NCBI GenBank assembly: GCA_945882215.1
Contig: CAMCWM010000001.1
Span: 123,042-187,041 of the forward strand
Direction of reading: 5' to 3'
Length of the DNA: 64,000 nt
Source: Akkermansia muciniphila
GTDB lineage: Bacteria; Verrucomicrobiota; Verrucomicrobiia; Verrucomicrobiales; Verrucomicrobiaceae
The stretch's first letter is position 1; each line of letters starts with the position of its first letter. The position numbers were made by a program, and so were the translations under genes. Under the pieces are notes generated by a model, which ran no database searches, had not been told where the DNA came from, and was given only the letters and a program-made list of their open reading frames with translations. Below are positions 1 through 64,000 of the stretch, one piece after another.

Positions 1-973
1 TCACCGTCACACCGCACGCGGCGGTCATGACCTGCGTGACCATGTCATCGAGATCAAGCGTGCGGGCACTGCGGCGGAGGACATCGCTCTTCGTTTCGAC
101 CTGCCCGACGAAATCCCACGGCCCTGCGGCAAGAAAACCGGTGGCGGCGATGGCTTGCGGATCATTCGGCGAAAGGACATCGCCTGCGATCTGCTCACGG
201 AGGAACTGGTCGTAGGGTTTGTCGGCGTTCAATGCGTTGATCACGTAATCGCGGTAGCGCCAGGCATTGTCGCGACGCTGATCACGCTCAAAGCCGTGCG
301 TGTCCGCGTAGTGTGCGATGTCGAGCCAGTGGCGCGCGTAGCGCTCGCCGTAGCGAGGTGAGGCGAGCAGACGGTCAATGAGTTTTTCATACGCCTTCGG
401 GTCTTTGTCTTGAATGAATGCTTCTACTTCTGCTGGTGACGGCGGAAGGCCGTGGAGATCGAAGCTGAGGCGTCGGATGAGTGTGCGGCGATCTGCTTCA
501 GGCGAAGGCTGAAGTTTGTTCTCAGCAAGCTTCGCGTGGATGATCGAATCGATGCTCTGAGGCGTGCTGAACTTCGTTAACGGCTGCCAAGCCCAGTGCT
601 GGAGGCGTTTGTCGGCCAGCGCGGCTTTGTCTGTGGCGTTTTCAGGCCAATGGGCACCGGATTCGATCCATGCTTTGATCGCAGAGACCTGCGACGAAGT
701 GAGCGGATCACCTTTCGGCGGCATGCGCTCCTTTTCATCCGTGTTGGTGATGCGCTGGTAGAGAGGCGATTTGCCGAGGTTGCCCGCAATGATGGCCGGA
801 CCATCGTGACCGCCTTTGAGAGCGAAGGACTTTGCATCAAGGCGGAGTTCGCCTTTCTGCTTCTTTTCGCCATGGCACTCGATGCAGCGTTCTTGGAGCA
901 GCGGACGAATCTCGCGGTCGAAATCGACGGCGAAGGCGGAAGTGATGAAAAAGAGGAAAATCGCGGGTTTCAT
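1..973 (-). CDS. PSCyt1/DUF1549-type cytochrome c-like domain protein (C-terminus truncated by window edge)
   Basis: Open minus frame from ATG at 973 to the window edge: MKPAIFLFFITSAFAVDFDREIRPLLQERCIECHGEKKQKGELRLDAKSF...MPPKGDPLTSSQVSAIKAWIESGAHWPEN. Signal peptide plus CxxCH and the MPPKG...WI.GA pattern of planctomycete-type cytochrome c domains. Confidence 0.85.
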   Translation of the reverse strand, partial: MKPAIFLFFITSAFAVDFDREIRPLLQERCIECHGEKKQKGELRLDAKSFALKGGHDGPAIIAGNLGKSPLYQRITNTDEKERMPPKGDPLTSSQVSAIKAWIESGAHWPENATDKAALADKRLQHWAWQPLTKFSTPQSIDSIIHAKLAENKLQPSPEADRRTLIRRLSFDLHGLPPSPAEVEAFIQDKDPKAYEKLIDRLLASPRYGERYARHWLDIAHYADTHGFERDQRRDNAWRYRDYVINALNADKPYDQFLREQIAGDVLSPNDPQAIAATGFLAAGPWDFVGQVETKSDVLRRSARTLDLDDMVTQVMTAACGVTV

Positions 974-1671
974 CGTTTGGCCTTCGTTTTGGCGGCGAGA
1001 TCGCGGGCGGTCTCCTCCATGTGATGTTTCATCGCCTTGGCGGCGGCGGCGGCATCGTGAGCGGCCACGGCGGTCAGAATGGCGGTGTGATGGTCGATGG
1101 CACGCTGCTGGCCGACATTGCCGATGGTCACGCGACGGCTTTCGCGGCCGAGATCGGCCAGGGATTCGAGCATCAGTTTAAGAATCTCGTTGCCGGCGAT
1201 GCGGGCGAGGGTGCGGTGGAAGTCGATGTCGGCTTCAACAGCCTCATCGTGGGTTTCAGCGGCCACCAAGCGGTCGTGGATGGCGCGAAGTTGCTTCACA
1301 TCGGCCACTTTGGCCTTCAAGGCGGCCTGACTCGCGATTTCAGGCTCGATGGCGGCGCGGGCCTCGCTCAACTGCCGCAGGCGCTCGGGTAATTCGGGCA
1401 GTAGCAGCGAAAGGGAGCCGCTGAGCGGCTTGTGGAGCCGGTTGACGGCCCGGATGCCGCTGCCGTGGCGGATTTCGAGCAGGCCTTGGAGTTCGAGGCG
1501 TTTGGTAGCCTCGCGCAGCACGGTGCGGCTGACGCCGAGGCGCTCGGCCATGAGACGTTCGGGCGGCAGCTTGCCATCGCCAGACTCGACCTCGTCACGC
1601 AACTGGCGTGCGAGACGCGAGCAGACCTGCTCGACGAGCGATGGAGTGGGTTTGAGCGGGGAGAGAGTCAT
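970..1671 (-). CDS. GntR/FadR-family transcriptional regulator (FCD domain)
   Basis: N-terminal wHTH (LPPERLMAERLGVSRTVLREATKRLELQGLLEIRHGSGIRA) plus helical FCD-like C-terminus; ATGA overlap with the downstream PSCyt1 gene. Confidence 0.9.
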   Translation of the reverse strand: MTLSPLKPTPSLVEQVCSRLARQLRDEVESGDGKLPPERLMAERLGVSRTVLREATKRLELQGLLEIRHGSGIRAVNRLHKPLSGSLSLLLPELPERLRQLSEARAAIEPEIASQAALKAKVADVKQLRAIHDRLVAAETHDEAVEADIDFHRTLARIAGNEILKLMLESLADLGRESRRVTIGNVGQQRAIDHHTAILTAVAAHDAAAAAKAMKHHMEETARDLAAKTKAKR

Positions 1672-1673
1672 GC

Positions 1674-1697
1674 AATTGGTAGGAGGTCATACCAATT
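1674..1697. promoter_or_regulatory. Palindromic putative operator AATTGGTA-N8-TACCAATT upstream of the GntR gene
   Basis: Perfect 8-bp inverted repeat beginning 3 nt upstream of the GntR start codon; resembles FadR-subfamily GntR operators (TGGTNNNACCA-like). Confidence 0.6.
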
Positions 1698-1836
1698 ACG
1701 AGAGTCCCTGGCGGCTCTTTCAGGACAGATTGGGTCTCGATGGCCAGGCCTCCGACAGCAAGTCTCGCAGCACTTGCGGCTTGAGCACGCGACTGAACGC
1801 TGGACAATGACGCGCCGAACCGACGACTGATCCGAA

Positions 1837-2526
1837 ATGCACCTCCGCGACACATTGCTCAATCTCGCCATCACCTGCGTGCTGGTACTGATCATAGTGC
1901 TGGTGGCGATTCTTTTGAAGGAGAGCCGCCCTGCGCCGCTGCCAGCGCTGCCGGTGGGTGTGGCGCAAGTGCCTCCAGGACAGAATGCGGACGCTGGTCG
2001 TGTGCCGCTGTCAGAGTTCAAGGTGTTTCCCAAGGCACGCCTTGTGGAGAGCCGCACCAATGAAGCAGACACCCTGCGCATCAAAGTGAGCGACACGGAG
2101 GATGAGCAGGTGTTTGTGCTCTACTTCGTGGATGCGCTGGACCCGGAGTGGACGCACCCGCAGCGTGTGCAAGAGCAGGCGCGCTACTTTGGCGTGAGCA
2201 GTCAGCGCATCGTGGATGAGGGCAAAAGAGCGGTGCAATACGTGACGCAACTGCTGAAGGAGCACCCGTTCACGGTGATGACGCGCTGGGAGCAGGTGCC
2301 GGAGCGCAGCCGGTTTTATGCGCTGATCCTGGTGGAGTACAGTCCCGGGAAGTGGGTTTACTTGGCGGATCTGCTGGTGCAGCAGGGTTATGCGCGAGTG
2401 GCGGGTGTCACCACGAGCCTGCCGTCGGATGCGCGTTCGCTGAATGACTACGCCTTGGAGCTTCAGGCTCTGCGGAAGCAGGCGGAGCAGAAAAAGGCGG
2501 GCATATGGGCGGCTTCGAAGCTGTGA
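1837..2526 (+). CDS. Thermonuclease/SNase-like domain protein with N-terminal TM anchor
   Basis: 229 aa; N-terminal hydrophobic segment; C-terminal ...YALILVEYSPGKWVYLADLLVQQGYARV...LQALRKQAEQKKAGIWA typical of SNase-like ends. Confidence 0.6.
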   Translation: MHLRDTLLNLAITCVLVLIIVLVAILLKESRPAPLPALPVGVAQVPPGQNADAGRVPLSEFKVFPKARLVESRTNEADTLRIKVSDTEDEQVFVLYFVDALDPEWTHPQRVQEQARYFGVSSQRIVDEGKRAVQYVTQLLKEHPFTVMTRWEQVPERSRFYALILVEYSPGKWVYLADLLVQQGYARVAGVTTSLPSDARSLNDYALELQALRKQAEQKKAGIWAASKL

Positions 2527-2583
2527 GAGGGCTTAAAACTCCGGCATTGATGAATCATGATGCGTTGATACGATGGCTTTACC

Positions 2584-3561
2584 TTGGCCTCCATTCTCAA
2601 ATCTCTGAGCCTTATTGCTGACCCGACGCGGGTGCGGCTTCTGCTGTTGTTGAAACAGGAGGAACTCAGCGTGGCGGAGTTGCAGGAGGTGCTTTCATTA
2701 CCGCAGTCGAATATTTCGGCCCAATTGGCGAAATTGAAGGCCGCAGGACTGGTCAGTGATCGCCGCAGCGGCAAGAACCGTCTCTATCAACTGGATGAAC
2801 CCAGCGCGAAGGACAAGGAATCCCATGAGCACTTTCTGGCGCTGATCGAGGCGGCCGGCGGTGAACTGCGCGAGGTGACCAAGGACAACGAGGCGCTCAA
2901 AGTGGTGCTGCGGAAGCGTGCACAGACGGCGCAGGCTTATTTCGACGCGCTGGCGGGCAAGTTTGGCCGCCATTACATCCCGGGACGCTCGTGGAAAGGC
3001 CTGGGCGAGACGTTGCTCAAACTGATGCCGCCGCTGATCATCGCAGATCTGGGCGCGGGCGAGGGGACGCTTTCGCAACTGCTCGCGCAGCGGGCAAAAA
3101 AGGTGATCGCCGTCGATAACAGCGAAAAGATGGTGGCCTACGGCGCGGAACTGGCGCTAAAGCATGGCTTCACGAACCTCGAATTTCGCCTGGGCGATCT
3201 CGAAGCGCCGCCGATCCCACCACTGAGCGTGGATCTGGTGTTTTTGAGCCAGGCGCTGCATCACGCGCAGAATCCCGAGAAAGCACTCAAGGCCGCGCAC
3301 ATGCTCTTAAAGCCGGGCGGGAGGATCGTGGTGCTGGACTTGTTGAAGCATCAGTTTGAAAAAGCGCGTGATCTGTATGCGGATGTGTGGCTCGGCTTTT
3401 CCGAAAGCGAGCTGCATGACATGCTGGGCCGTGCAGGCTTTAAAAAAATCGAGGCCAGCGTGGTGCATCGTGAGAGCAAGAGCCCGCACTTCCAGACCAT
3501 CCTGGCGGTGGCGGAAAAAGAAAACCGCCTCACTGCTTCGGGGCACTGGAGCGGCTCGTAA
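2584..3561 (+). CDS. ArsR-family HTH regulator fused to SAM-dependent methyltransferase
   Basis: TTG start; N-terminal ArsR wHTH (SLIADPTRVRLLLLLKQEELSVAELQEVLSLPQSNISAQLAKLKAAGLV) followed by class I MTase motif I (IADLGAGEGTLSQLLAQ) and GGRIVVLDLL. Confidence 0.9.
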   Translation: MASILKSLSLIADPTRVRLLLLLKQEELSVAELQEVLSLPQSNISAQLAKLKAAGLVSDRRSGKNRLYQLDEPSAKDKESHEHFLALIEAAGGELREVTKDNEALKVVLRKRAQTAQAYFDALAGKFGRHYIPGRSWKGLGETLLKLMPPLIIADLGAGEGTLSQLLAQRAKKVIAVDNSEKMVAYGAELALKHGFTNLEFRLGDLEAPPIPPLSVDLVFLSQALHHAQNPEKALKAAHMLLKPGGRIVVLDLLKHQFEKARDLYADVWLGFSESELHDMLGRAGFKKIEASVVHRESKSPHFQTILAVAEKENRLTASGHWSGS

Positions 3562-5170
3562 CGCGGGCGGCGGGCATCGACAGGCCGTTTTGCAGCAGCG
3601 TGAGGCCATTGATCTTCTTTTTGTCATCACGCGTGAAGACGAGCGTGGCATCAACAACATCGTATTCAAAACGGTCGGCGGCGGTTTCAAACACGGGAAC
3701 CGAAGGCTGGCCCTCAAGCTGGGCAAACAACGTGTTCGCACGCACGGTGACGGTGAGTTTCTTCAACCCCATGACGGCATACTCTCCGGCGTAGGGCTGC
3801 AGTTCCTTCGAGGTGCGCAGTTTGTAGTCGGGAGGCGTGCCGCTGACGCGTTTCGCCGTGAGTTCACGGCCGTTTTGGAACAACGTGAGCGACTGGATCG
3901 CGTCTTTGTCGCGATTGAAGCCAATCTCCGCCGCCACGGCCTTGTAGAAGAAGCGATCCGGCGCTTTGGCAAAGGCACGCAGGAACGCCTGGCCGGTGAG
4001 GTTCACCCAAAGCTGGCCGTCACGCAGCAGCACGGTGAAGCGTGAGTCGCGATCCATCTCATACACGCCAGGGTATTGTTGCATCGATTCCGCAGGCAGT
4101 GTGATCTCCTTCTGAACAGTCGGAGGCGTCGTTTTGGCTTTCGATGTTGCGGAGATCACAGCAGAGCCGCCCAAGCTGTTGTTGCTGATCAAAACAACGC
4201 GAACGATGCTCTTCGCGGGAATCACCTGCAGCCCGGAACAGTAGCCGCCAGTGCCACCGTCGTGATGGAATGTTAAATCGCCGTCCAACTTGCTTATGAA
4301 CACTCCGAGACCAATCTGACCGCCGAGAGCAGGCGCATCGGCATGCGGTTTCAATGCGATGGCGAACGCCTCCTTCAGCGGCGTCTTTTCTGGATGCAGC
4401 AGCGCATCGCCGAACTTCAGCATGTCCGCCGCCGTGCTGCGCAGTGCTCCGGCTCCGGCCATCGCATTGAAATGCCACGGCCTGACCACTTTTTCGCCGG
4501 CATGCGGCGTGGCATGCGGCATTCTGGCCGGCTTCACCGCTGTGTCGTTCAAACCGAGTGGCAGGCAGACCTTCTTCGTCACCGCGTCCTCCCAGGTCGT
4601 CTCATACACCCTGCCCAGCAGATAGCCGAGCAATCCCACGCCGACATTCGAGTAACTGCACGCATACGGCCCCTCGCCCTCAAGCTTCGCGTTCGTGAGA
4701 AAGGCCCCCAGCAGCTTCCCATCGTAATTCGCATACGGATCTTCCTCGGCCATGCCTGCGGCGGCGTTGGCCGGCAGGCGCGGCAGCCCGCTGGTGTGCG
4801 TGGAGAGCTGCTCCAGCGTGATCGCGGCGATACGCGGATCGTCAAATGGTCGTTTCAGAATCAACAGGCTTCCAACCGTCGTCTCCAGCGTCACTTTTTT
4901 CTCCACCACCGCCTGCGCCAGCAGCAATCCGGTGAAAACCTTCGTGATCGAGCCGATCTCGAACACAATTTTCTCCGGCGGCGTGTCCTTGGCTTCAGGA
5001 GCTTTGCCTGCGATGGCAAAACGCACCTCGTCGCCAATGCGCTCGCCGGTGACGATGCAGCCAGCCTTGAGCTGCTTCGCCTGCTGCGTGGCAGCTTCGG
5101 CCAGCGTGTGGGCTTGCAGCGTGTGGGAAATGAAAAAGGCGGGTAACAGCGCCAGAAAAGCAAATTTCAT
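3530..5170 (-). CDS. Serine hydrolase, class C beta-lactamase-like (SxxK/YxN)
   Basis: Signal peptide; FEIGSITKVFTGLLLAQAV (SxxK), YSNVGVGLLGYLL (YSN), HHDGGTGGY; C-terminal domains of unknown function. Confidence 0.88.
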   Translation of the reverse strand: MKFAFLALLPAFFISHTLQAHTLAEAATQQAKQLKAGCIVTGERIGDEVRFAIAGKAPEAKDTPPEKIVFEIGSITKVFTGLLLAQAVVEKKVTLETTVGSLLILKRPFDDPRIAAITLEQLSTHTSGLPRLPANAAAGMAEEDPYANYDGKLLGAFLTNAKLEGEGPYACSYSNVGVGLLGYLLGRVYETTWEDAVTKKVCLPLGLNDTAVKPARMPHATPHAGEKVVRPWHFNAMAGAGALRSTAADMLKFGDALLHPEKTPLKEAFAIALKPHADAPALGGQIGLGVFISKLDGDLTFHHDGGTGGYCSGLQVIPAKSIVRVVLISNNSLGGSAVISATSKAKTTPPTVQKEITLPAESMQQYPGVYEMDRDSRFTVLLRDGQLWVNLTGQAFLRAFAKAPDRFFYKAVAAEIGFNRDKDAIQSLTLFQNGRELTAKRVSGTPPDYKLRTSKELQPYAGEYAVMGLKKLTVTVRANTLFAQLEGQPSVPVFETAADRFEYDVVDATLVFTRDDKKKINGLTLLQNGLSMPAARVTSRSSAPKQ

Positions 5171-5251
5171 GCGCTCAGGCTATGAAAGTCCGCCGCAAAC
5201 ATCAAGGCGTCTGATTGACGCGGCCCCCTTCCCCGCCTCCAATGCCGCGCA

Positions 5252-6475
5252 GTGAGAGACACCCTGGAAGATCTGGAAAATTTCATCATCGACGTCGTCA
5301 TCAACAACCGTCGTGGGATTCGCGCGTCCATGCTGCGGGTCATCTTCCGCGGGCTGTCAGGCATCTATTCGGCGGTGGTGCGGACACGTCTCTACTTGTA
5401 CCGCCATCGCTACATTCACGATCATCACCTCGGTGTGCCTGTCATCAGCGTGGGCAATCTCACCGTCGGCGGCACGGGCAAAACGCCCGTCGTCGAGATG
5501 CTGGCAAAGGCGCTGCATGAGCATGGCCGCCGCGTGTGCATCCTGAGCCGCGGCTACAAGAGCAAGCGGCAGAAGAAGCTGCCGTTCTCAAAAAAACTGG
5601 CCGCACGTTTTGGCTTCATTCCAAAGCCGCCCGAATCATTGCCGCGCATCGTGTCCGATGGTGAGAAGGTGCTGCTGGACTCGCACAACGCGGGTGATGA
5701 GCCCTTCATGCTCGCAAAAAACTGCCCCGGCATCCCGGTCGTGGTGGACAAGAACCGCGTGAAGGCCGGGGCGCATGCGATTCAGAAGTTCGGTGTCGAT
5801 GTTCTCGTGCTCGATGACGGCCTGCAATACCTCAAGCTCAAGCACCGGCACGACATCGTGCTGATCGACAAGACGGCCCCCTTCGGCAACAATGGCTTCA
5901 TGCTCCCACGCGGCACTCTGCGCGAGCCGCCGCGCAGTCTGCTCCGCGCCAGCTACATCTTCATCACGAAATCGGATGGCGATAGCGAGGACATCATCAA
6001 GCAGATCCGTCGTTACAACCGCGCCGCCGAGATCATCGAGTGCCGGCATCGCGCGATGCACTTTGAGAACATCCACACAGGCGAGCGCATGCCCATCGAC
6101 GGCCTGAAAGACAAGTTTGTCGGCGCCTTGTCCGGCATCGCCGTGCCGGAGAGCTTTGAAAACGGCCTGCGCAAGCTCGGCGCGAAGGTGGAGGTGATTG
6201 CCCGCTTCGCCGACCACCATCGCTTCCACGGGCCGGAGCTGCATCAGTTCGTGGAGCGTTGCGTTCGGCGGGATGTGCACTGCATGGTCACGACGGAGAA
6301 AGATTTCGTGCGTTTCCCGAAGATGGCCGTCGCCGACATTCCGTTCTATTTCATGCGCGTGGAGATCGAGATCATTCGTGGTCGCGATGTGTTCGACAAA
6401 ATGGTGCGTCTGATCGCGGAACCGCGCCGTGTGCCAGCCGGAGTGCTGCCGGCGGATTTCATGGAGGCTTCGTGA
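5252..6475 (+). CDS. lpxK: Tetraacyldisaccharide 4'-kinase
   Basis: GTG start; [28 protein letters not shown] (Walker-A-like), [35 protein letters not shown]-type motif ([17 protein letters not shown]). Confidence 0.93.
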
Positions 6476-7299
6476 TGAGCGCTGAAAATCCCGCCATCAC
6501 CGAGGTCCGGCTGCTCAAGGTGAACATCGCCGGCACTCAGAGTGAGATCGATGATGTCACCGCACGCGAAGAACCGCTCGAAATCCGCGTGGAAGGCCGC
6601 TCCGTGGCGGTGGTGATGCGCACACCCGGCCACGATGAAGAACTCGCCGCCGGATTTCTCGTCAGTGAGGGCGTCGTGCAGAGCCCACGCGACATCTTGG
6701 AAGTCTCGCAATGTCCCAGCACGGGCAACACGAAGGGAAACATCGTCGATGTGCTGCTCGGGGGTGCTGTGGTGAACTGGGACTCGCTCACGCGGCATGT
6801 CTTCAGTGCCTCAAGCTGTGGCCTGTGCGGCAAGACGAGCATCGAGAGCGTGTTTCAGCAGTTTCCGGCGGTGAAAGGCGACTGGGCAGTCTCCCCATCC
6901 CTGATCGCAAGCCTGCCTGACAAACTGCGTGCGGCGCAGGAGACTTTTTCCAAAACCGGCGGTCTGCATGCGAGCGGCATTTTTGACCTCGAAGGCAATT
7001 TGATCGTCCTGCGTGAGGATGTGGGCCGCCACAACGCACTCGACAAGATTCTCGGTTACGCCTTGCAGCGCGATCTGCTGCCATTGGACCGGCACATCCT
7101 GCTCGTCAGCGGTCGGGTGTCGTTTGAGATCATCCAGAAGGCGCTTGCCGCTGGCATCCCTCTCGTGGCGGCCATTTCGGCTCCGAGCAGTCTCGCAGTT
7201 GATTTCGCGGAGGAGGCTCATCAAACGCTCATCGGCTTCCTGCGGGGTGAAACGATGAATGTTTACACCCATCCACAGCGCGTCACGATCCAGCCATGA
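6475..7299 (+). CDS. fdhD: Formate dehydrogenase accessory sulfurtransferase FdhD
   Basis: EEPLEIRVEGRSVAVVMRTPGHDEELAAGFLVSEGV, SASSCGLCGKTSIES (CxxC), GGLHASGIFDLEG, REDVGRHNALDKILG, LLVSGRVSFEIIQKA; overlaps lpxK stop (TGATG). Confidence 0.95.
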   Translation: MSAENPAITEVRLLKVNIAGTQSEIDDVTAREEPLEIRVEGRSVAVVMRTPGHDEELAAGFLVSEGVVQSPRDILEVSQCPSTGNTKGNIVDVLLGGAVVNWDSLTRHVFSASSCGLCGKTSIESVFQQFPAVKGDWAVSPSLIASLPDKLRAAQETFSKTGGLHASGIFDLEGNLIVLREDVGRHNALDKILGYALQRDLLPLDRHILLVSGRVSFEIIQKALAAGIPLVAAISAPSSLAVDFAEEAHQTLIGFLRGETMNVYTHPQRVTIQP

Positions 7300-7733
7300 A
7301 ACAGGTTCAACTCACCGTTTTCATCATCTGGGGAGCTTTGTGTACTTCGCTCCTCGTGTATGCCGGGATGATCAGTTCGATGACCTTCGTGCCGGGCAGG
7401 AATGATGCTTCATCGTTGAGTTCCATCATCGCATTGGCCGCGGGAAGCGCGGCGGCGCTGAGTTTTGTGCTGCGCAAGCTGCTGCTGGGCGGTTTTGCAG
7501 ATGGGAAGCTCCATCTGGATGATCCGGCCCAGCGTGGACGCTTTGTGGCGGGGAATGTCGTGGTCTTCGCGCTGAGCGAGGGCATTGGAGCACTTGGATT
7601 CGTCAACGGCATCAGTTCCAGCGGCAGGGTCGATGCCTGGCTCCCTTACATCGGCCTCGCGTTCATTCTGATGCTGCTGCACATCCCGCTGCCATCACGT
7701 TTTCAGCCGAAGAATGAAGGTTATCAGCGTTGA
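7296..7733 (+). CDS. Small integral membrane protein, unknown function
   Basis: 145 aa with several hydrophobic segments; ATGA overlap with fdhD. Confidence 0.75.
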   Translation: MKQVQLTVFIIWGALCTSLLVYAGMISSMTFVPGRNDASSLSSIIALAAGSAAALSFVLRKLLLGGFADGKLHLDDPAQRGRFVAGNVVVFALSEGIGALGFVNGISSSGRVDAWLPYIGLAFILMLLHIPLPSRFQPKNEGYQR

Positions 7734-7739
7734 AGTGGC

Positions 7740-8855
7740 ATGACCGGTTATTTTGATCACAATGCCACCACATCGCTGCATCCTGCCGCGCGCGAGGCGT
7801 GGCTGCGAGCAAATGAGAGGCACTGGCACAATCCATCGAGTTTGTATCGCGATGCGGGCATCGCCAGCCAGCAACTTGAATCGGCGCGTGAACGGCTGGG
7901 CGCTCTGCTCGGATCGGAGGCGGAACGCATTGTGTTCACTTCGGGTGCCACGGAGTCGAACAACGCGCTGTTTGCCTCGCTGGGCGAGGATCAACTCGTG
8001 GCGATCTCAGCCATCGAGCATCCGAGTGTGCGCATGGCGGCACGAAAGGCGCTGGATCTGCCAGTGAACGCGAACGGTGTTGTGGAACTGGATGCGGTGA
8101 AGATGATGATCGAGGCAAAACGGCCTGCTCTGGTCTCTGTGATGGCCGCGAACAACGAAAGCGGCGCACTGCAGCCCTGGCGCGAGATCGCCGCGCTTTG
8201 CCGTTCGCAGGGTGTGCTGTTTCACACGGATGCGGCGCAGTGGATCGGCAAAATCGACGCCACCAGCCTCGGTGAATGCGATTTCATCACCGGCAGCGCC
8301 CACAAATTCGGTGGACCCAAAGGCTGCGGGTTCCTCGTGCTGCCGACCGAGGATTCACGACTTCACTTCATGCGTGGCGGGCCGCAGGAGAGTGGCCGGC
8401 GTGCCGGAACGGAAAACTACCCGGCCATCGAGGCGATGGTGAAGACCTTGGAGACGATCACGCCTCGTCTCGGTGAAATCGAAACCGAGCAAAGCCGGCG
8501 GCGCGATGATTTCATCGCCGCCATGCGCTCCCGCTTTGGAGACTTGCGTGTCATCAGTGAATCTGCGCCGCGTCTCTGGAACACCGTGCTGATGGTGATG
8601 CCCGCGCATCACAATTTGAAATGGCTCACGGCTCTCTCGCGGCGTGGCTTCAGCATCTCAACCGGTTCGGCGTGCAGTTCGGGCAAGGAAGGCTCGTCCG
8701 TCGTAGTGACGGCGCTGGGTGCAAGCGTGGATGAATTGAAACGCGTCGTGCGCATCAGCGGCGGCTGGGAAACCAGCGCAGAGGACTGGCAGACGCTCGT
8801 GGCGGCCTTCGGCGAAGTTTTTGAGGAACTGAACCGAGGTGGCAGGCCGCAGTAG
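7740..8855 (+). CDS. Cysteine desulfurase (NifS/IscS-like, aminotransferase class V)
   Basis: YFDHNATTSLHPAAREAW; FTSGATESNNALF; FHTDAAQWIGKI; ITGSAHKFGGPKGCGFLVL (PLP Lys); RAGTENYPAI; STGSACSSGKEGSS (active-site Cys). Confidence 0.95.
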   Translation: MTGYFDHNATTSLHPAAREAWLRANERHWHNPSSLYRDAGIASQQLESARERLGALLGSEAERIVFTSGATESNNALFASLGEDQLVAISAIEHPSVRMAARKALDLPVNANGVVELDAVKMMIEAKRPALVSVMAANNESGALQPWREIAALCRSQGVLFHTDAAQWIGKIDATSLGECDFITGSAHKFGGPKGCGFLVLPTEDSRLHFMRGGPQESGRRAGTENYPAIEAMVKTLETITPRLGEIETEQSRRRDDFIAAMRSRFGDLRVISESAPRLWNTVLMVMPAHHNLKWLTALSRRGFSISTGSACSSGKEGSSVVVTALGASVDELKRVVRISGGWETSAEDWQTLVAAFGEVFEELNRGGRPQ

Positions 8856-8894
8856 GCGTTTGCCAGTGCCGGGTTCTTGCTTAGGCTCACCGCC

Positions 8895-10352
8895 ATGAAA
8901 TCGCGAAACTTTTTTCTCGTTGCGGTCATGGTGTGCGTGCCTGTTTCGGCGCGTGAGTGGCGCAGCGCTGACGGGGCGCGAACATTGGAGGCCGAGTTTG
9001 CCGGGCTGAAAGACGGCAAACTGCTGCTGAAGACCAAAGATGGCAAATCGACCGCGTTTCCAGCGACGGCGTTCTCCAAAGAGGACCAGCAGTTCTCCCA
9101 GCAGGCGCAGGTGACGCTGGAGGCGGCGGTGAAGACGAAGCTGTTGAACTTTGAAGTGGACCAAGTCCTGCCGGAAGGCTTTCTCTGCCGTGTGGTGAAC
9201 GAGATTCTGGGGCAGAAGGGCCTCTGGGTGGCGTCCGGCGCATCGTTTCTCGTGCTACCTTCCGACGAGATGCCGGCGGAGCGTGGCGCACGTGTGCTGG
9301 CAAAGTCACTCTTCCATGCCGGCACGCGCACCTACCAGGCGCTGGATGGCACGACATCCCTGATCAGTGCTTACAGCCTGTCGCTCGATGAGGCGGTGCT
9401 GACGGCGCTGCAAATCCAGGCTGCCAGCGGTGGAGATCCTGCCAAGCAGGCGCCGCTGATCGTGGAGCCCCTGATGGAGAAGGTCGTGGTGCGCGGTCTG
9501 GGACTGCCGCTTGGTAAAGGCTACTTCATCACCGACGCCGCCTTCGCGGAGGGGAAGCATCCAGTGGCGATCCATCACGAGGGGAAGGATGTGCCGGCGA
9601 ATGTCGTGAAGCTGGACTCAAAGCGAGGTCTCGCGCTGCTGCAATGCGCGGCCATGCAGACGCAGGCGGGCACGTTCCTGTCACGCGACGGCGCGACGTT
9701 CGGGCAGGGCATCTTTGTGGCCTCGATGACGCTGAATCCTTCACGCCGCGGCTTTGAGCCTGTGACGCTGACCACGGGCATCGTGGGTCGCCTGATTGAT
9801 TCCACGCGTTTCCAGCACGACGCGCCGCTCGTGCCGGACGCCGTCGGCGGCTTTGTGCTCAGCGAACGAATGGAGGTGCTGGGAGTGTTCTTTTCACCCG
9901 AGACCCGCAGTTTGGGCAGGCAATCCTCATCGTCATCCGCAGGCAGTCCACCCGCACCGCGAGGGATCACCGAGTGCCACCGCAGCGAGTTGCTGGACGA
10001 GCTGCTCGGAGACAGCAGCAAGGGCAAACGACTGCCCGGCGTGCCTGAACTGCGCCGTGGCAGCCTGGCCAGTGACAAGCAAGGTGCCGCCGACCTGCTG
10101 CGCAAAGCGTGCGCGCTGGTGGTTTCCACGCGCGAAATCATGAAAACGCCGCCTGCCAGCACGGCGGATGCAAGCAAACCTGCGGGTGCTGGCGCAGGCG
10201 GCGGTGGTGGCGGCGGCCAAGGAGGAGCTCCGGGGCCTGGAAAAAGCCTGAGTTCCTCCGGCATCCGTCACAACGCGGGCTGCCGGTATTTCAACGCCGC
10301 GAAGCCCTGCCAGCCCGGCGAGGGGACACCCTGCAAAATCTGCGGCGGGTGA
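8895..10352 (+). CDS. SHD1-like N-terminal domain, degenerate trypsin-like domain and Cys-rich C-terminal tail
   Basis: Signal peptide; EWRSADGARTLEAEFAGLKDGKLLLKTKDGKSTAFPATAFSKEDQQF (SHD1-like); trypsin-like core lacking catalytic residues; Gly-rich linker; C-terminal SSGIRHNAGCRYFNAAKPCQPGEGTPCKICGG. Confidence 0.75.
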   Translation: MKSRNFFLVAVMVCVPVSAREWRSADGARTLEAEFAGLKDGKLLLKTKDGKSTAFPATAFSKEDQQFSQQAQVTLEAAVKTKLLNFEVDQVLPEGFLCRVVNEILGQKGLWVASGASFLVLPSDEMPAERGARVLAKSLFHAGTRTYQALDGTTSLISAYSLSLDEAVLTALQIQAASGGDPAKQAPLIVEPLMEKVVVRGLGLPLGKGYFITDAAFAEGKHPVAIHHEGKDVPANVVKLDSKRGLALLQCAAMQTQAGTFLSRDGATFGQGIFVASMTLNPSRRGFEPVTLTTGIVGRLIDSTRFQHDAPLVPDAVGGFVLSERMEVLGVFFSPETRSLGRQSSSSSAGSPPAPRGITECHRSELLDELLGDSSKGKRLPGVPELRRGSLASDKQGAADLLRKACALVVSTREIMKTPPASTADASKPAGAGAGGGGGGGQGGAPGPGKSLSSSGIRHNAGCRYFNAAKPCQPGEGTPCKICGG

Positions 10353-10365
10353 GAAAATGGAACGG

Positions 10366-10429
10366 GTTACGAGTTAGAAGTTATTGGGGTGTGAGCAAAC
10401 CGCATAGCTCTTCACCCATAACATTTAAC
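10366..10429. repeat. Heptamer-periodic inverted repeat (GTTACGA GTTAGAA GTTATTG ... CCATAAC ATTTAAC)
   Basis: Three consecutive 7-mers starting GTTA on the left arm, two 7-mers ending TAAC on the right arm; arms can pair (GTTATTGGGGTGTGAG vs CTCTTCACCCATAAC). Confidence 0.65.
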
Positions 10430-11708
10430 CTTCTCTCTTCGGCCGGATCATGAGCACGATAACCAGCGAGACGACACACACGAGGGCGAAGACACCGAAG
10501 ATCATGTTCAATGGCACGCCGCGATCAGTCATGGCACCAAAACCCCAGTCGGCCACACCACCGCACATCATGCTGACGAAGTTCATGACGCCATAACCAG
10601 TGGCGCGCAGCTCGGGGCGCGTGATCTGGCTGAGAATCGGCATGTTGTTGCAGTCAAAGAAACCCCAGCCGACGCCAAACAGGATCAGCGAGGCAATGGC
10701 GAGCGCGAAGGAATTCAGCGCGGGAGCGTTGCCCACGCCGAACATGGCGGGCACGATGAGCATCATGCCGATGGCGCTGACATACACGCGGCCGCGCTCG
10801 CTGCGCCGCATCCAGCGGTCAGCCAGCCAGCCACCGAGGATCGCGGAGAGCAGCGCCGCTCCCTGCCAGTAGAGCGAGGCGGATACACCGGCCTTGCCCT
10901 GGCTGATGTTGAAGGCTTTTTGCAGGATCGCGGGCATCCAGTCACGCACCACCCATGCGGCGAGCGCGGGCAGGGTGAAATAAAGCACAAGCAGGATGAA
11001 GTTGCGGTTCGTGAGCAGTTCGGTAAACGCGACGCCGACGGAAGGTTTGGCTGAAATGGCACCGGTGCTGTCCAGGCTGGTCTGACGCGGCACATCACGC
11101 AGCAGGAGGAGCAATGGAATGGCATAGAGCACTCCGGCCAGCCCGGTGAAGTCGAACATGAAGCGCCAGCCAAGATCCGGCGCGTCCGCCACGAACCCAG
11201 CGAAGCCACCAACGATCACCCCACAGTAGATGCCCATCTGATGCACCCCGACCGCCCGAGACCGCGTGTCGCCAGTGTGATAGTCCGCGATCAGAGCGAG
11301 CGCCGCCGGAATGTAGAACGCTTCGCTGATGCCCATCATTGTACGCGCCCAATAGAGTTCATTGAAGCTGCCCACATGCCCGGTCAGCCAGGTGATGAGC
11401 GACCAGACGAACAGGCTGCCACAGATTGTGAGCTTGCGGCTGAAGCGGTCCGCGATGTAACCGCCGATGGGACTGAAGATGGCATACACCCATTTGAACG
11501 ACGCCAGCATGTGCCCCCAGTTTGCCTCACTACCGATGTCCGTGATGTCACCCATCACCGACACCTTCATCGAGGCGATCATCTGCCGGTCCAAATAGTT
11601 CAGCAGCGCCACCGGGAAAAGCACCCCCACCACCAACCAGGCACGGCGCATGAAAGTGGGCGAGTCGGCAGTGGAAGTCGAAGACGTGGACATCCAGTCA
11701 TTAATCAC
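10425..11708 (-). CDS. MFS transporter
   Basis: 427 aa polytopic protein; FPVALLNYLDRQMIASM, MLASFKWVYAIFSPIGGYIADRFSRKLTI, MGISEAFYIPAALALIADYHTGDTRSRAVG. Confidence 0.92.
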   Translation of the reverse strand: MINDWMSTSSTSTADSPTFMRRAWLVVGVLFPVALLNYLDRQMIASMKVSVMGDITDIGSEANWGHMLASFKWVYAIFSPIGGYIADRFSRKLTICGSLFVWSLITWLTGHVGSFNELYWARTMMGISEAFYIPAALALIADYHTGDTRSRAVGVHQMGIYCGVIVGGFAGFVADAPDLGWRFMFDFTGLAGVLYAIPLLLLLRDVPRQTSLDSTGAISAKPSVGVAFTELLTNRNFILLVLYFTLPALAAWVVRDWMPAILQKAFNISQGKAGVSASLYWQGAALLSAILGGWLADRWMRRSERGRVYVSAIGMMLIVPAMFGVGNAPALNSFALAIASLILFGVGWGFFDCNNMPILSQITRPELRATGYGVMNFVSMMCGGVADWGFGAMTDRGVPLNMIFGVFALVCVVSLVIVLMIRPKREG

Positions 11709-11920
11709 AGCCGACTTGGAACGAAAAGCCTGAATTCATGCCCAGGCTTGATCTCGACATGATCAAAGTGTGAGCCAATCAGGCAACACAGGCCCGCGTA
11801 CGCATGGAAGAGCTGTCTTGGCCGTCTCTTTGATCCATGAGCAGGTCGACTGGGGTTTGCTTATTTTTGAACTCAACCCCGGCTGGTTCAGACGAATAGA
11901 CAGTTGAAACTTAATCATCT

Positions 11921-12340
11921 ATGAAAAACACGTTCCATTATCCCTGCCTGCCTGCTTTCGCGGCTACGCTGCTTGCACTGGCCTGCCTGGTCCAAACTTC
12001 AGCGCTGGCTGAAGAAATTCGACGGGCCTTGCCTGCCGTCCCAATGCAAGGCATGACCGTCAGCGCCAAGAAAGAACCCGTGACCGTCACCACCAAGACA
12101 CGGGGTGACGTGAAGATCACCACCTACAGGTTGATCCAACATCGGCTGACAAACCAGGATGCCGGCCGCATGCTGGAAAAAATCACGACCCAATCGCCGC
12201 GCGGCAGTGCCAAGTATCATCGCCGTGTGGTGCGTGCCCAGCCATCGTTGGTCACGATGACCGTATGGGACCGTGGAGCGTATGAACCCCAGGTTTATTT
12301 TGCGCACGCCGCGGACGATCGTGCCCATTCACGCCGTTGA
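11921..12340 (+). CDS. Small secreted hypothetical protein
   Basis: Signal-peptide-like N-terminus MKNTFHYPCLPAFAATLLALACLVQTSALAEE; no recognised domain. Confidence 0.5.
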   Translation: MKNTFHYPCLPAFAATLLALACLVQTSALAEEIRRALPAVPMQGMTVSAKKEPVTVTTKTRGDVKITTYRLIQHRLTNQDAGRMLEKITTQSPRGSAKYHRRVVRAQPSLVTMTVWDRGAYEPQVYFAHAADDRAHSRR

Positions 12341-12431
12341 GATGTCAGCGCCGCGACGGATGACGATCCGGCGCGGTCAAAGGCAAGGCGTATTGCTCCA
12401 GAGCGCCGTCCGCGGCTTCGAGCTGCCCGGC

Positions 12432-12761
12432 TTAATCCAGGAAGGAACAGATGTACTCGCAGATGCCGGTGCTGACGGCGATGTCGAAGCCGCTGTTGGC
12501 CGGAACATCGAAGAACTGGCCGCCGGTGTAGGTCGTTTTGGCTTCGCTGCCGTCCAGTTTCACCACGCATTCACCCGCGACGATCTCCATGCGCTCCGCC
12601 TTGGCGGTCCCGAAGTGGAAGTCACCAGGATAAATCAATCCGAGCGTCTTCTTGCTGCCATCGGGAAACAAAATGCTGTGGCTGACGACTTTGCCGTCAA
12701 AATAGACATTCGCTTTTGTGACGGCGGTGACATTGGGGAATTCGGCTGGGATGGCGGACAT
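12432..12761 (-). CDS. ppnP: Pyrimidine/purine nucleoside phosphorylase PpnP (DUF1255 cupin)
   Basis: NVYFDGKVVSHSILFPDGSKKTLGLIYPGDFHFGTAKAERMEIVAGECVVKL...YTGGQFFDVPANSGFDIAV...EYICSFL matches the PpnP/YaiE pattern. Confidence 0.9.
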   Translation of the reverse strand: MSAIPAEFPNVTAVTKANVYFDGKVVSHSILFPDGSKKTLGLIYPGDFHFGTAKAERMEIVAGECVVKLDGSEAKTTYTGGQFFDVPANSGFDIAVSTGICEYICSFLD

Positions 12762-12808
12762 AGGGCGCGAGGAATAGGCGAAGTTTTTGCTGACGGCAAG
12801 TGCGTCAA

Positions 12809-14923
12809 TCAAGGCTTGGCCGTGTAACTCACATCATCCAGAAAAATCTTCACCATCTGGCCACCGGCCTGCGACGTGAACAGTCCGAAGCGGTCCAAGG
12901 TCGCATCTTGAGCCTTCTGGCCGGGCTTCAGGGCGAGCGTCACCGATTCGGTGCCGAGCGTCACGCGCATCTCACCATTGCCGTTGTTCGCTGCGGGATC
13001 ATAGACCAGCGACCAGTCAAAGATTTTGCCCGGTGTGATGATCGGCCCCTGCTCGACTTTCCCTTTCGTTCCAGTGGAGGTGGCGAACTGCGGAATGAAG
13101 TAGTGACCGATGCGTGTGGGACCGCCGACGTGGATGCCAACGAAATTTCCGGCCTCATCGGGTGATTTGTCCTTCGTGGCGCTGCTGAACCAGCCGATGT
13201 GCATGTCGGAGTCAGGACCGGCGGTGACGAGTTTCGCCTTCCCACGTGCCTCAAGCTTCTGGTCGAGATTCAACGGCCCCACTTTGTCCGCGTAGTAGCC
13301 GTAAGCACCGCTGCGCCACAATCCGCCGCCGACTTCGCCGGGTGCTTTTCCTCCGGCATGATTGGTTTTCGCGATGAAGGCGAAATCATGCGCGCCGACG
13401 ACCTCACGGTCCTCATACGTGGTGCGATTCCCGACACCTGACCATCCGGGCTCACGCGTGAAATCCTCACCGCGTCCGTCAATCATCACGTCATCGAAAA
13501 ACATGGTCGTTGCGCCGCCGGACTTCATCATGTTGAGCACGCCGAAGCGGTCAAAGGTCGCGCCTTCTTTGCGGAAACCGGGCGTGAGATCAACCGTGAA
13601 AGTCTTGGTGTTCGGAAAGCGCGCTTGCGCCTCCTTTTCGGAGTTTTCAGGCAATGTTCCGTAATCCTGCGTCGTGTGCGTGTCGCTGCGCATCGTGAAC
13701 GTGAATTGCCCGTTGCCGTCCGCGCCCTGTGGATCGTAAGCCAGCGTCCAGTGATAGCGCGTGCCATCGTTCTTGATCGGCGTGGGCCGGAACTTCCCCG
13801 GCAGATACGGCGTGATGAAGGTGCCGCAGGATTTGTTGGTGTTGGTGATCAGCCGCGTCGCGAGTCGTCCACCCTTGCCTTCAAAATCAAAATCCAGGCC
13901 GAGCGAGCCAATGGGCCGCCCACTGCCACCCGGCTGCTGTGAATTGAAGAAGCCAAAGAACACGCCCGCGCCGCCTTCGGACTTCGTCACGGCAAAACTG
14001 CCCGACGCGCTGAACTTATCATCAAGCTTCTTCGTCGGAATCTCCGCCGCATAGTTGGCAGGAGTCGTCGAACGCTGAATGCGCCCGCCTATCTCACCCG
14101 TGGCCTTGCCGGCGAAGTTCGTCGCGCTGTAGCCGAAGTCCTGCGTCACTTTCAGCACGTTCTCCGGCACGATGTGATTGTTGTGGCCTTCCCAGCCTGG
14201 ATCGAGGTCGAAGGACTCAGTTTTCAGTGATGACGACTGTGCCACGATGCCGAGACGCGCCATGACGGCTGATGCCACGACCCCGGCGAGCTTCCGGCTG
14301 CCTTCTTCGGTGAAATGAATGCCGCCGCTGTCGTGCAAGCGCGCAGATTCCTTGGCGTCACCCAATGCGGCGGGCAGGTCGTTCACCGGCACGTCGAGAT
14401 CCTTCATCACGCGCAGCGCGATGACGTTGTACTCCATGACGCTCGCGTTGAACAACTGATAGCTGCGGGTCTTCCAGTAGCCTTTTGAGCGTTCGTCGAT
14501 GAGTGGTGTGCTGAGGGCGAACACGATCTTCGCCCTCGTCTCAGCGCGCAGCCGCTTCACGATCTCGCGCAGGTTCGCCTCGTATTTCTCGGGCGGTATG
14601 TTGTACTTGGCAGTCTTCTGGTCGCGTTTCGTGTCGTGAATGCCGGAATTGAAGTGAACCACGTCGGGTTGCTCTTTGATGGCCCACTCGTTGAGGTTTG
14701 TCAGCAGCTTGCCCGTGTCCCCACCATTGGTTTTTGGCGTGACCACCGTGGCGCGACCTGCCAGCAGTTCGGCGACGAAGGGCGCGTAATGCTCGCGGAC
14801 CGAATCACCCAGCAGCACGACCTTTGGCAGGACTGGCTTCGGGGCGTCTTGTGCAAAGGCAGCGCCGAATGCGCCAAGGAGATGACCAACGAGAATCGTC
14901 AGGGAGACGCGGATGTGTTTCAT
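12809..14923 (-). CDS. SGNH/GDSL-hydrolase with duplicated C-terminal lectin-like domains
   Basis: Signal peptide; PKVVLLGDSVREHYAPFVAELL, DVVHFNSGIHDTKRD, HDSGGIHFTEEGSRKLAGVV; C-terminal ~450 aa contains two similar modules ending FDRFGVLNM..FFDDVMIDG and LDRFGLFTS..FLDDVSYT. Confidence 0.8.
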   Translation of the reverse strand: MKHIRVSLTILVGHLLGAFGAAFAQDAPKPVLPKVVLLGDSVREHYAPFVAELLAGRATVVTPKTNGGDTGKLLTNLNEWAIKEQPDVVHFNSGIHDTKRDQKTAKYNIPPEKYEANLREIVKRLRAETRAKIVFALSTPLIDERSKGYWKTRSYQLFNASVMEYNVIALRVMKDLDVPVNDLPAALGDAKESARLHDSGGIHFTEEGSRKLAGVVASAVMARLGIVAQSSSLKTESFDLDPGWEGHNNHIVPENVLKVTQDFGYSATNFAGKATGEIGGRIQRSTTPANYAAEIPTKKLDDKFSASGSFAVTKSEGGAGVFFGFFNSQQPGGSGRPIGSLGLDFDFEGKGGRLATRLITNTNKSCGTFITPYLPGKFRPTPIKNDGTRYHWTLAYDPQGADGNGQFTFTMRSDTHTTQDYGTLPENSEKEAQARFPNTKTFTVDLTPGFRKEGATFDRFGVLNMMKSGGATTMFFDDVMIDGRGEDFTREPGWSGVGNRTTYEDREVVGAHDFAFIAKTNHAGGKAPGEVGGGLWRSGAYGYYADKVGPLNLDQKLEARGKAKLVTAGPDSDMHIGWFSSATKDKSPDEAGNFVGIHVGGPTRIGHYFIPQFATSTGTKGKVEQGPIITPGKIFDWSLVYDPAANNGNGEMRVTLGTESVTLALKPGQKAQDATLDRFGLFTSQAGGQMVKIFLDDVSYTAKP

Positions 14924-14968
14924 GCTCCAAGAACGCTCGCCTGAGGTGGTTGTTGCCACCGCATTCGA

Positions 14969-16680
14969 TCACTCTCCACGCTTCGTCACCGTCACGCTCT
15001 GGAGGTAGTACTTGTTGTATTGATTGCCGTCGGATTCGAGGGCGAAGTTGTAGCCCCAGTAGTTCACGAACTGGGCGTCATCGATCTGCCAGCGGACGGT
15101 GTGCCATTGTTTGTTGTCCGGCACGGTGAACCAGCCGCTTTTCGCGGTCTTGAGGCCGGTGGTGGATTCATAGACGAGCTTGAAGCCAGCGTTGTCATTG
15201 GCCTCGTTGCGACGCACGACGGCGGTGATCTCGATGGGCTCAGTCGTGTAGGCCATGAAGTTGGGATCGATGATGAAGACATTGCCGCCAGGGACGTTGC
15301 CAGCACGGCTGAGCCGCCGTAGGCCAGCACGGCACCCGCAACAGCCTCGCCGGAGTGCGTGTGGAGACCGCGCTCGATTTGCTGGCCTTCCATCGTGATG
15401 GAGACGGACCCGGCCTTCGAGTAATCGCCGCCCCACGACAGCGGTTTGGGCTTGTTGGCCTTCGCCTCGGCCAAAAGAGGCTCGGGAACGTCGAGGATGA
15501 AGACGGGAGCGGCGGTGAGCGTGTGCGTGTCGCGAGTTGCGAGATCGCCGTTGAGCGGATTGAGAAGCTTCGCGGGTTGCGGGAAACGGATTTCATCGGT
15601 TTCGCCGCGATAGGCCCAGGTGATGAGCACGGCACCCTTCGCGCCCTGAAAGGCGAAGGCGTAGTGTTTTTCGTTCAGCAGCGTCCAGCCGAGATACACG
15701 GGAAGCTGCCCGAGATGTTGAATCATCTGCGCCATCGCAGCATAAGCCGGGCGTGGGATGCCTTTGCGGTCGAGCAGGCCCAGCGGGCCGCTGTCGCCGT
15801 CCTTGCCCTCGAACCACTGGATGCATGCCACACCTTGCGCGATGCCCATCGTGTAGGCTTTCACCAGCGCATATGCCTGCGTGTCCGCGCCTTTGGTCAC
15901 CGCGTCGCAGCCGAGTTCGGTGAAGACGACCGGCACGTGCGCCTTCGCCGGATTCTGCGCCGCAAGCATTTTCCGAAGCGTGGGCACGATGTGCATGAAG
16001 ACTGACTCCGTGCCCTTGTTGCTCGCGATGCCGTCGAGCACCTCATACGGATGCAGCGTGATGTAATCGAAGCGGTCCTTCGCGCCCGCCTTGATGGCCT
16101 GTTCGAGATAATTGATATGCACCGACTTCGCCGCGAGGCCGATGAGGCAGTCTGGATCGTCCTTTTTCGCCGCGTCATAGGCGCTGACGACGATCTTCGC
16201 GTAATCGGCGGGCGTTTGATCGCGCCCTGTGCCGTTCGGCGGCTCGTTCCATATCTCCCAGCGTTTGATGCGGTCTTTCGAGTGCTTCACGATCTCCGAA
16301 ACGTAGTTCGACCACGCGGGCAGGTTGTTCACCGGCAGCGTGCCCGGCTTGTCGAGCGTGTTCCATTTCACGCCGCCATTGAGCAGGCCGCCAAAGACGA
16401 ATCCATGCTCAGCGAGATAGCCCATGTGCTCGTCCAGCGCCTTCCAATCAAACTTCCCCTGCTCCGGCTCCACCTGCGACCAGCCGGTGCAGCTAGAGCG
16501 ATAGTAGCGCAGCCCGATGGCCTGCATCTGCGGCACCCAATGCGCCGCATCCTGCGCCGAGCGATTGTGGATGTGGCAACTGCCGATGCCGAAGGGGCCG
16601 AGTACGGCAGGATCCTCTGCCGCACGAATTGGCAAGGCAAAGATGACCTCGAACGCGAGGAGGATGGCGAGGAAATTCAT
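14969..16680 (-). pseudogene. Glycoside hydrolase-like protein (TIM-barrel, GH39-like) split by an apparent -1 frameshift near 15285-15295
   Basis: ORF 15064..16680 reads as a GH-like enzyme (IKRWEIWNEPPNGTGRD, VPVVFTELGCDAVTK) until VLAYGGSAVLA, then becomes S/P/R-rich nonsense. The coding signal continues in the other frame as NVPGGNVFIIDPNFMAYTTEPIEITAVVRRNE...YYLQSVTVTKRGE (ORF 14969..15436). Confidence 0.75.
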
Positions 16681-16718
16681 GGTGCCCGATGTCTAAAGCA
16701 CAGGCACCTGGCCTTCAA

Positions 16719-18206
16719 TCACTTGCGGGATGAAGCCGGTCTGTTCGCGGCGCGGAACGTGAATAGATCGGCATCGCGGAGCTGTAACTCCAGGCGGATG
16801 ATTTTGCCTTTGAGTTCACCGAGCGATTTGCCGTTCCATTTCACCTCATGGGCCACGCTGTCGCCGTTGAAACCAGGCATGTCATCGTAATCGAAGCCTG
16901 CGATGGGTTTGCGCTTCTCATCCGACACGCGTACTTTCATTTCACCAGTGTGTGCATCCGCATTCACGATCAAATCGCCGCCGGGCCAGCGAATCTGGCG
17001 TGTGCAGACCACGCCGCCTCCCTTCGGGCCGTGGAGCGAGACGAATCCTTCTTTGCGCAGCTTCGCGAGGCCGATGCTGCCATCACGCTCGGGGATGCCG
17101 TGCGGGCCATCCCAACCCGCGTAGTAGAGCCACCATTCGTCGCCGATTTCGATCCAGTCGGGACTGCCGAAGACCATGCCGTCGTCCCATGAATCCGCAG
17201 GGCCGAGGTCGATGAGATGCGGACGAGCGGGCAGGCGCTCGAAGGTGACACCATCGCGGCTCCAGGCGAGTTCGGTCCAGATGTCGCTGTTGAGTTTGAA
17301 GGACCACACGAAGCCAAACGTGATGCCAGCGTGATAGCGCGCGGGCATGCCGTAGAAACGATTGAAGCCGCGCTCCAGATCGAGTTCATCGGGGATCAGC
17401 ACGCTCTGCGGAGAGACTTCCCATTTGGTCCAGAGGTCTTTGCCAGCGACACGTGAGATACGACGCGATTCACCGGTGTTGAGGATGCCTTCCTGACCTG
17501 CGAGGTAGCGATCCTTCGCGCGACAAAACATCGCGTATTCGCCGCGCACAGGGTCGAAAATGACGCTGTTCACGGTGTCGCTGGAGATGTCGAGCACCTG
17601 GGTGTCGCTCGTCTTGTCCCAATGAATGCCGTCCTGCGAACCGACGACGTGGATGCCATTCTCGCCGCGTTTTCCACCCGAGGTGTGATACGCCATCACA
17701 TAGCGGAAGCCACGTCGCGCAGACTCGGGCAGTTCCAAAATTTGCTGCCCACTAGCGCGAAAGTCGGCGCTGCCGCGCCAGACAATGTTGTTCGCCTTGG
17801 TGCCCTTCCATTCATACAGGCCGAGTTCGGGCCGTGTCCAGGCGAGGCCATCTTTCGACTCGGCATAAGCGATGCCGTAGGCTGACTTGTCGTCGTCCTC
17901 CGTGCCGCGCACATGCGTCTGATACCAGAGCTTAAAGGTGCCCGTGTCTGCATCGCGCACGACGGATGCGTAACCGCAGCCGCCGACGATCAGCGGATTG
18001 CCCGCGTGCTTCTTCGGCACATGAAACGCCCGCACGACCTCCTCGGTCTTCATCTTGAAGGACCAGCGGTTGTCCACGATGTGGTCGTCGATGAAGAACT
18101 GCGGCGCGTGGCCAATTTCGACAGGTTCCTGCGGCGGAGCGGTCACAGCAATCGACGCCCCGAGGTGGAGCGCGATGACACAGGTGAGTGAGGGTTGCAG
18201 CTTCAT
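16719..18206 (-). CDS. Secreted glycosyl hydrolase-like beta-propeller protein (GH32/43-like)
   Basis: Signal peptide; FFIDDHIVDNRWSFKMKTEEVVRAFHVPKKHAGNPLI; YASVVRDADTGTFKLWYQTH; AYAESKDGLAWTRPELGLYEWKGTKANNIV, common in planctomycete/verrucomicrobial GH-like proteins. Confidence 0.75.
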   Translation of the reverse strand: MKLQPSLTCVIALHLGASIAVTAPPQEPVEIGHAPQFFIDDHIVDNRWSFKMKTEEVVRAFHVPKKHAGNPLIVGGCGYASVVRDADTGTFKLWYQTHVRGTEDDDKSAYGIAYAESKDGLAWTRPELGLYEWKGTKANNIVWRGSADFRASGQQILELPESARRGFRYVMAYHTSGGKRGENGIHVVGSQDGIHWDKTSDTQVLDISSDTVNSVIFDPVRGEYAMFCRAKDRYLAGQEGILNTGESRRISRVAGKDLWTKWEVSPQSVLIPDELDLERGFNRFYGMPARYHAGITFGFVWSFKLNSDIWTELAWSRDGVTFERLPARPHLIDLGPADSWDDGMVFGSPDWIEIGDEWWLYYAGWDGPHGIPERDGSIGLAKLRKEGFVSLHGPKGGGVVCTRQIRWPGGDLIVNADAHTGEMKVRVSDEKRKPIAGFDYDDMPGFNGDSVAHEVKWNGKSLGELKGKIIRLELQLRDADLFTFRAANRPASSRK

Positions 18207-18306
18207 GGTGGTCTCCGGCCCTGTGAACGTCGGGACACGGGATGCTCTCTCGCCGGATGCCTGTCCGAAGGAAGATCGGCCAGCAGCGCATCGTTACCAT
18301 GGCACC

Positions 18307-18879
18307 ATGAAAACGACCACACTCATCATCACCGGCCTCGCAATCGCCTGCGGGGGATTTGCCCAAGAATCGAAGGAAAACCCGAAACAAGCGTTGCAGA
18401 ACCTGATGGAACGCGCCCGCGATGCCAAGGCCGCCGGGCGCCTCGACGAGGCGAAGGAACTCGCGGAGCAGGCGGAAAAACTCCAGCGTGAGCTTCAGGG
18501 CCACGACGGTGTGAAAAAACCGGAGAAGCACGCGGAAAAACATCCGGGCAAGGACATGCCCCACTTCAAAGGCCCAGAGGCCGAGCGCCTGCAGCACATC
18601 ATGCAGGCCGTGGAGCATCTGCATATCGCTGGTCTGCATGAACCGGCCAAAAACATCGAGGAGATCGCCCAAAACATGCGCCGTGAACTGGAGGAACGCA
18701 TGAAGCGGGAACAGGCCGAGGCCCATGGCAAGGAAGGCAAACACCCTGGCGAGCTGAAAGCCCACGCCGAGCTGGAAGAAATGCGCCAGCAAATGCGCCG
18801 GATGGCAGAAATGATCGAGCAGCTTCAGGCGGAACTCAGGAAGCGTGACCCGGACAAGATTCAGCCGCTGAACAAATAA
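18307..18879 (+). CDS. Secreted coiled-coil protein, unknown function
   Basis: MKTTTLIITGLAIACGGFAQESKENPKQALQNLMERARDAKAAGRLDEAKELAEQAEKLQREL...; charged heptad-like helices. Confidence 0.7.
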   Translation: MKTTTLIITGLAIACGGFAQESKENPKQALQNLMERARDAKAAGRLDEAKELAEQAEKLQRELQGHDGVKKPEKHAEKHPGKDMPHFKGPEAERLQHIMQAVEHLHIAGLHEPAKNIEEIAQNMRRELEERMKREQAEAHGKEGKHPGELKAHAELEEMRQQMRRMAEMIEQLQAELRKRDPDKIQPLNK

Positions 18880-18902
18880 CGGACTGCCAACAGTGACGTG
18901 AG

Positions 18903-19727
18903 TCAGCGCGGAATTTGGGCGGCGGCCTCACGACGGGCGAAAAATTCTCGTCTGGAGGCAAGCATCTCTTGAAACTTCTCCTCACGGACGACCTCGGCGC
19001 TGCCGTCGAGTCGTGCGATCACGCGCCAACCATTGGAGCTGGGTCGGGACGACCAGACCAGGGGCAGATCGCCATAGTCGGTATCACGCAGGCCCGCTCC
19101 GGCATAAACGAGCGGCTCCAATGGCATGCCGCGATCCACGGTGGCCCAGAAGATGCGGGAATCAGAAACGATTTCCGGCATCATCTCAGCGCAGACCTCG
19201 GGGAACTTGCCGTCATGCGCGCTGGCATACTGCCGCGCTGCTATGACGACCTGTCTGGCATTGTTCATCGCCTTCATATGCGGTCCCACGCCAGCCATCT
19301 CGATCCAACCGGGCAGCCGAAACAGCCAGCCTGTTTGATGCACGATGCCCACGGCGGCAATGCTGGTGCTGAACATCACGACAAGCATGCCGCACCACGT
19401 CAGGGTCCAGCGCCAGGGCCAGCACAGCGGTGCGCGCAAGCGTGACATGAGCCATTGCAGCCCGATCATTCCCAGCACCAGCGCCCCCAGTGAGCATAGC
19501 AGGAGTTCGACATTCATTTCTGTCTGCGGAACAACCCTGACGAGATAAAACATCCAACCGATCAACAAGTGAACGGGCAGTTGCAACAACACGATCGACT
19601 CCATCGCGATCTCGATCACCAGCACGACCAGAAACAGGACGAGAATGACATATAGCACTCCTTTGACTAGCCTGGCCAGAACACTGGCCCAAGCTGCTCT
19701 CTGGGGAGGCATTTCCGGCTCACTCAC
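18903..19727 (-). CDS. Membrane protein with four or more TM helices and soluble C-terminal domain, unknown
   Basis: GTG start at 19727 overlapping the upstream gene's stop (GTGA); C-terminus ARQVVIAARQYASAHDGKFPE...VDRGMPLEPLVYAGAGL... Confidence 0.65.
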   Translation of the reverse strand: MSEPEMPPQRAAWASVLARLVKGVLYVILVLFLVVLVIEIAMESIVLLQLPVHLLIGWMFYLVRVVPQTEMNVELLLCSLGALVLGMIGLQWLMSRLRAPLCWPWRWTLTWCGMLVVMFSTSIAAVGIVHQTGWLFRLPGWIEMAGVGPHMKAMNNARQVVIAARQYASAHDGKFPEVCAEMMPEIVSDSRIFWATVDRGMPLEPLVYAGAGLRDTDYGDLPLVWSSRPSSNGWRVIARLDGSAEVVREEKFQEMLASRREFFARREAAAQIPR

Positions 19728-20344
19728 GGCCCGAACTCCTTCCGCACACGTTCGTCGAGTTCGTCGCCATTCATTAGCACCACCGAACCATCGGCGAGCA
19801 GTGCCCAACGCGTGGCTCCATAGGTCGCCGGTTCATAGACGAGCACGCGGTTGGCAGGCCCAAAGGTGAGTCCGGGTATGTAAATGAGCCAGTGGCCGTC
19901 GGGATGCGCGCCCTTCCACAAGGCCGTGTTGAAATCACTCACATAAGCATGCGTGGGCAGCTTGCCCTCATGTTTGCCAGCGTAATCGCGCAAGGAATCG
20001 CGCAGGATTTCCATCCCGCGTTTGCGTGCGGCGTCGAGCCACGGTTTGGGATCGCGCTCCGGCGTCTGGAGCTTGTAGGTGATGCCCTGTTTCGCCCAGG
20101 CTCCGGGCGTCATCAGCTCGCGTGCGCCCGAAATCATCGTGAGGATGAAGTAGAGAAACAGCCCCACCACGACGAGCAGCGCGATCGAACGTCGGAACGT
20201 CAGCCGGGGCATCCACGCAAAGTCCTTGGCCAGAAGATTCCAGAGCCAGCGGAAAATCACCGCGCAGAGCAGATAGACGAAGATGAAGAAGGAAATCACA
20301 TCCAGACGGGCCTTGGCCACGTCGGACAGTTGAGGCGAGGACAT
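19724..20344 (-). CDS. Membrane protein, unknown; similar C-terminal pattern to the adjacent 18903-19727 gene
   Basis: MSSPQLSDVAKARLDVISFFIFVYLLCAVIF...; C-terminus RDYAGKHEGKLPTHAYVSDFNTALWKG...LIYIPGLTFGPANRVLVYEPATYGATRWALLADGSVVLMNGDELDERV. Confidence 0.65.
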   Translation of the reverse strand: MSSPQLSDVAKARLDVISFFIFVYLLCAVIFRWLWNLLAKDFAWMPRLTFRRSIALLVVVGLFLYFILTMISGARELMTPGAWAKQGITYKLQTPERDPKPWLDAARKRGMEILRDSLRDYAGKHEGKLPTHAYVSDFNTALWKGAHPDGHWLIYIPGLTFGPANRVLVYEPATYGATRWALLADGSVVLMNGDELDERVRKEFGP

Positions 20345-20456
20345 TCCTGCCCATGCCGAGCTCTCGTAGCAAGCAGGACGACCGCCGTTGTGTTCCAAAA
20401 ACTCATGCCCGCAGGCTATCTGGAAGCCGGATCACGATACAAGCATGATTTTGCCC

Positions 20457-21185
20457 TCACTCCCACACGCCCAGCTTCACGAGCTGCTTTGTCGCGGCAC
20501 CGGCCCAGTCGCGATTGGCGGCGGGGCTGGCAGGACTGGGGTGGAGGACGCGTCCGGTTTTGAAATCACCGTTCATCGCGTCTTTGGCGCGTAGCGCACG
20601 TTCTTCGGCGAAAGCGCCGACACCGATGACCCATTCGGGCTGCAAGGCGGTGATGACGGCGCGGAGATGCGCATCGCACGCGGCTTCCATCGCAGTTGTT
20701 TCGGCGGCGGGGAGTTTGTCGGGCGTGTGATTGCGACCGCTGGCCTCAATGAAGACGAGCGGGCAGTAATTCGCGACGAAGTGTTCTTGGAAAAAGGCCT
20801 CCGCCTTGCCAAAGCGCTGCGCAAACAGGCCCCACAGCCGCCGACCGCTGACTTCGGACTGCGGGCAGTCGAAACCGACGACGGGCCGTTTCGGGTGCTC
20901 GCGTTCCGGTTTGCCAACGGGCTCGTTGATGCCCATCCAGTCACGCACGGCAGCGATTTCGCCAAAAGGGACGCCGGTTTGTGTCATGCCGAAAGGGCCG
21001 GGATTCATGCCAACGAGAACGACACGCTTCGTGGTGCTGCCAAAGCGTCGCAGGTAGGCCTCGTGCGGCGACCAGGCATAGTCGAGAGGCTGATAGACGT
21101 ATTCGACCGGCGCGGCGAAACGCAGCGGGCGCAGGGTTTCGCGCAGGGTCTGGGCGGCGGAGATCAGGGCATTGGCGGGCATCAC
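20457..21185 (-). CDS. Single-strand-selective monofunctional uracil-DNA glycosylase (SMUG1 family)
   Basis: VGMNPGPFGMTQTGVPFGEIAAVRDWMGI, EHPKRPVVGFDCPQSEVSGRRLWGLFAQRFG, FVANYCPLVFIEASGRNHTPDKLPA, VLHPSPASPAANRDW; close to animal SMUG1 motifs. Confidence 0.93.
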   Translation of the reverse strand: MMPANALISAAQTLRETLRPLRFAAPVEYVYQPLDYAWSPHEAYLRRFGSTTKRVVLVGMNPGPFGMTQTGVPFGEIAAVRDWMGINEPVGKPEREHPKRPVVGFDCPQSEVSGRRLWGLFAQRFGKAEAFFQEHFVANYCPLVFIEASGRNHTPDKLPAAETTAMEAACDAHLRAVITALQPEWVIGVGAFAEERALRAKDAMNGDFKTGRVLHPSPASPAANRDWAGAATKQLVKLGVWE

Positions 21186-21271
21186 GGCATGAGATGGCGG
21201 AAGGCTGTCGCGTCAAGAGGTGCAAAAAGAACTCGTATCCACAGGCGCGTCCGCTAAAGTTTGCGCCCGTG

Positions 21272-22240
21272 ATGCGACACTATCTGAGCTTCGGAATCCT
21301 GACGGCTGCCTGCATGGTGGTTTCGTCGTTGTCGGCGGAAAACGTCAAGATCGTGCTCAAAAACGGCGCGGAGCTGCGCGGCGAGGTGCTCAAGGAACGT
21401 GACGATGCCGTGGTGCTCGATCTCGGCCATACCGTGCTCACCGTGCCGCGCACGGAGATTTCCATTCTGGAAAAAGCGAACGCCGCCGCCAAAACCGCCG
21501 CCGTGCAGGGCGAGGACATCTATTTCGTCGAACCCGGACGCGAGGCCATGACCGTGGAAAAGAACGTCCAGCGCGTGGCGGAGTCCGTGGTGCAGATTCA
21601 AACGGCCTCAGGCCTCGGCTCCGGCTTCATCATCAACAAGCTCGGTTATGTGATCACGAACCAGCATGTGATTGCTGGCGAGCGCGAGATCACCGTGGTG
21701 GTGTATCGCAAGAAACCCGACGGGCTGGAGAAACAGCAGTTCACCAAGGTGAAGATCATCGCGATGAACGGTTTTCTCGATCTCGCCATTCTCCAGATCG
21801 AAGATCCGGCCGCCGCATCACTGCCATTTGTGCCGATGGGCGATTCCGAAACGCTCACACAGGGTCAGGACGTGTTCGCCATCGGCAGTCCGCTCGGTCT
21901 GGAGCGCTCGGTATCGAAGGGCATCGTGAGCATCCGTGCGCGTGAAAACGGCGGACGCTGGTACATTCAAAGCACGACGCAGATCAATCCCGGCAACTCC
22001 GGCGGTCCGCTTTTCAACGCACGCGGCGAAGTCGTCGGCGTGAACAACATGAAAGCAGCCGGCGTCGGCGTCGAAGGGCTCGGCTTCTCGATCCCCTCGA
22101 ACGTGCTGAAGCTCTTCCTGAAAAATCGCGAGGCCTTTGCCTTCGATCCACGCAATCCGAACAGCGGCTTCCGCTACCTGCCGCCGCCATCTCCGCCGGT
22201 GGAAAAATCAAAACCGGAATCTGTAACCACCAGCGGCTGA
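21272..22240 (+). CDS. Secreted trypsin-like serine protease (HtrA-like, no PDZ visible)
   Basis: GSGFIINKLGYVITNQHVIAG (His), NGFLDLAILQI (Asp), INPGNSGGPLFNARGEVVGVN (Ser). Confidence 0.9.
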   Translation: MRHYLSFGILTAACMVVSSLSAENVKIVLKNGAELRGEVLKERDDAVVLDLGHTVLTVPRTEISILEKANAAAKTAAVQGEDIYFVEPGREAMTVEKNVQRVAESVVQIQTASGLGSGFIINKLGYVITNQHVIAGEREITVVVYRKKPDGLEKQQFTKVKIIAMNGFLDLAILQIEDPAAASLPFVPMGDSETLTQGQDVFAIGSPLGLERSVSKGIVSIRARENGGRWYIQSTTQINPGNSGGPLFNARGEVVGVNNMKAAGVGVEGLGFSIPSNVLKLFLKNREAFAFDPRNPNSGFRYLPPPSPPVEKSKPESVTTSG

Positions 22241-22276
22241 TTCCGCAGTACCTGTCGGACCCTATCTCAAACCTCC

Positions 22277-24106
22277 ATGAAACGCGCCCCCCTCGTCCTC
22301 TCCTTGCTGCTTGCAAGCATCCTTCCCGCCTCCGCCGCCGACCGGCTGGAGCAATGGTACAACCTCATGCCGAAAGACACCGCCGGTGTCATCGCCGTTA
22401 GAAACACGCCCGAGCTGCTCGCCGACTGGGACAAGAGCAGCTACGCCAAATTCATGCAGGATGACGAGGCGAGGCGCTGGATGGCGCCGATGCGCAAAGA
22501 GGGAGAAACGCCGTGGGACAAGTTCTTCAAGGATCACTACGGCAGCGGCATGTATGACACGCTGAAGGACTACCCGGGAGCGGTAGTCAGCTTCCTCGTG
22601 CTGAATGACTTCGCCGAGTTCGGGAAGAACCCGCCCAACGTCTCGCTCTGTGAACTGGGCGGCAAGCAGCAGGAGATCGAGGCGCACAAGGCCGCCGAAG
22701 TTGAGGGGGAGAAGAAGGACAACGCCAATCTCAAGCTCAGCAGCACCGACATCGGCGGCGTGAGCGTCCAGATCGCCACATCGGGCGATCCTGCGGACGA
22801 CGCCTGCTTCACCTCATGGGCGATCGTGGGAGACGTGATGATCGAGTCCACCTCGCGCAAGCTGATGGAATACATGATCGGCGCCCTCAAAAACGGCGCG
22901 GGCGATCCTCCCGGCGTCGCGCGTGAGCACCTCACCCGCATCGGCCAGCTCACCAACGGCGGCGGCGACATGATGCTCTACTTCAATGGCGTGAAAATGC
23001 TCGAACTCGGCGAGAAGATGATTGCCGCCGAGGAGAAAAAGAAACAGGACGACGACAAGCCTGCCGCAGGCATGAGCTTCAACATCAAGCCAAAGCAGAT
23101 CATGGACATGCTCGGCGCGCAGGAGTTGCAGGCCATCGCATTCACCATGGAATTGCAGGATGCCCAGTCACGCATGGATGTGACGATCCTGCACCCGCAG
23201 AAGCCCGCCGGCATCCTTTCCATCATGCGCGGCACCAGCAACGAGGTGACACTGCCCGCCTTCATTCCCGCCGGCATCCTGACCGCCAGCGTCGCCCGCA
23301 TGGACTTCGGCACCATATATGACGCGATCCTCGGCATGATCTCCAAGCTGGGCCCGATGGCCATGATGGTCACCATGCAAATCCCACAACTCGAAGCGCA
23401 GATGGGCTTCAAGATTCGCGATGATCTCTTTGGCAGCCTCTCCGATGAAATCATCCAGGTGCAGGACGGTGATGGCACCAAGGACAGCCAGGTCATGGGC
23501 TTCAAGGTCAAGGACGCCGACAAGCTCGGTGGCGCGCTCGAAGGCCTCAAACGTTTCGCTGGAGCCGGCTTCGGCGCCTTTGAGGAGAGCGACTTCCTCG
23601 GCTTCACCATCAACACGCTCAAGACCACGCAGACCGCCAACGCCGCCACCGAGATCGCCTACTGCAACACCGGCAAATACCTCCTCATCTCTGTCGGCAC
23701 GCAGGACACGCTGAAAAAAATCCTCGGTCGCATGAAGGATCCCTCGGGCCCCAGCATCTGGGACGATGCGCACGTGCAGAACCTCCTCTCGCTCGCACCC
23801 AAGAACTACAGCGGCGTCGGTGTCACGGATGCAGGCCGCCTGCTCAACATGGTCGCCACTGCCGCAGCCGCGCTCGAAAGCAAGGCAGGCGGCAAGGCCG
23901 CCGCAGCCAAGAAAAAGGGCCCCGGCAAGAAGGCCCTCGCTCCCGAAGAACCCACCACCACCGCGGCATCCGGCGGCTGGTTTGACTCCGGTGCACGGCC
24001 CTCGAACGAAACCTTCCAGCGTTACTTCGGCAGCCTGCTCAGCGCCAGCTACTCGCACCCGGATGCGATCCAGATGCATTACCTGACCACACCCGTGGAG
24101 AAGTAA
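22277..24106 (+). CDS. Secreted hypothetical protein (large, DUF3352-like composition)
   Basis: 609 aa ORF with signal peptide MKRAPLVLSLLLASILPASAADRLEQWYNLMPKDTAGVIAVRNTPELL. Confidence 0.75.
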   Translation: MKRAPLVLSLLLASILPASAADRLEQWYNLMPKDTAGVIAVRNTPELLADWDKSSYAKFMQDDEARRWMAPMRKEGETPWDKFFKDHYGSGMYDTLKDYPGAVVSFLVLNDFAEFGKNPPNVSLCELGGKQQEIEAHKAAEVEGEKKDNANLKLSSTDIGGVSVQIATSGDPADDACFTSWAIVGDVMIESTSRKLMEYMIGALKNGAGDPPGVAREHLTRIGQLTNGGGDMMLYFNGVKMLELGEKMIAAEEKKKQDDDKPAAGMSFNIKPKQIMDMLGAQELQAIAFTMELQDAQSRMDVTILHPQKPAGILSIMRGTSNEVTLPAFIPAGILTASVARMDFGTIYDAILGMISKLGPMAMMVTMQIPQLEAQMGFKIRDDLFGSLSDEIIQVQDGDGTKDSQVMGFKVKDADKLGGALEGLKRFAGAGFGAFEESDFLGFTINTLKTTQTANAATEIAYCNTGKYLLISVGTQDTLKKILGRMKDPSGPSIWDDAHVQNLLSLAPKNYSGVGVTDAGRLLNMVATAAAALESKAGGKAAAAKKKGPGKKALAPEEPTTTAASGGWFDSGARPSNETFQRYFGSLLSASYSHPDAIQMHYLTTPVEK

Positions 24107-24109
24107 GGC

Positions 24110-24173
24110 TCGATGCTTGATGCTGGTTTCTGGATGTCTGCATCGAGCATCAATTATCTAGCATCCAGCATCA
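24110..24173. repeat. Heptamer-periodic inverted repeat (CGATGCT TGATGCT GGTTTCT GGATGTC ... AGCATCA ATTATCT AGCATCC AGCATCA)
   Basis: Left arm of NGATGCT-like 7-mers, right arm of AGCATCN 7-mers (reverse complement), filling almost the entire gap between a stop codon (24106) and a start codon (24179). Confidence 0.7.
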
Positions 24174-24178
24174 CTCCC

Positions 24179-26452
24179 ATGCGCCCGATCGCTCTCATCC
24201 TGTTCGCCACTGCTGTCTTCGCTGAGAAGCCTGCGCTTTACTTCGACGGCCCGGAGATCGTCAAACTCGACTGGAACACCTCCAGCCCGCGTGCGGGTGA
24301 TTTCAATGGCGATGGTCTGACCGATCTCGCCATCGTGAACTCATCGCGTGCGCGGATTGAGTTCCTTCTGCAGCGCAAGGATGGGGTGAAGCCCGGCGAT
24401 CCTGAAAAATCCGCTCGTGAGGACCGCTGGAATCCGATCCTCGAAGTCTCGCGTTTCGACAAGCAGCCCCTCGTCATCGGCCATGCGGCTTTCGCGCTTG
24501 TGACAGGGGATTGGAACGGCGACAAGCGCGACGACATCGCCTTCATCACCGATGAAGACAAACTCGTGCTCCGCATGCAGGGCGACAAAGGCGCCTGGAC
24601 CGAGAAACGCGAGTTCACACTCGATTCCACCAATGACGATACGGAAGTTCTCGTCGCACGCGATTTGAACGGCGACAACCGCGATGACATCGCCCTGCTC
24701 ACCAACACCCGTCTGATGGTGCTGCTGCAAAAAGCGCCCGGAGAGTGGGCGGAACCGCAAAACTACGCGCTCGGCGAAGGTGGTTGCGCTGGATTGAGCA
24801 TCGCAGACCTTGATGGCGATGGCCGTGCCGACCTTTTTTACACCGCACCCGAGGGCGATGCCCTGCTCGTGCGCTTGCAGCATGAAGGCGTGACGTTTGG
24901 CGAAGAATGGCGGCTCGAAATCCCCGCCACACGCCACTGGCTGCATCCCATCCGTTTGGGCGACAAGAAAAACGGCGTCGCCTGGATTCAGGATGAAACG
25001 AGCATGGTCGAAGTCGCGAAGCTCACACAGGGTACCGCTGAACCGAACGCCGACCGTGCTGCCACCATCCGCTATGCGATGCCGCCGACTGAATCCAAGA
25101 ACGGCGCTGTCGCCTATGGCGATCTCACCGGCGACGGCTTTGCCGATGTCGTCATGTCCGAGCCGAAAGCCGCGCGTGCGTGGTTGTTTCAAGGCAGCGC
25201 CAGCGGTGCGTTCAGCGAAGGCCGCGAGTTCCCCATCCTCAGCGGTGTCGAATCCCTCGCCATCGCCGATGTGGATGGCGATAAAAAAACCGATCTCATC
25301 CTGCTCAGCCCTGGCGAGCAGTCCATCGGTGTCGCTCATTGGAAGGACAACCGCCTCGTCTATCCCGAGATCGTCTATCAGGCCAAGGAAGGCGAAACGC
25401 TGCTCACCCTCACCACGGGTTCGCTCGTCGCGCTGTCGGACGCGGGCATTCTTTGCGTCAGCGAGATCAAAGCGAAGCCGCAGCTCATCACATTGCGCAA
25501 ATCCGGCACCGGCAAAGGCTTCCTCGCCACCACGCAGGAACTCACGGTCAAAACCGGCCGCATCAACGGCATCCGCGTCGTCGATGCCAATCAAGATGGT
25601 CGTGGTGACCTCGCCTTGTTCTCGAATCTCGGCCCGCTGCAACTGTTGTTGAGCACCACCGACGCCAAGGCGCCCTTCAAACGCGTCGAAGGCATTCCTG
25701 ATTCGTTTGTCAGCAAACTCGCCCCCGCAGCGCTCACCACGGGCGATCTCGACGGCGATGGCAAAGAAGAAATCCTCATCGCCCATCAGCAACTCGCCCG
25801 CGCTTTCAAGGTCGATGCCGAGGGCAAGGCCAGCATCGTCGAGCAATTCAACTCTCCCGATGCCTCCGCCGAACTGCACAGCGCCCTCATCTCACGCAAG
25901 GATGGCAAAATCTCCGTTCTCCTCATCGACGCCACGCACAGCAAGCTCCACGAGCTCACCGCTGGCAAAGACCGCGTCTATCGCGCCGACCACACGCATG
26001 CGCTGCCCGTGATGACGCCTGACCAATGCGTGCTCATGACGGCGGAGAAAAACACCAAGCTGCTCCTGCTGGCCAAAAACAGCTTCCAAATCACACCTTT
26101 GGACGGTTTCACGCTCAAACTCGACACCGTCACCACCTTTGACAGCGAGCTGAAGGACACCACGCCCTCCGATCTCATTGCTGCCTCATTCTCCGGGGAA
26201 GAGGTGGATGACATCGCACTGATCGACACCGCCAAAAGCCGCGTCATCGAGATCTTCCAGCCCGCCGCCGGCCAGAAGTGGGACAGCGCCATGTACTTCC
26301 GCGTCTTCGAGACCGATCCGCATTTCCGTGGCAAAACCGGCCTCGAAAACGAACCCCACGATTACGCCGCCCTCGATCTCGACAAAGACGGCCGCCTCGA
26401 CCTCTGCCTCCTCACCCACGACCGCGTTCTGCTCTACGTGCGGAAGAAGTAG
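24179..26452 (+). CDS. FG-GAP/VCBS repeat protein
   Basis: Signal peptide; multiple DFNGDGLTDLAIVN, DWNGDKRDDIAFI, DLNGDNRDDIALL, DLDGDGRADLFY, DVDGDKKTDLILL, DANQDGRGDLALF, DLDGDGKEEILIA repeats. Confidence 0.93.
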   Translation: MRPIALILFATAVFAEKPALYFDGPEIVKLDWNTSSPRAGDFNGDGLTDLAIVNSSRARIEFLLQRKDGVKPGDPEKSAREDRWNPILEVSRFDKQPLVIGHAAFALVTGDWNGDKRDDIAFITDEDKLVLRMQGDKGAWTEKREFTLDSTNDDTEVLVARDLNGDNRDDIALLTNTRLMVLLQKAPGEWAEPQNYALGEGGCAGLSIADLDGDGRADLFYTAPEGDALLVRLQHEGVTFGEEWRLEIPATRHWLHPIRLGDKKNGVAWIQDETSMVEVAKLTQGTAEPNADRAATIRYAMPPTESKNGAVAYGDLTGDGFADVVMSEPKAARAWLFQGSASGAFSEGREFPILSGVESLAIADVDGDKKTDLILLSPGEQSIGVAHWKDNRLVYPEIVYQAKEGETLLTLTTGSLVALSDAGILCVSEIKAKPQLITLRKSGTGKGFLATTQELTVKTGRINGIRVVDANQDGRGDLALFSNLGPLQLLLSTTDAKAPFKRVEGIPDSFVSKLAPAALTTGDLDGDGKEEILIAHQQLARAFKVDAEGKASIVEQFNSPDASAELHSALISRKDGKISVLLIDATHSKLHELTAGKDRVYRADHTHALPVMTPDQCVLMTAEKNTKLLLLAKNSFQITPLDGFTLKLDTVTTFDSELKDTTPSDLIAASFSGEEVDDIALIDTAKSRVIEIFQPAAGQKWDSAMYFRVFETDPHFRGKTGLENEPHDYAALDLDKDGRLDLCLLTHDRVLLYVRKK

Positions 26453-26506
26453 TCTGGGCTTTCAGGTGCTTGCACAGTCGGAATTCATGCCTCACATCAG
26501 GGGCAC

Positions 26507-27787
26507 ATGAAACGTCTCTACCGCCACGCCCAGATCGCCAGCGAAGATTCTCCGAAGCTCCAGACCGCCGACGTGCTAGTCGAAGGCGATAAAATCATCG
26601 GCGTGGCCGCGAACATCACGGGTGTTGATAACGCGGAGATCATCGACTGCACCGGCCGCATTTTGCTCCCTGGCCTCTTTGACATTCATGTTCACGCCCG
26701 TGAACCCGGCCAGGAGGACAAAGAAAACATCGCCACCTGTGCCGAAGCGGCGATCAACGGCGGCATCACCGGCTTCGTCATGATGCCGAACACATCTCCC
26801 GCCATCGACAACGCGGGCGTCGTGCGCAGCGTGCTCGAAAGCGCCCGCCGCACCCGCATCGGCCCCGGCATCTACACGACTGGTGCCATCACCAAAGGCC
26901 GCAAAGGTGAGGAACTGGCCGGGATCGCGGGCATGAAAGCCGCTGGTGCCGTGATGCTCACCGACGACGGTTTCCCCGTCGATAATCCGCAAGTCCTCCG
27001 CCGCGCCATGGAATACGCCCGCGAGTTCGACATCCCCCTCGCCAGCCATTGCGAGGTCAAGGAACTCAGCGGCAAAGGCTGCATGCACGAGGGCAAGATC
27101 AGCTACTCGCTCGGCCTGCCCGGCATCCCCGCCATCAGCGAGGAGATCTGTATTGCCCGCGACATCCGCCTCGCCGAATTCACCGGCGTGCATCTCAACA
27201 TCCAGCACGTCACCACCGAGCGCGGCATGGGCACCATAAAGCGGGCCAAGGACCGTGGCATCCGCGTCACCTGCGAGATCGCCCCACACCATTTGATGTT
27301 CAATCACGAGCACATCGGCGACTACGACACGCACTACAAGATGAACCCGCCGCTGCGCACGCCCGAGGACAACGCCGCGCTGCTCCAAGGCCTCAAAGAC
27401 GGCTGGTTCGACGTCATCGCCACCGACCACGCCCCGCACACTCCTTTCGAGAAGAACCAGGACTTCGCCAGCGCCCCCTTCGGCATCACCGGTCTCGAAA
27501 GCGCCCTCGTCTCGCTCTACGACTACTACATCCGCAAAGACATCCTCGACTGGGGTCTCATCGTGAAGCGCTACAGCGCCGAACCGCGCCGCCTCATGAA
27601 ACTCCCGCCCGTGCCCGTCAAAGAAGGCGGCATCGCCGAGTTCATCCTCTTCAATCCCGCCCGCACCACCACCTTCAGCCGCGCCTTCATGAAATCGAAG
27701 AGCATCAATACGCCCTTCCTCGACAAAACACTGCAAGGCATGGTCGAACGCGTGGTGTATCGTGGCGAGGAATTGTTGGCGAGGTAA
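26507..27787 (+). CDS. pyrC: Class I dihydroorotase
   Basis: ILLPGLFDIHVHAREPGQEDKENIATCAEAAINGGITGFVMMPNTSPAIDN; IRVTCEIAPHHLMF; VIATDHAPHT; NPARTTTFSRAFMKSKSINTPF. Confidence 0.93.
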   Translation: MKRLYRHAQIASEDSPKLQTADVLVEGDKIIGVAANITGVDNAEIIDCTGRILLPGLFDIHVHAREPGQEDKENIATCAEAAINGGITGFVMMPNTSPAIDNAGVVRSVLESARRTRIGPGIYTTGAITKGRKGEELAGIAGMKAAGAVMLTDDGFPVDNPQVLRRAMEYAREFDIPLASHCEVKELSGKGCMHEGKISYSLGLPGIPAISEEICIARDIRLAEFTGVHLNIQHVTTERGMGTIKRAKDRGIRVTCEIAPHHLMFNHEHIGDYDTHYKMNPPLRTPEDNAALLQGLKDGWFDVIATDHAPHTPFEKNQDFASAPFGITGLESALVSLYDYYIRKDILDWGLIVKRYSAEPRRLMKLPPVPVKEGGIAEFILFNPARTTTFSRAFMKSKSINTPFLDKTLQGMVERVVYRGEELLAR

Positions 27788-27843
27788 TCGTCCTTTACAG
27801 TGCGTTTACAGACGCCTGCGGCCACCGGGATCACGGTGGCCAC

Positions 27844-29991
27844 ATGAAAACAATTCTTGGTGCTCTCTTTCTTGCCACGAACCTGATCGCGCAGACGGCG
27901 CGGATGCCAGCGTGGATTTCGCCGAACACCCGCCTCATCCACACTCAGGCGGTGCAAGTCACGCACGTCGATGCACGCATCGACCTCGCGGATCAAATCG
28001 CCATCACGACGCTCGACATCGCGCTTCGCAATCCGACGAACCGCCCACTGGAATCGGAACTGCTCGTGCCGGTGCCACAGGGAGCCGTTTTGAAGGCGTT
28101 TGCGTTTGAAGGCGGCAATGCGGAAGGCACGGCACGGCTTCTGCCGCGTGACGAAGCCCGCCGCATCTACGACAGCATCGTGGCGCAGACGCGTGACCCG
28201 GCGTTGTTGGAGTTTGTCGGCCATGCGGTGGTGAAATCGAGCGTGTTTCCGGTGCCAGCCAACGGCACGCAGAAGGTGCGCGTGACGTATGAGCAGCTTC
28301 TCGAAGCGGACGGCGCGCGGCTCGACTATGTGTTACCGCGTTCGGAGGCGGTGGAGTATTCCGTGCCGTGGAAGCTCTCCATGCGCGTCAAATCGGCCTC
28401 GCGCATCGCCTCGGTGTATTCGCCGAGCCATGAGATCGCGGTGAAGCAGCCGAGCGGCAACGAAGCGAGCCTTTCTTGTGAGACCAAAGACCCCGGAGCC
28501 TTCCGCGTGTCTTTGCTGCGTGAGACGAAGGACGAAATGACGGCTTCGTTGCTCGCTTACCCTGATCCGAAGATCGGCGGCGGCTATTTTCTCGTCATGA
28601 TCGCTCCTCCGAAGCCAAAAGCCGACGCAGCACCGATCAAACGTGAAGTGACACTCGTCATCGACCGCAGCGGCAGCATGGCGGGACCGAAGCTGGATCA
28701 GGTGAAGGCGGCGGCGTTGCAGGTGATCGAAGGTTTGAACGATGGCGAAGGCTTCAACCTCATCGTCTATAACGAAGCCGTCGAAATGTTCGCTGCGCAG
28801 CCAGTGATCAAGAACGCCGAGACGACGAAGCAAGCCCGCGACTACATCAGCGCGTTGCGCGTGAGCGGCGGCACGAACATTCATGACTCCGTCGTCGAGG
28901 CGCTGCGCCAAAAGCCGCTCGATGGCATGCTCCCGCTCGTGCTGTTCCTCACCGACGGCCTGCCGACCATCGGCCAGACCTCGGAGAAAGCGATTCGTGA
29001 AGCCGTGGCAAAGGGCAATCCGCATCAGCGCCGTGTTTTCACCTTCGGCGTCGGTGTGGACGTGAACACGCCGCTGCTCTCACGCATCGCCCGCGAAACA
29101 CGCGCTAGCGCGGAGTTTGTGCTGCCGAAGGAGGACGTGGAGGTCAAAGTCGGCCGCGTGTTTGATCGCCTGCGTGGTCCGTTGCTCACCCGGCCCGCGC
29201 TGCGCGTGCTGGATGATCCAAATCGTGTCAGCGACCTGATTCCATCGCCGCTGCCCGATGTGTTTGAAGGCGAGCAGATTCTTTTGTCCGGCACCTATCG
29301 CGGTGAAGCGCCGCTGCATTTCCAGCTCACCGGCGCATCGGCGGAAGGCGAGCGCAAATTCGATTTCACCTTCAATCTCGACAAAGCGAGCACCGCGAAC
29401 GCCTTCGTGGCCCGCTTGTGGGCAAGCAACAAGATCGCCGTGCTCAGCGAGGCGATTCGCGATCTCGGCGCGGATGGTGCGACGGCGAACACGACCGAAC
29501 TGGTGAATGAAATCGTCCGTCTCTCGACGCAATTCGGCATTCTGACGGAATACACCGCCTTCCTGGCCGAAGAAGGCACCACTTTGGCCGCAGCGCCCGC
29601 AAACGCCGCTCGTGCTGCCTTCAACTACAGCGACAAAGCCATGAAGATGCGCAGCGGACCGGCGGCGGTGTCGCAGGCAGGCAACATCAACAAGGCCGCC
29701 GAATCGAAGCAGCTCAACGTCCGCAATCGCTTCCTCGATGACAAGATGAACGCCGTCGAGATCACCAGCGTGCAGCAGGTTCAAGCCGGAGCCTTTTTCA
29801 ACAAAGGCAACCGCTGGAGCGATGCGAACGCCGCCAAGGCCGAGCGCGCGCCAGACCGAACCATCGAGATCGGCAGCACCGAGTTTGGCCGCCTGGTCGA
29901 TGAACTCGCCGCCGACAACCGCCAGAGCCTCCTCGCGCTGCGTGGCGAGCTGCTGCTCGAGCATCGCGGCCAGATCGTGCTCATCCGCTGA
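27844..29991 (+). CDS. VIT-domain and vWA-domain secreted protein
   Basis: VIT-like N-terminus (QVTHVDARIDLADQIAITTLDIALRNPTNRPLESELLVPVPQGAVL) and vWA MIDAS VTLVIDRSGSMAGPKLDQVK; signal peptide at MKTILGALFLATNLIA. Confidence 0.88.
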   Translation: MKTILGALFLATNLIAQTARMPAWISPNTRLIHTQAVQVTHVDARIDLADQIAITTLDIALRNPTNRPLESELLVPVPQGAVLKAFAFEGGNAEGTARLLPRDEARRIYDSIVAQTRDPALLEFVGHAVVKSSVFPVPANGTQKVRVTYEQLLEADGARLDYVLPRSEAVEYSVPWKLSMRVKSASRIASVYSPSHEIAVKQPSGNEASLSCETKDPGAFRVSLLRETKDEMTASLLAYPDPKIGGGYFLVMIAPPKPKADAAPIKREVTLVIDRSGSMAGPKLDQVKAAALQVIEGLNDGEGFNLIVYNEAVEMFAAQPVIKNAETTKQARDYISALRVSGGTNIHDSVVEALRQKPLDGMLPLVLFLTDGLPTIGQTSEKAIREAVAKGNPHQRRVFTFGVGVDVNTPLLSRIARETRASAEFVLPKEDVEVKVGRVFDRLRGPLLTRPALRVLDDPNRVSDLIPSPLPDVFEGEQILLSGTYRGEAPLHFQLTGASAEGERKFDFTFNLDKASTANAFVARLWASNKIAVLSEAIRDLGADGATANTTELVNEIVRLSTQFGILTEYTAFLAEEGTTLAAAPANAARAAFNYSDKAMKMRSGPAAVSQAGNINKAAESKQLNVRNRFLDDKMNAVEITSVQQVQAGAFFNKGNRWSDANAAKAERAPDRTIEIGSTEFGRLVDELAADNRQSLLALRGELLLEHRGQIVLIR

Positions 29992-30024
29992 ATTTCTCCC
30001 GTCCACTCCACCCAAACCACATCC

Positions 30025-31185
30025 ATGAAAACGAAACACATCCTCATCGCCACGGCTCTGACCGCGTGCATCGCCATCGCCAAAGAAGTTCAACCGCCCG
30101 CACCTGTGGCGGAAGTCACCAAGGTTGAAACCACCGTTGATGGGCCACTGGTCCAAATCGCCGTGCTTCTCGACACCAGCGGCAGCATGCAGGGCCTCAT
30201 TGAGCAGGCCAAAACGCAGCTCTGGAAGCTGGTGAACGAATTCATCACCGCCAAACAGGACGGCAAGACGCCCGTCGTGCAGGTGGCGCTTTACGAATAC
30301 GGCAAATCGGCGCTGCGTGCCGAGGAGAACTGGATTCGCCAGATTCAGCCGCTCACACGCGATCTCGACAAGGTTTCCGAGGAACTTTTCGCCCTCACCA
30401 CAAACGGCGGCGACGAATACTGCGGCGCGGTGATCCAGCGGGCGACATTGGACCTTGCCTGGAATCCGAGCCCGAAGGTTTACAAGACCATCTTCATCGC
30501 CGGCAATGAACCGTTCACGCAGGGGCCGATTGATTCGAAGCAGAGCTGCAAAGACGCCATCGCGAAGGGCATCATCGTGAACACGATCCATTGCGGCGGC
30601 GAAGCACAGGGCATCGTGGAGCATTGGAACCAGGGCGCGCTGCTCGCCGACGGCAAATACCTCGTGATCGACCAGAACCAGGCCATCGTTCACATCGAAG
30701 CGCCGCAGGACAAAGAGATCGTGAAGCTCAACGAGGAGTTGAACCGGACCTACATCAACTACGGCGCTGCCGCACCCGCCGCGAAGGCCCGTCAAGTCGC
30801 ACAGGACAGCAATGCCGCCGCGAAGCCTGAATCGGGAGCGCAGGTGCAACGCATCGTCAGCAAGGCCAGCGCGAACTACTTCAACAGCGGCTGGGATCTC
30901 GTGGATGCCAGCAAGGACAAGGGTTTTGACATCACGAAGGTCAAAGAGGCCGATCTTCCCGAGGAGATGAGGAAAATGACCGTCGAGGAGCGCAAAGCCC
31001 ACCTCGAAAAGAAAACCGCCGAGCGTGAGGAGATTCAAAAGAAGGTGCTGACCCTGAACAAGGAACGCGAGGCCTACGTCGCCACCCAACGCAAGGAGTC
31101 CGCCAAGAACGACACGCTGGACACCGCGATGGTGAAAGCGTTGCGCACGCAGGCGGAGAAAAAAGGCATCGCGTGGGAGAAATAG
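30025..31185 (+). CDS. vWA-domain secreted protein
   Basis: Signal peptide MKTKHILIATALTACIAIAKE; MIDAS IAVLLDTSGSMQGLIEQAKTQLW. Confidence 0.88.
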   Translation: MKTKHILIATALTACIAIAKEVQPPAPVAEVTKVETTVDGPLVQIAVLLDTSGSMQGLIEQAKTQLWKLVNEFITAKQDGKTPVVQVALYEYGKSALRAEENWIRQIQPLTRDLDKVSEELFALTTNGGDEYCGAVIQRATLDLAWNPSPKVYKTIFIAGNEPFTQGPIDSKQSCKDAIAKGIIVNTIHCGGEAQGIVEHWNQGALLADGKYLVIDQNQAIVHIEAPQDKEIVKLNEELNRTYINYGAAAPAAKARQVAQDSNAAAKPESGAQVQRIVSKASANYFNSGWDLVDASKDKGFDITKVKEADLPEEMRKMTVEERKAHLEKKTAEREEIQKKVLTLNKEREAYVATQRKESAKNDTLDTAMVKALRTQAEKKGIAWEK

Positions 31186-31203
31186 ACCCGTTAACCTTTC
31201 AGC

Positions 31204-31887
31204 ATGCACACCATTCTGGTCATCGAAGACGACGCCGCGATCCGTCGCGGCGTCCTGGATGCGCTCAAGTTTGCTGGTCACACAACCTTGGAGGCCGGAG
31301 ACGGTGAAAAGGGGATGAAGCTGGCCTTGAGCGCGACCTTTGACCTCATGCTGCTCGATCTCGTGCTTCCACATGCGAGCGGTTTCGATATTTTGAAAGC
31401 GCTGCGCCGTGAGCGACCTGGAACGCCGGTGATCATTCTCTCCGCACGCGGAGAAGAGAATGATCGAGTGCGCGGCCTGCGCCTCGGCGCGGATGATTAT
31501 GTGGTGAAGCCCTTCAGCGTGCGCGAACTGCTCGCCCGCGTCGAAGCGGTGCTGCGGAGAGCGCCTGAACGCCAGCCGGTGAGCGAAACGCTGACCCTGG
31601 CCGTTGCGACGATTGATTTCGGCCAGAGCGTGGCCCGCTTCGAGAACGGCGAAAGCGCCGAACTTTCCGAACGCGAGCGCGACGTGCTGCGCTACCTCGC
31701 GTTGAATCGCGGACGGCCTGTTTCCCGCGAGGAATTGCTTCAGCGCGTCTGGCACATCGACAACAAGCAGACCGAGACGCGGACGGTGGACATGCACATT
31801 GCCAATCTCCGCCACAAGCTGCGAGATGACGCCGAATCGCCGCGTGTGATCGTGACGGTGCGGGGAAAAGGTTATCAACTCGTCTGA
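31204..31887 (+). CDS. OmpR-family DNA-binding response regulator
   Basis: ILVIEDDAAIRRGVLDALKFAG, LMLLDLVLPHASGFDILKAL, VKPFSVRELLARVEAVLRR; C-terminal winged helix LSERERDVLRYLALNRGRPVSREELLQRVW. Confidence 0.95.
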   Translation: MHTILVIEDDAAIRRGVLDALKFAGHTTLEAGDGEKGMKLALSATFDLMLLDLVLPHASGFDILKALRRERPGTPVIILSARGEENDRVRGLRLGADDYVVKPFSVRELLARVEAVLRRAPERQPVSETLTLAVATIDFGQSVARFENGESAELSERERDVLRYLALNRGRPVSREELLQRVWHIDNKQTETRTVDMHIANLRHKLRDDAESPRVIVTVRGKGYQLV

Positions 31888-31894
31888 AATCATC

Positions 31895-34045
31895 ATGCGC
31901 CGCCCGCTCCACATCTGGATTACCTTCCTCGCCTGCCTCGGGCTGCTGCTCGCGGCGATGGCGTGGGTGAGCTGGCACACGCTGGCGCTGGAGCGCACGC
32001 GTGAGGAGGCGGCGCGGGACGCGGACCAGCAGGAGCGTGTGCGGCTGGCGCTGTGGCGTCTCGATTTCCAGGCGAGCGCGCTTATGATTCGCGAGAACGC
32101 GCGGCCACCGCATGATTTCCGGCCGTTCCACGCGCCGGAAGGCCTGGTGAACAAGACGTATAGCAATGTGGCGAAAGGCGAGGTGCTGGTGCCATCTCCC
32201 TTGCTCGCGGAGACGCCGGAGCATGTGCTGCTGCACTTTCAGATGGACTCACGCGGGCAGATCATCTCCCCGCAGGTGCCGCAGAATGGCGAGCGCACTC
32301 TGGCGCTCGCGCAATTCGTGAACGCGGATGATTTGACGCGCTGTGAGCAACGCCTGAGCGGACTCCGTGAGCTGCTGGCGCAACCGGCCCATTCGATCAC
32401 GCCTAAAGCAGAAGTCTCATCCTACTGGCCCGGCAGCAGGACTCGCACACCCGCGCCCGCCTCGGCCGGACCGCCGATCTTCAACCGACAGATCCTCGCC
32501 GAACAGGCGAGCGTGCCTCGTCTTGGCCTAGATGACAGCAAGCCGCTCGCCGCCAACGATGCGAATCTGCCACGCAACAACGCCTGGGCGGTCCAGGAGG
32601 GGCAGATGGCCGCTCAACAGCAGCTTCAGCTCAACAGCGCGGAGAACGCGTTGCGCAGCCGGGCGGTGACCGCGCAAGCGGAGGAGGCCATCAAGCAGCA
32701 GCCGATGATCAAGATGAAGGAGCCGATGCCGCCATCCAAAGTTTTGTCCAAAGCCATCGCCGAGACTCCCAAACCGAGCGCCAAGCCTGCGGAGAAGAAG
32801 ATCGACACAGGCATGGACAAGGCTGCTGCCATGCCGATGCCCGCCGCCGCACCTGCTGCTTCGTCTGCGATGGCTGGCGCGTTCAACGCGCCCCCGCAAG
32901 ATGGTTTTGGCACCTCCAGAGCCGAGAGCGCGAAGGAAAATCTGTCTGCGCTCAAAGGCGAGGTTTCATCCACGAGTTCGCGGCCTTTTCAAGGCGTGTG
33001 GCTGGGGCAGCATCTGGTGCTGACGCGTGAGGCGGTGGTGGATGGTGTGCGCATGGTGCAGGGCGTGTGGCTGGACTGGCCGGCGCTGCGTGAGGCGTGG
33101 CTGAAAGAGATCACGGATTTGTTTCCTGACGCGCGTCTTGAACCCGCCGCGAACGTGAGCCTGGGAACGCGGCCCACGGATGATCCGCTGCGCTTCGCGG
33201 CGTTGCCGGTGCGATTGGTCGCGGGTGTGATTCAACTGCCACCGCTGCCGTTTTGGACGCCGCTGCGCAAATCCCTCGCCATCGCGCTGGCCTGCGTGCT
33301 GCTGGCGGCGGCGGCGGTCGGTCTGGTGCTGCATGGCACCGTGGCGCTGAGCGAACGCCGCGCGGATTTCGTTTCCGCCGTGACGCATGAGCTGCGCACG
33401 CCACTGACGACGTTCCGCCTTTACTCCGAGATGCTGGCTGACGGCATGGTGACGGATGAGGCGCAGCGGAAGACTTATCTCGACACGCTCACTGGCGAGG
33501 CGGGGCGATTGAGTCATCTCGTCGAGAATGTACTGGCCTATGCGCGCCTCGAGCGCGGCAGCGCGAAAGCGAGAGCCGAGAGTGTGACGATCGGCGAGCT
33601 GCTGGACCGCATTTTCCCGCGTTTGAAGCAGCGCGCCAATGATTGCGGCATGGAGGTGCGCGTGCATGCCACGGAAGCCGACCGCAAGACGCAACTGCAC
33701 ATCGACGCGGCGGCGGTGGAGCAGATTCTTTTCAATCTCGTCGATAACGCCTGCAAATACGCCGCCCCACGCGCGGCGGAGCCGGTGATCCATGTGGAGG
33801 CGGACACGAGCGGCAAGTTCGCGATGCTGCGCGTGCGCGATCACGGCGGCGGCATCTCCCGCAGCGAGCGGCGGCGCATTTTTCATCCGTTTCACAAGAG
33901 CGCGGATCAGGCGGCACATTCCGCGCCCGGTGTCGGCCTTGGACTCGCGCTGTGTCGTCGCCTCGCCACAGCGCTGGGCGGTGCGATCACGCTGGATGCG
34001 GCGCACAAGGACGGCGCGTGCTTTGTGCTGAGCCTGCCGAAGTGA
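31895..34045 (+). CDS. Membrane sensor histidine kinase with long low-complexity Ala/Pro/Met-rich extracytoplasmic segment
   Basis: Two TM segments; VSAVTHELRTPLTTFRLYSEML (H box), NLVDNACKYA (N box), RDHGGGISRSERRRIFHPF, GVGLGLALCRRL. Confidence 0.93.
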   Translation: MRRPLHIWITFLACLGLLLAAMAWVSWHTLALERTREEAARDADQQERVRLALWRLDFQASALMIRENARPPHDFRPFHAPEGLVNKTYSNVAKGEVLVPSPLLAETPEHVLLHFQMDSRGQIISPQVPQNGERTLALAQFVNADDLTRCEQRLSGLRELLAQPAHSITPKAEVSSYWPGSRTRTPAPASAGPPIFNRQILAEQASVPRLGLDDSKPLAANDANLPRNNAWAVQEGQMAAQQQLQLNSAENALRSRAVTAQAEEAIKQQPMIKMKEPMPPSKVLSKAIAETPKPSAKPAEKKIDTGMDKAAAMPMPAAAPAASSAMAGAFNAPPQDGFGTSRAESAKENLSALKGEVSSTSSRPFQGVWLGQHLVLTREAVVDGVRMVQGVWLDWPALREAWLKEITDLFPDARLEPAANVSLGTRPTDDPLRFAALPVRLVAGVIQLPPLPFWTPLRKSLAIALACVLLAAAAVGLVLHGTVALSERRADFVSAVTHELRTPLTTFRLYSEMLADGMVTDEAQRKTYLDTLTGEAGRLSHLVENVLAYARLERGSAKARAESVTIGELLDRIFPRLKQRANDCGMEVRVHATEADRKTQLHIDAAAVEQILFNLVDNACKYAAPRAAEPVIHVEADTSGKFAMLRVRDHGGGISRSERRRIFHPFHKSADQAAHSAPGVGLGLALCRRLATALGGAITLDAAHKDGACFVLSLPK

Positions 34046-34057
34046 TGTCGCGTTGCT

Positions 34058-34105
34058 CGTAGCGGAACTCGTCAGAGTTCCGGCAGGCTCACGCCAGCCG
34101 CTACG
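34058..34105. repeat. Nested inverted repeat CGTAGCGGAACTC-GTCA-GAGTTCCGG...CCGCTACG between convergent genes
   Basis: Perfect CGGAACTC/GAGTTCCG stem with 4-nt loop (34063-34082) enclosed by CGTAGCGG/CCGCTACG; no U-tract. Confidence 0.6.
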
Positions 34106-34108
34106 CGC

Positions 34109-34549
34109 TCATTTCTCCCCCGCGAGCGTCACAGCTCCGGTGATGATGATATGTCCCGCGTCATCGCGGATTTCACCGATCACCTGCCCCAACGTGTCTA
34201 GCATGCCTTGCAGCGAACCGCTGAGGTGAAGCGACTGGCCGGGCGTGATGCTGCCGAGGATCTTGATCTGGCGCACGGCGGTCAGACGCAGGTTTTTGAG
34301 CGGCGCTTCGCCGGGTCGCGTCTGCACCAGGATGCCGCCGAGCTGCGCCAGCGCCTCGATCATGAGCACGCCGGGCATGAGGGGAACATTGGGAAAATGG
34401 CCGCGCAGGAACTCCTCATCGCCCTTGAGCTTCCACACCGCCTTGGCAGAGACGCCGGGCACGAGTTCGGTGAGTTCATCAATGAAACGAAACTCCGGGC
34501 CGTGCGGGAGGGCGGAAAGCGCTTGGACAAGATCGGGCGGTGAAGGCAT
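34109..34549 (-). CDS. 3-hydroxyacyl-ACP dehydratase FabZ-like (hotdog fold)
   Basis: FRFIDELTELVPGVSAKAVWKLKGDEEFLRGHFPNVPLMPGVLMIEALAQLGGILVQ; catalytic His and Glu positions present. Confidence 0.88.
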   Translation of the reverse strand: MPSPPDLVQALSALPHGPEFRFIDELTELVPGVSAKAVWKLKGDEEFLRGHFPNVPLMPGVLMIEALAQLGGILVQTRPGEAPLKNLRLTAVRQIKILGSITPGQSLHLSGSLQGMLDTLGQVIGEIRDDAGHIIITGAVTLAGEK

Positions 34550-34604
34550 GTTTGCCCATATTCATGAATCAACCGCAGGGCAAACCCCAAAGCACCTCCG
34601 TCGC

Positions 34605-35372
34605 ATGTTGAAGTTGCTGCATCGCCTGTGGCTTGGGTTTGTTCTAGTGCTCAGCATGGCCTACTGGGCTGGGGGCGGGTTCCTGTTTGTGCTGGCGGGG
34701 CTGGTGCTTGCGCCGTTGCTGCCGCTGGAGAGATCACGCGAGATCGGCCAGTGGCTGCTACAGGAGGCGTTTAATGATTTTCTGCGGCTGCTGCGGCTGT
34801 GCGGGGTGTTTGAGTGCGAGTTTCGCGGCTTTGAGGCGCTGGAAGGCGTCACCGGCGGATTGATCATTGCGCCGAACCACCCGGCGTTGTGGGACGCGGT
34901 CTTCGTGATCGCGAAAATACGCGGCCTGCGCTGCATTTTGAAGGCCTCGTTGATGCACAACCCCTTCCTGCGCGGCGGGGCCAAGCTGGCGGGCTTCATT
35001 CCGAACAAGCCCGCGCACAAAATGCTGCAGCACTCCATTGAGGCGCTGAGGCAGGGCGACCGCCTGCTGTTTTTCCCGGAAGGCACGCGCACACGCAAGC
35101 AAGAAAACGCCGTGAATCGTTTCCAGGGCGGAATCGGCATCATCGCCACGCAGTCGAGCGCGCCGGTGTGGCCGGTTTTCATCGAGACCAACAGCGACTA
35201 CCTGTGCAAAGGCTGGCCGCTGTGGCGGCTGCCAGATCGAAAAATCAAGCTGCGCATCACCCTGGGCGAGCCGCTGGCCAGCCCGCCGGACGAAAGCGCG
35301 GCAGATTTCACCGAGCGACTGCGGGCCGTGTGCTTGGCCGCGCTCAGCAATGGGTCGAAAACAGTCGAGTGA
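34605..35372 (+). CDS. PlsC-like 1-acyl-glycerol-3-phosphate acyltransferase family protein
   Basis: GLIIAPNHPALWDAVFVIAKI (NHxxxxD-type block), LLFFPEGTRTRKQENAVNRFQGGIGIIA; start could alternatively be ATG at 34548. Confidence 0.85.
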   Translation: MLKLLHRLWLGFVLVLSMAYWAGGGFLFVLAGLVLAPLLPLERSREIGQWLLQEAFNDFLRLLRLCGVFECEFRGFEALEGVTGGLIIAPNHPALWDAVFVIAKIRGLRCILKASLMHNPFLRGGAKLAGFIPNKPAHKMLQHSIEALRQGDRLLFFPEGTRTRKQENAVNRFQGGIGIIATQSSAPVWPVFIETNSDYLCKGWPLWRLPDRKIKLRITLGEPLASPPDESAADFTERLRAVCLAALSNGSKTVE

Positions 35373-35460
35373 GCAGATATGGGGTGAGTTACTACCAGGG
35401 TTGATTTGCGCTTGCGGCAGGAGGCTTCCTCGTGTCCATCACGCCTCCCCTGTGGAGCAC

Positions 35461-36234
35461 ATGAAGCTTCTTCTCCTCATCCCCAGCTACAACACCGGAC
35501 GCCTGCTGGCGGACACGGTGGCACACGCGCTGGAGCACTGGCCGGAAGTGTGGGTGGTGCTGGATGGCAGCACCGATGGCAGCGAAAAGGCCGTGGAGGC
35601 GCTCCAGCCCGCGCATCCGGGCCTGCGCCTGATCAAACAGCCGGTGAATCGTGGCAAAGGCGCCGCCATCTGCCGTGGCGCCGAGGAGGCCGCCGCCGCC
35701 GGCTACACGCATGTGCTGACGATGGATGCCGACGGCCAGCATCCGCCCGAATCGATCCCGAAGTTCATCGCGCTCGCCCAAGCATACCCGGAGGCTGCCC
35801 TGCTCGGCCAGCCGATCTTCGGCCCCGAGGCCCCGATGCTGCGCGTGCGCGGCCGCCGTATCTCAAACGCCTGGGCGAATCTCGAAACCCTCTGCTGGGG
35901 CATCGGCGACTCGCTCTTCGGCATGCGCGTGTATCCCGTGCAGGCGCTGCTACGCGCGTTTAGCAGCACATGGTTTGCCCGCCGTTTTGATTTCGACACG
36001 GAGGTGGCCGTGCGCATCTGCTGGCAGGGCGTGCCAGCCATCAACGTCCCCACGCATGTGCGCTATCTCACGGCGGCAGAAGGCGGCGTCTCACAGTTCC
36101 GTTACATCCGCGACAACGCCCTGCTGACCTGGATGCACGCACGGCTGATGGTGAGTTTTGTCCTGCGGCTGCCGCTCTTGATCTGGCGTGCGGCGCGTGG
36201 TGGCAATCCGCTGAAAAATGTCGTCGCACCGTGA
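35461..36234 (+). CDS. Glycosyltransferase family 2
   Basis: MKLLLLIPSYNTGRLLADTVAHALEHWPEVWVVLDGSTDGSEKAVEAL; GKGAAICRGAEEAAAAGYTHVLTMDADGQHPPESIPKFI. Confidence 0.9.
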   Translation: MKLLLLIPSYNTGRLLADTVAHALEHWPEVWVVLDGSTDGSEKAVEALQPAHPGLRLIKQPVNRGKGAAICRGAEEAAAAGYTHVLTMDADGQHPPESIPKFIALAQAYPEAALLGQPIFGPEAPMLRVRGRRISNAWANLETLCWGIGDSLFGMRVYPVQALLRAFSSTWFARRFDFDTEVAVRICWQGVPAINVPTHVRYLTAAEGGVSQFRYIRDNALLTWMHARLMVSFVLRLPLLIWRAARGGNPLKNVVAP

Positions 36235-36265
36235 TGGGCGGCCTGAAACGGGCCGTTCTCACCTC

Positions 36266-37633
36266 ATGCGCCCGATTCTGCTCCTGCTGCTTGGCACGGC
36301 CTCTGCCTGTGCCGCGCCGAACATCCTCTTCATCGTCAGCGATGATCAGCGCCCGGACACGATTCATGCGCTGGGCAATGCGGTGATCAAAACACCGAAT
36401 CTCGACCGCCTCGTCGTACGCGGCACATCGTTCACACGGGCGTATGCTGGCTATCCGATCTGCCATGTCAGCCGCGCCCAGATTTTGACCGGCACACATG
36501 CCTTCAAGGCGCTGCCGAAGTATCCCGGAGGCGCGATTGATCCCAAGCTCGCCACGCTGGCCGGGACGCTTCAAAAAAGCGGTTACCACACCTGCTACAC
36601 CGGCAAATGGCACAACGACGGCCATCCGATGCAGCGTGGCTACACGACGACGAGCGGTCTTTACTCCAGCGGCGGTGGGAAAGGCATCACGCAGCCGGAA
36701 ATCGACGACCGGGGTCGTCCGCTCACCGGTTATCGCGGCTGGACCTTCAAAGATGCGGACAACAAACCACAACTCGACCAGGGTGTCGGCCTCCAGCCCG
36801 ACAATAGCCGTCACATCGCCGATGGAGCCATTCGCGCGATTCAAACAGCGCCGAAGGATAAACCGTGGCTCGTGCATGTGAACTTCGCCTTTCCGCATGA
36901 TCCGCGTCAGTGGCCCGCAGGCATGAAGAACCGCTACGATCCGGTCAAAATGCCGCTTCCGGCCAATTTTGCGGCAAGACACCCTTTCGACCATGGCAAC
37001 ATCGACGGACGCGACGAACGGCTCCTCCCCACACCGCGAGTTGAAAGTCAGGTGCGCGAGGAACTGGCACTCTACTACGCGATGATCACCGATCTCGACG
37101 CGCAGCTCGGCCGCATCCTCACAGCGCTACCAGCACCGGAGGACACGATCATCATCTTCACCGCCGATCAGGGTCTCGCGCTCGGCAGTCACGGCCTGCT
37201 CGGCAAACAAAACCAGTATGAGCACAGCATCCGCAGCCCGCTCATCATCTGCGGCCCTGGTTTGCCGAAAAACGAGCGCAGTGGGACTCTCGTGAAGCTT
37301 CACGATCTCTTCCCCACGCTCTGTGAACTCAGCGGCACCACGATTCCGCCCACGGTAACGGGAAAAAGCCTTGCACCGCTGCTGCGGCATCAAACCGATC
37401 GCGTTCATGATTTCGTCACCGGCATCTTCGCCGACACGCAGCGCATGATCTGCGATGACCGCTGGAAGTTCGTTCTCTATCCCAAGGCAAACCGCGAGCA
37501 GCTTTTTGATCTCCAAAACGATCCGCATGAACTGAACGACCTTAGCGCCGATCCTGCGCATCAGACGAAGCGTGAGGATTTGAAGGCGCGGTTACAGGCA
37601 TGGCGGCTGGAGAACGGCGATCCGAACCTCTGA
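36266..37633 (+). CDS. Sulfatase family protein
   Basis: APNILFIVSDDQRPDTIHALGN; sulfatase signature region GYPICHVSRAQILTG; YTGKWHNDG; IFTADQGLALGSHGLLGKQNQYEHSIRSPLIICGPG. Confidence 0.9.
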   Translation: MRPILLLLLGTASACAAPNILFIVSDDQRPDTIHALGNAVIKTPNLDRLVVRGTSFTRAYAGYPICHVSRAQILTGTHAFKALPKYPGGAIDPKLATLAGTLQKSGYHTCYTGKWHNDGHPMQRGYTTTSGLYSSGGGKGITQPEIDDRGRPLTGYRGWTFKDADNKPQLDQGVGLQPDNSRHIADGAIRAIQTAPKDKPWLVHVNFAFPHDPRQWPAGMKNRYDPVKMPLPANFAARHPFDHGNIDGRDERLLPTPRVESQVREELALYYAMITDLDAQLGRILTALPAPEDTIIIFTADQGLALGSHGLLGKQNQYEHSIRSPLIICGPGLPKNERSGTLVKLHDLFPTLCELSGTTIPPTVTGKSLAPLLRHQTDRVHDFVTGIFADTQRMICDDRWKFVLYPKANREQLFDLQNDPHELNDLSADPAHQTKREDLKARLQAWRLENGDPNL

Positions 37634-37674
37634 AACGCCTCCTTCCTCGGCTTCGTTTAGACTGATACCCGGCC

Positions 37675-38943
37675 ATGAAACTCCACACTGCACTCGGTTT
37701 CCTTTTAGGCGGATTGTCGGCCATCGCACAGACTCCCAAGGCAAAGAAGCCACCTCCTGTGCCACCACCGCTGCCGCCGATGGCGTATGCGTTTGAGGAT
37801 GCGTTCGGCGGATTGACGTTTTCGATGCCGGTGGCTGTCGTCAGCGCGCCGGGAGAGAAGGATCGCATGTTCGTCCTCGAAAAGACCGGGCACATCCAGC
37901 TCGTGACGAATCTGGATCAGCCAACGCCGACGAAACAGGTCTTCGCCAATCTCATCGAGCGCCCCGATGGCAAGCTCGATGACAAAGGCGAGTGCGGGCT
38001 GCTGGGACTCGCGTTTCATCCCGACTTCGCACGCAATGGTCGATACTTCGTTTATTACAGTCTGCGAATCGGCGGGCAGCTTCATCAGCGCGTCTCGCGC
38101 TTCGATGGCGATAAAGAACAACCGCTGATCACGCAGCTCGATCCTGCGGGCAATCACAACGGCGGTGATCTCCACTTCGGCCCGGATGGCTTTCTCTACA
38201 TCAGCGTCGGCGATGGCGGCGGTGGCAACGATGCCTTCGACAACGGGCGCTTCATCAACAAAGGCTTCCACGCTGCAATCCTGCGCATCGACGTGGACAA
38301 GCGTCCAGATAGCCTGCCACCAAATCCGCATCCTGCGGTGCATGTTGGCACATATACCGTGCCTGCGGACAATCCCTTCGTCAGCACAACCTCACATCAC
38401 GGCGAAAAACTCGATCCTGCGATGGTACGCACCGAAATCTGGGCCACGGGCTTGCGCAACGTATGGCGCTTCGGCTTTGATCCACCGACGGGCCGACTCT
38501 TCGCCGCCGATGTCGGCCAGAATCTCTATGAGGAGGTGAACCTCATCGTCAAAGGCGGCGACTACGGCTGGAGCCATCGCGAGGGGCTTCATGCTTTCGA
38601 TCTCGGTCCCGGCAAAGACATGCCGCCTCCGGTTTTCAAACCCATCGACCCCATCTTCGAATACCCGCGCACAACGGGCCTCAGCGTCACCGGTGGTCGA
38701 GTGTATGGCGGCAAGAAGTTCCCTGAATTCAAAGATGCTTACCTTTGCGCTGACTACGCCTTTGGTCGTGTGATCGCGGCGCGCGAGAAGAAGAACGGGC
38801 GTTGGGAGCATGAGATCATCGCCTTCGAACCAGCGATCACGGGCATCGGCGTCGATCCGCGCGATGGGGAACTGCTTTTCACCAACATGGCGAAGGGGAG
38901 CGTGATGCGGCTCAAACGAAGCTCCACCGAGCCGCGGCGGTGA
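37675..38943 (+). CDS. PQQ-dependent sugar dehydrogenase-like (glucose/sorbosone dehydrogenase fold)
   Basis: GECGLLGLAFHPDFARNGRYFVYYS; NHNGGDLHFGPDGFLYISVGDGGGGND; EIWATGLRNVWRFGFDPPTGRLFAADVGQNLYEEVNLI. Confidence 0.9.
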   Translation: MKLHTALGFLLGGLSAIAQTPKAKKPPPVPPPLPPMAYAFEDAFGGLTFSMPVAVVSAPGEKDRMFVLEKTGHIQLVTNLDQPTPTKQVFANLIERPDGKLDDKGECGLLGLAFHPDFARNGRYFVYYSLRIGGQLHQRVSRFDGDKEQPLITQLDPAGNHNGGDLHFGPDGFLYISVGDGGGGNDAFDNGRFINKGFHAAILRIDVDKRPDSLPPNPHPAVHVGTYTVPADNPFVSTTSHHGEKLDPAMVRTEIWATGLRNVWRFGFDPPTGRLFAADVGQNLYEEVNLIVKGGDYGWSHREGLHAFDLGPGKDMPPPVFKPIDPIFEYPRTTGLSVTGGRVYGGKKFPEFKDAYLCADYAFGRVIAAREKKNGRWEHEIIAFEPAITGIGVDPRDGELLFTNMAKGSVMRLKRSSTEPRR

Positions 38944-38944
38944 T

Positions 38945-40342
38945 TTACGCGATGATCTCCTTCACCACGCCGCCCTTCACATCGGTGAGGCGGAAGTCGC
39001 GGCCGCTGTAGCGGAAGGTGAGCTTTTCGTGATCGAGGCCGAGCAGGTGCAGCATGGTCGCGTGCAGGTCATGAATGTGGACGCGGCCTTCGATGCCCTC
39101 GGCACCGTATTCGTCGCTGAGACCGTGGCGGTGGCCGGGCTTCACGCCGCCGCCGGCCATCCAGATGGTGAAGGCGCGGTTGTTGTGATCGCGTCCGTCG
39201 CTTTGACCGAAGGGCGTGCGACCAAACTCACAGGCGAAGATGACGAGCGTGTCGTCGAGCAGGCCGCGTTGTTGCAGGTCGGTGAGCAGTCCGGCGATGG
39301 GTTTGTCAGTGGCGGCACAACTGGTGGGGAGCAGGTTCTTGATGTCGAAATGATGATCCCATCCGCCCGTGCCGATCTCGATGTAGCGCACGCCGGCTTC
39401 GGCGAACTTGCGGGCAAAGAGACACTGGCGGCCAAAGTTGTCGGTCGCTGTGTCGCCGATGCCGTAGAGCTTCAGCGTGTCAGCGGACTCGCGGGTGAGA
39501 TCGAGCAGCGAGGGCACAGCGGCCTGCATGCGAAAGGCCATTTCATACGAGTGGATGACGCCTTCGAGGTCGGGATTCACTTCGTCGAGCGCGAGCCGGC
39601 GTTGATTCGTTCGCCGCAGCAACTCAAGCTGTGCGCGCTGCTGAGCAGGTGTGAGATGCGTGGGCACGAGGTCCGGCACGGGCAGCGAGCCGGGCTTATC
39701 TTTGGAGCCACCGGCACTGACCATCGTGGCCTGATACGCAGCGGGCAGGAAGGCGCTGCCGTGGTTGTTGCCGCCGAACTGTCGCAGCGAGTTCATGGCG
39801 ATGTAGCCCGGCAGATCCTGTGTTTCGGAGCCGAGTCCGTAGAGCGTCCAGGCACCGACCGATGGCCGCGCCTGTGACGCAATGCCGGTGTGGAAAAACG
39901 GCACGGCAGTCTCGTGCGCCTGCTGATCCGTATGCATCGCACTGAGGACGCAGAGCTTGTCCACATGACGCGCCACGTTGGGATACAGCTCGCTCACCCA
40001 GTGTCCGCTCTGACCGTATTGACCGAACTGCCACATGCTGCCCATCAACTTTGAGGTGCCTTTGGTGCCAAAGGGTTTGCCAGCATCAGCGGTGAGCTTG
40101 GGCTTGTAATCAAAGGTGTCCACATGCGACACACCGCCCTGCATGAACATCATGATCACGCGCTTGGCTTTCGCAGGGAACAAGGCTGGGCGTGGCGAAG
40201 TGGGATTGTTCAGTGCCGCGCCTGCCTGTGTGCTCAATCCCGCGAACGCTGCGTAGCCGAAGCCATTGAGCGTGGAGCGCAGCATGTCGCGCCGAGAGAT
40301 GGCATTGCGGATTTCGGATTGTGGATTGCGGATTGGGTTCAT
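38945..40342 (-). CDS. DUF1501 domain protein (Tat-like N-terminus), N-terminus encoded by heptamer repeat
   Basis: MNPIRNPQSEIRNAISRRDMLRSTLNGFGYAAF; KRVIMMFMQGGVSHVDTFDYKP; VIFACEFGRTPFGQ; GRDHNNRAFTIWMAGGGVKPG. Confidence 0.9.
   Translation of the reverse strand: MNPIRNPQSEIRNAISRRDMLRSTLNGFGYAAFAGLSTQAGAALNNPTSPRPALFPAKAKRVIMMFMQGGVSHVDTFDYKPKLTADAGKPFGTKGTSKLMGSMWQFGQYGQSGHWVSELYPNVARHVDKLCVLSAMHTDQQAHETAVPFFHTGIASQARPSVGAWTLYGLGSETQDLPGYIAMNSLRQFGGNNHGSAFLPAAYQATMVSAGGSKDKPGSLPVPDLVPTHLTPAQQRAQLELLRRTNQRRLALDEVNPDLEGVIHSYEMAFRMQAAVPSLLDLTRESADTLKLYGIGDTATDNFGRQCLFARKFAEAGVRYIEIGTGGWDHHFDIKNLLPTSCAATDKPIAGLLTDLQQRGLLDDTLVIFACEFGRTPFGQSDGRDHNNRAFTIWMAGGGVKPGHRHGLSDEYGAEGIEGRVHIHDLHATMLHLLGLDHEKLTFRYSGRDFRLTDVKGGVVKEIIA
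40305..40338. repeat. Heptamer array (left arm): ATTGCGG ATTTCGG ATTGTGG ATTGCGG ATTGGG
   Basis: Five near-consecutive 7-mers of consensus ATTKYGG on the plus strand (reading from 40304/40305). Confidence 0.85.
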
Positions 40343-40707
40343 CGCTTGGGGCCTTTGGAGTTGGAGCGCGCGGTCTTGATGGATGCGACTGTCATGGCAG
40401 TGATCTCGTTTGCTTCCTGGATCAATGATTCGACTTGCTTGCGCTTCAAGAGACCAGCGTCGGCGATCATCTCGATCCAGCCTTGAGATTCATCCGCCTC
40501 TTCTTCAACGATGCCCAGTTTCGCGATGAACTCGGCAGTGCTGCGACCACGGCAGGCGGCACGATAATTTGAAGCCACCGAGGTTGCGCTGCGGAGCAAC
40601 TGCTTTCCCATCACGTCAGCACTGCGTTTGTTCGGGAGTGCGTCCACCATCTTGATGACGCGAAGCGCGAATACCTTGGCTCGTTCCTTGAAGTCGTTTT
40701 GGTTCAT
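40339..40707 (-). CDS. Four-helix-bundle protein (23S rRNA intervening-sequence/TIGR02436, avd-like fold)
   Basis: MNQNDFKERAKVFALRVIKMVDALPNKRSADVMGKQLLRSATSVASNYRAACRGRSTAEFIAKLGIVEEEADESQGWIEMIADAGLL; ATGA overlap with DUF1501 start. Confidence 0.9.
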   Translation of the reverse strand: MNQNDFKERAKVFALRVIKMVDALPNKRSADVMGKQLLRSATSVASNYRAACRGRSTAEFIAKLGIVEEEADESQGWIEMIADAGLLKRKQVESLIQEANEITAMTVASIKTARSNSKGPKR

Positions 40708-40723
40708 GAGCGTAGTGGTGTTC

Positions 40724-40762
40724 AAATCCGCAATCCGCAATCCGCAATCCCAGATCCGCAAT
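40724..40762. repeat. Heptamer array (right arm, inverted): AATCCGC x3, AATCCCA, GATCCGC, AATTC
   Basis: Reverse complement of the left-arm heptamer; begins directly after the PSD1 stop codon on the minus strand. Confidence 0.85.
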
Positions 40763-43237
40763 TCAATAGAGATAACGAAACTCCGCCGAGGCAAAGAGTG
40801 TCTGGCAGAATGCCGCCCAGGCACTCAGCTCCGGGTTCTTGCTGTCACTCACCGGAAAGTCGCGGATGAAGGCGGTGGCGTCGTTGCGTTCCTCGTCGGT
40901 GGGTGATCGGGCAAGGATGAGCTGGTAGGCGGTGTCGATGCGAGACAGATCGTCTTTGGTCATCTGCATCAAGCGTCGGGCCGTGCGCTGCGAGTAATCG
41001 ACGACGAGTGCGCTGTTCATCATGAAGAGCGCCTGTGTGGGCACGGTGGTGATGCTGCGGCGGCCTGTCACCATCTCGGGTTCGGGGAAATCGAAGACGG
41101 TCAAATCCGCAGGCACGGTCTCGTGCATGATGGGACGATACACGGTGCGATAGCGCTCGGTGGGCGCGAGGAGGTCGGGAATGTTGGTAGAGACGATGCG
41201 AGGATCGAGAGTGCGCAGATGAATCTGTGATTTCAGCTTCGGCGGTGTGAGATAGAGGTGACCGCTGATGGCGAGGAAAGAGTCGCGGATCGCATTGGCA
41301 TCGAGACGGCGGCGATTCGCATGCCAGTTCAGACGATTGGCGGGATCGATCTCATACGCGACGGCGTTGTGCGTGGTGCTGAGTTGGTAAACGCGGCTGC
41401 TGGTGATGTCGCGGATGAGCTTCTTCACCGACCAGCCTTGCGCGATGAATCGTTGCGCGAGGTAGTCGAGCAACGCTGCGTTCGACGGAGGCTGGCCAGT
41501 TTTGCCGAAGTCATCGGATGACTCCACGATGCCAGCGCCGAAGAGATGCTGCCAGATGCGGTTCACCATGACGCGTGCTGTGAGGGGATTGTCCTTGCTG
41601 GTGATCCACGTAGCGAGTTCCACGCGACCGCTTTGCTTCGGGTTCACCTTCGGCGTGCTGGCGGTGGTCAGCACTTCGGGGAAGCCGCGCGGCACGACCG
41701 CTCCGAGCTGCGATTCCTCGCCGCGAATGCGAATCGCACAGTCGGCGGGCTCGGGCACGTCGCGCATGGCGGACATGGCGTAGGGCAACTGAGCGTTGAG
41801 CTTGTCATTGAATTTCTCCACGATGTCCTTCAGCCGATCCTGTTCGTTCTTGAGCACCATCACCTCGGGCCGCGTTTTGTAGAACGCTTCCAGCTCGGTC
41901 TTGCCAGCTTTTTGCATCCCGGCTTCCTGCACGGCGGCACGTTGTGCGCGGTAGATTTTGCCGCCCAAGCCCATGCGGGCCGAGGCAGCCTTGAGCTGTT
42001 CGGCGAGGTCTTCGTCGGTGAACGTGATGGGCGCACCCGCGAGCGGCTGCACGCCCTGCGTCCACCTGGCAAAATGTCGGCGCCATGCTCCGGCGAGCGG
42101 CTCGGAACTGCGTAGGATGCCCGCGAGCGCGTAGTAGTCGCGTGTCGGGATCGGGTCGAATTTATGGTCGTGGCATTTTGCACACGCCAGCGTCAGGCCG
42201 AGGAGGGAGCGGCCCATGCTGTCGATCTGTTCATCGACGACGGTCATGATGTAGCGCTGATCATCTTCATCGAGCGTGTTCTTCGTGCCGATGCTGAGGA
42301 AGCCGGTGGCGATGAGCTGTTCGTTGCGTTGCGCATTGTTCGTCGCAGGCATCAGATCACCGGCGAGCTGTTCGCGCAGGAACTGGTCATACGGTTTGTC
42401 GGCGTTGAACGCCGCGATGACGTAGTCCCGATAACGGAAGTTCACCGGCAGCAGCATGTTTTGCCCGCCACCACTCGACTCGCTGTAGCCCGCAATGTCC
42501 AACCAATGACGGCCCCAACGCTCGCCGAACTGGGGGCTCGCGATGAGCTTCTCGATTTCGGATTGGGGATTTCGGATTTCGGATTGGCTCGATGACGGCG
42601 ACTCGCGCTCTTCCAACTCAGGTGGCAGGCCGGTGAGATCGTAGGAGATGCGACGGCGCAGCTCATGTGGCTGCGCGTCTGTCACGGGCTTGATGCCTTT
42701 TTCTTCGAGGGCTGCGAGAATGAAGCGGTCGATGTCCGTGCGCGGCCAAGTCACGTCCTTGACCGTGGGAACGGGCGGATTTGAGATCGGCTGAAAGGAC
42801 CAGTGCTTGCGACCTTCCTCGATGTTGATCGTCGTCGCCGCGCCCGGCTTGCCTTCGCGAGGATCGGCCGCGCCCATCGCGATCCATTGGGCGAAATCCG
42901 CCACCACTTCCGCAGGCAGTTGTTTCTTCGGCGGCATCTGCAAGTCCTCGTCCGCATAGCCGATGGCCTTGAGCAGCAGACTCTTCTCCGCATCCCCCGG
43001 CACCACCGCCGCCGCCGTGTCGCCGCCCTGGCGTGTGCTCTCGCGCGTGTCGAGCAGCAGCCCGCCTTTGTTTTTCCCCGCCTTCACGGAGTGGCAGGAG
43101 TAGCATTTCTCCGCCAGCACCGGGCGTATCTTGTTCTCAAAGAACTCGACGGCCTTCGCGTCGTCGGCTGCCGACGCTGCGACACACCGACTGGCGACCA
43201 GCAGGCAGAGGAGGCTTGGGACAACGGCGCGTTTCAT
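40763..43237 (-). CDS. PSCyt1/DUF1549/DUF1553 (PSD1) domain protein
   Basis: Signal peptide; VEFFENKIRPVLAEKCYSCHSVKAGKNKGGLLLDTRESTRQGGD; MPPKKQLPAEVVADFAQWIAMGA; RRISYDLTGLPPE; NRIWQHLFGAGIV; QALFMMNSALVVDYSQRTARRL. Confidence 0.93.
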   Translation of the reverse strand: MKRAVVPSLLCLLVASRCVAASAADDAKAVEFFENKIRPVLAEKCYSCHSVKAGKNKGGLLLDTRESTRQGGDTAAAVVPGDAEKSLLLKAIGYADEDLQMPPKKQLPAEVVADFAQWIAMGAADPREGKPGAATTINIEEGRKHWSFQPISNPPVPTVKDVTWPRTDIDRFILAALEEKGIKPVTDAQPHELRRRISYDLTGLPPELEERESPSSSQSEIRNPQSEIEKLIASPQFGERWGRHWLDIAGYSESSGGGQNMLLPVNFRYRDYVIAAFNADKPYDQFLREQLAGDLMPATNNAQRNEQLIATGFLSIGTKNTLDEDDQRYIMTVVDEQIDSMGRSLLGLTLACAKCHDHKFDPIPTRDYYALAGILRSSEPLAGAWRRHFARWTQGVQPLAGAPITFTDEDLAEQLKAASARMGLGGKIYRAQRAAVQEAGMQKAGKTELEAFYKTRPEVMVLKNEQDRLKDIVEKFNDKLNAQLPYAMSAMRDVPEPADCAIRIRGEESQLGAVVPRGFPEVLTTASTPKVNPKQSGRVELATWITSKDNPLTARVMVNRIWQHLFGAGIVESSDDFGKTGQPPSNAALLDYLAQRFIAQGWSVKKLIRDITSSRVYQLSTTHNAVAYEIDPANRLNWHANRRRLDANAIRDSFLAISGHLYLTPPKLKSQIHLRTLDPRIVSTNIPDLLAPTERYRTVYRPIMHETVPADLTVFDFPEPEMVTGRRSITTVPTQALFMMNSALVVDYSQRTARRLMQMTKDDLSRIDTAYQLILARSPTDEERNDATAFIRDFPVSDSKNPELSAWAAFCQTLFASAEFRYLY
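42555..42587. repeat. Heptamer array inside the PSD1 coding sequence: ATTTCGG ATTGGGG ATTTCGG ATTTCGG ATTGG
   Basis: Same heptamer family as the 40.3/40.7 kb arms; translates in frame as SQSEIRNPQSEI. Confidence 0.85.
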
Positions 43238-43282
43238 TGGTAAGTCTGGCGAGACATAACTGCGCACAAGCGTTGGTCTTGC

Positions 43283-44122
43283 ATGTCGCCCCTCAAGACC
43301 CTCCGTCTCAGCCTGTTGCTCTTGATCATTCCGCTCGGGCACGCTGAAGAACCAGGACGGACCGGAGACCTGTTTCGCGAGTCATTCGATGACGCCTTGA
43401 TCGATCAACGCGGCTGGTATGATGGGAAAGAGGTGCGCATCGTCCCCAATGGCAAAAGCGGCTCATGCATCGAATACGAATGGACCGACGCGAGCGACAC
43501 CGTGACTGGCTCCTCGGCGAAACGACATCTGTTCGAGCCCACGGACGAGATTTTTATCCGCTACTACCTGCGGCTCTCCAAAGGCTGGGGCTGGAGCGGG
43601 CGGAGCTACCATCCGCATCTCACGCACTTCATGACCACGGAGAACTCGAAGTGGCACGGCCCGGCGGCGAGTCATCTCACGCTCTACATCGAACCGGTGA
43701 ACGGCAAACTGCGTCTCGCCGCGCAGGACATTCAAAACAAGGACATGCCACACGGCCTGACGCAGGGACCGCTGCGTGGCGGCTACAACGGCCAGATGTT
43801 CGACAGCGCGGACGAACTCTTCACTGACGACGCGTGGCATTGCATCGAAGCGCAGTTCAAACTCAACACCCTCGACCTCAAGAATGACAAACCCAACGCC
43901 GACGGCATCGTGCGCGGCTGGTTCGACGGCAAACTCGTCATTGCGCACACGGACGTGATCCTGCGCTCCACCGATTTTCCCAACATGAAGTTCAACCAGT
44001 TCCTCATGGCGCCGTACTTTGGCCCCGGCCTGCTGCCACACGCGCAGAAGCTGTGGATCGACGAAATGGTCGTCGGGAAGAAGAGGATGGGGCCGCTGGA
44101 ACCGGAAGCGAAGGCTCCGTAG
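43283..44122 (+). CDS. Secreted polysaccharide lyase/concanavalin-like protein, unknown specificity
   Basis: Signal peptide MSPLKTLRLSLLLLIIPLGHA; ESFDDALIDQRGWYDG...EIFIRYYLRLSKGWGWSGRSYHPHLTHFMTTEN; WFDGKLVIAHTDVILRSTDFPNMKFNQFLMAPYFGPG. Confidence 0.7.
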   Translation: MSPLKTLRLSLLLLIIPLGHAEEPGRTGDLFRESFDDALIDQRGWYDGKEVRIVPNGKSGSCIEYEWTDASDTVTGSSAKRHLFEPTDEIFIRYYLRLSKGWGWSGRSYHPHLTHFMTTENSKWHGPAASHLTLYIEPVNGKLRLAAQDIQNKDMPHGLTQGPLRGGYNGQMFDSADELFTDDAWHCIEAQFKLNTLDLKNDKPNADGIVRGWFDGKLVIAHTDVILRSTDFPNMKFNQFLMAPYFGPGLLPHAQKLWIDEMVVGKKRMGPLEPEAKAP

Positions 44123-44201
44123 CTCGGTTGAGAGCGCCGAATGCCGGAAAGCCCGTCCGGCGGCCGACGTTTGAGTGGGCACCAGCCACCCTTGCCCAGC
44201 C

Positions 44202-44837
44202 ATGAAAACATCCATCCTCATTTGGGCCGCCTTTGCCGGCCTCACAGTCATCGGCACCCTGGGTGCCGCAGAGAAACAGAAAAAGGCCGACGTCACCGGC
44301 TTTCCGTTCTGGAAATCGGAGAAGCAGCCTCACGCCCCGCCCTTTGTGCCCGGGCTGAATGCCGCCCTCGAACTGACCGACGCGCAGCGCGAGCAGATCG
44401 CCGCAGCGCAGAACGATTTTAACAACGACGAGGCCGTGAAGGCGTCACGCGGATTGCGCAAGGACGACCCCAGCGTGACTGCCGAGCAACGTGACAAGGC
44501 CCGGGCCGCCATGGAGGCCGCCACGGCGCGTCTGCATGAAAAAGTGAACAGCATCCTTACGCCGGAGCAGCGGGCGCTGGTCGAGAAAATCAACGCGGCA
44601 CGCGTGGCGGCGGTGGAGGAGGTCGGCATTGTCTATAAAGACAAATTCAGCATCAAAGGCGACGAAGCCGCCCGGCGCCGGGTGATGGAGGAAAAGAATC
44701 AGGACCTCGCCGAAGGCTTCCTCGGCAAATTAGATGCGCTTTTGAGCACCAGCCAGAAGGATGCGATGGCGCGTGCCGCCGCCGAGGAGGAGCAGCGCAT
44801 GAAGACGGCGGTGAGCAAGAAGCCGCAGAAGCAATAG
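44202..44837 (+). CDS. Secreted helical protein, Spy/CpxP-like
   Basis: Signal peptide; ALELTDAQREQIAAAQNDFNNDEAVKASRG...VNSILTPEQRALVEKINAARVAAVEEVG. Confidence 0.65.
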   Translation: MKTSILIWAAFAGLTVIGTLGAAEKQKKADVTGFPFWKSEKQPHAPPFVPGLNAALELTDAQREQIAAAQNDFNNDEAVKASRGLRKDDPSVTAEQRDKARAAMEAATARLHEKVNSILTPEQRALVEKINAARVAAVEEVGIVYKDKFSIKGDEAARRRVMEEKNQDLAEGFLGKLDALLSTSQKDAMARAAAEEEQRMKTAVSKKPQKQ

Positions 44838-44849
44838 CCTTCCACTGCC

Positions 44850-47369
44850 ATGAAGCCGCCGCTCACCGCCCTGAAGCTCCTTTTGCTCATCGGCGCGATG
44901 CCGGTGGCAGGCGGCGTGCTGGCGGATGAACCGGCGTTTGCCAAAGGCGAGCCGAGTTTCCGCCGCCATGTGATTCCGCTGCTCGGGCGCGCGGGATGCA
45001 GCACGCGCGAGTGCCACGGCTCGTTCTCCGGGCAGGGTGGATTTCAGCTTTCGCTGTTCGGCTACGATTTCGACGCGGATCACAAAGAACTGACGCAGGA
45101 AACCGATGGCGGCGAGGGCGAGGCGCGGGTGAATCCGGTCGATGCCGCGAACAGCCTGCTCGTGACGAAGCCCACCGCGCAGGTGAAGCACAAGGGCAAG
45201 GAACGCTTCAAAAAAGATTCGTGGGAGCATCAGTTGCTGCAACGCTGGATCGCGGATGGCGCGAAGAACGATGAGGCGACGAGCGGCGAATTCGACCGCC
45301 TCGAAGTGCAGCCGCGTGAGATCGTGTTCAAAGCCAGGGGTGAAAAAACCCAGATCAAAGTGCTCGTGCATTGGAAGGGCGGCGAAAGCGAGGATGTGAC
45401 ACAGATCACGCGCTTCCGGACGAACGACGAATCCATCGCCACCATCTCCGAGACGGGTCTCGTTGAGTGCAAAAACAGCGGCGACACACATGTCGTGGCC
45501 TTTTACGACAACGGCGTCACTCCCATTCCGGTGATGCTGCCGGTGAGCGAGTTGGCAGGTGAAAAGTATCCGAATGTCCGCACGCCGACGAAGGTGGACG
45601 AGTTGATCGCCGCCAAACTGCGCAAACTCGGCATCGTGCCGTCGGAGCTGTGCAGCGACGCAGAGTTTTTGCGCCGTGCGAGCCTTGATGTTGCCGGAAC
45701 ATTGCCAACACTTGACGAAGTCACAAAATTCCTCGCCGACAAAGCACCTGACAAGCGCGTGAAGAAAATCGAGGAACTGCTCACTTCACCCGGTCATGCG
45801 GCGTGGTGGGCGACGAAGCTCTGCGACTTCACCGGCAACAGCGCGAAGCAGATCTTCAACGAGAGCGTGACCGAACTGAACGGCGACTTCTCGCGCCAGT
45901 GGTGGGAGTGGATCGAGCGGCGCATCGCGAATAACGAGCCGTATGACAAGCTCGCGGCCGGCATCATCCTGGCGACCAGCCGCAGCAAGCCCGACCAGTC
46001 CTACAAGGACTATGCGCTCGAAATGGCCTCGTATCTGCGGCGCGAGAATCCAGCGGACTTTGCCGCGCGCGAGACGATGCCGCACTACTGGGCGCGCAAG
46101 AACGTGCAGAAGCCGGAGGATCGTGCGTTGTCGTTTGCGCATGCATTCCTCGGCGTGCGCATCGAATGCGCGCAGTGTCACAAGCATCCTTTCGACCAGT
46201 GGACGAAGGCGGACTACGAGCAGTTCCAACAGTTCTTCGAGCCGCTGCGTTACGACAGTAATCTTCGCCGCGATCCCGTGGTCAATTACGTCACCGCCGT
46301 GAAGGAAGTGAGCAAAGTCGTCGGCACCGGCAAAGAAATGCAGATGCGCGAGGCCCAGAGCGCTGAAATCCGCCGCCGCATTGAAGCGGGCGAGCTCATC
46401 CCGATTCACGAGGTGTATGTCACCACGCGCAATCCACGCAACACCATCGCTCGGATGATGGACAACATGCGCGCCTACTCAGGCCGTGTGCTCACCCCGA
46501 AGCTGCTCGGCGGCGACCAGGTGCTGATCAAGGAATACGCCGATCCGCGCGAGCCGCTGATGCAATGGCTGCGCAGCAAGGACAATCCCTTCTTCGCCCG
46601 CGCCTTCGTGAACCGCGTGTGGGCCGCCTATTTTCATCGCGGCCTCGTCGAGCCTGCCGACGACATCAATCTCGCCAATCCGCCGGTGAATGCGGAGCTG
46701 ATGGACTACCTCGCCGGTGAATTCATCGCGCACGGCTACGACATGCGGCACCTTCACCGGCTCATTTTGACCAGCGACACCTACCAGCGCAGCTGGCGCC
46801 CGAATGCGACGAACGAACTCGACGAACGGAACTTCAGCCGCTTCGTGATGCGGCGTTTGCCTGCGGAAGTGCTGCTAGATGCGATGACAATGGCCACGGC
46901 AGCAGACGGAAAACAGCTCCCCTTTGCCAACGACACGAAAAATCGCGAGATCGGCCCGAATGTGGCCGCATTCGGCCTCGCGGAGGCATTTGCGGGCAAA
47001 AACATGCCGGACCACGCGCTGACGATTTTTGGCAAATCGGCCCGCGAGACGAACTGCGACTGCGAACGCGCCTCCGTGCCCACGCTGCTGCAATCCCTCT
47101 ACATGCGCAACGATCCCGAGATGCTCGCGCGCATCGAGAACCAGCGCGGAAGCACGCCCGCGTGGATCTCAGAGCTGCGCGCGGCAAAACAACTCCCCGA
47201 TGACAAAATGATTACTGAGACCTTCCTGCGCACGCTCAGCCGCCCACCCACGACGGAGGAACTGCAAAAGGCGCGCACCGACATCGATGCAGCATCTGAT
47301 CCGATCGACGGCCTGCGCGATCTGCTCTGGGCTTTGCTGAACACGCGCGAGTTTACCGTGAATCATTGA
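44850..47369 (+). CDS. DUF1549/DUF1553 protein with CX4CH cytochrome-like motif and Ig-like segment
   Basis: RRHVIPLLGRAGCSTRECHGSFSGQGGFQLSLFGYDFDADHKELTQ; VKVLVHWKGG..EDVTQITRFRTNDESIATISETGLVECKNSGDTHV (Big_2-like); CAQCHKHPFDQWTKADYEQFQQFF; NRVWAAYFHRGLVEP. Confidence 0.92.
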   Translation: MKPPLTALKLLLLIGAMPVAGGVLADEPAFAKGEPSFRRHVIPLLGRAGCSTRECHGSFSGQGGFQLSLFGYDFDADHKELTQETDGGEGEARVNPVDAANSLLVTKPTAQVKHKGKERFKKDSWEHQLLQRWIADGAKNDEATSGEFDRLEVQPREIVFKARGEKTQIKVLVHWKGGESEDVTQITRFRTNDESIATISETGLVECKNSGDTHVVAFYDNGVTPIPVMLPVSELAGEKYPNVRTPTKVDELIAAKLRKLGIVPSELCSDAEFLRRASLDVAGTLPTLDEVTKFLADKAPDKRVKKIEELLTSPGHAAWWATKLCDFTGNSAKQIFNESVTELNGDFSRQWWEWIERRIANNEPYDKLAAGIILATSRSKPDQSYKDYALEMASYLRRENPADFAARETMPHYWARKNVQKPEDRALSFAHAFLGVRIECAQCHKHPFDQWTKADYEQFQQFFEPLRYDSNLRRDPVVNYVTAVKEVSKVVGTGKEMQMREAQSAEIRRRIEAGELIPIHEVYVTTRNPRNTIARMMDNMRAYSGRVLTPKLLGGDQVLIKEYADPREPLMQWLRSKDNPFFARAFVNRVWAAYFHRGLVEPADDINLANPPVNAELMDYLAGEFIAHGYDMRHLHRLILTSDTYQRSWRPNATNELDERNFSRFVMRRLPAEVLLDAMTMATAADGKQLPFANDTKNREIGPNVAAFGLAEAFAGKNMPDHALTIFGKSARETNCDCERASVPTLLQSLYMRNDPEMLARIENQRGSTPAWISELRAAKQLPDDKMITETFLRTLSRPPTTEELQKARTDIDAASDPIDGLRDLLWALLNTREFTVNH

Positions 47370-47399
47370 TCTTCTCTTCAAACTCAACCGCAACACACC

Positions 47400-48698
47400 A
47401 TGAACCGTCTGCATCGTGATCCTTTTCTCCGCCGCGACTTTTTGCGCGTCGGATCGCTCGCCGGGATCGGTCTCGGCTTGTCGGAGTATCTTGCCCTCGC
47501 CGAAAGCGGCGGCGTGAACAGCAACGCAAAGGCCAAAGCGGCCATCTTTGTGCGTCTCGGCGGCGGGCCGAGCCACATGGACACCTTTGACCTCAAGCCC
47601 GGCGCGCCGGACACGCATCGCGGCGAGTTCAAGGAGATCGCCACCAACGTGCCCGGCATCCGCATCTGCGAGCATCTGCCGAAGCTGGCGCAGTGCGCGG
47701 ACAAATACGTCATCCTGCGCGGCGTGAGCCACAACCTCGCGGCGCATGAACTCGGTACGCAGTATCTCGGCACCGGCAACCGGCCCCTGCCCGCGCTGCG
47801 CTACCCGAACTACGGCGCGGTGATCTCGAAGGAACTCAAGGCGGCGATGGAGATTCCACCCTTCGTCTCGATTCCGGGCGAAAAAGAAGATGCCACGGGC
47901 TATCTCGGTGTCGAGTTCGGCCCGTTTGAGACGGGCGCGACACCGCAGGCCGGCAGGTCGATGGAGATTCGCGGGTTGTCGCTTGGTAAAGGCATCACGC
48001 TTGCCGATGTGGACCGCCGTCAGGACATGCTGCAGCGCTACGACCAGGCGTTTGGTGATTTCGCGCAGAAGGACAAGCTGCTGGCCGGCATGGAGCAGTT
48101 CAGCCAGCGCGCGTATGCGATGATGCGCTCCGAGCGCACACGCGATGCGTTCGATCTCGCGCGTGAATCGAGCTCAATCTCGGGCCTGTTCGGCACCGAG
48201 CCGTTCTCGCAGAGCTGCCTGCTCGCCACGCGCCTCGTCGAGGCCGGTGTGCGCTTTGTCACAGTCAATCTCACCGGCTGGGACACGCACACGGACAACT
48301 TCGGCCAGCTCAAAAACCGTCTGCTGCCCACACTCGACGCCGGATTGAGCGGTTTGTTCCTCGCATTGCATGAGAAGGGCCTGCTGGCCTCCACGTCGGT
48401 CTTCGTCACCGGTGAGTTCGGCCGCACACCGATCATCAACGCCCGTGGCGGCCGCGATCACTGGCCGCGTGCCATGTGCTGCCTCTTCGCTGGCGGCGGC
48501 ATCGCCGGTGGCCGCGTGATCGGCGAGTCCGACGCCAAAGGCGAAGGCCCGAAGGACAAAGGCATCACGCCCGACGACGTCGCGGCCACCTTTTACCAGT
48601 CTCTCGGTATCGACCCGCATAAAGAATACCAAACCCCGACCGGACGGCCGATGCAGATCGTCCGCAACGGCACGCCGATTCGTGAGGTGTTGGGTTGA
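47400..48698 (+). CDS. DUF1501 domain protein
   Basis: RRDFLRVGSLAGIGLGLSEYLALAES; AAIFVRLGGGPSHMDTFDLKPGAPD; FVTGEFGRTPIINARGGRDHWPRAMCCLFAGGGIAGG. Confidence 0.93.
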   Translation: MNRLHRDPFLRRDFLRVGSLAGIGLGLSEYLALAESGGVNSNAKAKAAIFVRLGGGPSHMDTFDLKPGAPDTHRGEFKEIATNVPGIRICEHLPKLAQCADKYVILRGVSHNLAAHELGTQYLGTGNRPLPALRYPNYGAVISKELKAAMEIPPFVSIPGEKEDATGYLGVEFGPFETGATPQAGRSMEIRGLSLGKGITLADVDRRQDMLQRYDQAFGDFAQKDKLLAGMEQFSQRAYAMMRSERTRDAFDLARESSSISGLFGTEPFSQSCLLATRLVEAGVRFVTVNLTGWDTHTDNFGQLKNRLLPTLDAGLSGLFLALHEKGLLASTSVFVTGEFGRTPIINARGGRDHWPRAMCCLFAGGGIAGGRVIGESDAKGEGPKDKGITPDDVAATFYQSLGIDPHKEYQTPTGRPMQIVRNGTPIREVLG

Positions 48699-48728
48699 TC
48701 GGCCGCCTCAACTCCATCCGCGTTCAAC

Positions 48729-50039
48729 ATGAAACACTGGCCATTATTCTTCATCATAGCGACCACTCTCATGGCCGCAGACACGCAAAACTGGCCGCAG
48801 TATCGTGGCGCAAACTCAGATGGACTCGGCGAGGGCGCGACACTGCCGGAGACGTGGAGCGAGACGGAGAATGTGGTGTGGAAGGTGAAAGTGCCGGGCT
48901 GGGGCTGGTCATCGCCGATTGTGTGGGGCGACAAGATTTTTGTGACCTCGGCGGTGGGGGAGAAGGAACTGCCGACGCCGCATGTGGGCGGTTATCCAGG
49001 TGGGCATGTCGGTACCGGCGAGGTGCATCGCTGGATGCTTTACTGCCTCGATTTCGAGACTGGAAAAATCCTGTGGGAGTTCGAGGCGCACCAAGGCATC
49101 CCGCCGCAGATGCGACACCCGCGCAATTCCTTCGCCTCAGAGACACCCGTGACAGACGGCGAGCGCGTGTATGCCTGGTTTGCGAACATCGGCCTCTTTT
49201 GCTGCGACATGAACGGCAAGAAACTTTGGGAGCGCCGCTGGCCGAGCTACCCGATGCGCGATGGCTGGAACACCGGCACCTCGCCCGAGCTGCACGGCGG
49301 GCGCGTCTTCATTCAGAACGACAACGATCAGGAATCCTGGCTCGAAACGGTGGACAAACTCACGGGCAAGACGCTCTGGCGTGTGCCACGCGATGAGCGC
49401 AGCACCTGGTCCACGCCGTATGTGTGGGAAAGCGGGCAGCGCACCGAGTTGGTGACCATCGGCATGAAAAAGATCCGCTCCTATGCGCCGGAGGACGGCG
49501 CGTTGCTGTGGGAAATCAGCGGCACCGCCGGTTTGGTGAGCCAGATCCCGATGTCGAAGCACGGACTGCTCTATGCGGGTGCCGGTTATCATTATGGACC
49601 GCTTTATGCGATCAAACCCGGCGCGAAGGGTGACATCACGCTGCAAGGCGACGCAACGAGCAATGAGTTCATCGCGTGGTCGCAGAAGCGCGGCTCCAGC
49701 ATCCATCCTGGCTACCTCATCAGCGGCGACCGGCTCTTCGTCTGCTACGACTCCGGCCTGCTCGGCTGCTTCAACGCGAAGACCGGAGAGGAGATCATCG
49801 CCAAGCAGCGGCTGAACACGAAGGGCGGCCGCTTTTACGCCTCGCCCTGGGCCTACAATGGCCGCGTCTTCATGCTGAACGAAAATGGCGACACTTGGGT
49901 GATCGAAGACAGCTCCGAATACAAACTCGTGCGCAAGAACTCCCTCGGCGACGTCGCCTGGGCCACACCGGCCATCGCACGCGGCAGTTTGTTCATCCGC
50001 ACTTTCTCGTCGCTGTTTCGCATCCAAAACAAAAAGTGA
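48729..50039 (+). CDS. PQQ-like beta-propeller repeat protein
   Basis: NWPQYRGANSDGLGEGATLPETWSETENVVWKVKVPGWGWSSPIVWGDKIFVTSA; LETVDKLTGKTLWRVPRDERSTWSTPYVW. Confidence 0.9.
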   Translation: MKHWPLFFIIATTLMAADTQNWPQYRGANSDGLGEGATLPETWSETENVVWKVKVPGWGWSSPIVWGDKIFVTSAVGEKELPTPHVGGYPGGHVGTGEVHRWMLYCLDFETGKILWEFEAHQGIPPQMRHPRNSFASETPVTDGERVYAWFANIGLFCCDMNGKKLWERRWPSYPMRDGWNTGTSPELHGGRVFIQNDNDQESWLETVDKLTGKTLWRVPRDERSTWSTPYVWESGQRTELVTIGMKKIRSYAPEDGALLWEISGTAGLVSQIPMSKHGLLYAGAGYHYGPLYAIKPGAKGDITLQGDATSNEFIAWSQKRGSSIHPGYLISGDRLFVCYDSGLLGCFNAKTGEEIIAKQRLNTKGGRFYASPWAYNGRVFMLNENGDTWVIEDSSEYKLVRKNSLGDVAWATPAIARGSLFIRTFSSLFRIQNKK

Positions 50040-50045
50040 CCCGCC

Positions 50046-50657
50046 ATGAACCTTCCGCGCATTCTCCTCATTTGGGCGGCCACCAGCGCCATGCTGCTTG
50101 CCCAGGAATCGACCACGCTCAAAGTCGTGAAGGATCGCGCCGAACGCGGCACGCTGAGTGATCAGCGCCAGCTTGTGCGCGGCGACACGGGCAAGTGGAA
50201 CGACGCTGCCACGCTGCAACATGCTCCGCCGCTTGCGCAGAAACCGCAAGGCATGTCGCTCGACGACTGGTCGGAGCAGTTGATGGAGAACAAACCGCAA
50301 ACCACCGCCATTGACGACAACTGGCTCATCTTCCGCACTCGCCAGCTCGACGACAACGACCGCGTGTGGGTCGAAAAGATCGAGCGCAGTGGCAATGAGT
50401 TCACCATCACGATGCACGAGGCCATCTGGCAGGGGAACTACTTCAAAACCTTCACCTGGTATGAAGTCACCGCCGTGAACCTCGGCAAGCTCCCAGCGGG
50501 CGACTACACCGTGAAGTGGATTGTTAAACCGCTTACCTTCAAACAACTCGAAAAGCCCCGCGAAGCCCAGAACAACTACCAGACGAACTGGCCGACGGAC
50601 GATCAACCAGGCAGCAGCAAACCCGTAGAATTGAAGGCCAGCTTTTCGGTTCGTTGA
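50046..50657 (+). CDS. Secreted hypothetical protein
   Basis: Signal peptide MNLPRILLIWAATSAMLLAQES; tightly spaced between two PQQ-propeller genes. Confidence 0.7.
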   Translation: MNLPRILLIWAATSAMLLAQESTTLKVVKDRAERGTLSDQRQLVRGDTGKWNDAATLQHAPPLAQKPQGMSLDDWSEQLMENKPQTTAIDDNWLIFRTRQLDDNDRVWVEKIERSGNEFTITMHEAIWQGNYFKTFTWYEVTAVNLGKLPAGDYTVKWIVKPLTFKQLEKPREAQNNYQTNWPTDDQPGSSKPVELKASFSVR

Positions 50658-50676
50658 CGTTTTAACTCCACACACT

Positions 50677-51936
50677 ATGCGCCTGTTCCTTTTTCTCTTC
50701 ATCTCCATCAGCCTCCACGCCGCCGACTGGCCGCAGTTTCGCGGTCCCACTGGCGATGGCGTCACCACGGACACGAATCTGCCGCTGACGTGGAGCGAGA
50801 AGGAAAATCTCGTCTGGCGCACGGAGCTGCCGGGACCGGGTTCGTCGAGTCCGGTCATCGCGGGGGATAAAATCTTCCTCACCAGCTACAGCGGCTACGG
50901 GATCGACGTGAAGGAGCCTGGCGACATGGCGAAGCTCAAACGCCATGCTTTGTGTCTCGACAAGAAGACCGGCAAAATCCTGTGGAATCACGAGATCACG
51001 ACCGATCTGCCGAACAAGCCCTACACCGGCACTTACATCACCACGCACGGCTACGCGTCGAGTTCGGCCGTCACGGATGGCAAGGGTGTCTTCTTCTTCA
51101 TGGCGAACGCGGGCGTGTTTGCCTACACCGTGGATGGAAAACCGGTTTGGAACGTCAGCGTCGGCGAAAAGGCTCACGACTGGGGCGTCGGCTCATCGCC
51201 CATTCTTTATGGCGAGCTGCTGATCGTGAACGCCGCGCTCGAAAGCAATCAACTTGTCGCTTTGGACCGCAAAACAGGCAAAACCGTGTGGAGCGCCACC
51301 GGCTTCCCCGCGTCCTGGAACACGCCCACCATCGTGAAGGTTGATGGACACGACGAACTCGTCGTGAACTCCAACGGCAAGCTGCGTGCCTTTGATCCGA
51401 AGGACGGCAATGAACTGTGGTTCTGCAACAGCATCAAAGCCGCCGAGCTTTGCCCCAGCGTCGTCGCGCATGACGGCGTCATCTTTATCATCGGGCATCC
51501 CGGAGGCCAAAGTCAGGCCGTCAAAGCCGGTGGTAAAGGAGATGTGAGCGCCACGAACATCCTCTGGCAGGCGCAGAAGGGCAGCAACGTTGGCTCGCCA
51601 GTTTACAAGGACGGTCATCTCTACTTCATCAACGACTCACGTGGCGTCGCCACCTGCCTTGATGCCAAGACGGGTGCGGTCGTGTATGAGCAGCCGCTCG
51701 CGTCACGCCAGAAGCGCGACCGCTGGTATTCCACGCCGCTGCTTGCCGGAGACAAAATGTACTGCGTGGGCCGCGAGACCGGCACCTACGTCATTGCCGC
51801 CAAGCCGCAGTTCGAACTCCTCGCCACCAACGTCATCTCCGGTGACGACAGCATCAGCAACGCCAGCCCCGCCGTGTCAGACGGCCAGATTTTCCTCCGT
51901 TCGAACAAATACGCTTACTGCTTTGGCAAAAAGTGA
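50677..51936 (+). CDS. PQQ-like beta-propeller repeat protein
   Basis: DWPQFRGPTGDGVTTDTNLPLTWSEKENLVWRTELPGPGSSSPVIAGDKIFLTSYSG; similar opening to the 48729-50039 protein. Confidence 0.9.
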   Translation: MRLFLFLFISISLHAADWPQFRGPTGDGVTTDTNLPLTWSEKENLVWRTELPGPGSSSPVIAGDKIFLTSYSGYGIDVKEPGDMAKLKRHALCLDKKTGKILWNHEITTDLPNKPYTGTYITTHGYASSSAVTDGKGVFFFMANAGVFAYTVDGKPVWNVSVGEKAHDWGVGSSPILYGELLIVNAALESNQLVALDRKTGKTVWSATGFPASWNTPTIVKVDGHDELVVNSNGKLRAFDPKDGNELWFCNSIKAAELCPSVVAHDGVIFIIGHPGGQSQAVKAGGKGDVSATNILWQAQKGSNVGSPVYKDGHLYFINDSRGVATCLDAKTGAVVYEQPLASRQKRDRWYSTPLLAGDKMYCVGRETGTYVIAAKPQFELLATNVISGDDSISNASPAVSDGQIFLRSNKYAYCFGKK

Positions 51937-52640
51937 CTCTCGATGAAACCATGAAGCTGCTCGAATCCAAGGGCAGCGAGCAGACTCGGAAGACTTTCCG
52001 ACGCCATGGGGCGCCGGAGTCGATGTTTGGGGTCAAGGTGGGTGATTTGAAGCCCATCGCGAAGTTGATCAAAGGCGATCAAGGGCTGGCGATGGAGCTT
52101 TATGCCACCGGGAACAGCGATGCGATGTATCTGGCCGGATTGGTGGCGGATGGGGCGAAGATGAAGCGGGCGGATCTCGATCGCTGGGCGAAACAGGCCA
52201 CCTGGCAGATGATTTCTGGTTCCACGGTGCCGTGGGTGGCTTCGGAGCATCCGGAAGCTGTCGGGATGGCGCTGAAGTGGATCGATTCGCTCAAAGAAGA
52301 GATCGCGGTGGCGGGCTGGGCCACGCTTTCGTCCGTGGTGAGCGTGTGGCCGGATGAAAAGCTGCCGCTGAAGCAACTCAATGCCTTGTTGAAGCAGGTG
52401 GTGAAGTCGATCCACGCCGCTCCGAACCGCGTGCGCTATGCGATGAACAACTTCATCATCTGCTGCGGCACCTATGTCGCTCCGCTGGCGGACAAGGCTG
52501 TCACCGCCGCTCGAAAGATGGGACGTGTCGAAGTGGACATGGGCAACACCGACTGCCAGGTGCCGGATGCGGAGTCTTACATCATCAAAAGCCGTCGTGG
52601 CCTGCCGGTGGCTCCGAAGCGCAAGACGACGCGGTGCTGA
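51933..52640 (+). CDS. DNA alkylation repeat protein (AlkD-like HEAT repeat)
   Basis: GTG start overlapping upstream stop (GTGA); MKLLESKGSEQTRKTFRRHGAPESMFGVKVGDLKPIAKLIKGDQGLAMELYATGNSDAMYLAGLVAD. Confidence 0.85.
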   Translation: MTLDETMKLLESKGSEQTRKTFRRHGAPESMFGVKVGDLKPIAKLIKGDQGLAMELYATGNSDAMYLAGLVADGAKMKRADLDRWAKQATWQMISGSTVPWVASEHPEAVGMALKWIDSLKEEIAVAGWATLSSVVSVWPDEKLPLKQLNALLKQVVKSIHAAPNRVRYAMNNFIICCGTYVAPLADKAVTAARKMGRVEVDMGNTDCQVPDAESYIIKSRRGLPVAPKRKTTRC

Positions 52641-52651
52641 CCGTAGCAGGA

Positions 52652-52690
52652 GTTTTCCAACTCGTGCATCCACGGGCTAGAAAGCCCGTG
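52652..52690. repeat. Short hairpin element GTAGCAGGAGTTTTCCAACTC...CACGGGCT-AGAA-AGCCCGTG
   Basis: Perfect 8-bp stem, 4-nt loop at 52671-52690; adjacent GAGTT-TTCC-AACTC. Follows an AlkD-like gene stop. Confidence 0.6.
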
Positions 52691-52710
52691 CCACGTCGTT
52701 CAAGACCATC

Positions 52711-53580
<870 letters not shown>

Positions 53581-53607
53581 ATCGGCGTCATCTGCGAAAT
53601 CTGCGGA

Positions 53608-54072
53608 CTATTCCCCAATCCACACCGGTGTTCCCACCGGCACGAGATCGAACAGCTCGATCACCTCACGGTTCCGCATGCGCACGCAACCGTGGCTGCC
53701 GGGCCTGCCGATGCCGTTCTCGTCGTTCGTTCCATGAATGTAAATGTAGCGCTGGAACGTGTTCGCATTGCGCGGCTCCAGCCCATGCAGCCAGAGGATG
53801 CGGGTGAGCACGAAGTCGGACTTCGTGTCCATGCCCGGCGTCCACATGCCCATGGGCTGCCGTGATTTGAAAATCGTGCAGCACTCCGCTCCGTCGCCAT
53901 GCTTCTCCTTCACCACGAAGCAGCCCAGCGGCGTCTTGTTGCTGCCTTCGGTGAACCCGATGCCGAACTTCGACGTGGAGCAGGCCCACTCACGCACGAT
54001 CCGATGCCCGTCGAACAACCGCAAGCGCTGCGTGCCGATGCTGACTTCGAGGCGTGGGTTCGTGAGGTTCAT
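53608..54072 (-). CDS. L,D-transpeptidase (YkuD)
   Basis: [87 protein letters not shown]. Confidence 0.93.
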
Positions 54073-54584
54073 GCAGTCTTCTGGCTCAACAGCTTCTCGT
54101 AACGGAGCCGATCCGTCTCCGAGAAGCAACAAAAGATGATCCTGCGCAGCGATGAAGGTGCTGCGAAGAATTCACGCACGGCACCGACGGCGATTACCGC
54201 CGCATCATCCGCTGGATAGCCGTAAACACCGGTCGAGATGCACGGGAAGGCGATGCTTTGCAGTCCGTGTTCTACGGCGATTTGAAGCGAGTTTCGGTAG
54301 CACGAGCGCAGCAGCTCCGTCTCGCGCTTGCCGCCATCCACCCAAATCGGTCCGACGGTGTGGATGACATGCCTCGCTTTGAGACGATAGCCCTGCGTGA
54401 TCTTGGCCTCACCGGTGCGGCAACCGTTCAGCATGCGGCATTCCGCCAGCAGTTCAGGTCCTGCCGCACGATGGATCGCCCCATCGACACCACCACCCCC
54501 GAGCAGTGATGAATTGGCCGCATTGACGATGGCATCCACGTCGAGCGTGGTGATGTCCGCACGGATGGCCTCCAGGGTGGTCAT
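54069..54584 (-). CDS. Macro-domain protein (O-acetyl-ADP-ribose deacetylase, YmdB-like)
   Basis: [74 protein letters not shown]...[15 protein letters not shown]. Confidence 0.94.
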
Positions 54585-54697
54585 GGAGGCTGATTTCAGC
54601 CGGAGAAGTGCTTTCAGGCAAGCACCTTTCCCGTCCTTGCATCCGGCCCGCTTGCTCGTAGTATCGCGGCCCTTTTTCAACCCCCAAACCTGATACC

Positions 54698-55723
<1,026 letters not shown>

Positions 55724-55781
55724 ATAGTTCCAGTCCAAACAGACAAGTGCTATTGCCATGTTGTTGGCAAAGCCTGTCAGT

Positions 55782-57098
55782 TCATTTGGGTAAAAAAACC
55801 AAGCGGAAGTCCCACATCTCCAGTTCACAAGTTTTGCCTGGCTGGAGTGTCGCAGGCAGGTCAAGAGTTGCAGTGATGTTCAAGTCCGAAAGCTTTTCTG
55901 GCTGCCGATTAGTGCCGAATGCGCCAGCAGCTCCCAAAGGTAGTGTGGGCAAGTAATACAAGACTTTCTGAACATGAGGAGTGTCAGTATCAGTAATAAT
56001 ACAAGGTGTCCTGGGGATGGAAAAGGAACCAAAGGAACTAGCGGCAAAACTAACGGCAGCGTCCGTGAGATTACTCCAGCCAGGCCTCCTCAAGAGGAAT
56101 GAGATTGCCGCCAAAGGCGGTGTCTTATCATCATAGACTCGCGCATCACCTCGAAACTGCAGATCGGCCGTCATCTCGTAGTAGTGCTTCTCATCTGATT
56201 GAGGGTTCTGTAAATTCTGCATGGAATAGCGCAAAACACCATCACGCTGCATTACAAGATCTGCTTTTTCGCCAGTCGGCGTGGGAGGGAGGTATTCCAG
56301 TGTTCTTCCCTTGAAACTCTTGGCATTTCCTTGGGCTTTCTTTTTCAGATAAGCTTTCGGATCACTCCAAATCACGAATGCGCCATCCTTTGTAGAGTTG
56401 CGTTGATTGGCCCGTAGAATGATCAATGGCACGGAGGCCAACGCGGCCTTTTCATAATTGGCATCCAGCTTGATTTCATCTGCTGTCATGACACGTGGCT
56501 GTGACGCGCCAGAAATTGTAATCTCCACAAGCGTGCCTGCTTTCACCTGACCACCTTGCTTGCCTTGGCTGAGCGTCAAAGCTACCGTTCCCTCATGAGT
56601 GCCCACAATTTCACGCTGGCCAGTGAGGGCAAAAAACTTCGTGCCTTTGACCGCGAGCAAGGCAGCAGGAGTTTTGAGGCGAAACTCGCCCTTACCCCGA
56701 TTTTGAAGAAGGTTACCATTGATGTTGAGGAACAATTGCCCCTTCAAGAGTTCCAAGCTGTGCAACGCGTCTCTCTCATCTGGGATTTTGACTTCCGTAT
56801 CCGGCCCGAGCCGGGCGGTTCCCATGATGACTTCTTCTCCCAATGCCACCGAAACCCCAGCGCCACTGCCTGTTCTGATGGTTTGACCCGGTCTGGCTGC
56901 GGAGAGGACATTCGCTTGTGAATTTTTTTTCTTGGAGATCTTGTCCTCCGCCGCACGGCTGGTGGAACCGGAGGTCACTTCACCTAAAGCCGCAAACGGA
57001 TGAGCAGAGCTTACTTTCGCGACCGCTGTCTGGCCAGAACAGGTGACTCCAAAGACCAAACTGCACCCTAATAGATAGCAACAAAGGGAGTTGTACAT
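55782..57098 (-). CDS. FecR-domain secreted protein (paralogue 1)
   Basis: TARLGPDTEVKIPDERDALHSLELLKGQLFLNINGNLLQNRGKGEFRLKTPAALLAVKGTKFFAL...IVGTHEGTVALT; signal-like N-terminus. Confidence 0.85.
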   Translation of the reverse strand: MYNSLCCYLLGCSLVFGVTCSGQTAVAKVSSAHPFAALGEVTSGSTSRAAEDKISKKKNSQANVLSAARPGQTIRTGSGAGVSVALGEEVIMGTARLGPDTEVKIPDERDALHSLELLKGQLFLNINGNLLQNRGKGEFRLKTPAALLAVKGTKFFALTGQREIVGTHEGTVALTLSQGKQGGQVKAGTLVEITISGASQPRVMTADEIKLDANYEKAALASVPLIILRANQRNSTKDGAFVIWSDPKAYLKKKAQGNAKSFKGRTLEYLPPTPTGEKADLVMQRDGVLRYSMQNLQNPQSDEKHYYEMTADLQFRGDARVYDDKTPPLAAISFLLRRPGWSNLTDAAVSFAASSFGSFSIPRTPCIITDTDTPHVQKVLYYLPTLPLGAAGAFGTNRQPEKLSDLNITATLDLPATLQPGKTCELEMWDFRLVFLPK

Positions 57099-57165
57099 GA
57101 TCGAATGTGGCCGGTTATCCTAGGAGCGTCAACACGCCGTCTCCCACATTACCTGCGTGCTGGTC

Positions 57166-57240
57166 GCCTTCTGGGTGGTCGGCGACCAGCTTCTCAAAAG
57201 AGCGCCACTCAATGCGTTGCAGATCGCGGAGTGTTTGCTG
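57166..57240 (+). pseudogene. Relic duplicate of the asd 3' end (25 codons)
   Basis: Reads AFWVVGDQLLKRAPLNALQIAECLL versus asd C-terminus AFWVVGDQLLKGAALNAVQIAECLL; same strand; no upstream asd sequence. Confidence 0.85.
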
Positions 57241-57272
57241 CGGCCGACCTTAACCGGAACACCTTGTCTTGA

Positions 57273-58529
57273 TCACTGATCCTCGGTGATCAGGGTGAGT
57301 CCGGTGATCTCAATGATGGGCTGAAGTCTCGGTTTGGTGTCATCATATTGACGGAGACTGTTAACAAGCCCGCACTTTAACACCAGCGGGGAGGACAGTT
57401 TTTCCGCCTCAACGCGATCCAAAGGCACCACCACTGTCCATTCTCGGTTCTCATCGGTTTTGAGAGCGTCATTGCTGGTTCCTTTGAACGGCAGATAAGC
57501 ACCAAGCCGGTCCTGCCTTCCATCCTGAGACCGCAAGGAGGTAAACAGGCCCGCGCTGGAGATGGTGGGATTCGGAGCGTTCCATGACCTGACCACCATT
57601 TCCAAGGCCACCGCCTTGCGTTTGATCCGCCGCACATCGAGTTCGAGATCAGGTGCCACTTCCATCACCGGGCGGGCGTTGTAGGCCGCCATGTCCAGGG
57701 CAAATTGATACTCGGTGCCCAGCTTGTTGTTGGGGCTGAAACTTTTGGTACCTTTGCCATAAGGGTGCAGCGGCTGCTTCCACTCTGCCTTCAGCGGCTC
57801 ACGTTTCAGCCGCGTTTCAGCGTAGTTCACATCCAGTTTTTTCTCAGCCACTGTCAGGTCGCGTGGTTTAGAGATTTCCATCCCGCTGATGGTCACGACC
57901 TGTCCTGCAACGATCGCCACTGAATCACCCGTGACGGGATGATAGACGATTACCGCACCCTCATGCACACCCACCAGATCACCCTGCGCTGTGGTCTCCG
58001 AGAAAAACTCCGTGCCTTTGACCGCGAGAAGCGCCGATGGCGTTTTGAGCCGGAAGGTGGCCGGACCTCGTTGTTTGACCTGCTCGGGATCGATGTTCAG
58101 AAACAGCCGGCCCTTGAGCAATTCCAGATTGTGGCTGGTTGCTGCTTCCTTGGCCTGCTCCAAGGGCTTCAGCTTGGGATCTGGCTTCGCAGGCAGCCGC
58201 ACTTCTGTTTCAGCATCAAGTTTTACAACGCCTGCGGCCGGGATGACCATGAGTACCGAGGACGCGGCTCCAGTGCCCGCCGTTGACTGACTGCCGGCCA
58301 CCACCACTCCGGTGCGCTCTTTCGCCTCGCCGAGGTCAGGATTGATGACGCTGCCTTTGCCTGCCGCCGTGTCAGCCTTGACGATTCCTTTGGGGGACAG
58401 GAGAAGAATTTGATCCGTGGGAACTGCTCCCCGCGTCAGCCAAGGAGGGCTTTTGACCTGCGCGCCGACACAGTTGCACAAACAGATCCAGACCATCAGC
58501 GTTCTCGAAGCATGAGAAGAAAGATTCAT
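57273..58529 (-). CDS. FecR-domain secreted protein (paralogue 2)
   Basis: VKLDAETEVRLPAKPDPKLKPLEQAKEAATSHNLELLKGRLFLNIDPEQVKQRGPATFRLKTPSALLAVKGTEFFSETTAQGDLVGVHEGAVIVY. Confidence 0.85.
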   Translation of the reverse strand: MNLSSHASRTLMVWICLCNCVGAQVKSPPWLTRGAVPTDQILLLSPKGIVKADTAAGKGSVINPDLGEAKERTGVVVAGSQSTAGTGAASSVLMVIPAAGVVKLDAETEVRLPAKPDPKLKPLEQAKEAATSHNLELLKGRLFLNIDPEQVKQRGPATFRLKTPSALLAVKGTEFFSETTAQGDLVGVHEGAVIVYHPVTGDSVAIVAGQVVTISGMEISKPRDLTVAEKKLDVNYAETRLKREPLKAEWKQPLHPYGKGTKSFSPNNKLGTEYQFALDMAAYNARPVMEVAPDLELDVRRIKRKAVALEMVVRSWNAPNPTISSAGLFTSLRSQDGRQDRLGAYLPFKGTSNDALKTDENREWTVVVPLDRVEAEKLSSPLVLKCGLVNSLRQYDDTKPRLQPIIEITGLTLITEDQ

Positions 58530-58632
58530 GGTGGCTGAACCTGTCGCGGCTGCTTTTGAGCGTCAAGCGAGCTCCGAGCACGGCTCAAGTAACTCTTTGC
58601 TCGAGAATACAGGCCGCGCCAGCCTGCCGAAG

Positions 58633-59178
58633 TTACTTGTCCAGGCCCAAGTCATCGGCCACCACGGTGATATGGAGCGCGATGCTTGCCCCTTTTGCCT
58701 GGTTTTTCCCGGCACCTGTCTTTGACAGACCACCGTAAAGTTTCAGTTCGGTGACGGTTCCTGATACAAATATTTTGTCTCCAGGGCGCCACTTTTTTAT
58801 TTTGCCCGCCATGGCAGGAGAGACCTCGGTTTGCACCCGCACATGGACTGCTATGCCGCTCGCTTGGACCAGCCCCGACTCGATGGTGTTATAAAACACC
58901 GTTTTCTTATCTCGTGTCACAACTGGATTGCAGCTGCCGCTGAATTTTAGGGTCCACTTTTGGCCCGCTTCCTTGTCCTGCAGTGTTTTGCTCAACATCT
59001 GTGCGATCTTCACGCATTCATTTTTGTCCTGGTTGTTGTCTAAGTTTTCCAGCTCCAATCTAGAAACGCTGGCAAGAAAATCCTCCAACGCCCTCTCTGG
59101 CGGACGCGCCACCCTCTGGGTCCAACCATTCGTCGTAATATTCAGCGCCAGCAGGACAAGAAAAACACAGAGCTTCAT
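58633..59178 (-). CDS. Secreted hypothetical protein
   Basis: Signal peptide MKLCVFLVLLALNITTNGWTQ; no recognised domain; C-terminal beta-rich segment DKIFVSGTVTELKLYGG. Confidence 0.65.
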   Translation of the reverse strand: MKLCVFLVLLALNITTNGWTQRVARPPERALEDFLASVSRLELENLDNNQDKNECVKIAQMLSKTLQDKEAGQKWTLKFSGSCNPVVTRDKKTVFYNTIESGLVQASGIAVHVRVQTEVSPAMAGKIKKWRPGDKIFVSGTVTELKLYGGLSKTGAGKNQAKGASIALHITVVADDLGLDK

Positions 59179-59233
59179 GGCATTCTCAGCATGCACCATG
59201 GACGAATTTGTCGCAAGCCTCGGAACAGCTCAT

Positions 59234-59630
59234 TCACGCCACCACTTCCCACACCACCTGAGGCTCGGGAATGCCTTTCAGCGTGAGATCGGGATGTGGC
59301 TGTGATTTGATATGATCACGCCCCAGCGACTGTGCGCGGGTGAAGATCAGAATCTTGCCACCCTCGGCTTGGGGTTCGATGCGGGCGGCGAGGTTCACTC
59401 CGCGACCGATCACGGTGTAGTCGAGGAAGGCGCTGGAGCCGAAGCCGCCGACGTATGCGGTGTGGATGCCGATGTGCAGCGGCTCATAGCCGCGTTTGGA
59501 AATGTTCTCATTCAAGCGGGTCATCTCACGTTGCATGTCGAACGCCCTCCGTGTTCATCGGCCTCATGTGCGCCAAAGAAAACCCATGACGCACTCGCCG
59601 ATGAACTTGTCGTGCAGACCATCGCACCTC
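59234..59630 (-). pseudogene. Truncated relic of the CHASE2-adenylate cyclase C-terminus
   Basis: MQREMTRLNENISKRGYEPLHIGIHTAYVGGFGSSAFLDYTVIGRGVNLAARIEPQAEGGKILIFTRAQSLG...HPDLTLKGIPEPQVVWEVV matches the C-terminus of the 60853-62757 protein. Similarity continues, frame-disrupted, to ~59630; N-terminal half and the FSDIRGFT metal site are absent. Confidence 0.85.
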
Positions 59631-59675
59631 GAGCGCAGCAAAAATACGAAACGCCGTTGCATGTCTTGCCGCAGC

Positions 59676-60821
59676 TTACTTGGGTGTTTGCAGGAACCGC
59701 ACCTGGCCCACCTCCAAGACACCGCCTGTTTTCAGCGCCGCAGCCCCGCTTTTCGTCATGACCTCCGAGGGGGGTAGCATTGCGGGCATGACGACGACGC
59801 GAAAGGGGTAGTAATAGTTGTTCAAGTTGTTCATTTCAGGAAACGGCAGGATGATCGTCTGCCACTCTGCGGTCTCCACATTGGCCTGTGTCTGAAAACG
59901 CTTTCTGGAGCTCTGCATGTCGATGATCTGCAAGCCTACCTGAACTGAACTCGCTCCAATGACTCGCAAGGACAGTTGCACGGCCACGGTGCGGCGGGCC
60001 TCGTCCTCAAGTGGGCGATAACGGAAGATCGTCTCATGATAAACGAGTGATTTGCGTGTCAGCAGCGGCCAGGTGAAGCGGACGGCCCCATCCGGGAGGG
60101 CCGTGGGCTGCTGCGTGCCAGCCTGGCGCGTCTTCAGCGGATCCCAGCGGCCCTGGGTTGGGGCTACCGGGGTCAGACTGGCCATGTCATACTCCTTGCG
60201 GGTCTCCAGCTCCTGGGACGTCATGGGCCGTGCGGTGCCGAGTCCGCTGGCGGTGATTTCGACCAGCATGCCGTCGGTCAGATCCACGCTGGCCTGACCT
60301 GCGGCATCCTGCACCACCACATGGCCCTCATGCACGCCGATGACTTCCATCCCGTTCCGGGCGGTGGCAAAGAAACGCGTCCCCTTCACCGCAAGCAGCG
60401 CGGCGGGAGTTTTGAGTTTGAACTCGCTGTTGCCGCGTTGTTTCAACTGGTCGGCACTGATGTTGAGGAAGAGCTGCCCTTTGAGCATTTCGAGGCTGTG
60501 GCTTTTATCCCCTGCGTCCGGCACCTTGATCTCTGAATCTGAGTTTAGACGCGCAGTGCCGGCTGCGAAAACCAGCGATGCCGCGCCATCTGTTCCGGTG
60601 ATGATTTTGCTGCCAGGCGTGGCCATCGTCGGTGAAGCTGTCGGCACGGACTTGCTGGAGGGCGCCGAAGTCCCTGCGGTGGCCGCCCCGGATGTTACTG
60701 TCCCAGAGGTGGCGAAGGGCAACACCTCAGTCACCACCGCAACGGTCTGCGCATGCCCGAAGTAGGCTCCAATGGTGATCATGATGCCTGACAGCCAAAA
60801 TGGGGAAAGTTTGATGCTCAT
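59676..60821 (-). CDS. FecR-domain secreted protein (paralogue 3)
   Basis: ARLNSDSEIKVPDAGDKSHSLEMLKGQLFLNISADQLKQRGNSEFKLKTPAALLAVKGTRFFATARNGMEVIGVHEGHVVV; directly downstream of the cyclase gene. Confidence 0.87.
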   Translation of the reverse strand: MSIKLSPFWLSGIMITIGAYFGHAQTVAVVTEVLPFATSGTVTSGAATAGTSAPSSKSVPTASPTMATPGSKIITGTDGAASLVFAAGTARLNSDSEIKVPDAGDKSHSLEMLKGQLFLNISADQLKQRGNSEFKLKTPAALLAVKGTRFFATARNGMEVIGVHEGHVVVQDAAGQASVDLTDGMLVEITASGLGTARPMTSQELETRKEYDMASLTPVAPTQGRWDPLKTRQAGTQQPTALPDGAVRFTWPLLTRKSLVYHETIFRYRPLEDEARRTVAVQLSLRVIGASSVQVGLQIIDMQSSRKRFQTQANVETAEWQTIILPFPEMNNLNNYYYPFRVVVMPAMLPPSEVMTKSGAAALKTGGVLEVGQVRFLQTPK

Positions 60822-60852
60822 CGGAGGGATGATGGATGTCGTGATACCAAGG

Positions 60853-62757
60853 TCAATCTCTCTCTACCACCTCCCACACCACCTGCGGCTCCGGGATGCC
60901 TTTGAGCATGAGATCGGGATGCGGCCGGGTTTTCACTTCCTCGCGCACCAGCGAGTGCGTGCGGGCGGAGATCAAAATCTTGCCGCCCTCGGCCTGCGAC
61001 TCGATGCGGGCGGCGAGGTTCACGCCGCGACCGATGACGGTGTAATCGAGGAAGGTGCTAGAACCGAAGCTGCCGACGGTGACGTAGGCGGTGTGGATGC
61101 CGATGCCGATGTGCAGCGGTTCATAGCCGCGTTTGGACCAGTTCTCATTCAAGCGGGTCATCTCACGCTGCATGTCGAGCGCCATCCGCACGGCACGGAT
61201 GGCATGATCCTCGACCCGCGCCGGCGCACCGAAGAAGACCATGATGCAGTCGCCGATGAACTTGTCGAGCGTGCCACCGTGGCGCTCGATAAACGGCGTC
61301 ATGGCGGCGAAGTACTCGTTCAAACGCGCGGCCACCTCGTCGGGTTCGGCGCGTTCGGTCCAGGCGGTGAAACCGCGAATGTCGGAGAAGAAGATGGTCA
61401 GTTCGCGTCGCTCCGTGGCTGCGGGAGCGGAGTGTTCCGTGTCCACCAGGCGCTCCAGCACAGGCCGGGCGATGTAACGGCCCAGCACACCGACCACGCG
61501 TGAGCGATCCTGCTTCATCGCGGCGGCTTCCAGCCCCAGCAGGGCCAGCGTGGCCGTGCCAAAGGTCAACCAGGCAGGCACCACCGGCAGAATGAAGTTC
61601 GCGCTGGCCGCCAGCACGGCGACGCCGCACCAGACAGTGGTCATGACGAGGAAAATCACAATGCCCAGCCATGCTCGCGAGGGCCACATGCCGAGGCCGA
61701 GCAGCGCTCCCGCCAGGATGATGAGCAGTGCTTGCTGCCAGCGCGGCAGGAAGTGCAGATGGCTGCCTGTCAGGATGTTGCTCACCACCGTGGCCTGCAC
61801 GGCCACACCTGGCACACGGCCGATGGAGGAGCTGACCACGTCCGTGTTCCCCGTGCTGACGAGGCCGACAAGCACGATGCGGTCTTTCACCGCCGCACCG
61901 AGCTGCGCTCCCATTTCCGGTGATTGCACCGCCTGGTAGAGATCGAGGTATTCAAAGGCTGGCGTGAACACACCGAGATCACCAAGAAAATTCACGCGAT
62001 ACTGGCCGTGGGCGTCGATGGGAATGCGCAGGGTGCCGCGCGGCGTGTCCACCAGTGTCACTTCTTTCCCCGGCACAATGCTGATCTGGTCATCCCGCAG
62101 CCCCAGCGCGGCGATGATCGTCTGCATGGCGAGGCTGGGGTAAAGCCGCCCATCATGCGCAAAGAACAGCGGCACACGGCGTATCACGCCATCGGCATCC
62201 GGCACTGCATTCACCGCGCCATAGCTCACTGGCAGCTTCACAAACGGCGGAACGGGCAGCCGACCGCGCACGAACTTCAAATCATTCACATGCAGGCCGA
62301 AACGGCTGCCGTCCGTGATGAAATGCGGCTGGTCCTCCGCCTGCGGCGCATGCCTGTCCGGCACCGCCTGCTCGAAGTGGTAGGCCAGCGTCACGTTCGG
62401 CAGTTTCTCGATGGTGGCCTTTAATCGAGTGTCCTGATCCGCGTCCGCCGAAGGTTCGGTGAACAGCACGTCAAAGGTCGTGTGCTTCGCTCCGGTGGCG
62501 TTCAGAATGCTCAACACATCCCCGTGAACTGCACGTGGAAACGGCCAGCGCCCGAGCTGGGAGCCGACATCGCGATCCCCGATGCCCACCAGCCGCACCT
62601 CATCGGAAACCGCCTGCGGCTTCCGCAAACGCAGGCGGTAGTCCACCGTCAGATCCTCCAGTGAATCCAACGCCCCGCTCCAGGCCAGCGCGGCAAACAC
62701 TACGCCGATGAAAGCCCCAAGTATGGCGCGGGTTTTGAGCAGGAGCATGTTTTTCAT
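60853..62757 (-). CDS. CHASE2-domain class III adenylate/guanylate cyclase
   Basis: N-terminal CHASE2 (VRLVGIGDRDVGSQLGRWPFPRAVHGDVLSILNATGAKHTTFDVLFTEPS), three TMs, catalytic domain ELTIFFSDIRGFTAWTERAEPDEVAARLNEYFAAMTPFIERHGGTLDKFIGDCIMVFFGAP. Confidence 0.94.
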   Translation of the reverse strand: MKNMLLLKTRAILGAFIGVVFAALAWSGALDSLEDLTVDYRLRLRKPQAVSDEVRLVGIGDRDVGSQLGRWPFPRAVHGDVLSILNATGAKHTTFDVLFTEPSADADQDTRLKATIEKLPNVTLAYHFEQAVPDRHAPQAEDQPHFITDGSRFGLHVNDLKFVRGRLPVPPFVKLPVSYGAVNAVPDADGVIRRVPLFFAHDGRLYPSLAMQTIIAALGLRDDQISIVPGKEVTLVDTPRGTLRIPIDAHGQYRVNFLGDLGVFTPAFEYLDLYQAVQSPEMGAQLGAAVKDRIVLVGLVSTGNTDVVSSSIGRVPGVAVQATVVSNILTGSHLHFLPRWQQALLIILAGALLGLGMWPSRAWLGIVIFLVMTTVWCGVAVLAASANFILPVVPAWLTFGTATLALLGLEAAAMKQDRSRVVGVLGRYIARPVLERLVDTEHSAPAATERRELTIFFSDIRGFTAWTERAEPDEVAARLNEYFAAMTPFIERHGGTLDKFIGDCIMVFFGAPARVEDHAIRAVRMALDMQREMTRLNENWSKRGYEPLHIGIGIHTAYVTVGSFGSSTFLDYTVIGRGVNLAARIESQAEGGKILISARTHSLVREEVKTRPHPDLMLKGIPEPQVVWEVVERD

Positions 62758-62833
62758 GCGGTAAAGAAGCACGATAGGCGTGCCCACCATGCAGTCGCAA
62801 GGGCGCAATCAATCAGGCCACTATTTGTTCGCC

Positions 62834-63226
62834 TCACAGCCCCAGCAGTGCGCGCATGCGTTCCTTGGGAATGCCGCCGACTTCGCGTCCGGTCTCACGA
62901 CCGGATTTGTAGGCGATGAAGGCGGGGATGCCGCGCACACCATGCTCGCGGGCGAGCTTGGGCTCTTCATCGACGTTGATGCGGATCACGATTGCCTTGC
63001 CTTTCAATTCTTGTGCAAGCTCATCGACCATCGGCCCGACGACTTTGCACGGGCCGCACCAGTCGGCGTAGAACTCGACGAGCACCGGCACCTTGGCCGT
63101 GCGCACGGCGGAGAGCGAGGACGTGCCGCCCGACGATGATCCAGGCCGGTTCATGTCGAACACGATCCAGCCGATGTAGAGCATGACGGCTCCGACGAGC
63201 CAGAGATGGAAGTTGCCCTTGTTCAC
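62834..63226 (-). CDS. Membrane-anchored thioredoxin-family protein
   Basis: VPVLVEFYADWCGPCKVVGPMVDELAQELKGKAIVIRINVDEEPKLAREHGVRGIPAFIAYKSGRETGREVGG. Confidence 0.94.
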   Translation of the reverse strand: MNKGNFHLWLVGAVMLYIGWIVFDMNRPGSSSGGTSSLSAVRTAKVPVLVEFYADWCGPCKVVGPMVDELAQELKGKAIVIRINVDEEPKLAREHGVRGIPAFIAYKSGRETGREVGGIPKERMRALLGL

Positions 63227-63266
63227 ACGGTACCATCCGGGCCGGTTTTTGATCTGGCAAGCAGGA

Positions 63267-64000
63267 TCACGCCTTGAAGTTGATCGTCGAGACTCCCTTG
63301 GCCATTTTGAAACAGAGCAAGGTGACGTCTTTTTCGCGGCACCACGTGCCGGGTTTGAGTTTGAGGCGTGAATCGACCTCGGTGAACGAATCCGGCACCC
63401 CGTGCACCACCGGCAATGAAAGCGTGAACTCCTCGCACGCGAACGGCGCTTTGAGCGTCACGACACGCTTCGCGGCATCGAACTCTATGCGCGTGAGTTC
63501 TTTCGCCGCCCAGTAGCGGGCGATCTCGCTGAGTTTCATCCAGTGCAGATGATCGAAGGTGGCGTGCAGGCGCTTCACGACCTCGCGGAAGATCTCGAAG
63601 CCGATTTCGAGGCCGTTCCAATAGATGCCAGTCCAATGGCAGACGATGATCGCCGGTTCGCCGCGCTGGATGACCTCGACCAGGCGACCACGCTGGCCGT
63701 CCTCAGTGATGAAGGCATCCGCGCCCTTCGGCGTCACGCAGTCCCAGCCGCCGGTCCAGTCGCCTGTGCAACCGAGCACATGCACGACACAGCGTGGATC
63801 GTCGGTTTCCAAACCGGACGCGTTTTGCACGATGGGGGCCACGCTTTGCTCGCCCTTGTCATAAAGATCGCGGAAGTAGTGCGGGATCTCGGTTTGAAAC
63901 ACGCTGCGGCAGGCCTCGAACGTTGCCTGCGCGAGCTGCGGGCGCGCATCGCTGCCGAATCCGCCCGGTGTCGTGACGCCCTCGCACGGCAGGCCGATGT
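63267..64000 (-). CDS. Hypothetical protein, N-terminus beyond window edge
   Basis: Minus frame remains open and protein-like to the edge (IGLPCEGVTTPGGFGSDARPQLAQATFEACRSVFQTEIPHYFRDLYDKG...). Confidence 0.65.
   Translation of the reverse strand, partial: IGLPCEGVTTPGGFGSDARPQLAQATFEACRSVFQTEIPHYFRDLYDKGEQSVAPIVQNASGLETDDPRCVVHVLGCTGDWTGGWDCVTPKGADAFITEDGQRGRLVEVIQRGEPAIIVCHWTGIYWNGLEIGFEIFREVVKRLHATFDHLHWMKLSEIARYWAAKELTRIEFDAAKRVVTLKAPFACEEFTLSLPVVHGVPDSFTEVDSRLKLKPGTWCREKDVTLLCFKMAKGVSTINFKA

What the first reader, a model, noticed from the sequence alone, without database searches (positions are those of the whole stretch)
42555..42587. In-frame invasion of a PSD1 coding sequence by the same heptamer array
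A 33-nt array (ATTTCGG ATTGGGG ATTTCGG ATTTCGG ATTGG) of the same family lies 1.8 kb away inside the PSD1 ORF and translates as SQSEIRNPQSEI. Three heptamers make 21 nt, or 7 codons, so the array has a 7-residue period and stays open in this frame. The same peptide (RNPQSEIRN) appears at the DUF1501 N-terminus, so the repeat generates protein sequence at two places.
Basis: partly seen in the sequence, partly recalled or inferred. Interest (0 to 1): 0.66.

Follow-up and report, generated by a model that had tools for sequence, protein, structure and literature searches.

The report
Repeat arrays paired with a mobile gene
The short repeat stuck inside this protein gene is a stray copy of the matching end-repeats of a tiny gene cassette (a four-helix-bundle 'IVP' gene between two mirror-image 7-letter repeat arrays) that has inserted next door; the same pairing of gene and repeats recurs across many bacterial phyla and could explain both an orphan protein family and many unexplained bacterial heptamer repeats.

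Summary
The array is real and is an insertion. Orthologous PSD1 genes at 94-96% identity (two other genomes) carry it; those at 74% lack it, with a linker exactly 11 codons (33 nt) shorter. The two other arrays, 1.8-2.3 kb away, bracket a 122-aa four-helix-bundle gene (40339-40707, minus strand; PF05635/TIGR02436 'IVP', the family encoded in 23S rRNA intervening sequences) wedged between PSD1 and DUF1501. Elsewhere those two genes are adjacent. Flanking inverted arrays are general: 55% of 78 IVP loci from more than 15 phyla have them, against 0.4% of shifted controls. They point inward, and the IVP lies in sense orientation between co-directed operon genes (86 sense, 3 antisense). The repeat core follows the protein: 80% of the 30 window-type IVPs have a 7-nt GATT array, against 7% of other IVPs. 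Planktothrix agardhii independently repeats the arrangement: a window-type IVP with GATT arrays inside a DISARM operon, and an in-frame array in a drmA linker of that operon that differs by 84 nt between strains. Best reading: a non-autonomous copy of a REPtron-like element. IVP-guided mobility is inferred, not shown.

The parts
42555..42587 (.). Solo heptamer array, in frame inside the PSD1/PSCyt2 linker; on the PSD1 strand it reads as the downstream-arm type (AATCCGA...) and encodes SQSEIRNPQSEI
   Evidence: insertion relative to 74%-identical orthologues:
40725..40762 (-). Upstream arm of the IVP element (GATTGCG type, G-rich on the IVP sense strand), starting right after the PSD1 stop codon
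40339..40707 (-). IVP gene, 122-aa four-helix-bundle protein (PF05635 69 bits, TIGR02436 93 bits); AlphaFold2 pLDDT 95; closest solved folds 2RLD and 2GSC, then DGR Avd (8UB7, 4DWL); its stop codon overlaps the DUF1501 start (ATGA)
40304..40335 (-). Downstream arm of the IVP element, inverted relative to the upstream arm; also encodes the first residues of DUF1501 (PIRNPQSEIRN)
40304..40762 (-). Whole IVP element (459 bp); as RNA the two arms pair into a stem of about 30 bp enclosing the ORF (MFE -168.7 kcal/mol, z = -2.7)
   Evidence: empty junctions in G043, G007 and G004:
40763..43342 (-). PSD1 (PSCyt1-PSCyt2-PSD1) host gene of the solo array
38945..40342 (-). DUF1501 gene, N-terminally extended by the downstream arm; array-free shorter N-termini in G015 and G008 (MNPLFPSRRDF..., MNSPPILSRRDM...)

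Best explanation
The array at 42555 is a gene-less copy of the terminal repeats of an 'IVP element'. The parent type is an IVP (Avd-like four-helix-bundle) gene between two inward-facing arrays of degenerate ~7-nt repeats, inserted in sense orientation between genes of an operon; one such element sits 1.8 kb away at 40304-40762. Shown here: the insertion, the inverted arrays, the sense-only placement, and that the repeat core follows the IVP protein clade (GATT for this clade). Inferred: the IVP oligomer recognises its cognate array in RNA or single-stranded DNA and helps copies of the element or of bare arrays spread, as TnpA(REP) is proposed to do for REPs, relying on an enzyme supplied in trans because the IVP has no recognisable catalytic domain. 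Also inferred: the paired arms form an RNA stem that is processed, as in 23S rRNA intervening sequences. The copy in PSD1 survives because it fell in a variable linker, is a whole number of codons long, and its repeat has no stop codon in any frame.
For: Insertion of the solo array. Empty junction for the element: G043, G007 and G004 have PSD1 and DUF1501 adjacent; G015 and G008 have an array-free DUF1501 N-terminus. Inverted arrays: Smith-Waterman score >=32 in 55% of 78 IVP loci, against 2.3% of mismatched pairs and 0.4% of shifted controls. Polarity: upstream arm has G>C in 59 loci, C>G in 3. Sense placement between co-directed neighbours: 86 to 3 in three data sets. Cognate core: GATT at 7-nt spacing on either side in 80% of 30 window-clade IVPs, 7% of 109 other IVPs, 1.7% of shifted controls. 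Array similarity rises with protein similarity (Mantel r 0.38, no permutation above 0.07). 47 of 50 genomes with a window-clade IVP carry 4-unit GATT arrays, against 93 of 338 others (p = 3e-20). Independent repeat in Planktothrix agardhii: window-clade IVP with GATT arrays between drmD and pglX, plus an in-frame array in drmA of that operon with an 84-nt difference between strains and absent in Oscillatoria. IVP-less inward pairs. Coxiella's rRNA IVS has tandem heptamers in its stem (PMC4990558).
Against: No transposition was observed, no target-site duplication defined, and the IVP has no catalytic domain. 27.5% of genomes without a close window-clade IVP still carry GATT arrays, and G035 has 107 matches with no IVP at all, so arrays can persist or spread without the gene. 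G015 and G008 carry the PSD1 array but no window-clade IVP was found in them. Some loci in the clade tests share genomic context and are not independent. The insertion of this IVP element rests on one metagenome-type assembly.
Confidence: 0.72

Rival explanations
1. Ordinary minisatellite: the array arose in place by replication slippage in a tolerant linker and has nothing to do with the IVP gene.
For: Unit number does vary by multiples of 7 (L012, L013, L014; Planktothrix drmA differs by 84 nt). Some genomes have arrays and no IVP.
Against: The same unit occurs in the genome only here and on both sides of the IVP, within 2.3 kb of 6.2 Mb. The core is shared with the arrays of homologous IVPs in other families and phyla. 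Array identity follows the IVP. Slippage explains later length change, not origin.
Confidence: 0.08
2. The arrays are RNA signals rather than mobility ends: the IVP binds its own inverted arrays in the operon mRNA to control processing or translation of the operon, and solo arrays are further binding sites or decayed sites.
For: Sense-only placement between operon genes; strong paired stem; RNase III cleavage at the heptamer-bearing stem of the Coxiella IVS (PMC4990558); ATGA overlap with DUF1501.
Against: Solo arrays inside coding linkers (42555; L175, L181; drmA) are poor regulatory sites; presence is patchy, with empty junctions in close relatives; gene contexts are unrelated.
Confidence: 0.15
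3. Arrays came first and served as homology for capture: the PSD1 array was already in the ancestor, and the IVP cassette entered later by recombination near it.
For: The PSD1 array is in G000, G015 and G008, whereas the IVP element is only in G000. The three arrays lie unusually close together.
Against: The IVP element inserted 1.8 kb away, not in the array. The PSD1-DUF1501 junction of G015 and G008 holds other cassettes that could have replaced an older IVP element.
Confidence: 0.15
4. The encoded heptapeptide SEIRNPQ is a selected protein feature of PSD1 and DUF1501.
For: Frame and most residues are kept between three species at 94-96% identity. In-frame solo arrays seen here mostly encode the hydrophilic PQSAIRN type, not IADCGLR.
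Against: Absent in all more distant homologues; the linker is variable in length and sequence; unit sequence differs between species; the same peptide type appears in unrelated proteins.
Confidence: 0.04

Closest known systems
23S rRNA intervening sequences with an S23/IVP ORF (e.g. Coxiella burnetii IVS, PMC4990558)
   Same: Same protein family; ORF in sense orientation; terminal inverted repeats form a stem of about 28-30 bp; tandem heptamers (GACAGAT) in the stem next to the start codon.
   Different: Here the host is an mRNA operon, not rRNA; both arms are recognisable heptamer arrays; solo and IVP-less copies occur elsewhere; the repeat core is matched to the IVP clade.
REPtrons: TnpA(REP)/RAYT genes flanked by inverted REPs (PMC8266576)
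   Same: One small gene bracketed by inverted cognate repeats, with gene-less repeats and inverted pairs dispersed in the genome, in some genomes concentrated near the gene.
   Different: The IVP is a four-helix bundle, not an HUH nuclease; the repeats are ~7-nt tandem arrays, not GTAG-tagged palindromes; the placement is inside operons in sense orientation.
Avd of diversity-generating retroelements
   Same: Same fold (8UB7, TM 0.75; 4DWL, TM 0.72); PF05635 described as Avd-like and homologous to BPP-1 Avd (PMC10053308).
   Different: No reverse transcriptase or template/variable repeat was noticed next to the IVP in the window; no retrohoming shown.
Heptameric tandem repeats of cyanobacteria, Xanthomonas and Beggiatoaceae (PMC4692102, PMC4679880)
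   Same: Intergenic tandem heptamers, often close to start codons.
   Different: Those reports do not mention an IVP gene or inverted bracketing of one.

Membership tests
IVP / four-helix bundle protein (PF05635, TIGR02436) | Profile match above curated cut-off | tested here: met
   69.2 bits (cut-off 33.8) and 93.3 bits (cut-off 24)
IVP / four-helix bundle protein (PF05635, TIGR02436) | Four-helix bundle fold like 2RLD / 2GSC | tested here: met
   pLDDT 95, TM 0.80-0.85 to 2RLD; pentamer state not tested
23S rRNA intervening sequence | Located inside an rRNA gene | tested here: not met
   Lies between PSD1 and DUF1501
23S rRNA intervening sequence | Terminal inverted repeats forming a stem around the ORF | tested here: met
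23S rRNA intervening sequence | Excised from the transcript by RNase III | not testable with these tools
   needs transcript mapping
REPtron (TnpA(REP)/RAYT) | HUH/Y1 transposase gene | tested here: not met
   gene is an IVP four-helix bundle
REPtron (TnpA(REP)/RAYT) | Gene flanked by inverted cognate repeats, with gene-less copies elsewhere | tested here: met
   in the own genome only one gene-less copy
REPtron (TnpA(REP)/RAYT) | GTAG-tagged palindromic REP | tested here: not met
   repeats are tandem GATTNNN heptamers
Diversity-generating retroelement | Reverse transcriptase with template and variable repeats nearby | not tested
   none noticed among the annotated neighbours, but no dedicated search was made
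Transposable element in general | Empty site in a relative | tested here: met
   G043, G007, G004: PSD1 and DUF1501 adjacent
Transposable element in general | Target-site duplication or observed movement | not testable with these tools
   closest empty sites are 74% identical, too far to define the exact ends

The most novel reading that the evidence does not exclude
IVP genes and their clade-matched inverted heptamer arrays form a widespread, previously unrecognised class of operon-invading mobile elements, with 23S rRNA intervening sequences as a special case and many bacterial heptamer repeats as their gene-less copies. The Avd-like IVP would be the recognition factor of an RNA-based or ssDNA-based copying mechanism.
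Probability: 0.5. Interest if true: 0.88.

Novelty: new variant of a known kind. Interest (0 to 1): 0.74.

Why it matters
IVP/S23 proteins have had no known role since they were found in rRNA intervening sequences, and heptamer arrays in bacteria have had no known source. A specific pairing of protein clade and repeat core, present in many phyla and in cultivable cyanobacteria, joins the two puzzles and makes both testable: does an IVP bind, process or move its own array? It also shows a route by which non-coding repeats become protein sequence, because stop-free heptamers can enter coding linkers in frame.

Tried and rejected
Empty-site search for a solo array in the Akkermansia-like G154: the region is a composite dispersed repeat and gave no clean empty site. 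G015 and G008 as empty sites for the IVP element: their PSD1-DUF1501 junctions hold candidate defence genes, so only their DUF1501 N-termini are usable. IVP remnant in the L183 spacer (MNKNDL... against MNQNDF...): suggestive, but not above chance at nucleotide level outside the array. Literature searches found no description of IVP genes with cognate flanking arrays, but only open-licence papers are held. Selection on the encoded peptide was considered and judged unlikely.

Full report
THE OBSERVATION. It lies inside PSD1 (40763-43342, minus; PF07635/PF07583/PF07587), encodes SQSEIRNPQSEI, and the related peptide PIRNPQSEIRN starts DUF1501. It is not a genome-wide microsatellite: (ATTKNGG)x3 occurs in the 6.2-Mb genome only at three arrays within 2.3 kb, and the reversed control pattern never. 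A heptamer read in any of the three frames of a strand gives the same 7-codon cycle, and this unit has no stop in either strand's cycle, so openness 'in this frame' is automatic; only length modulo 3 matters.

IT IS AN INSERTION. Orthologues G015 (96%) and G008 (94%) have the array (SQSEIPNPQSEI); G043 and G007 (74%) and G004 (58%) do not. The linker GLPP...GERW (counted from LTGLPP) is 41 residues with the array and 30 without, a difference of 11 codons or 33 nt, though the linker is variable in more distant paralogues. G009 has a different tandem peptide (DPTDPTDPTD) at the same place. The PSD1 array is therefore older than the G000/G015/G008 split.

The other two arrays (40304-40335 and 40725-40762) are inverted to each other and bracket a gene at 40339-40707 (minus) for a 122-aa IVP four-helix-bundle protein. 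The model (pLDDT 95) matches the S23-family structures 2RLD and 2GSC and then DGR Avd. The upstream arm begins directly after the PSD1 stop codon; the IVP stop overlaps the DUF1501 start (ATGA); the downstream arm is the DUF1501 N-terminus. As RNA the arms pair into a stem of about 30 bp around the ORF (z = -2.7). In G043, G007 and G004 PSD1 runs directly into DUF1501, and in G015 and G008 the DUF1501 N-terminus has no array, so the element is an insertion.

IT IS GENERAL. The other clear IVP genes of the same genome (L006, L008, L009) also have flanking short tandem arrays, with other units: a 10-mer GTTGACGGTG type, a 7-mer GAGTTAG type and a 6-mer CATACT type. For 78 IVP loci from more than 15 phyla, the upstream flank matches the reverse complement of the downstream flank at score >=32 in 55%, against 2.3% for mismatched pairs and 0.4% for shifted positions. 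The upstream arm is G-rich on the sense strand in 59 loci and C-rich in 3. Where both neighbours point the same way, the IVP is in sense in 52, 18 and 16 cases and antisense in 1, 1 and 1, for the cross-phylum, relative and window-clade sets. ORF-based gene calls were used there; annotated plasmid records agree.

REPEAT AND PROTEIN BELONG TOGETHER. The 29 closest homologues of the window IVP in a 388-genome phylum sample (about 50-59% identity) were chosen by protein alone. With the window's own, 80% of the 30 have GATT at 7-nt spacing on at least one side and 60% on both, against 7% and 2% of 109 other IVPs and 1.7% and 0% of shifted controls. Over 102 loci, array similarity rises with protein similarity (Mantel r 0.38 for non-near-identical pairs, largest of 999 permutations 0.07). 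Some loci share genomic context, so counts are not fully independent. Genomes with a window-clade IVP (E <= 1e-23) have 4-unit GATT arrays in 47 of 50 cases, against 93 of 338 others. The IVP's own arms contribute to this, but the median is 14 matches, so copies beyond the IVP exist.

GENE-LESS COPIES. G009 has about ten loci with ATTGCGG-type arrays without an IVP beside them, including in-frame ones in PSD1-family linkers (L175 IRNPQSAIRN, L181 PQSAIRN) and a DUF1501 N-terminus (L183). Inward-facing IVP-less pairs with spacers of 0-88 nt occur in other genomes. G154 has 150 pattern matches and an IVP with an internal stop; G035 has 107 and no IVP, consistent with arrays outliving the gene.

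AN INDEPENDENT REPEAT OF THE SAME PICTURE. In Planktothrix agardhii PCC 7805 a 58%-identical IVP with GATT arrays sits between drmD and pglX of a DISARM operon; drmA of that operon carries an in-frame array encoding IVNPKSSIVNPQSL... in a linker. Strain No.66 is 84 nt (28 codons) shorter there, and Oscillatoria PCC 7112 has none.

MECHANISM. Shown: insertion, inverted inward arrays, sense placement, clade-matched core. Inferred: the IVP oligomer binds its array and promotes spread of the element and of bare arrays with a partner enzyme; the paired arms act in RNA as in rRNA intervening sequences, where RNase III cuts the stem and the Coxiella IVS has three GACAGAT heptamers beside the S23p start (PMC4990558). 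The Avd likeness (PMC10053308) makes a reverse-transcription partner a reasonable guess, no more. Works like: a REPtron (PMC8266576). Is a member of: the IVP family (yes); 23S rRNA IVS (no, not in rRNA); REPtron (no, no HUH protein and no REP palindrome).

LIMITS. Many genomes here are draft or metagenome assemblies. The array in PSD1 is confirmed in three assemblies; this particular IVP insertion is seen in one. The SW >=32 cut was set after looking at the score distribution, but the separation from controls is large. The literature check covers open-licence papers only, so 'not described before' is provisional.

Noticed in passing
L006, L008, L009 (own genome IVP loci): Each other clear IVP gene of this genome has its own flanking inverted tandem arrays with a different unit and period (10, 7 and 6 nt).
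   Followed up: yes
L187:1527-5578 (G015) and L188:12979-16466 (G008): The PSD1-DUF1501 junction that holds the IVP element in the window holds candidate defence genes in the two closest relatives (PDC-M23A/B with HamB-like helicase; PDC-S02 and PDC-S73), so it looks like an insertion hotspot.
   Followed up: partly
L018 (G009 PSD1): The same PSD1 linker holds a different tandem peptide, DQTDPTDPSDPTDPTD, so this linker may be invaded repeatedly.
   Followed up: no
L183:2522-2657 (G009): An IVP-less inverted array pair sits at a paralogous PSD1-DUF1501 junction; its spacer starts MNKNDL, resembling the IVP start, but this is not above chance at the nucleotide level.
   Followed up: partly
G154, G035 (loci L239-L268, L276-L279): Small Akkermansia-type genomes with over 100 GATTTAC-type array matches each, many at contig ends; one has an IVP with an internal stop, the other no IVP.
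   Followed up: partly
L365:14694-14801 and L371 (Planktothrix agardhii drmA): In-frame heptamer array in the DISARM helicase DrmA differs by 84 nt between strains.
   Followed up: yes
L373:2398-2591 (Oscillatoria PCC 7112): The drmD-side junction before the DISARM methyltransferase carries a different heptamer array (ACTCCCG) without an IVP.
   Followed up: no
L175, L178, L181, L183: Solo arrays inside coding sequence seen here encode the hydrophilic PQSAIRN cycle rather than IADCGLR; this may reflect tolerance or a strand bias of insertion.
   Followed up: no
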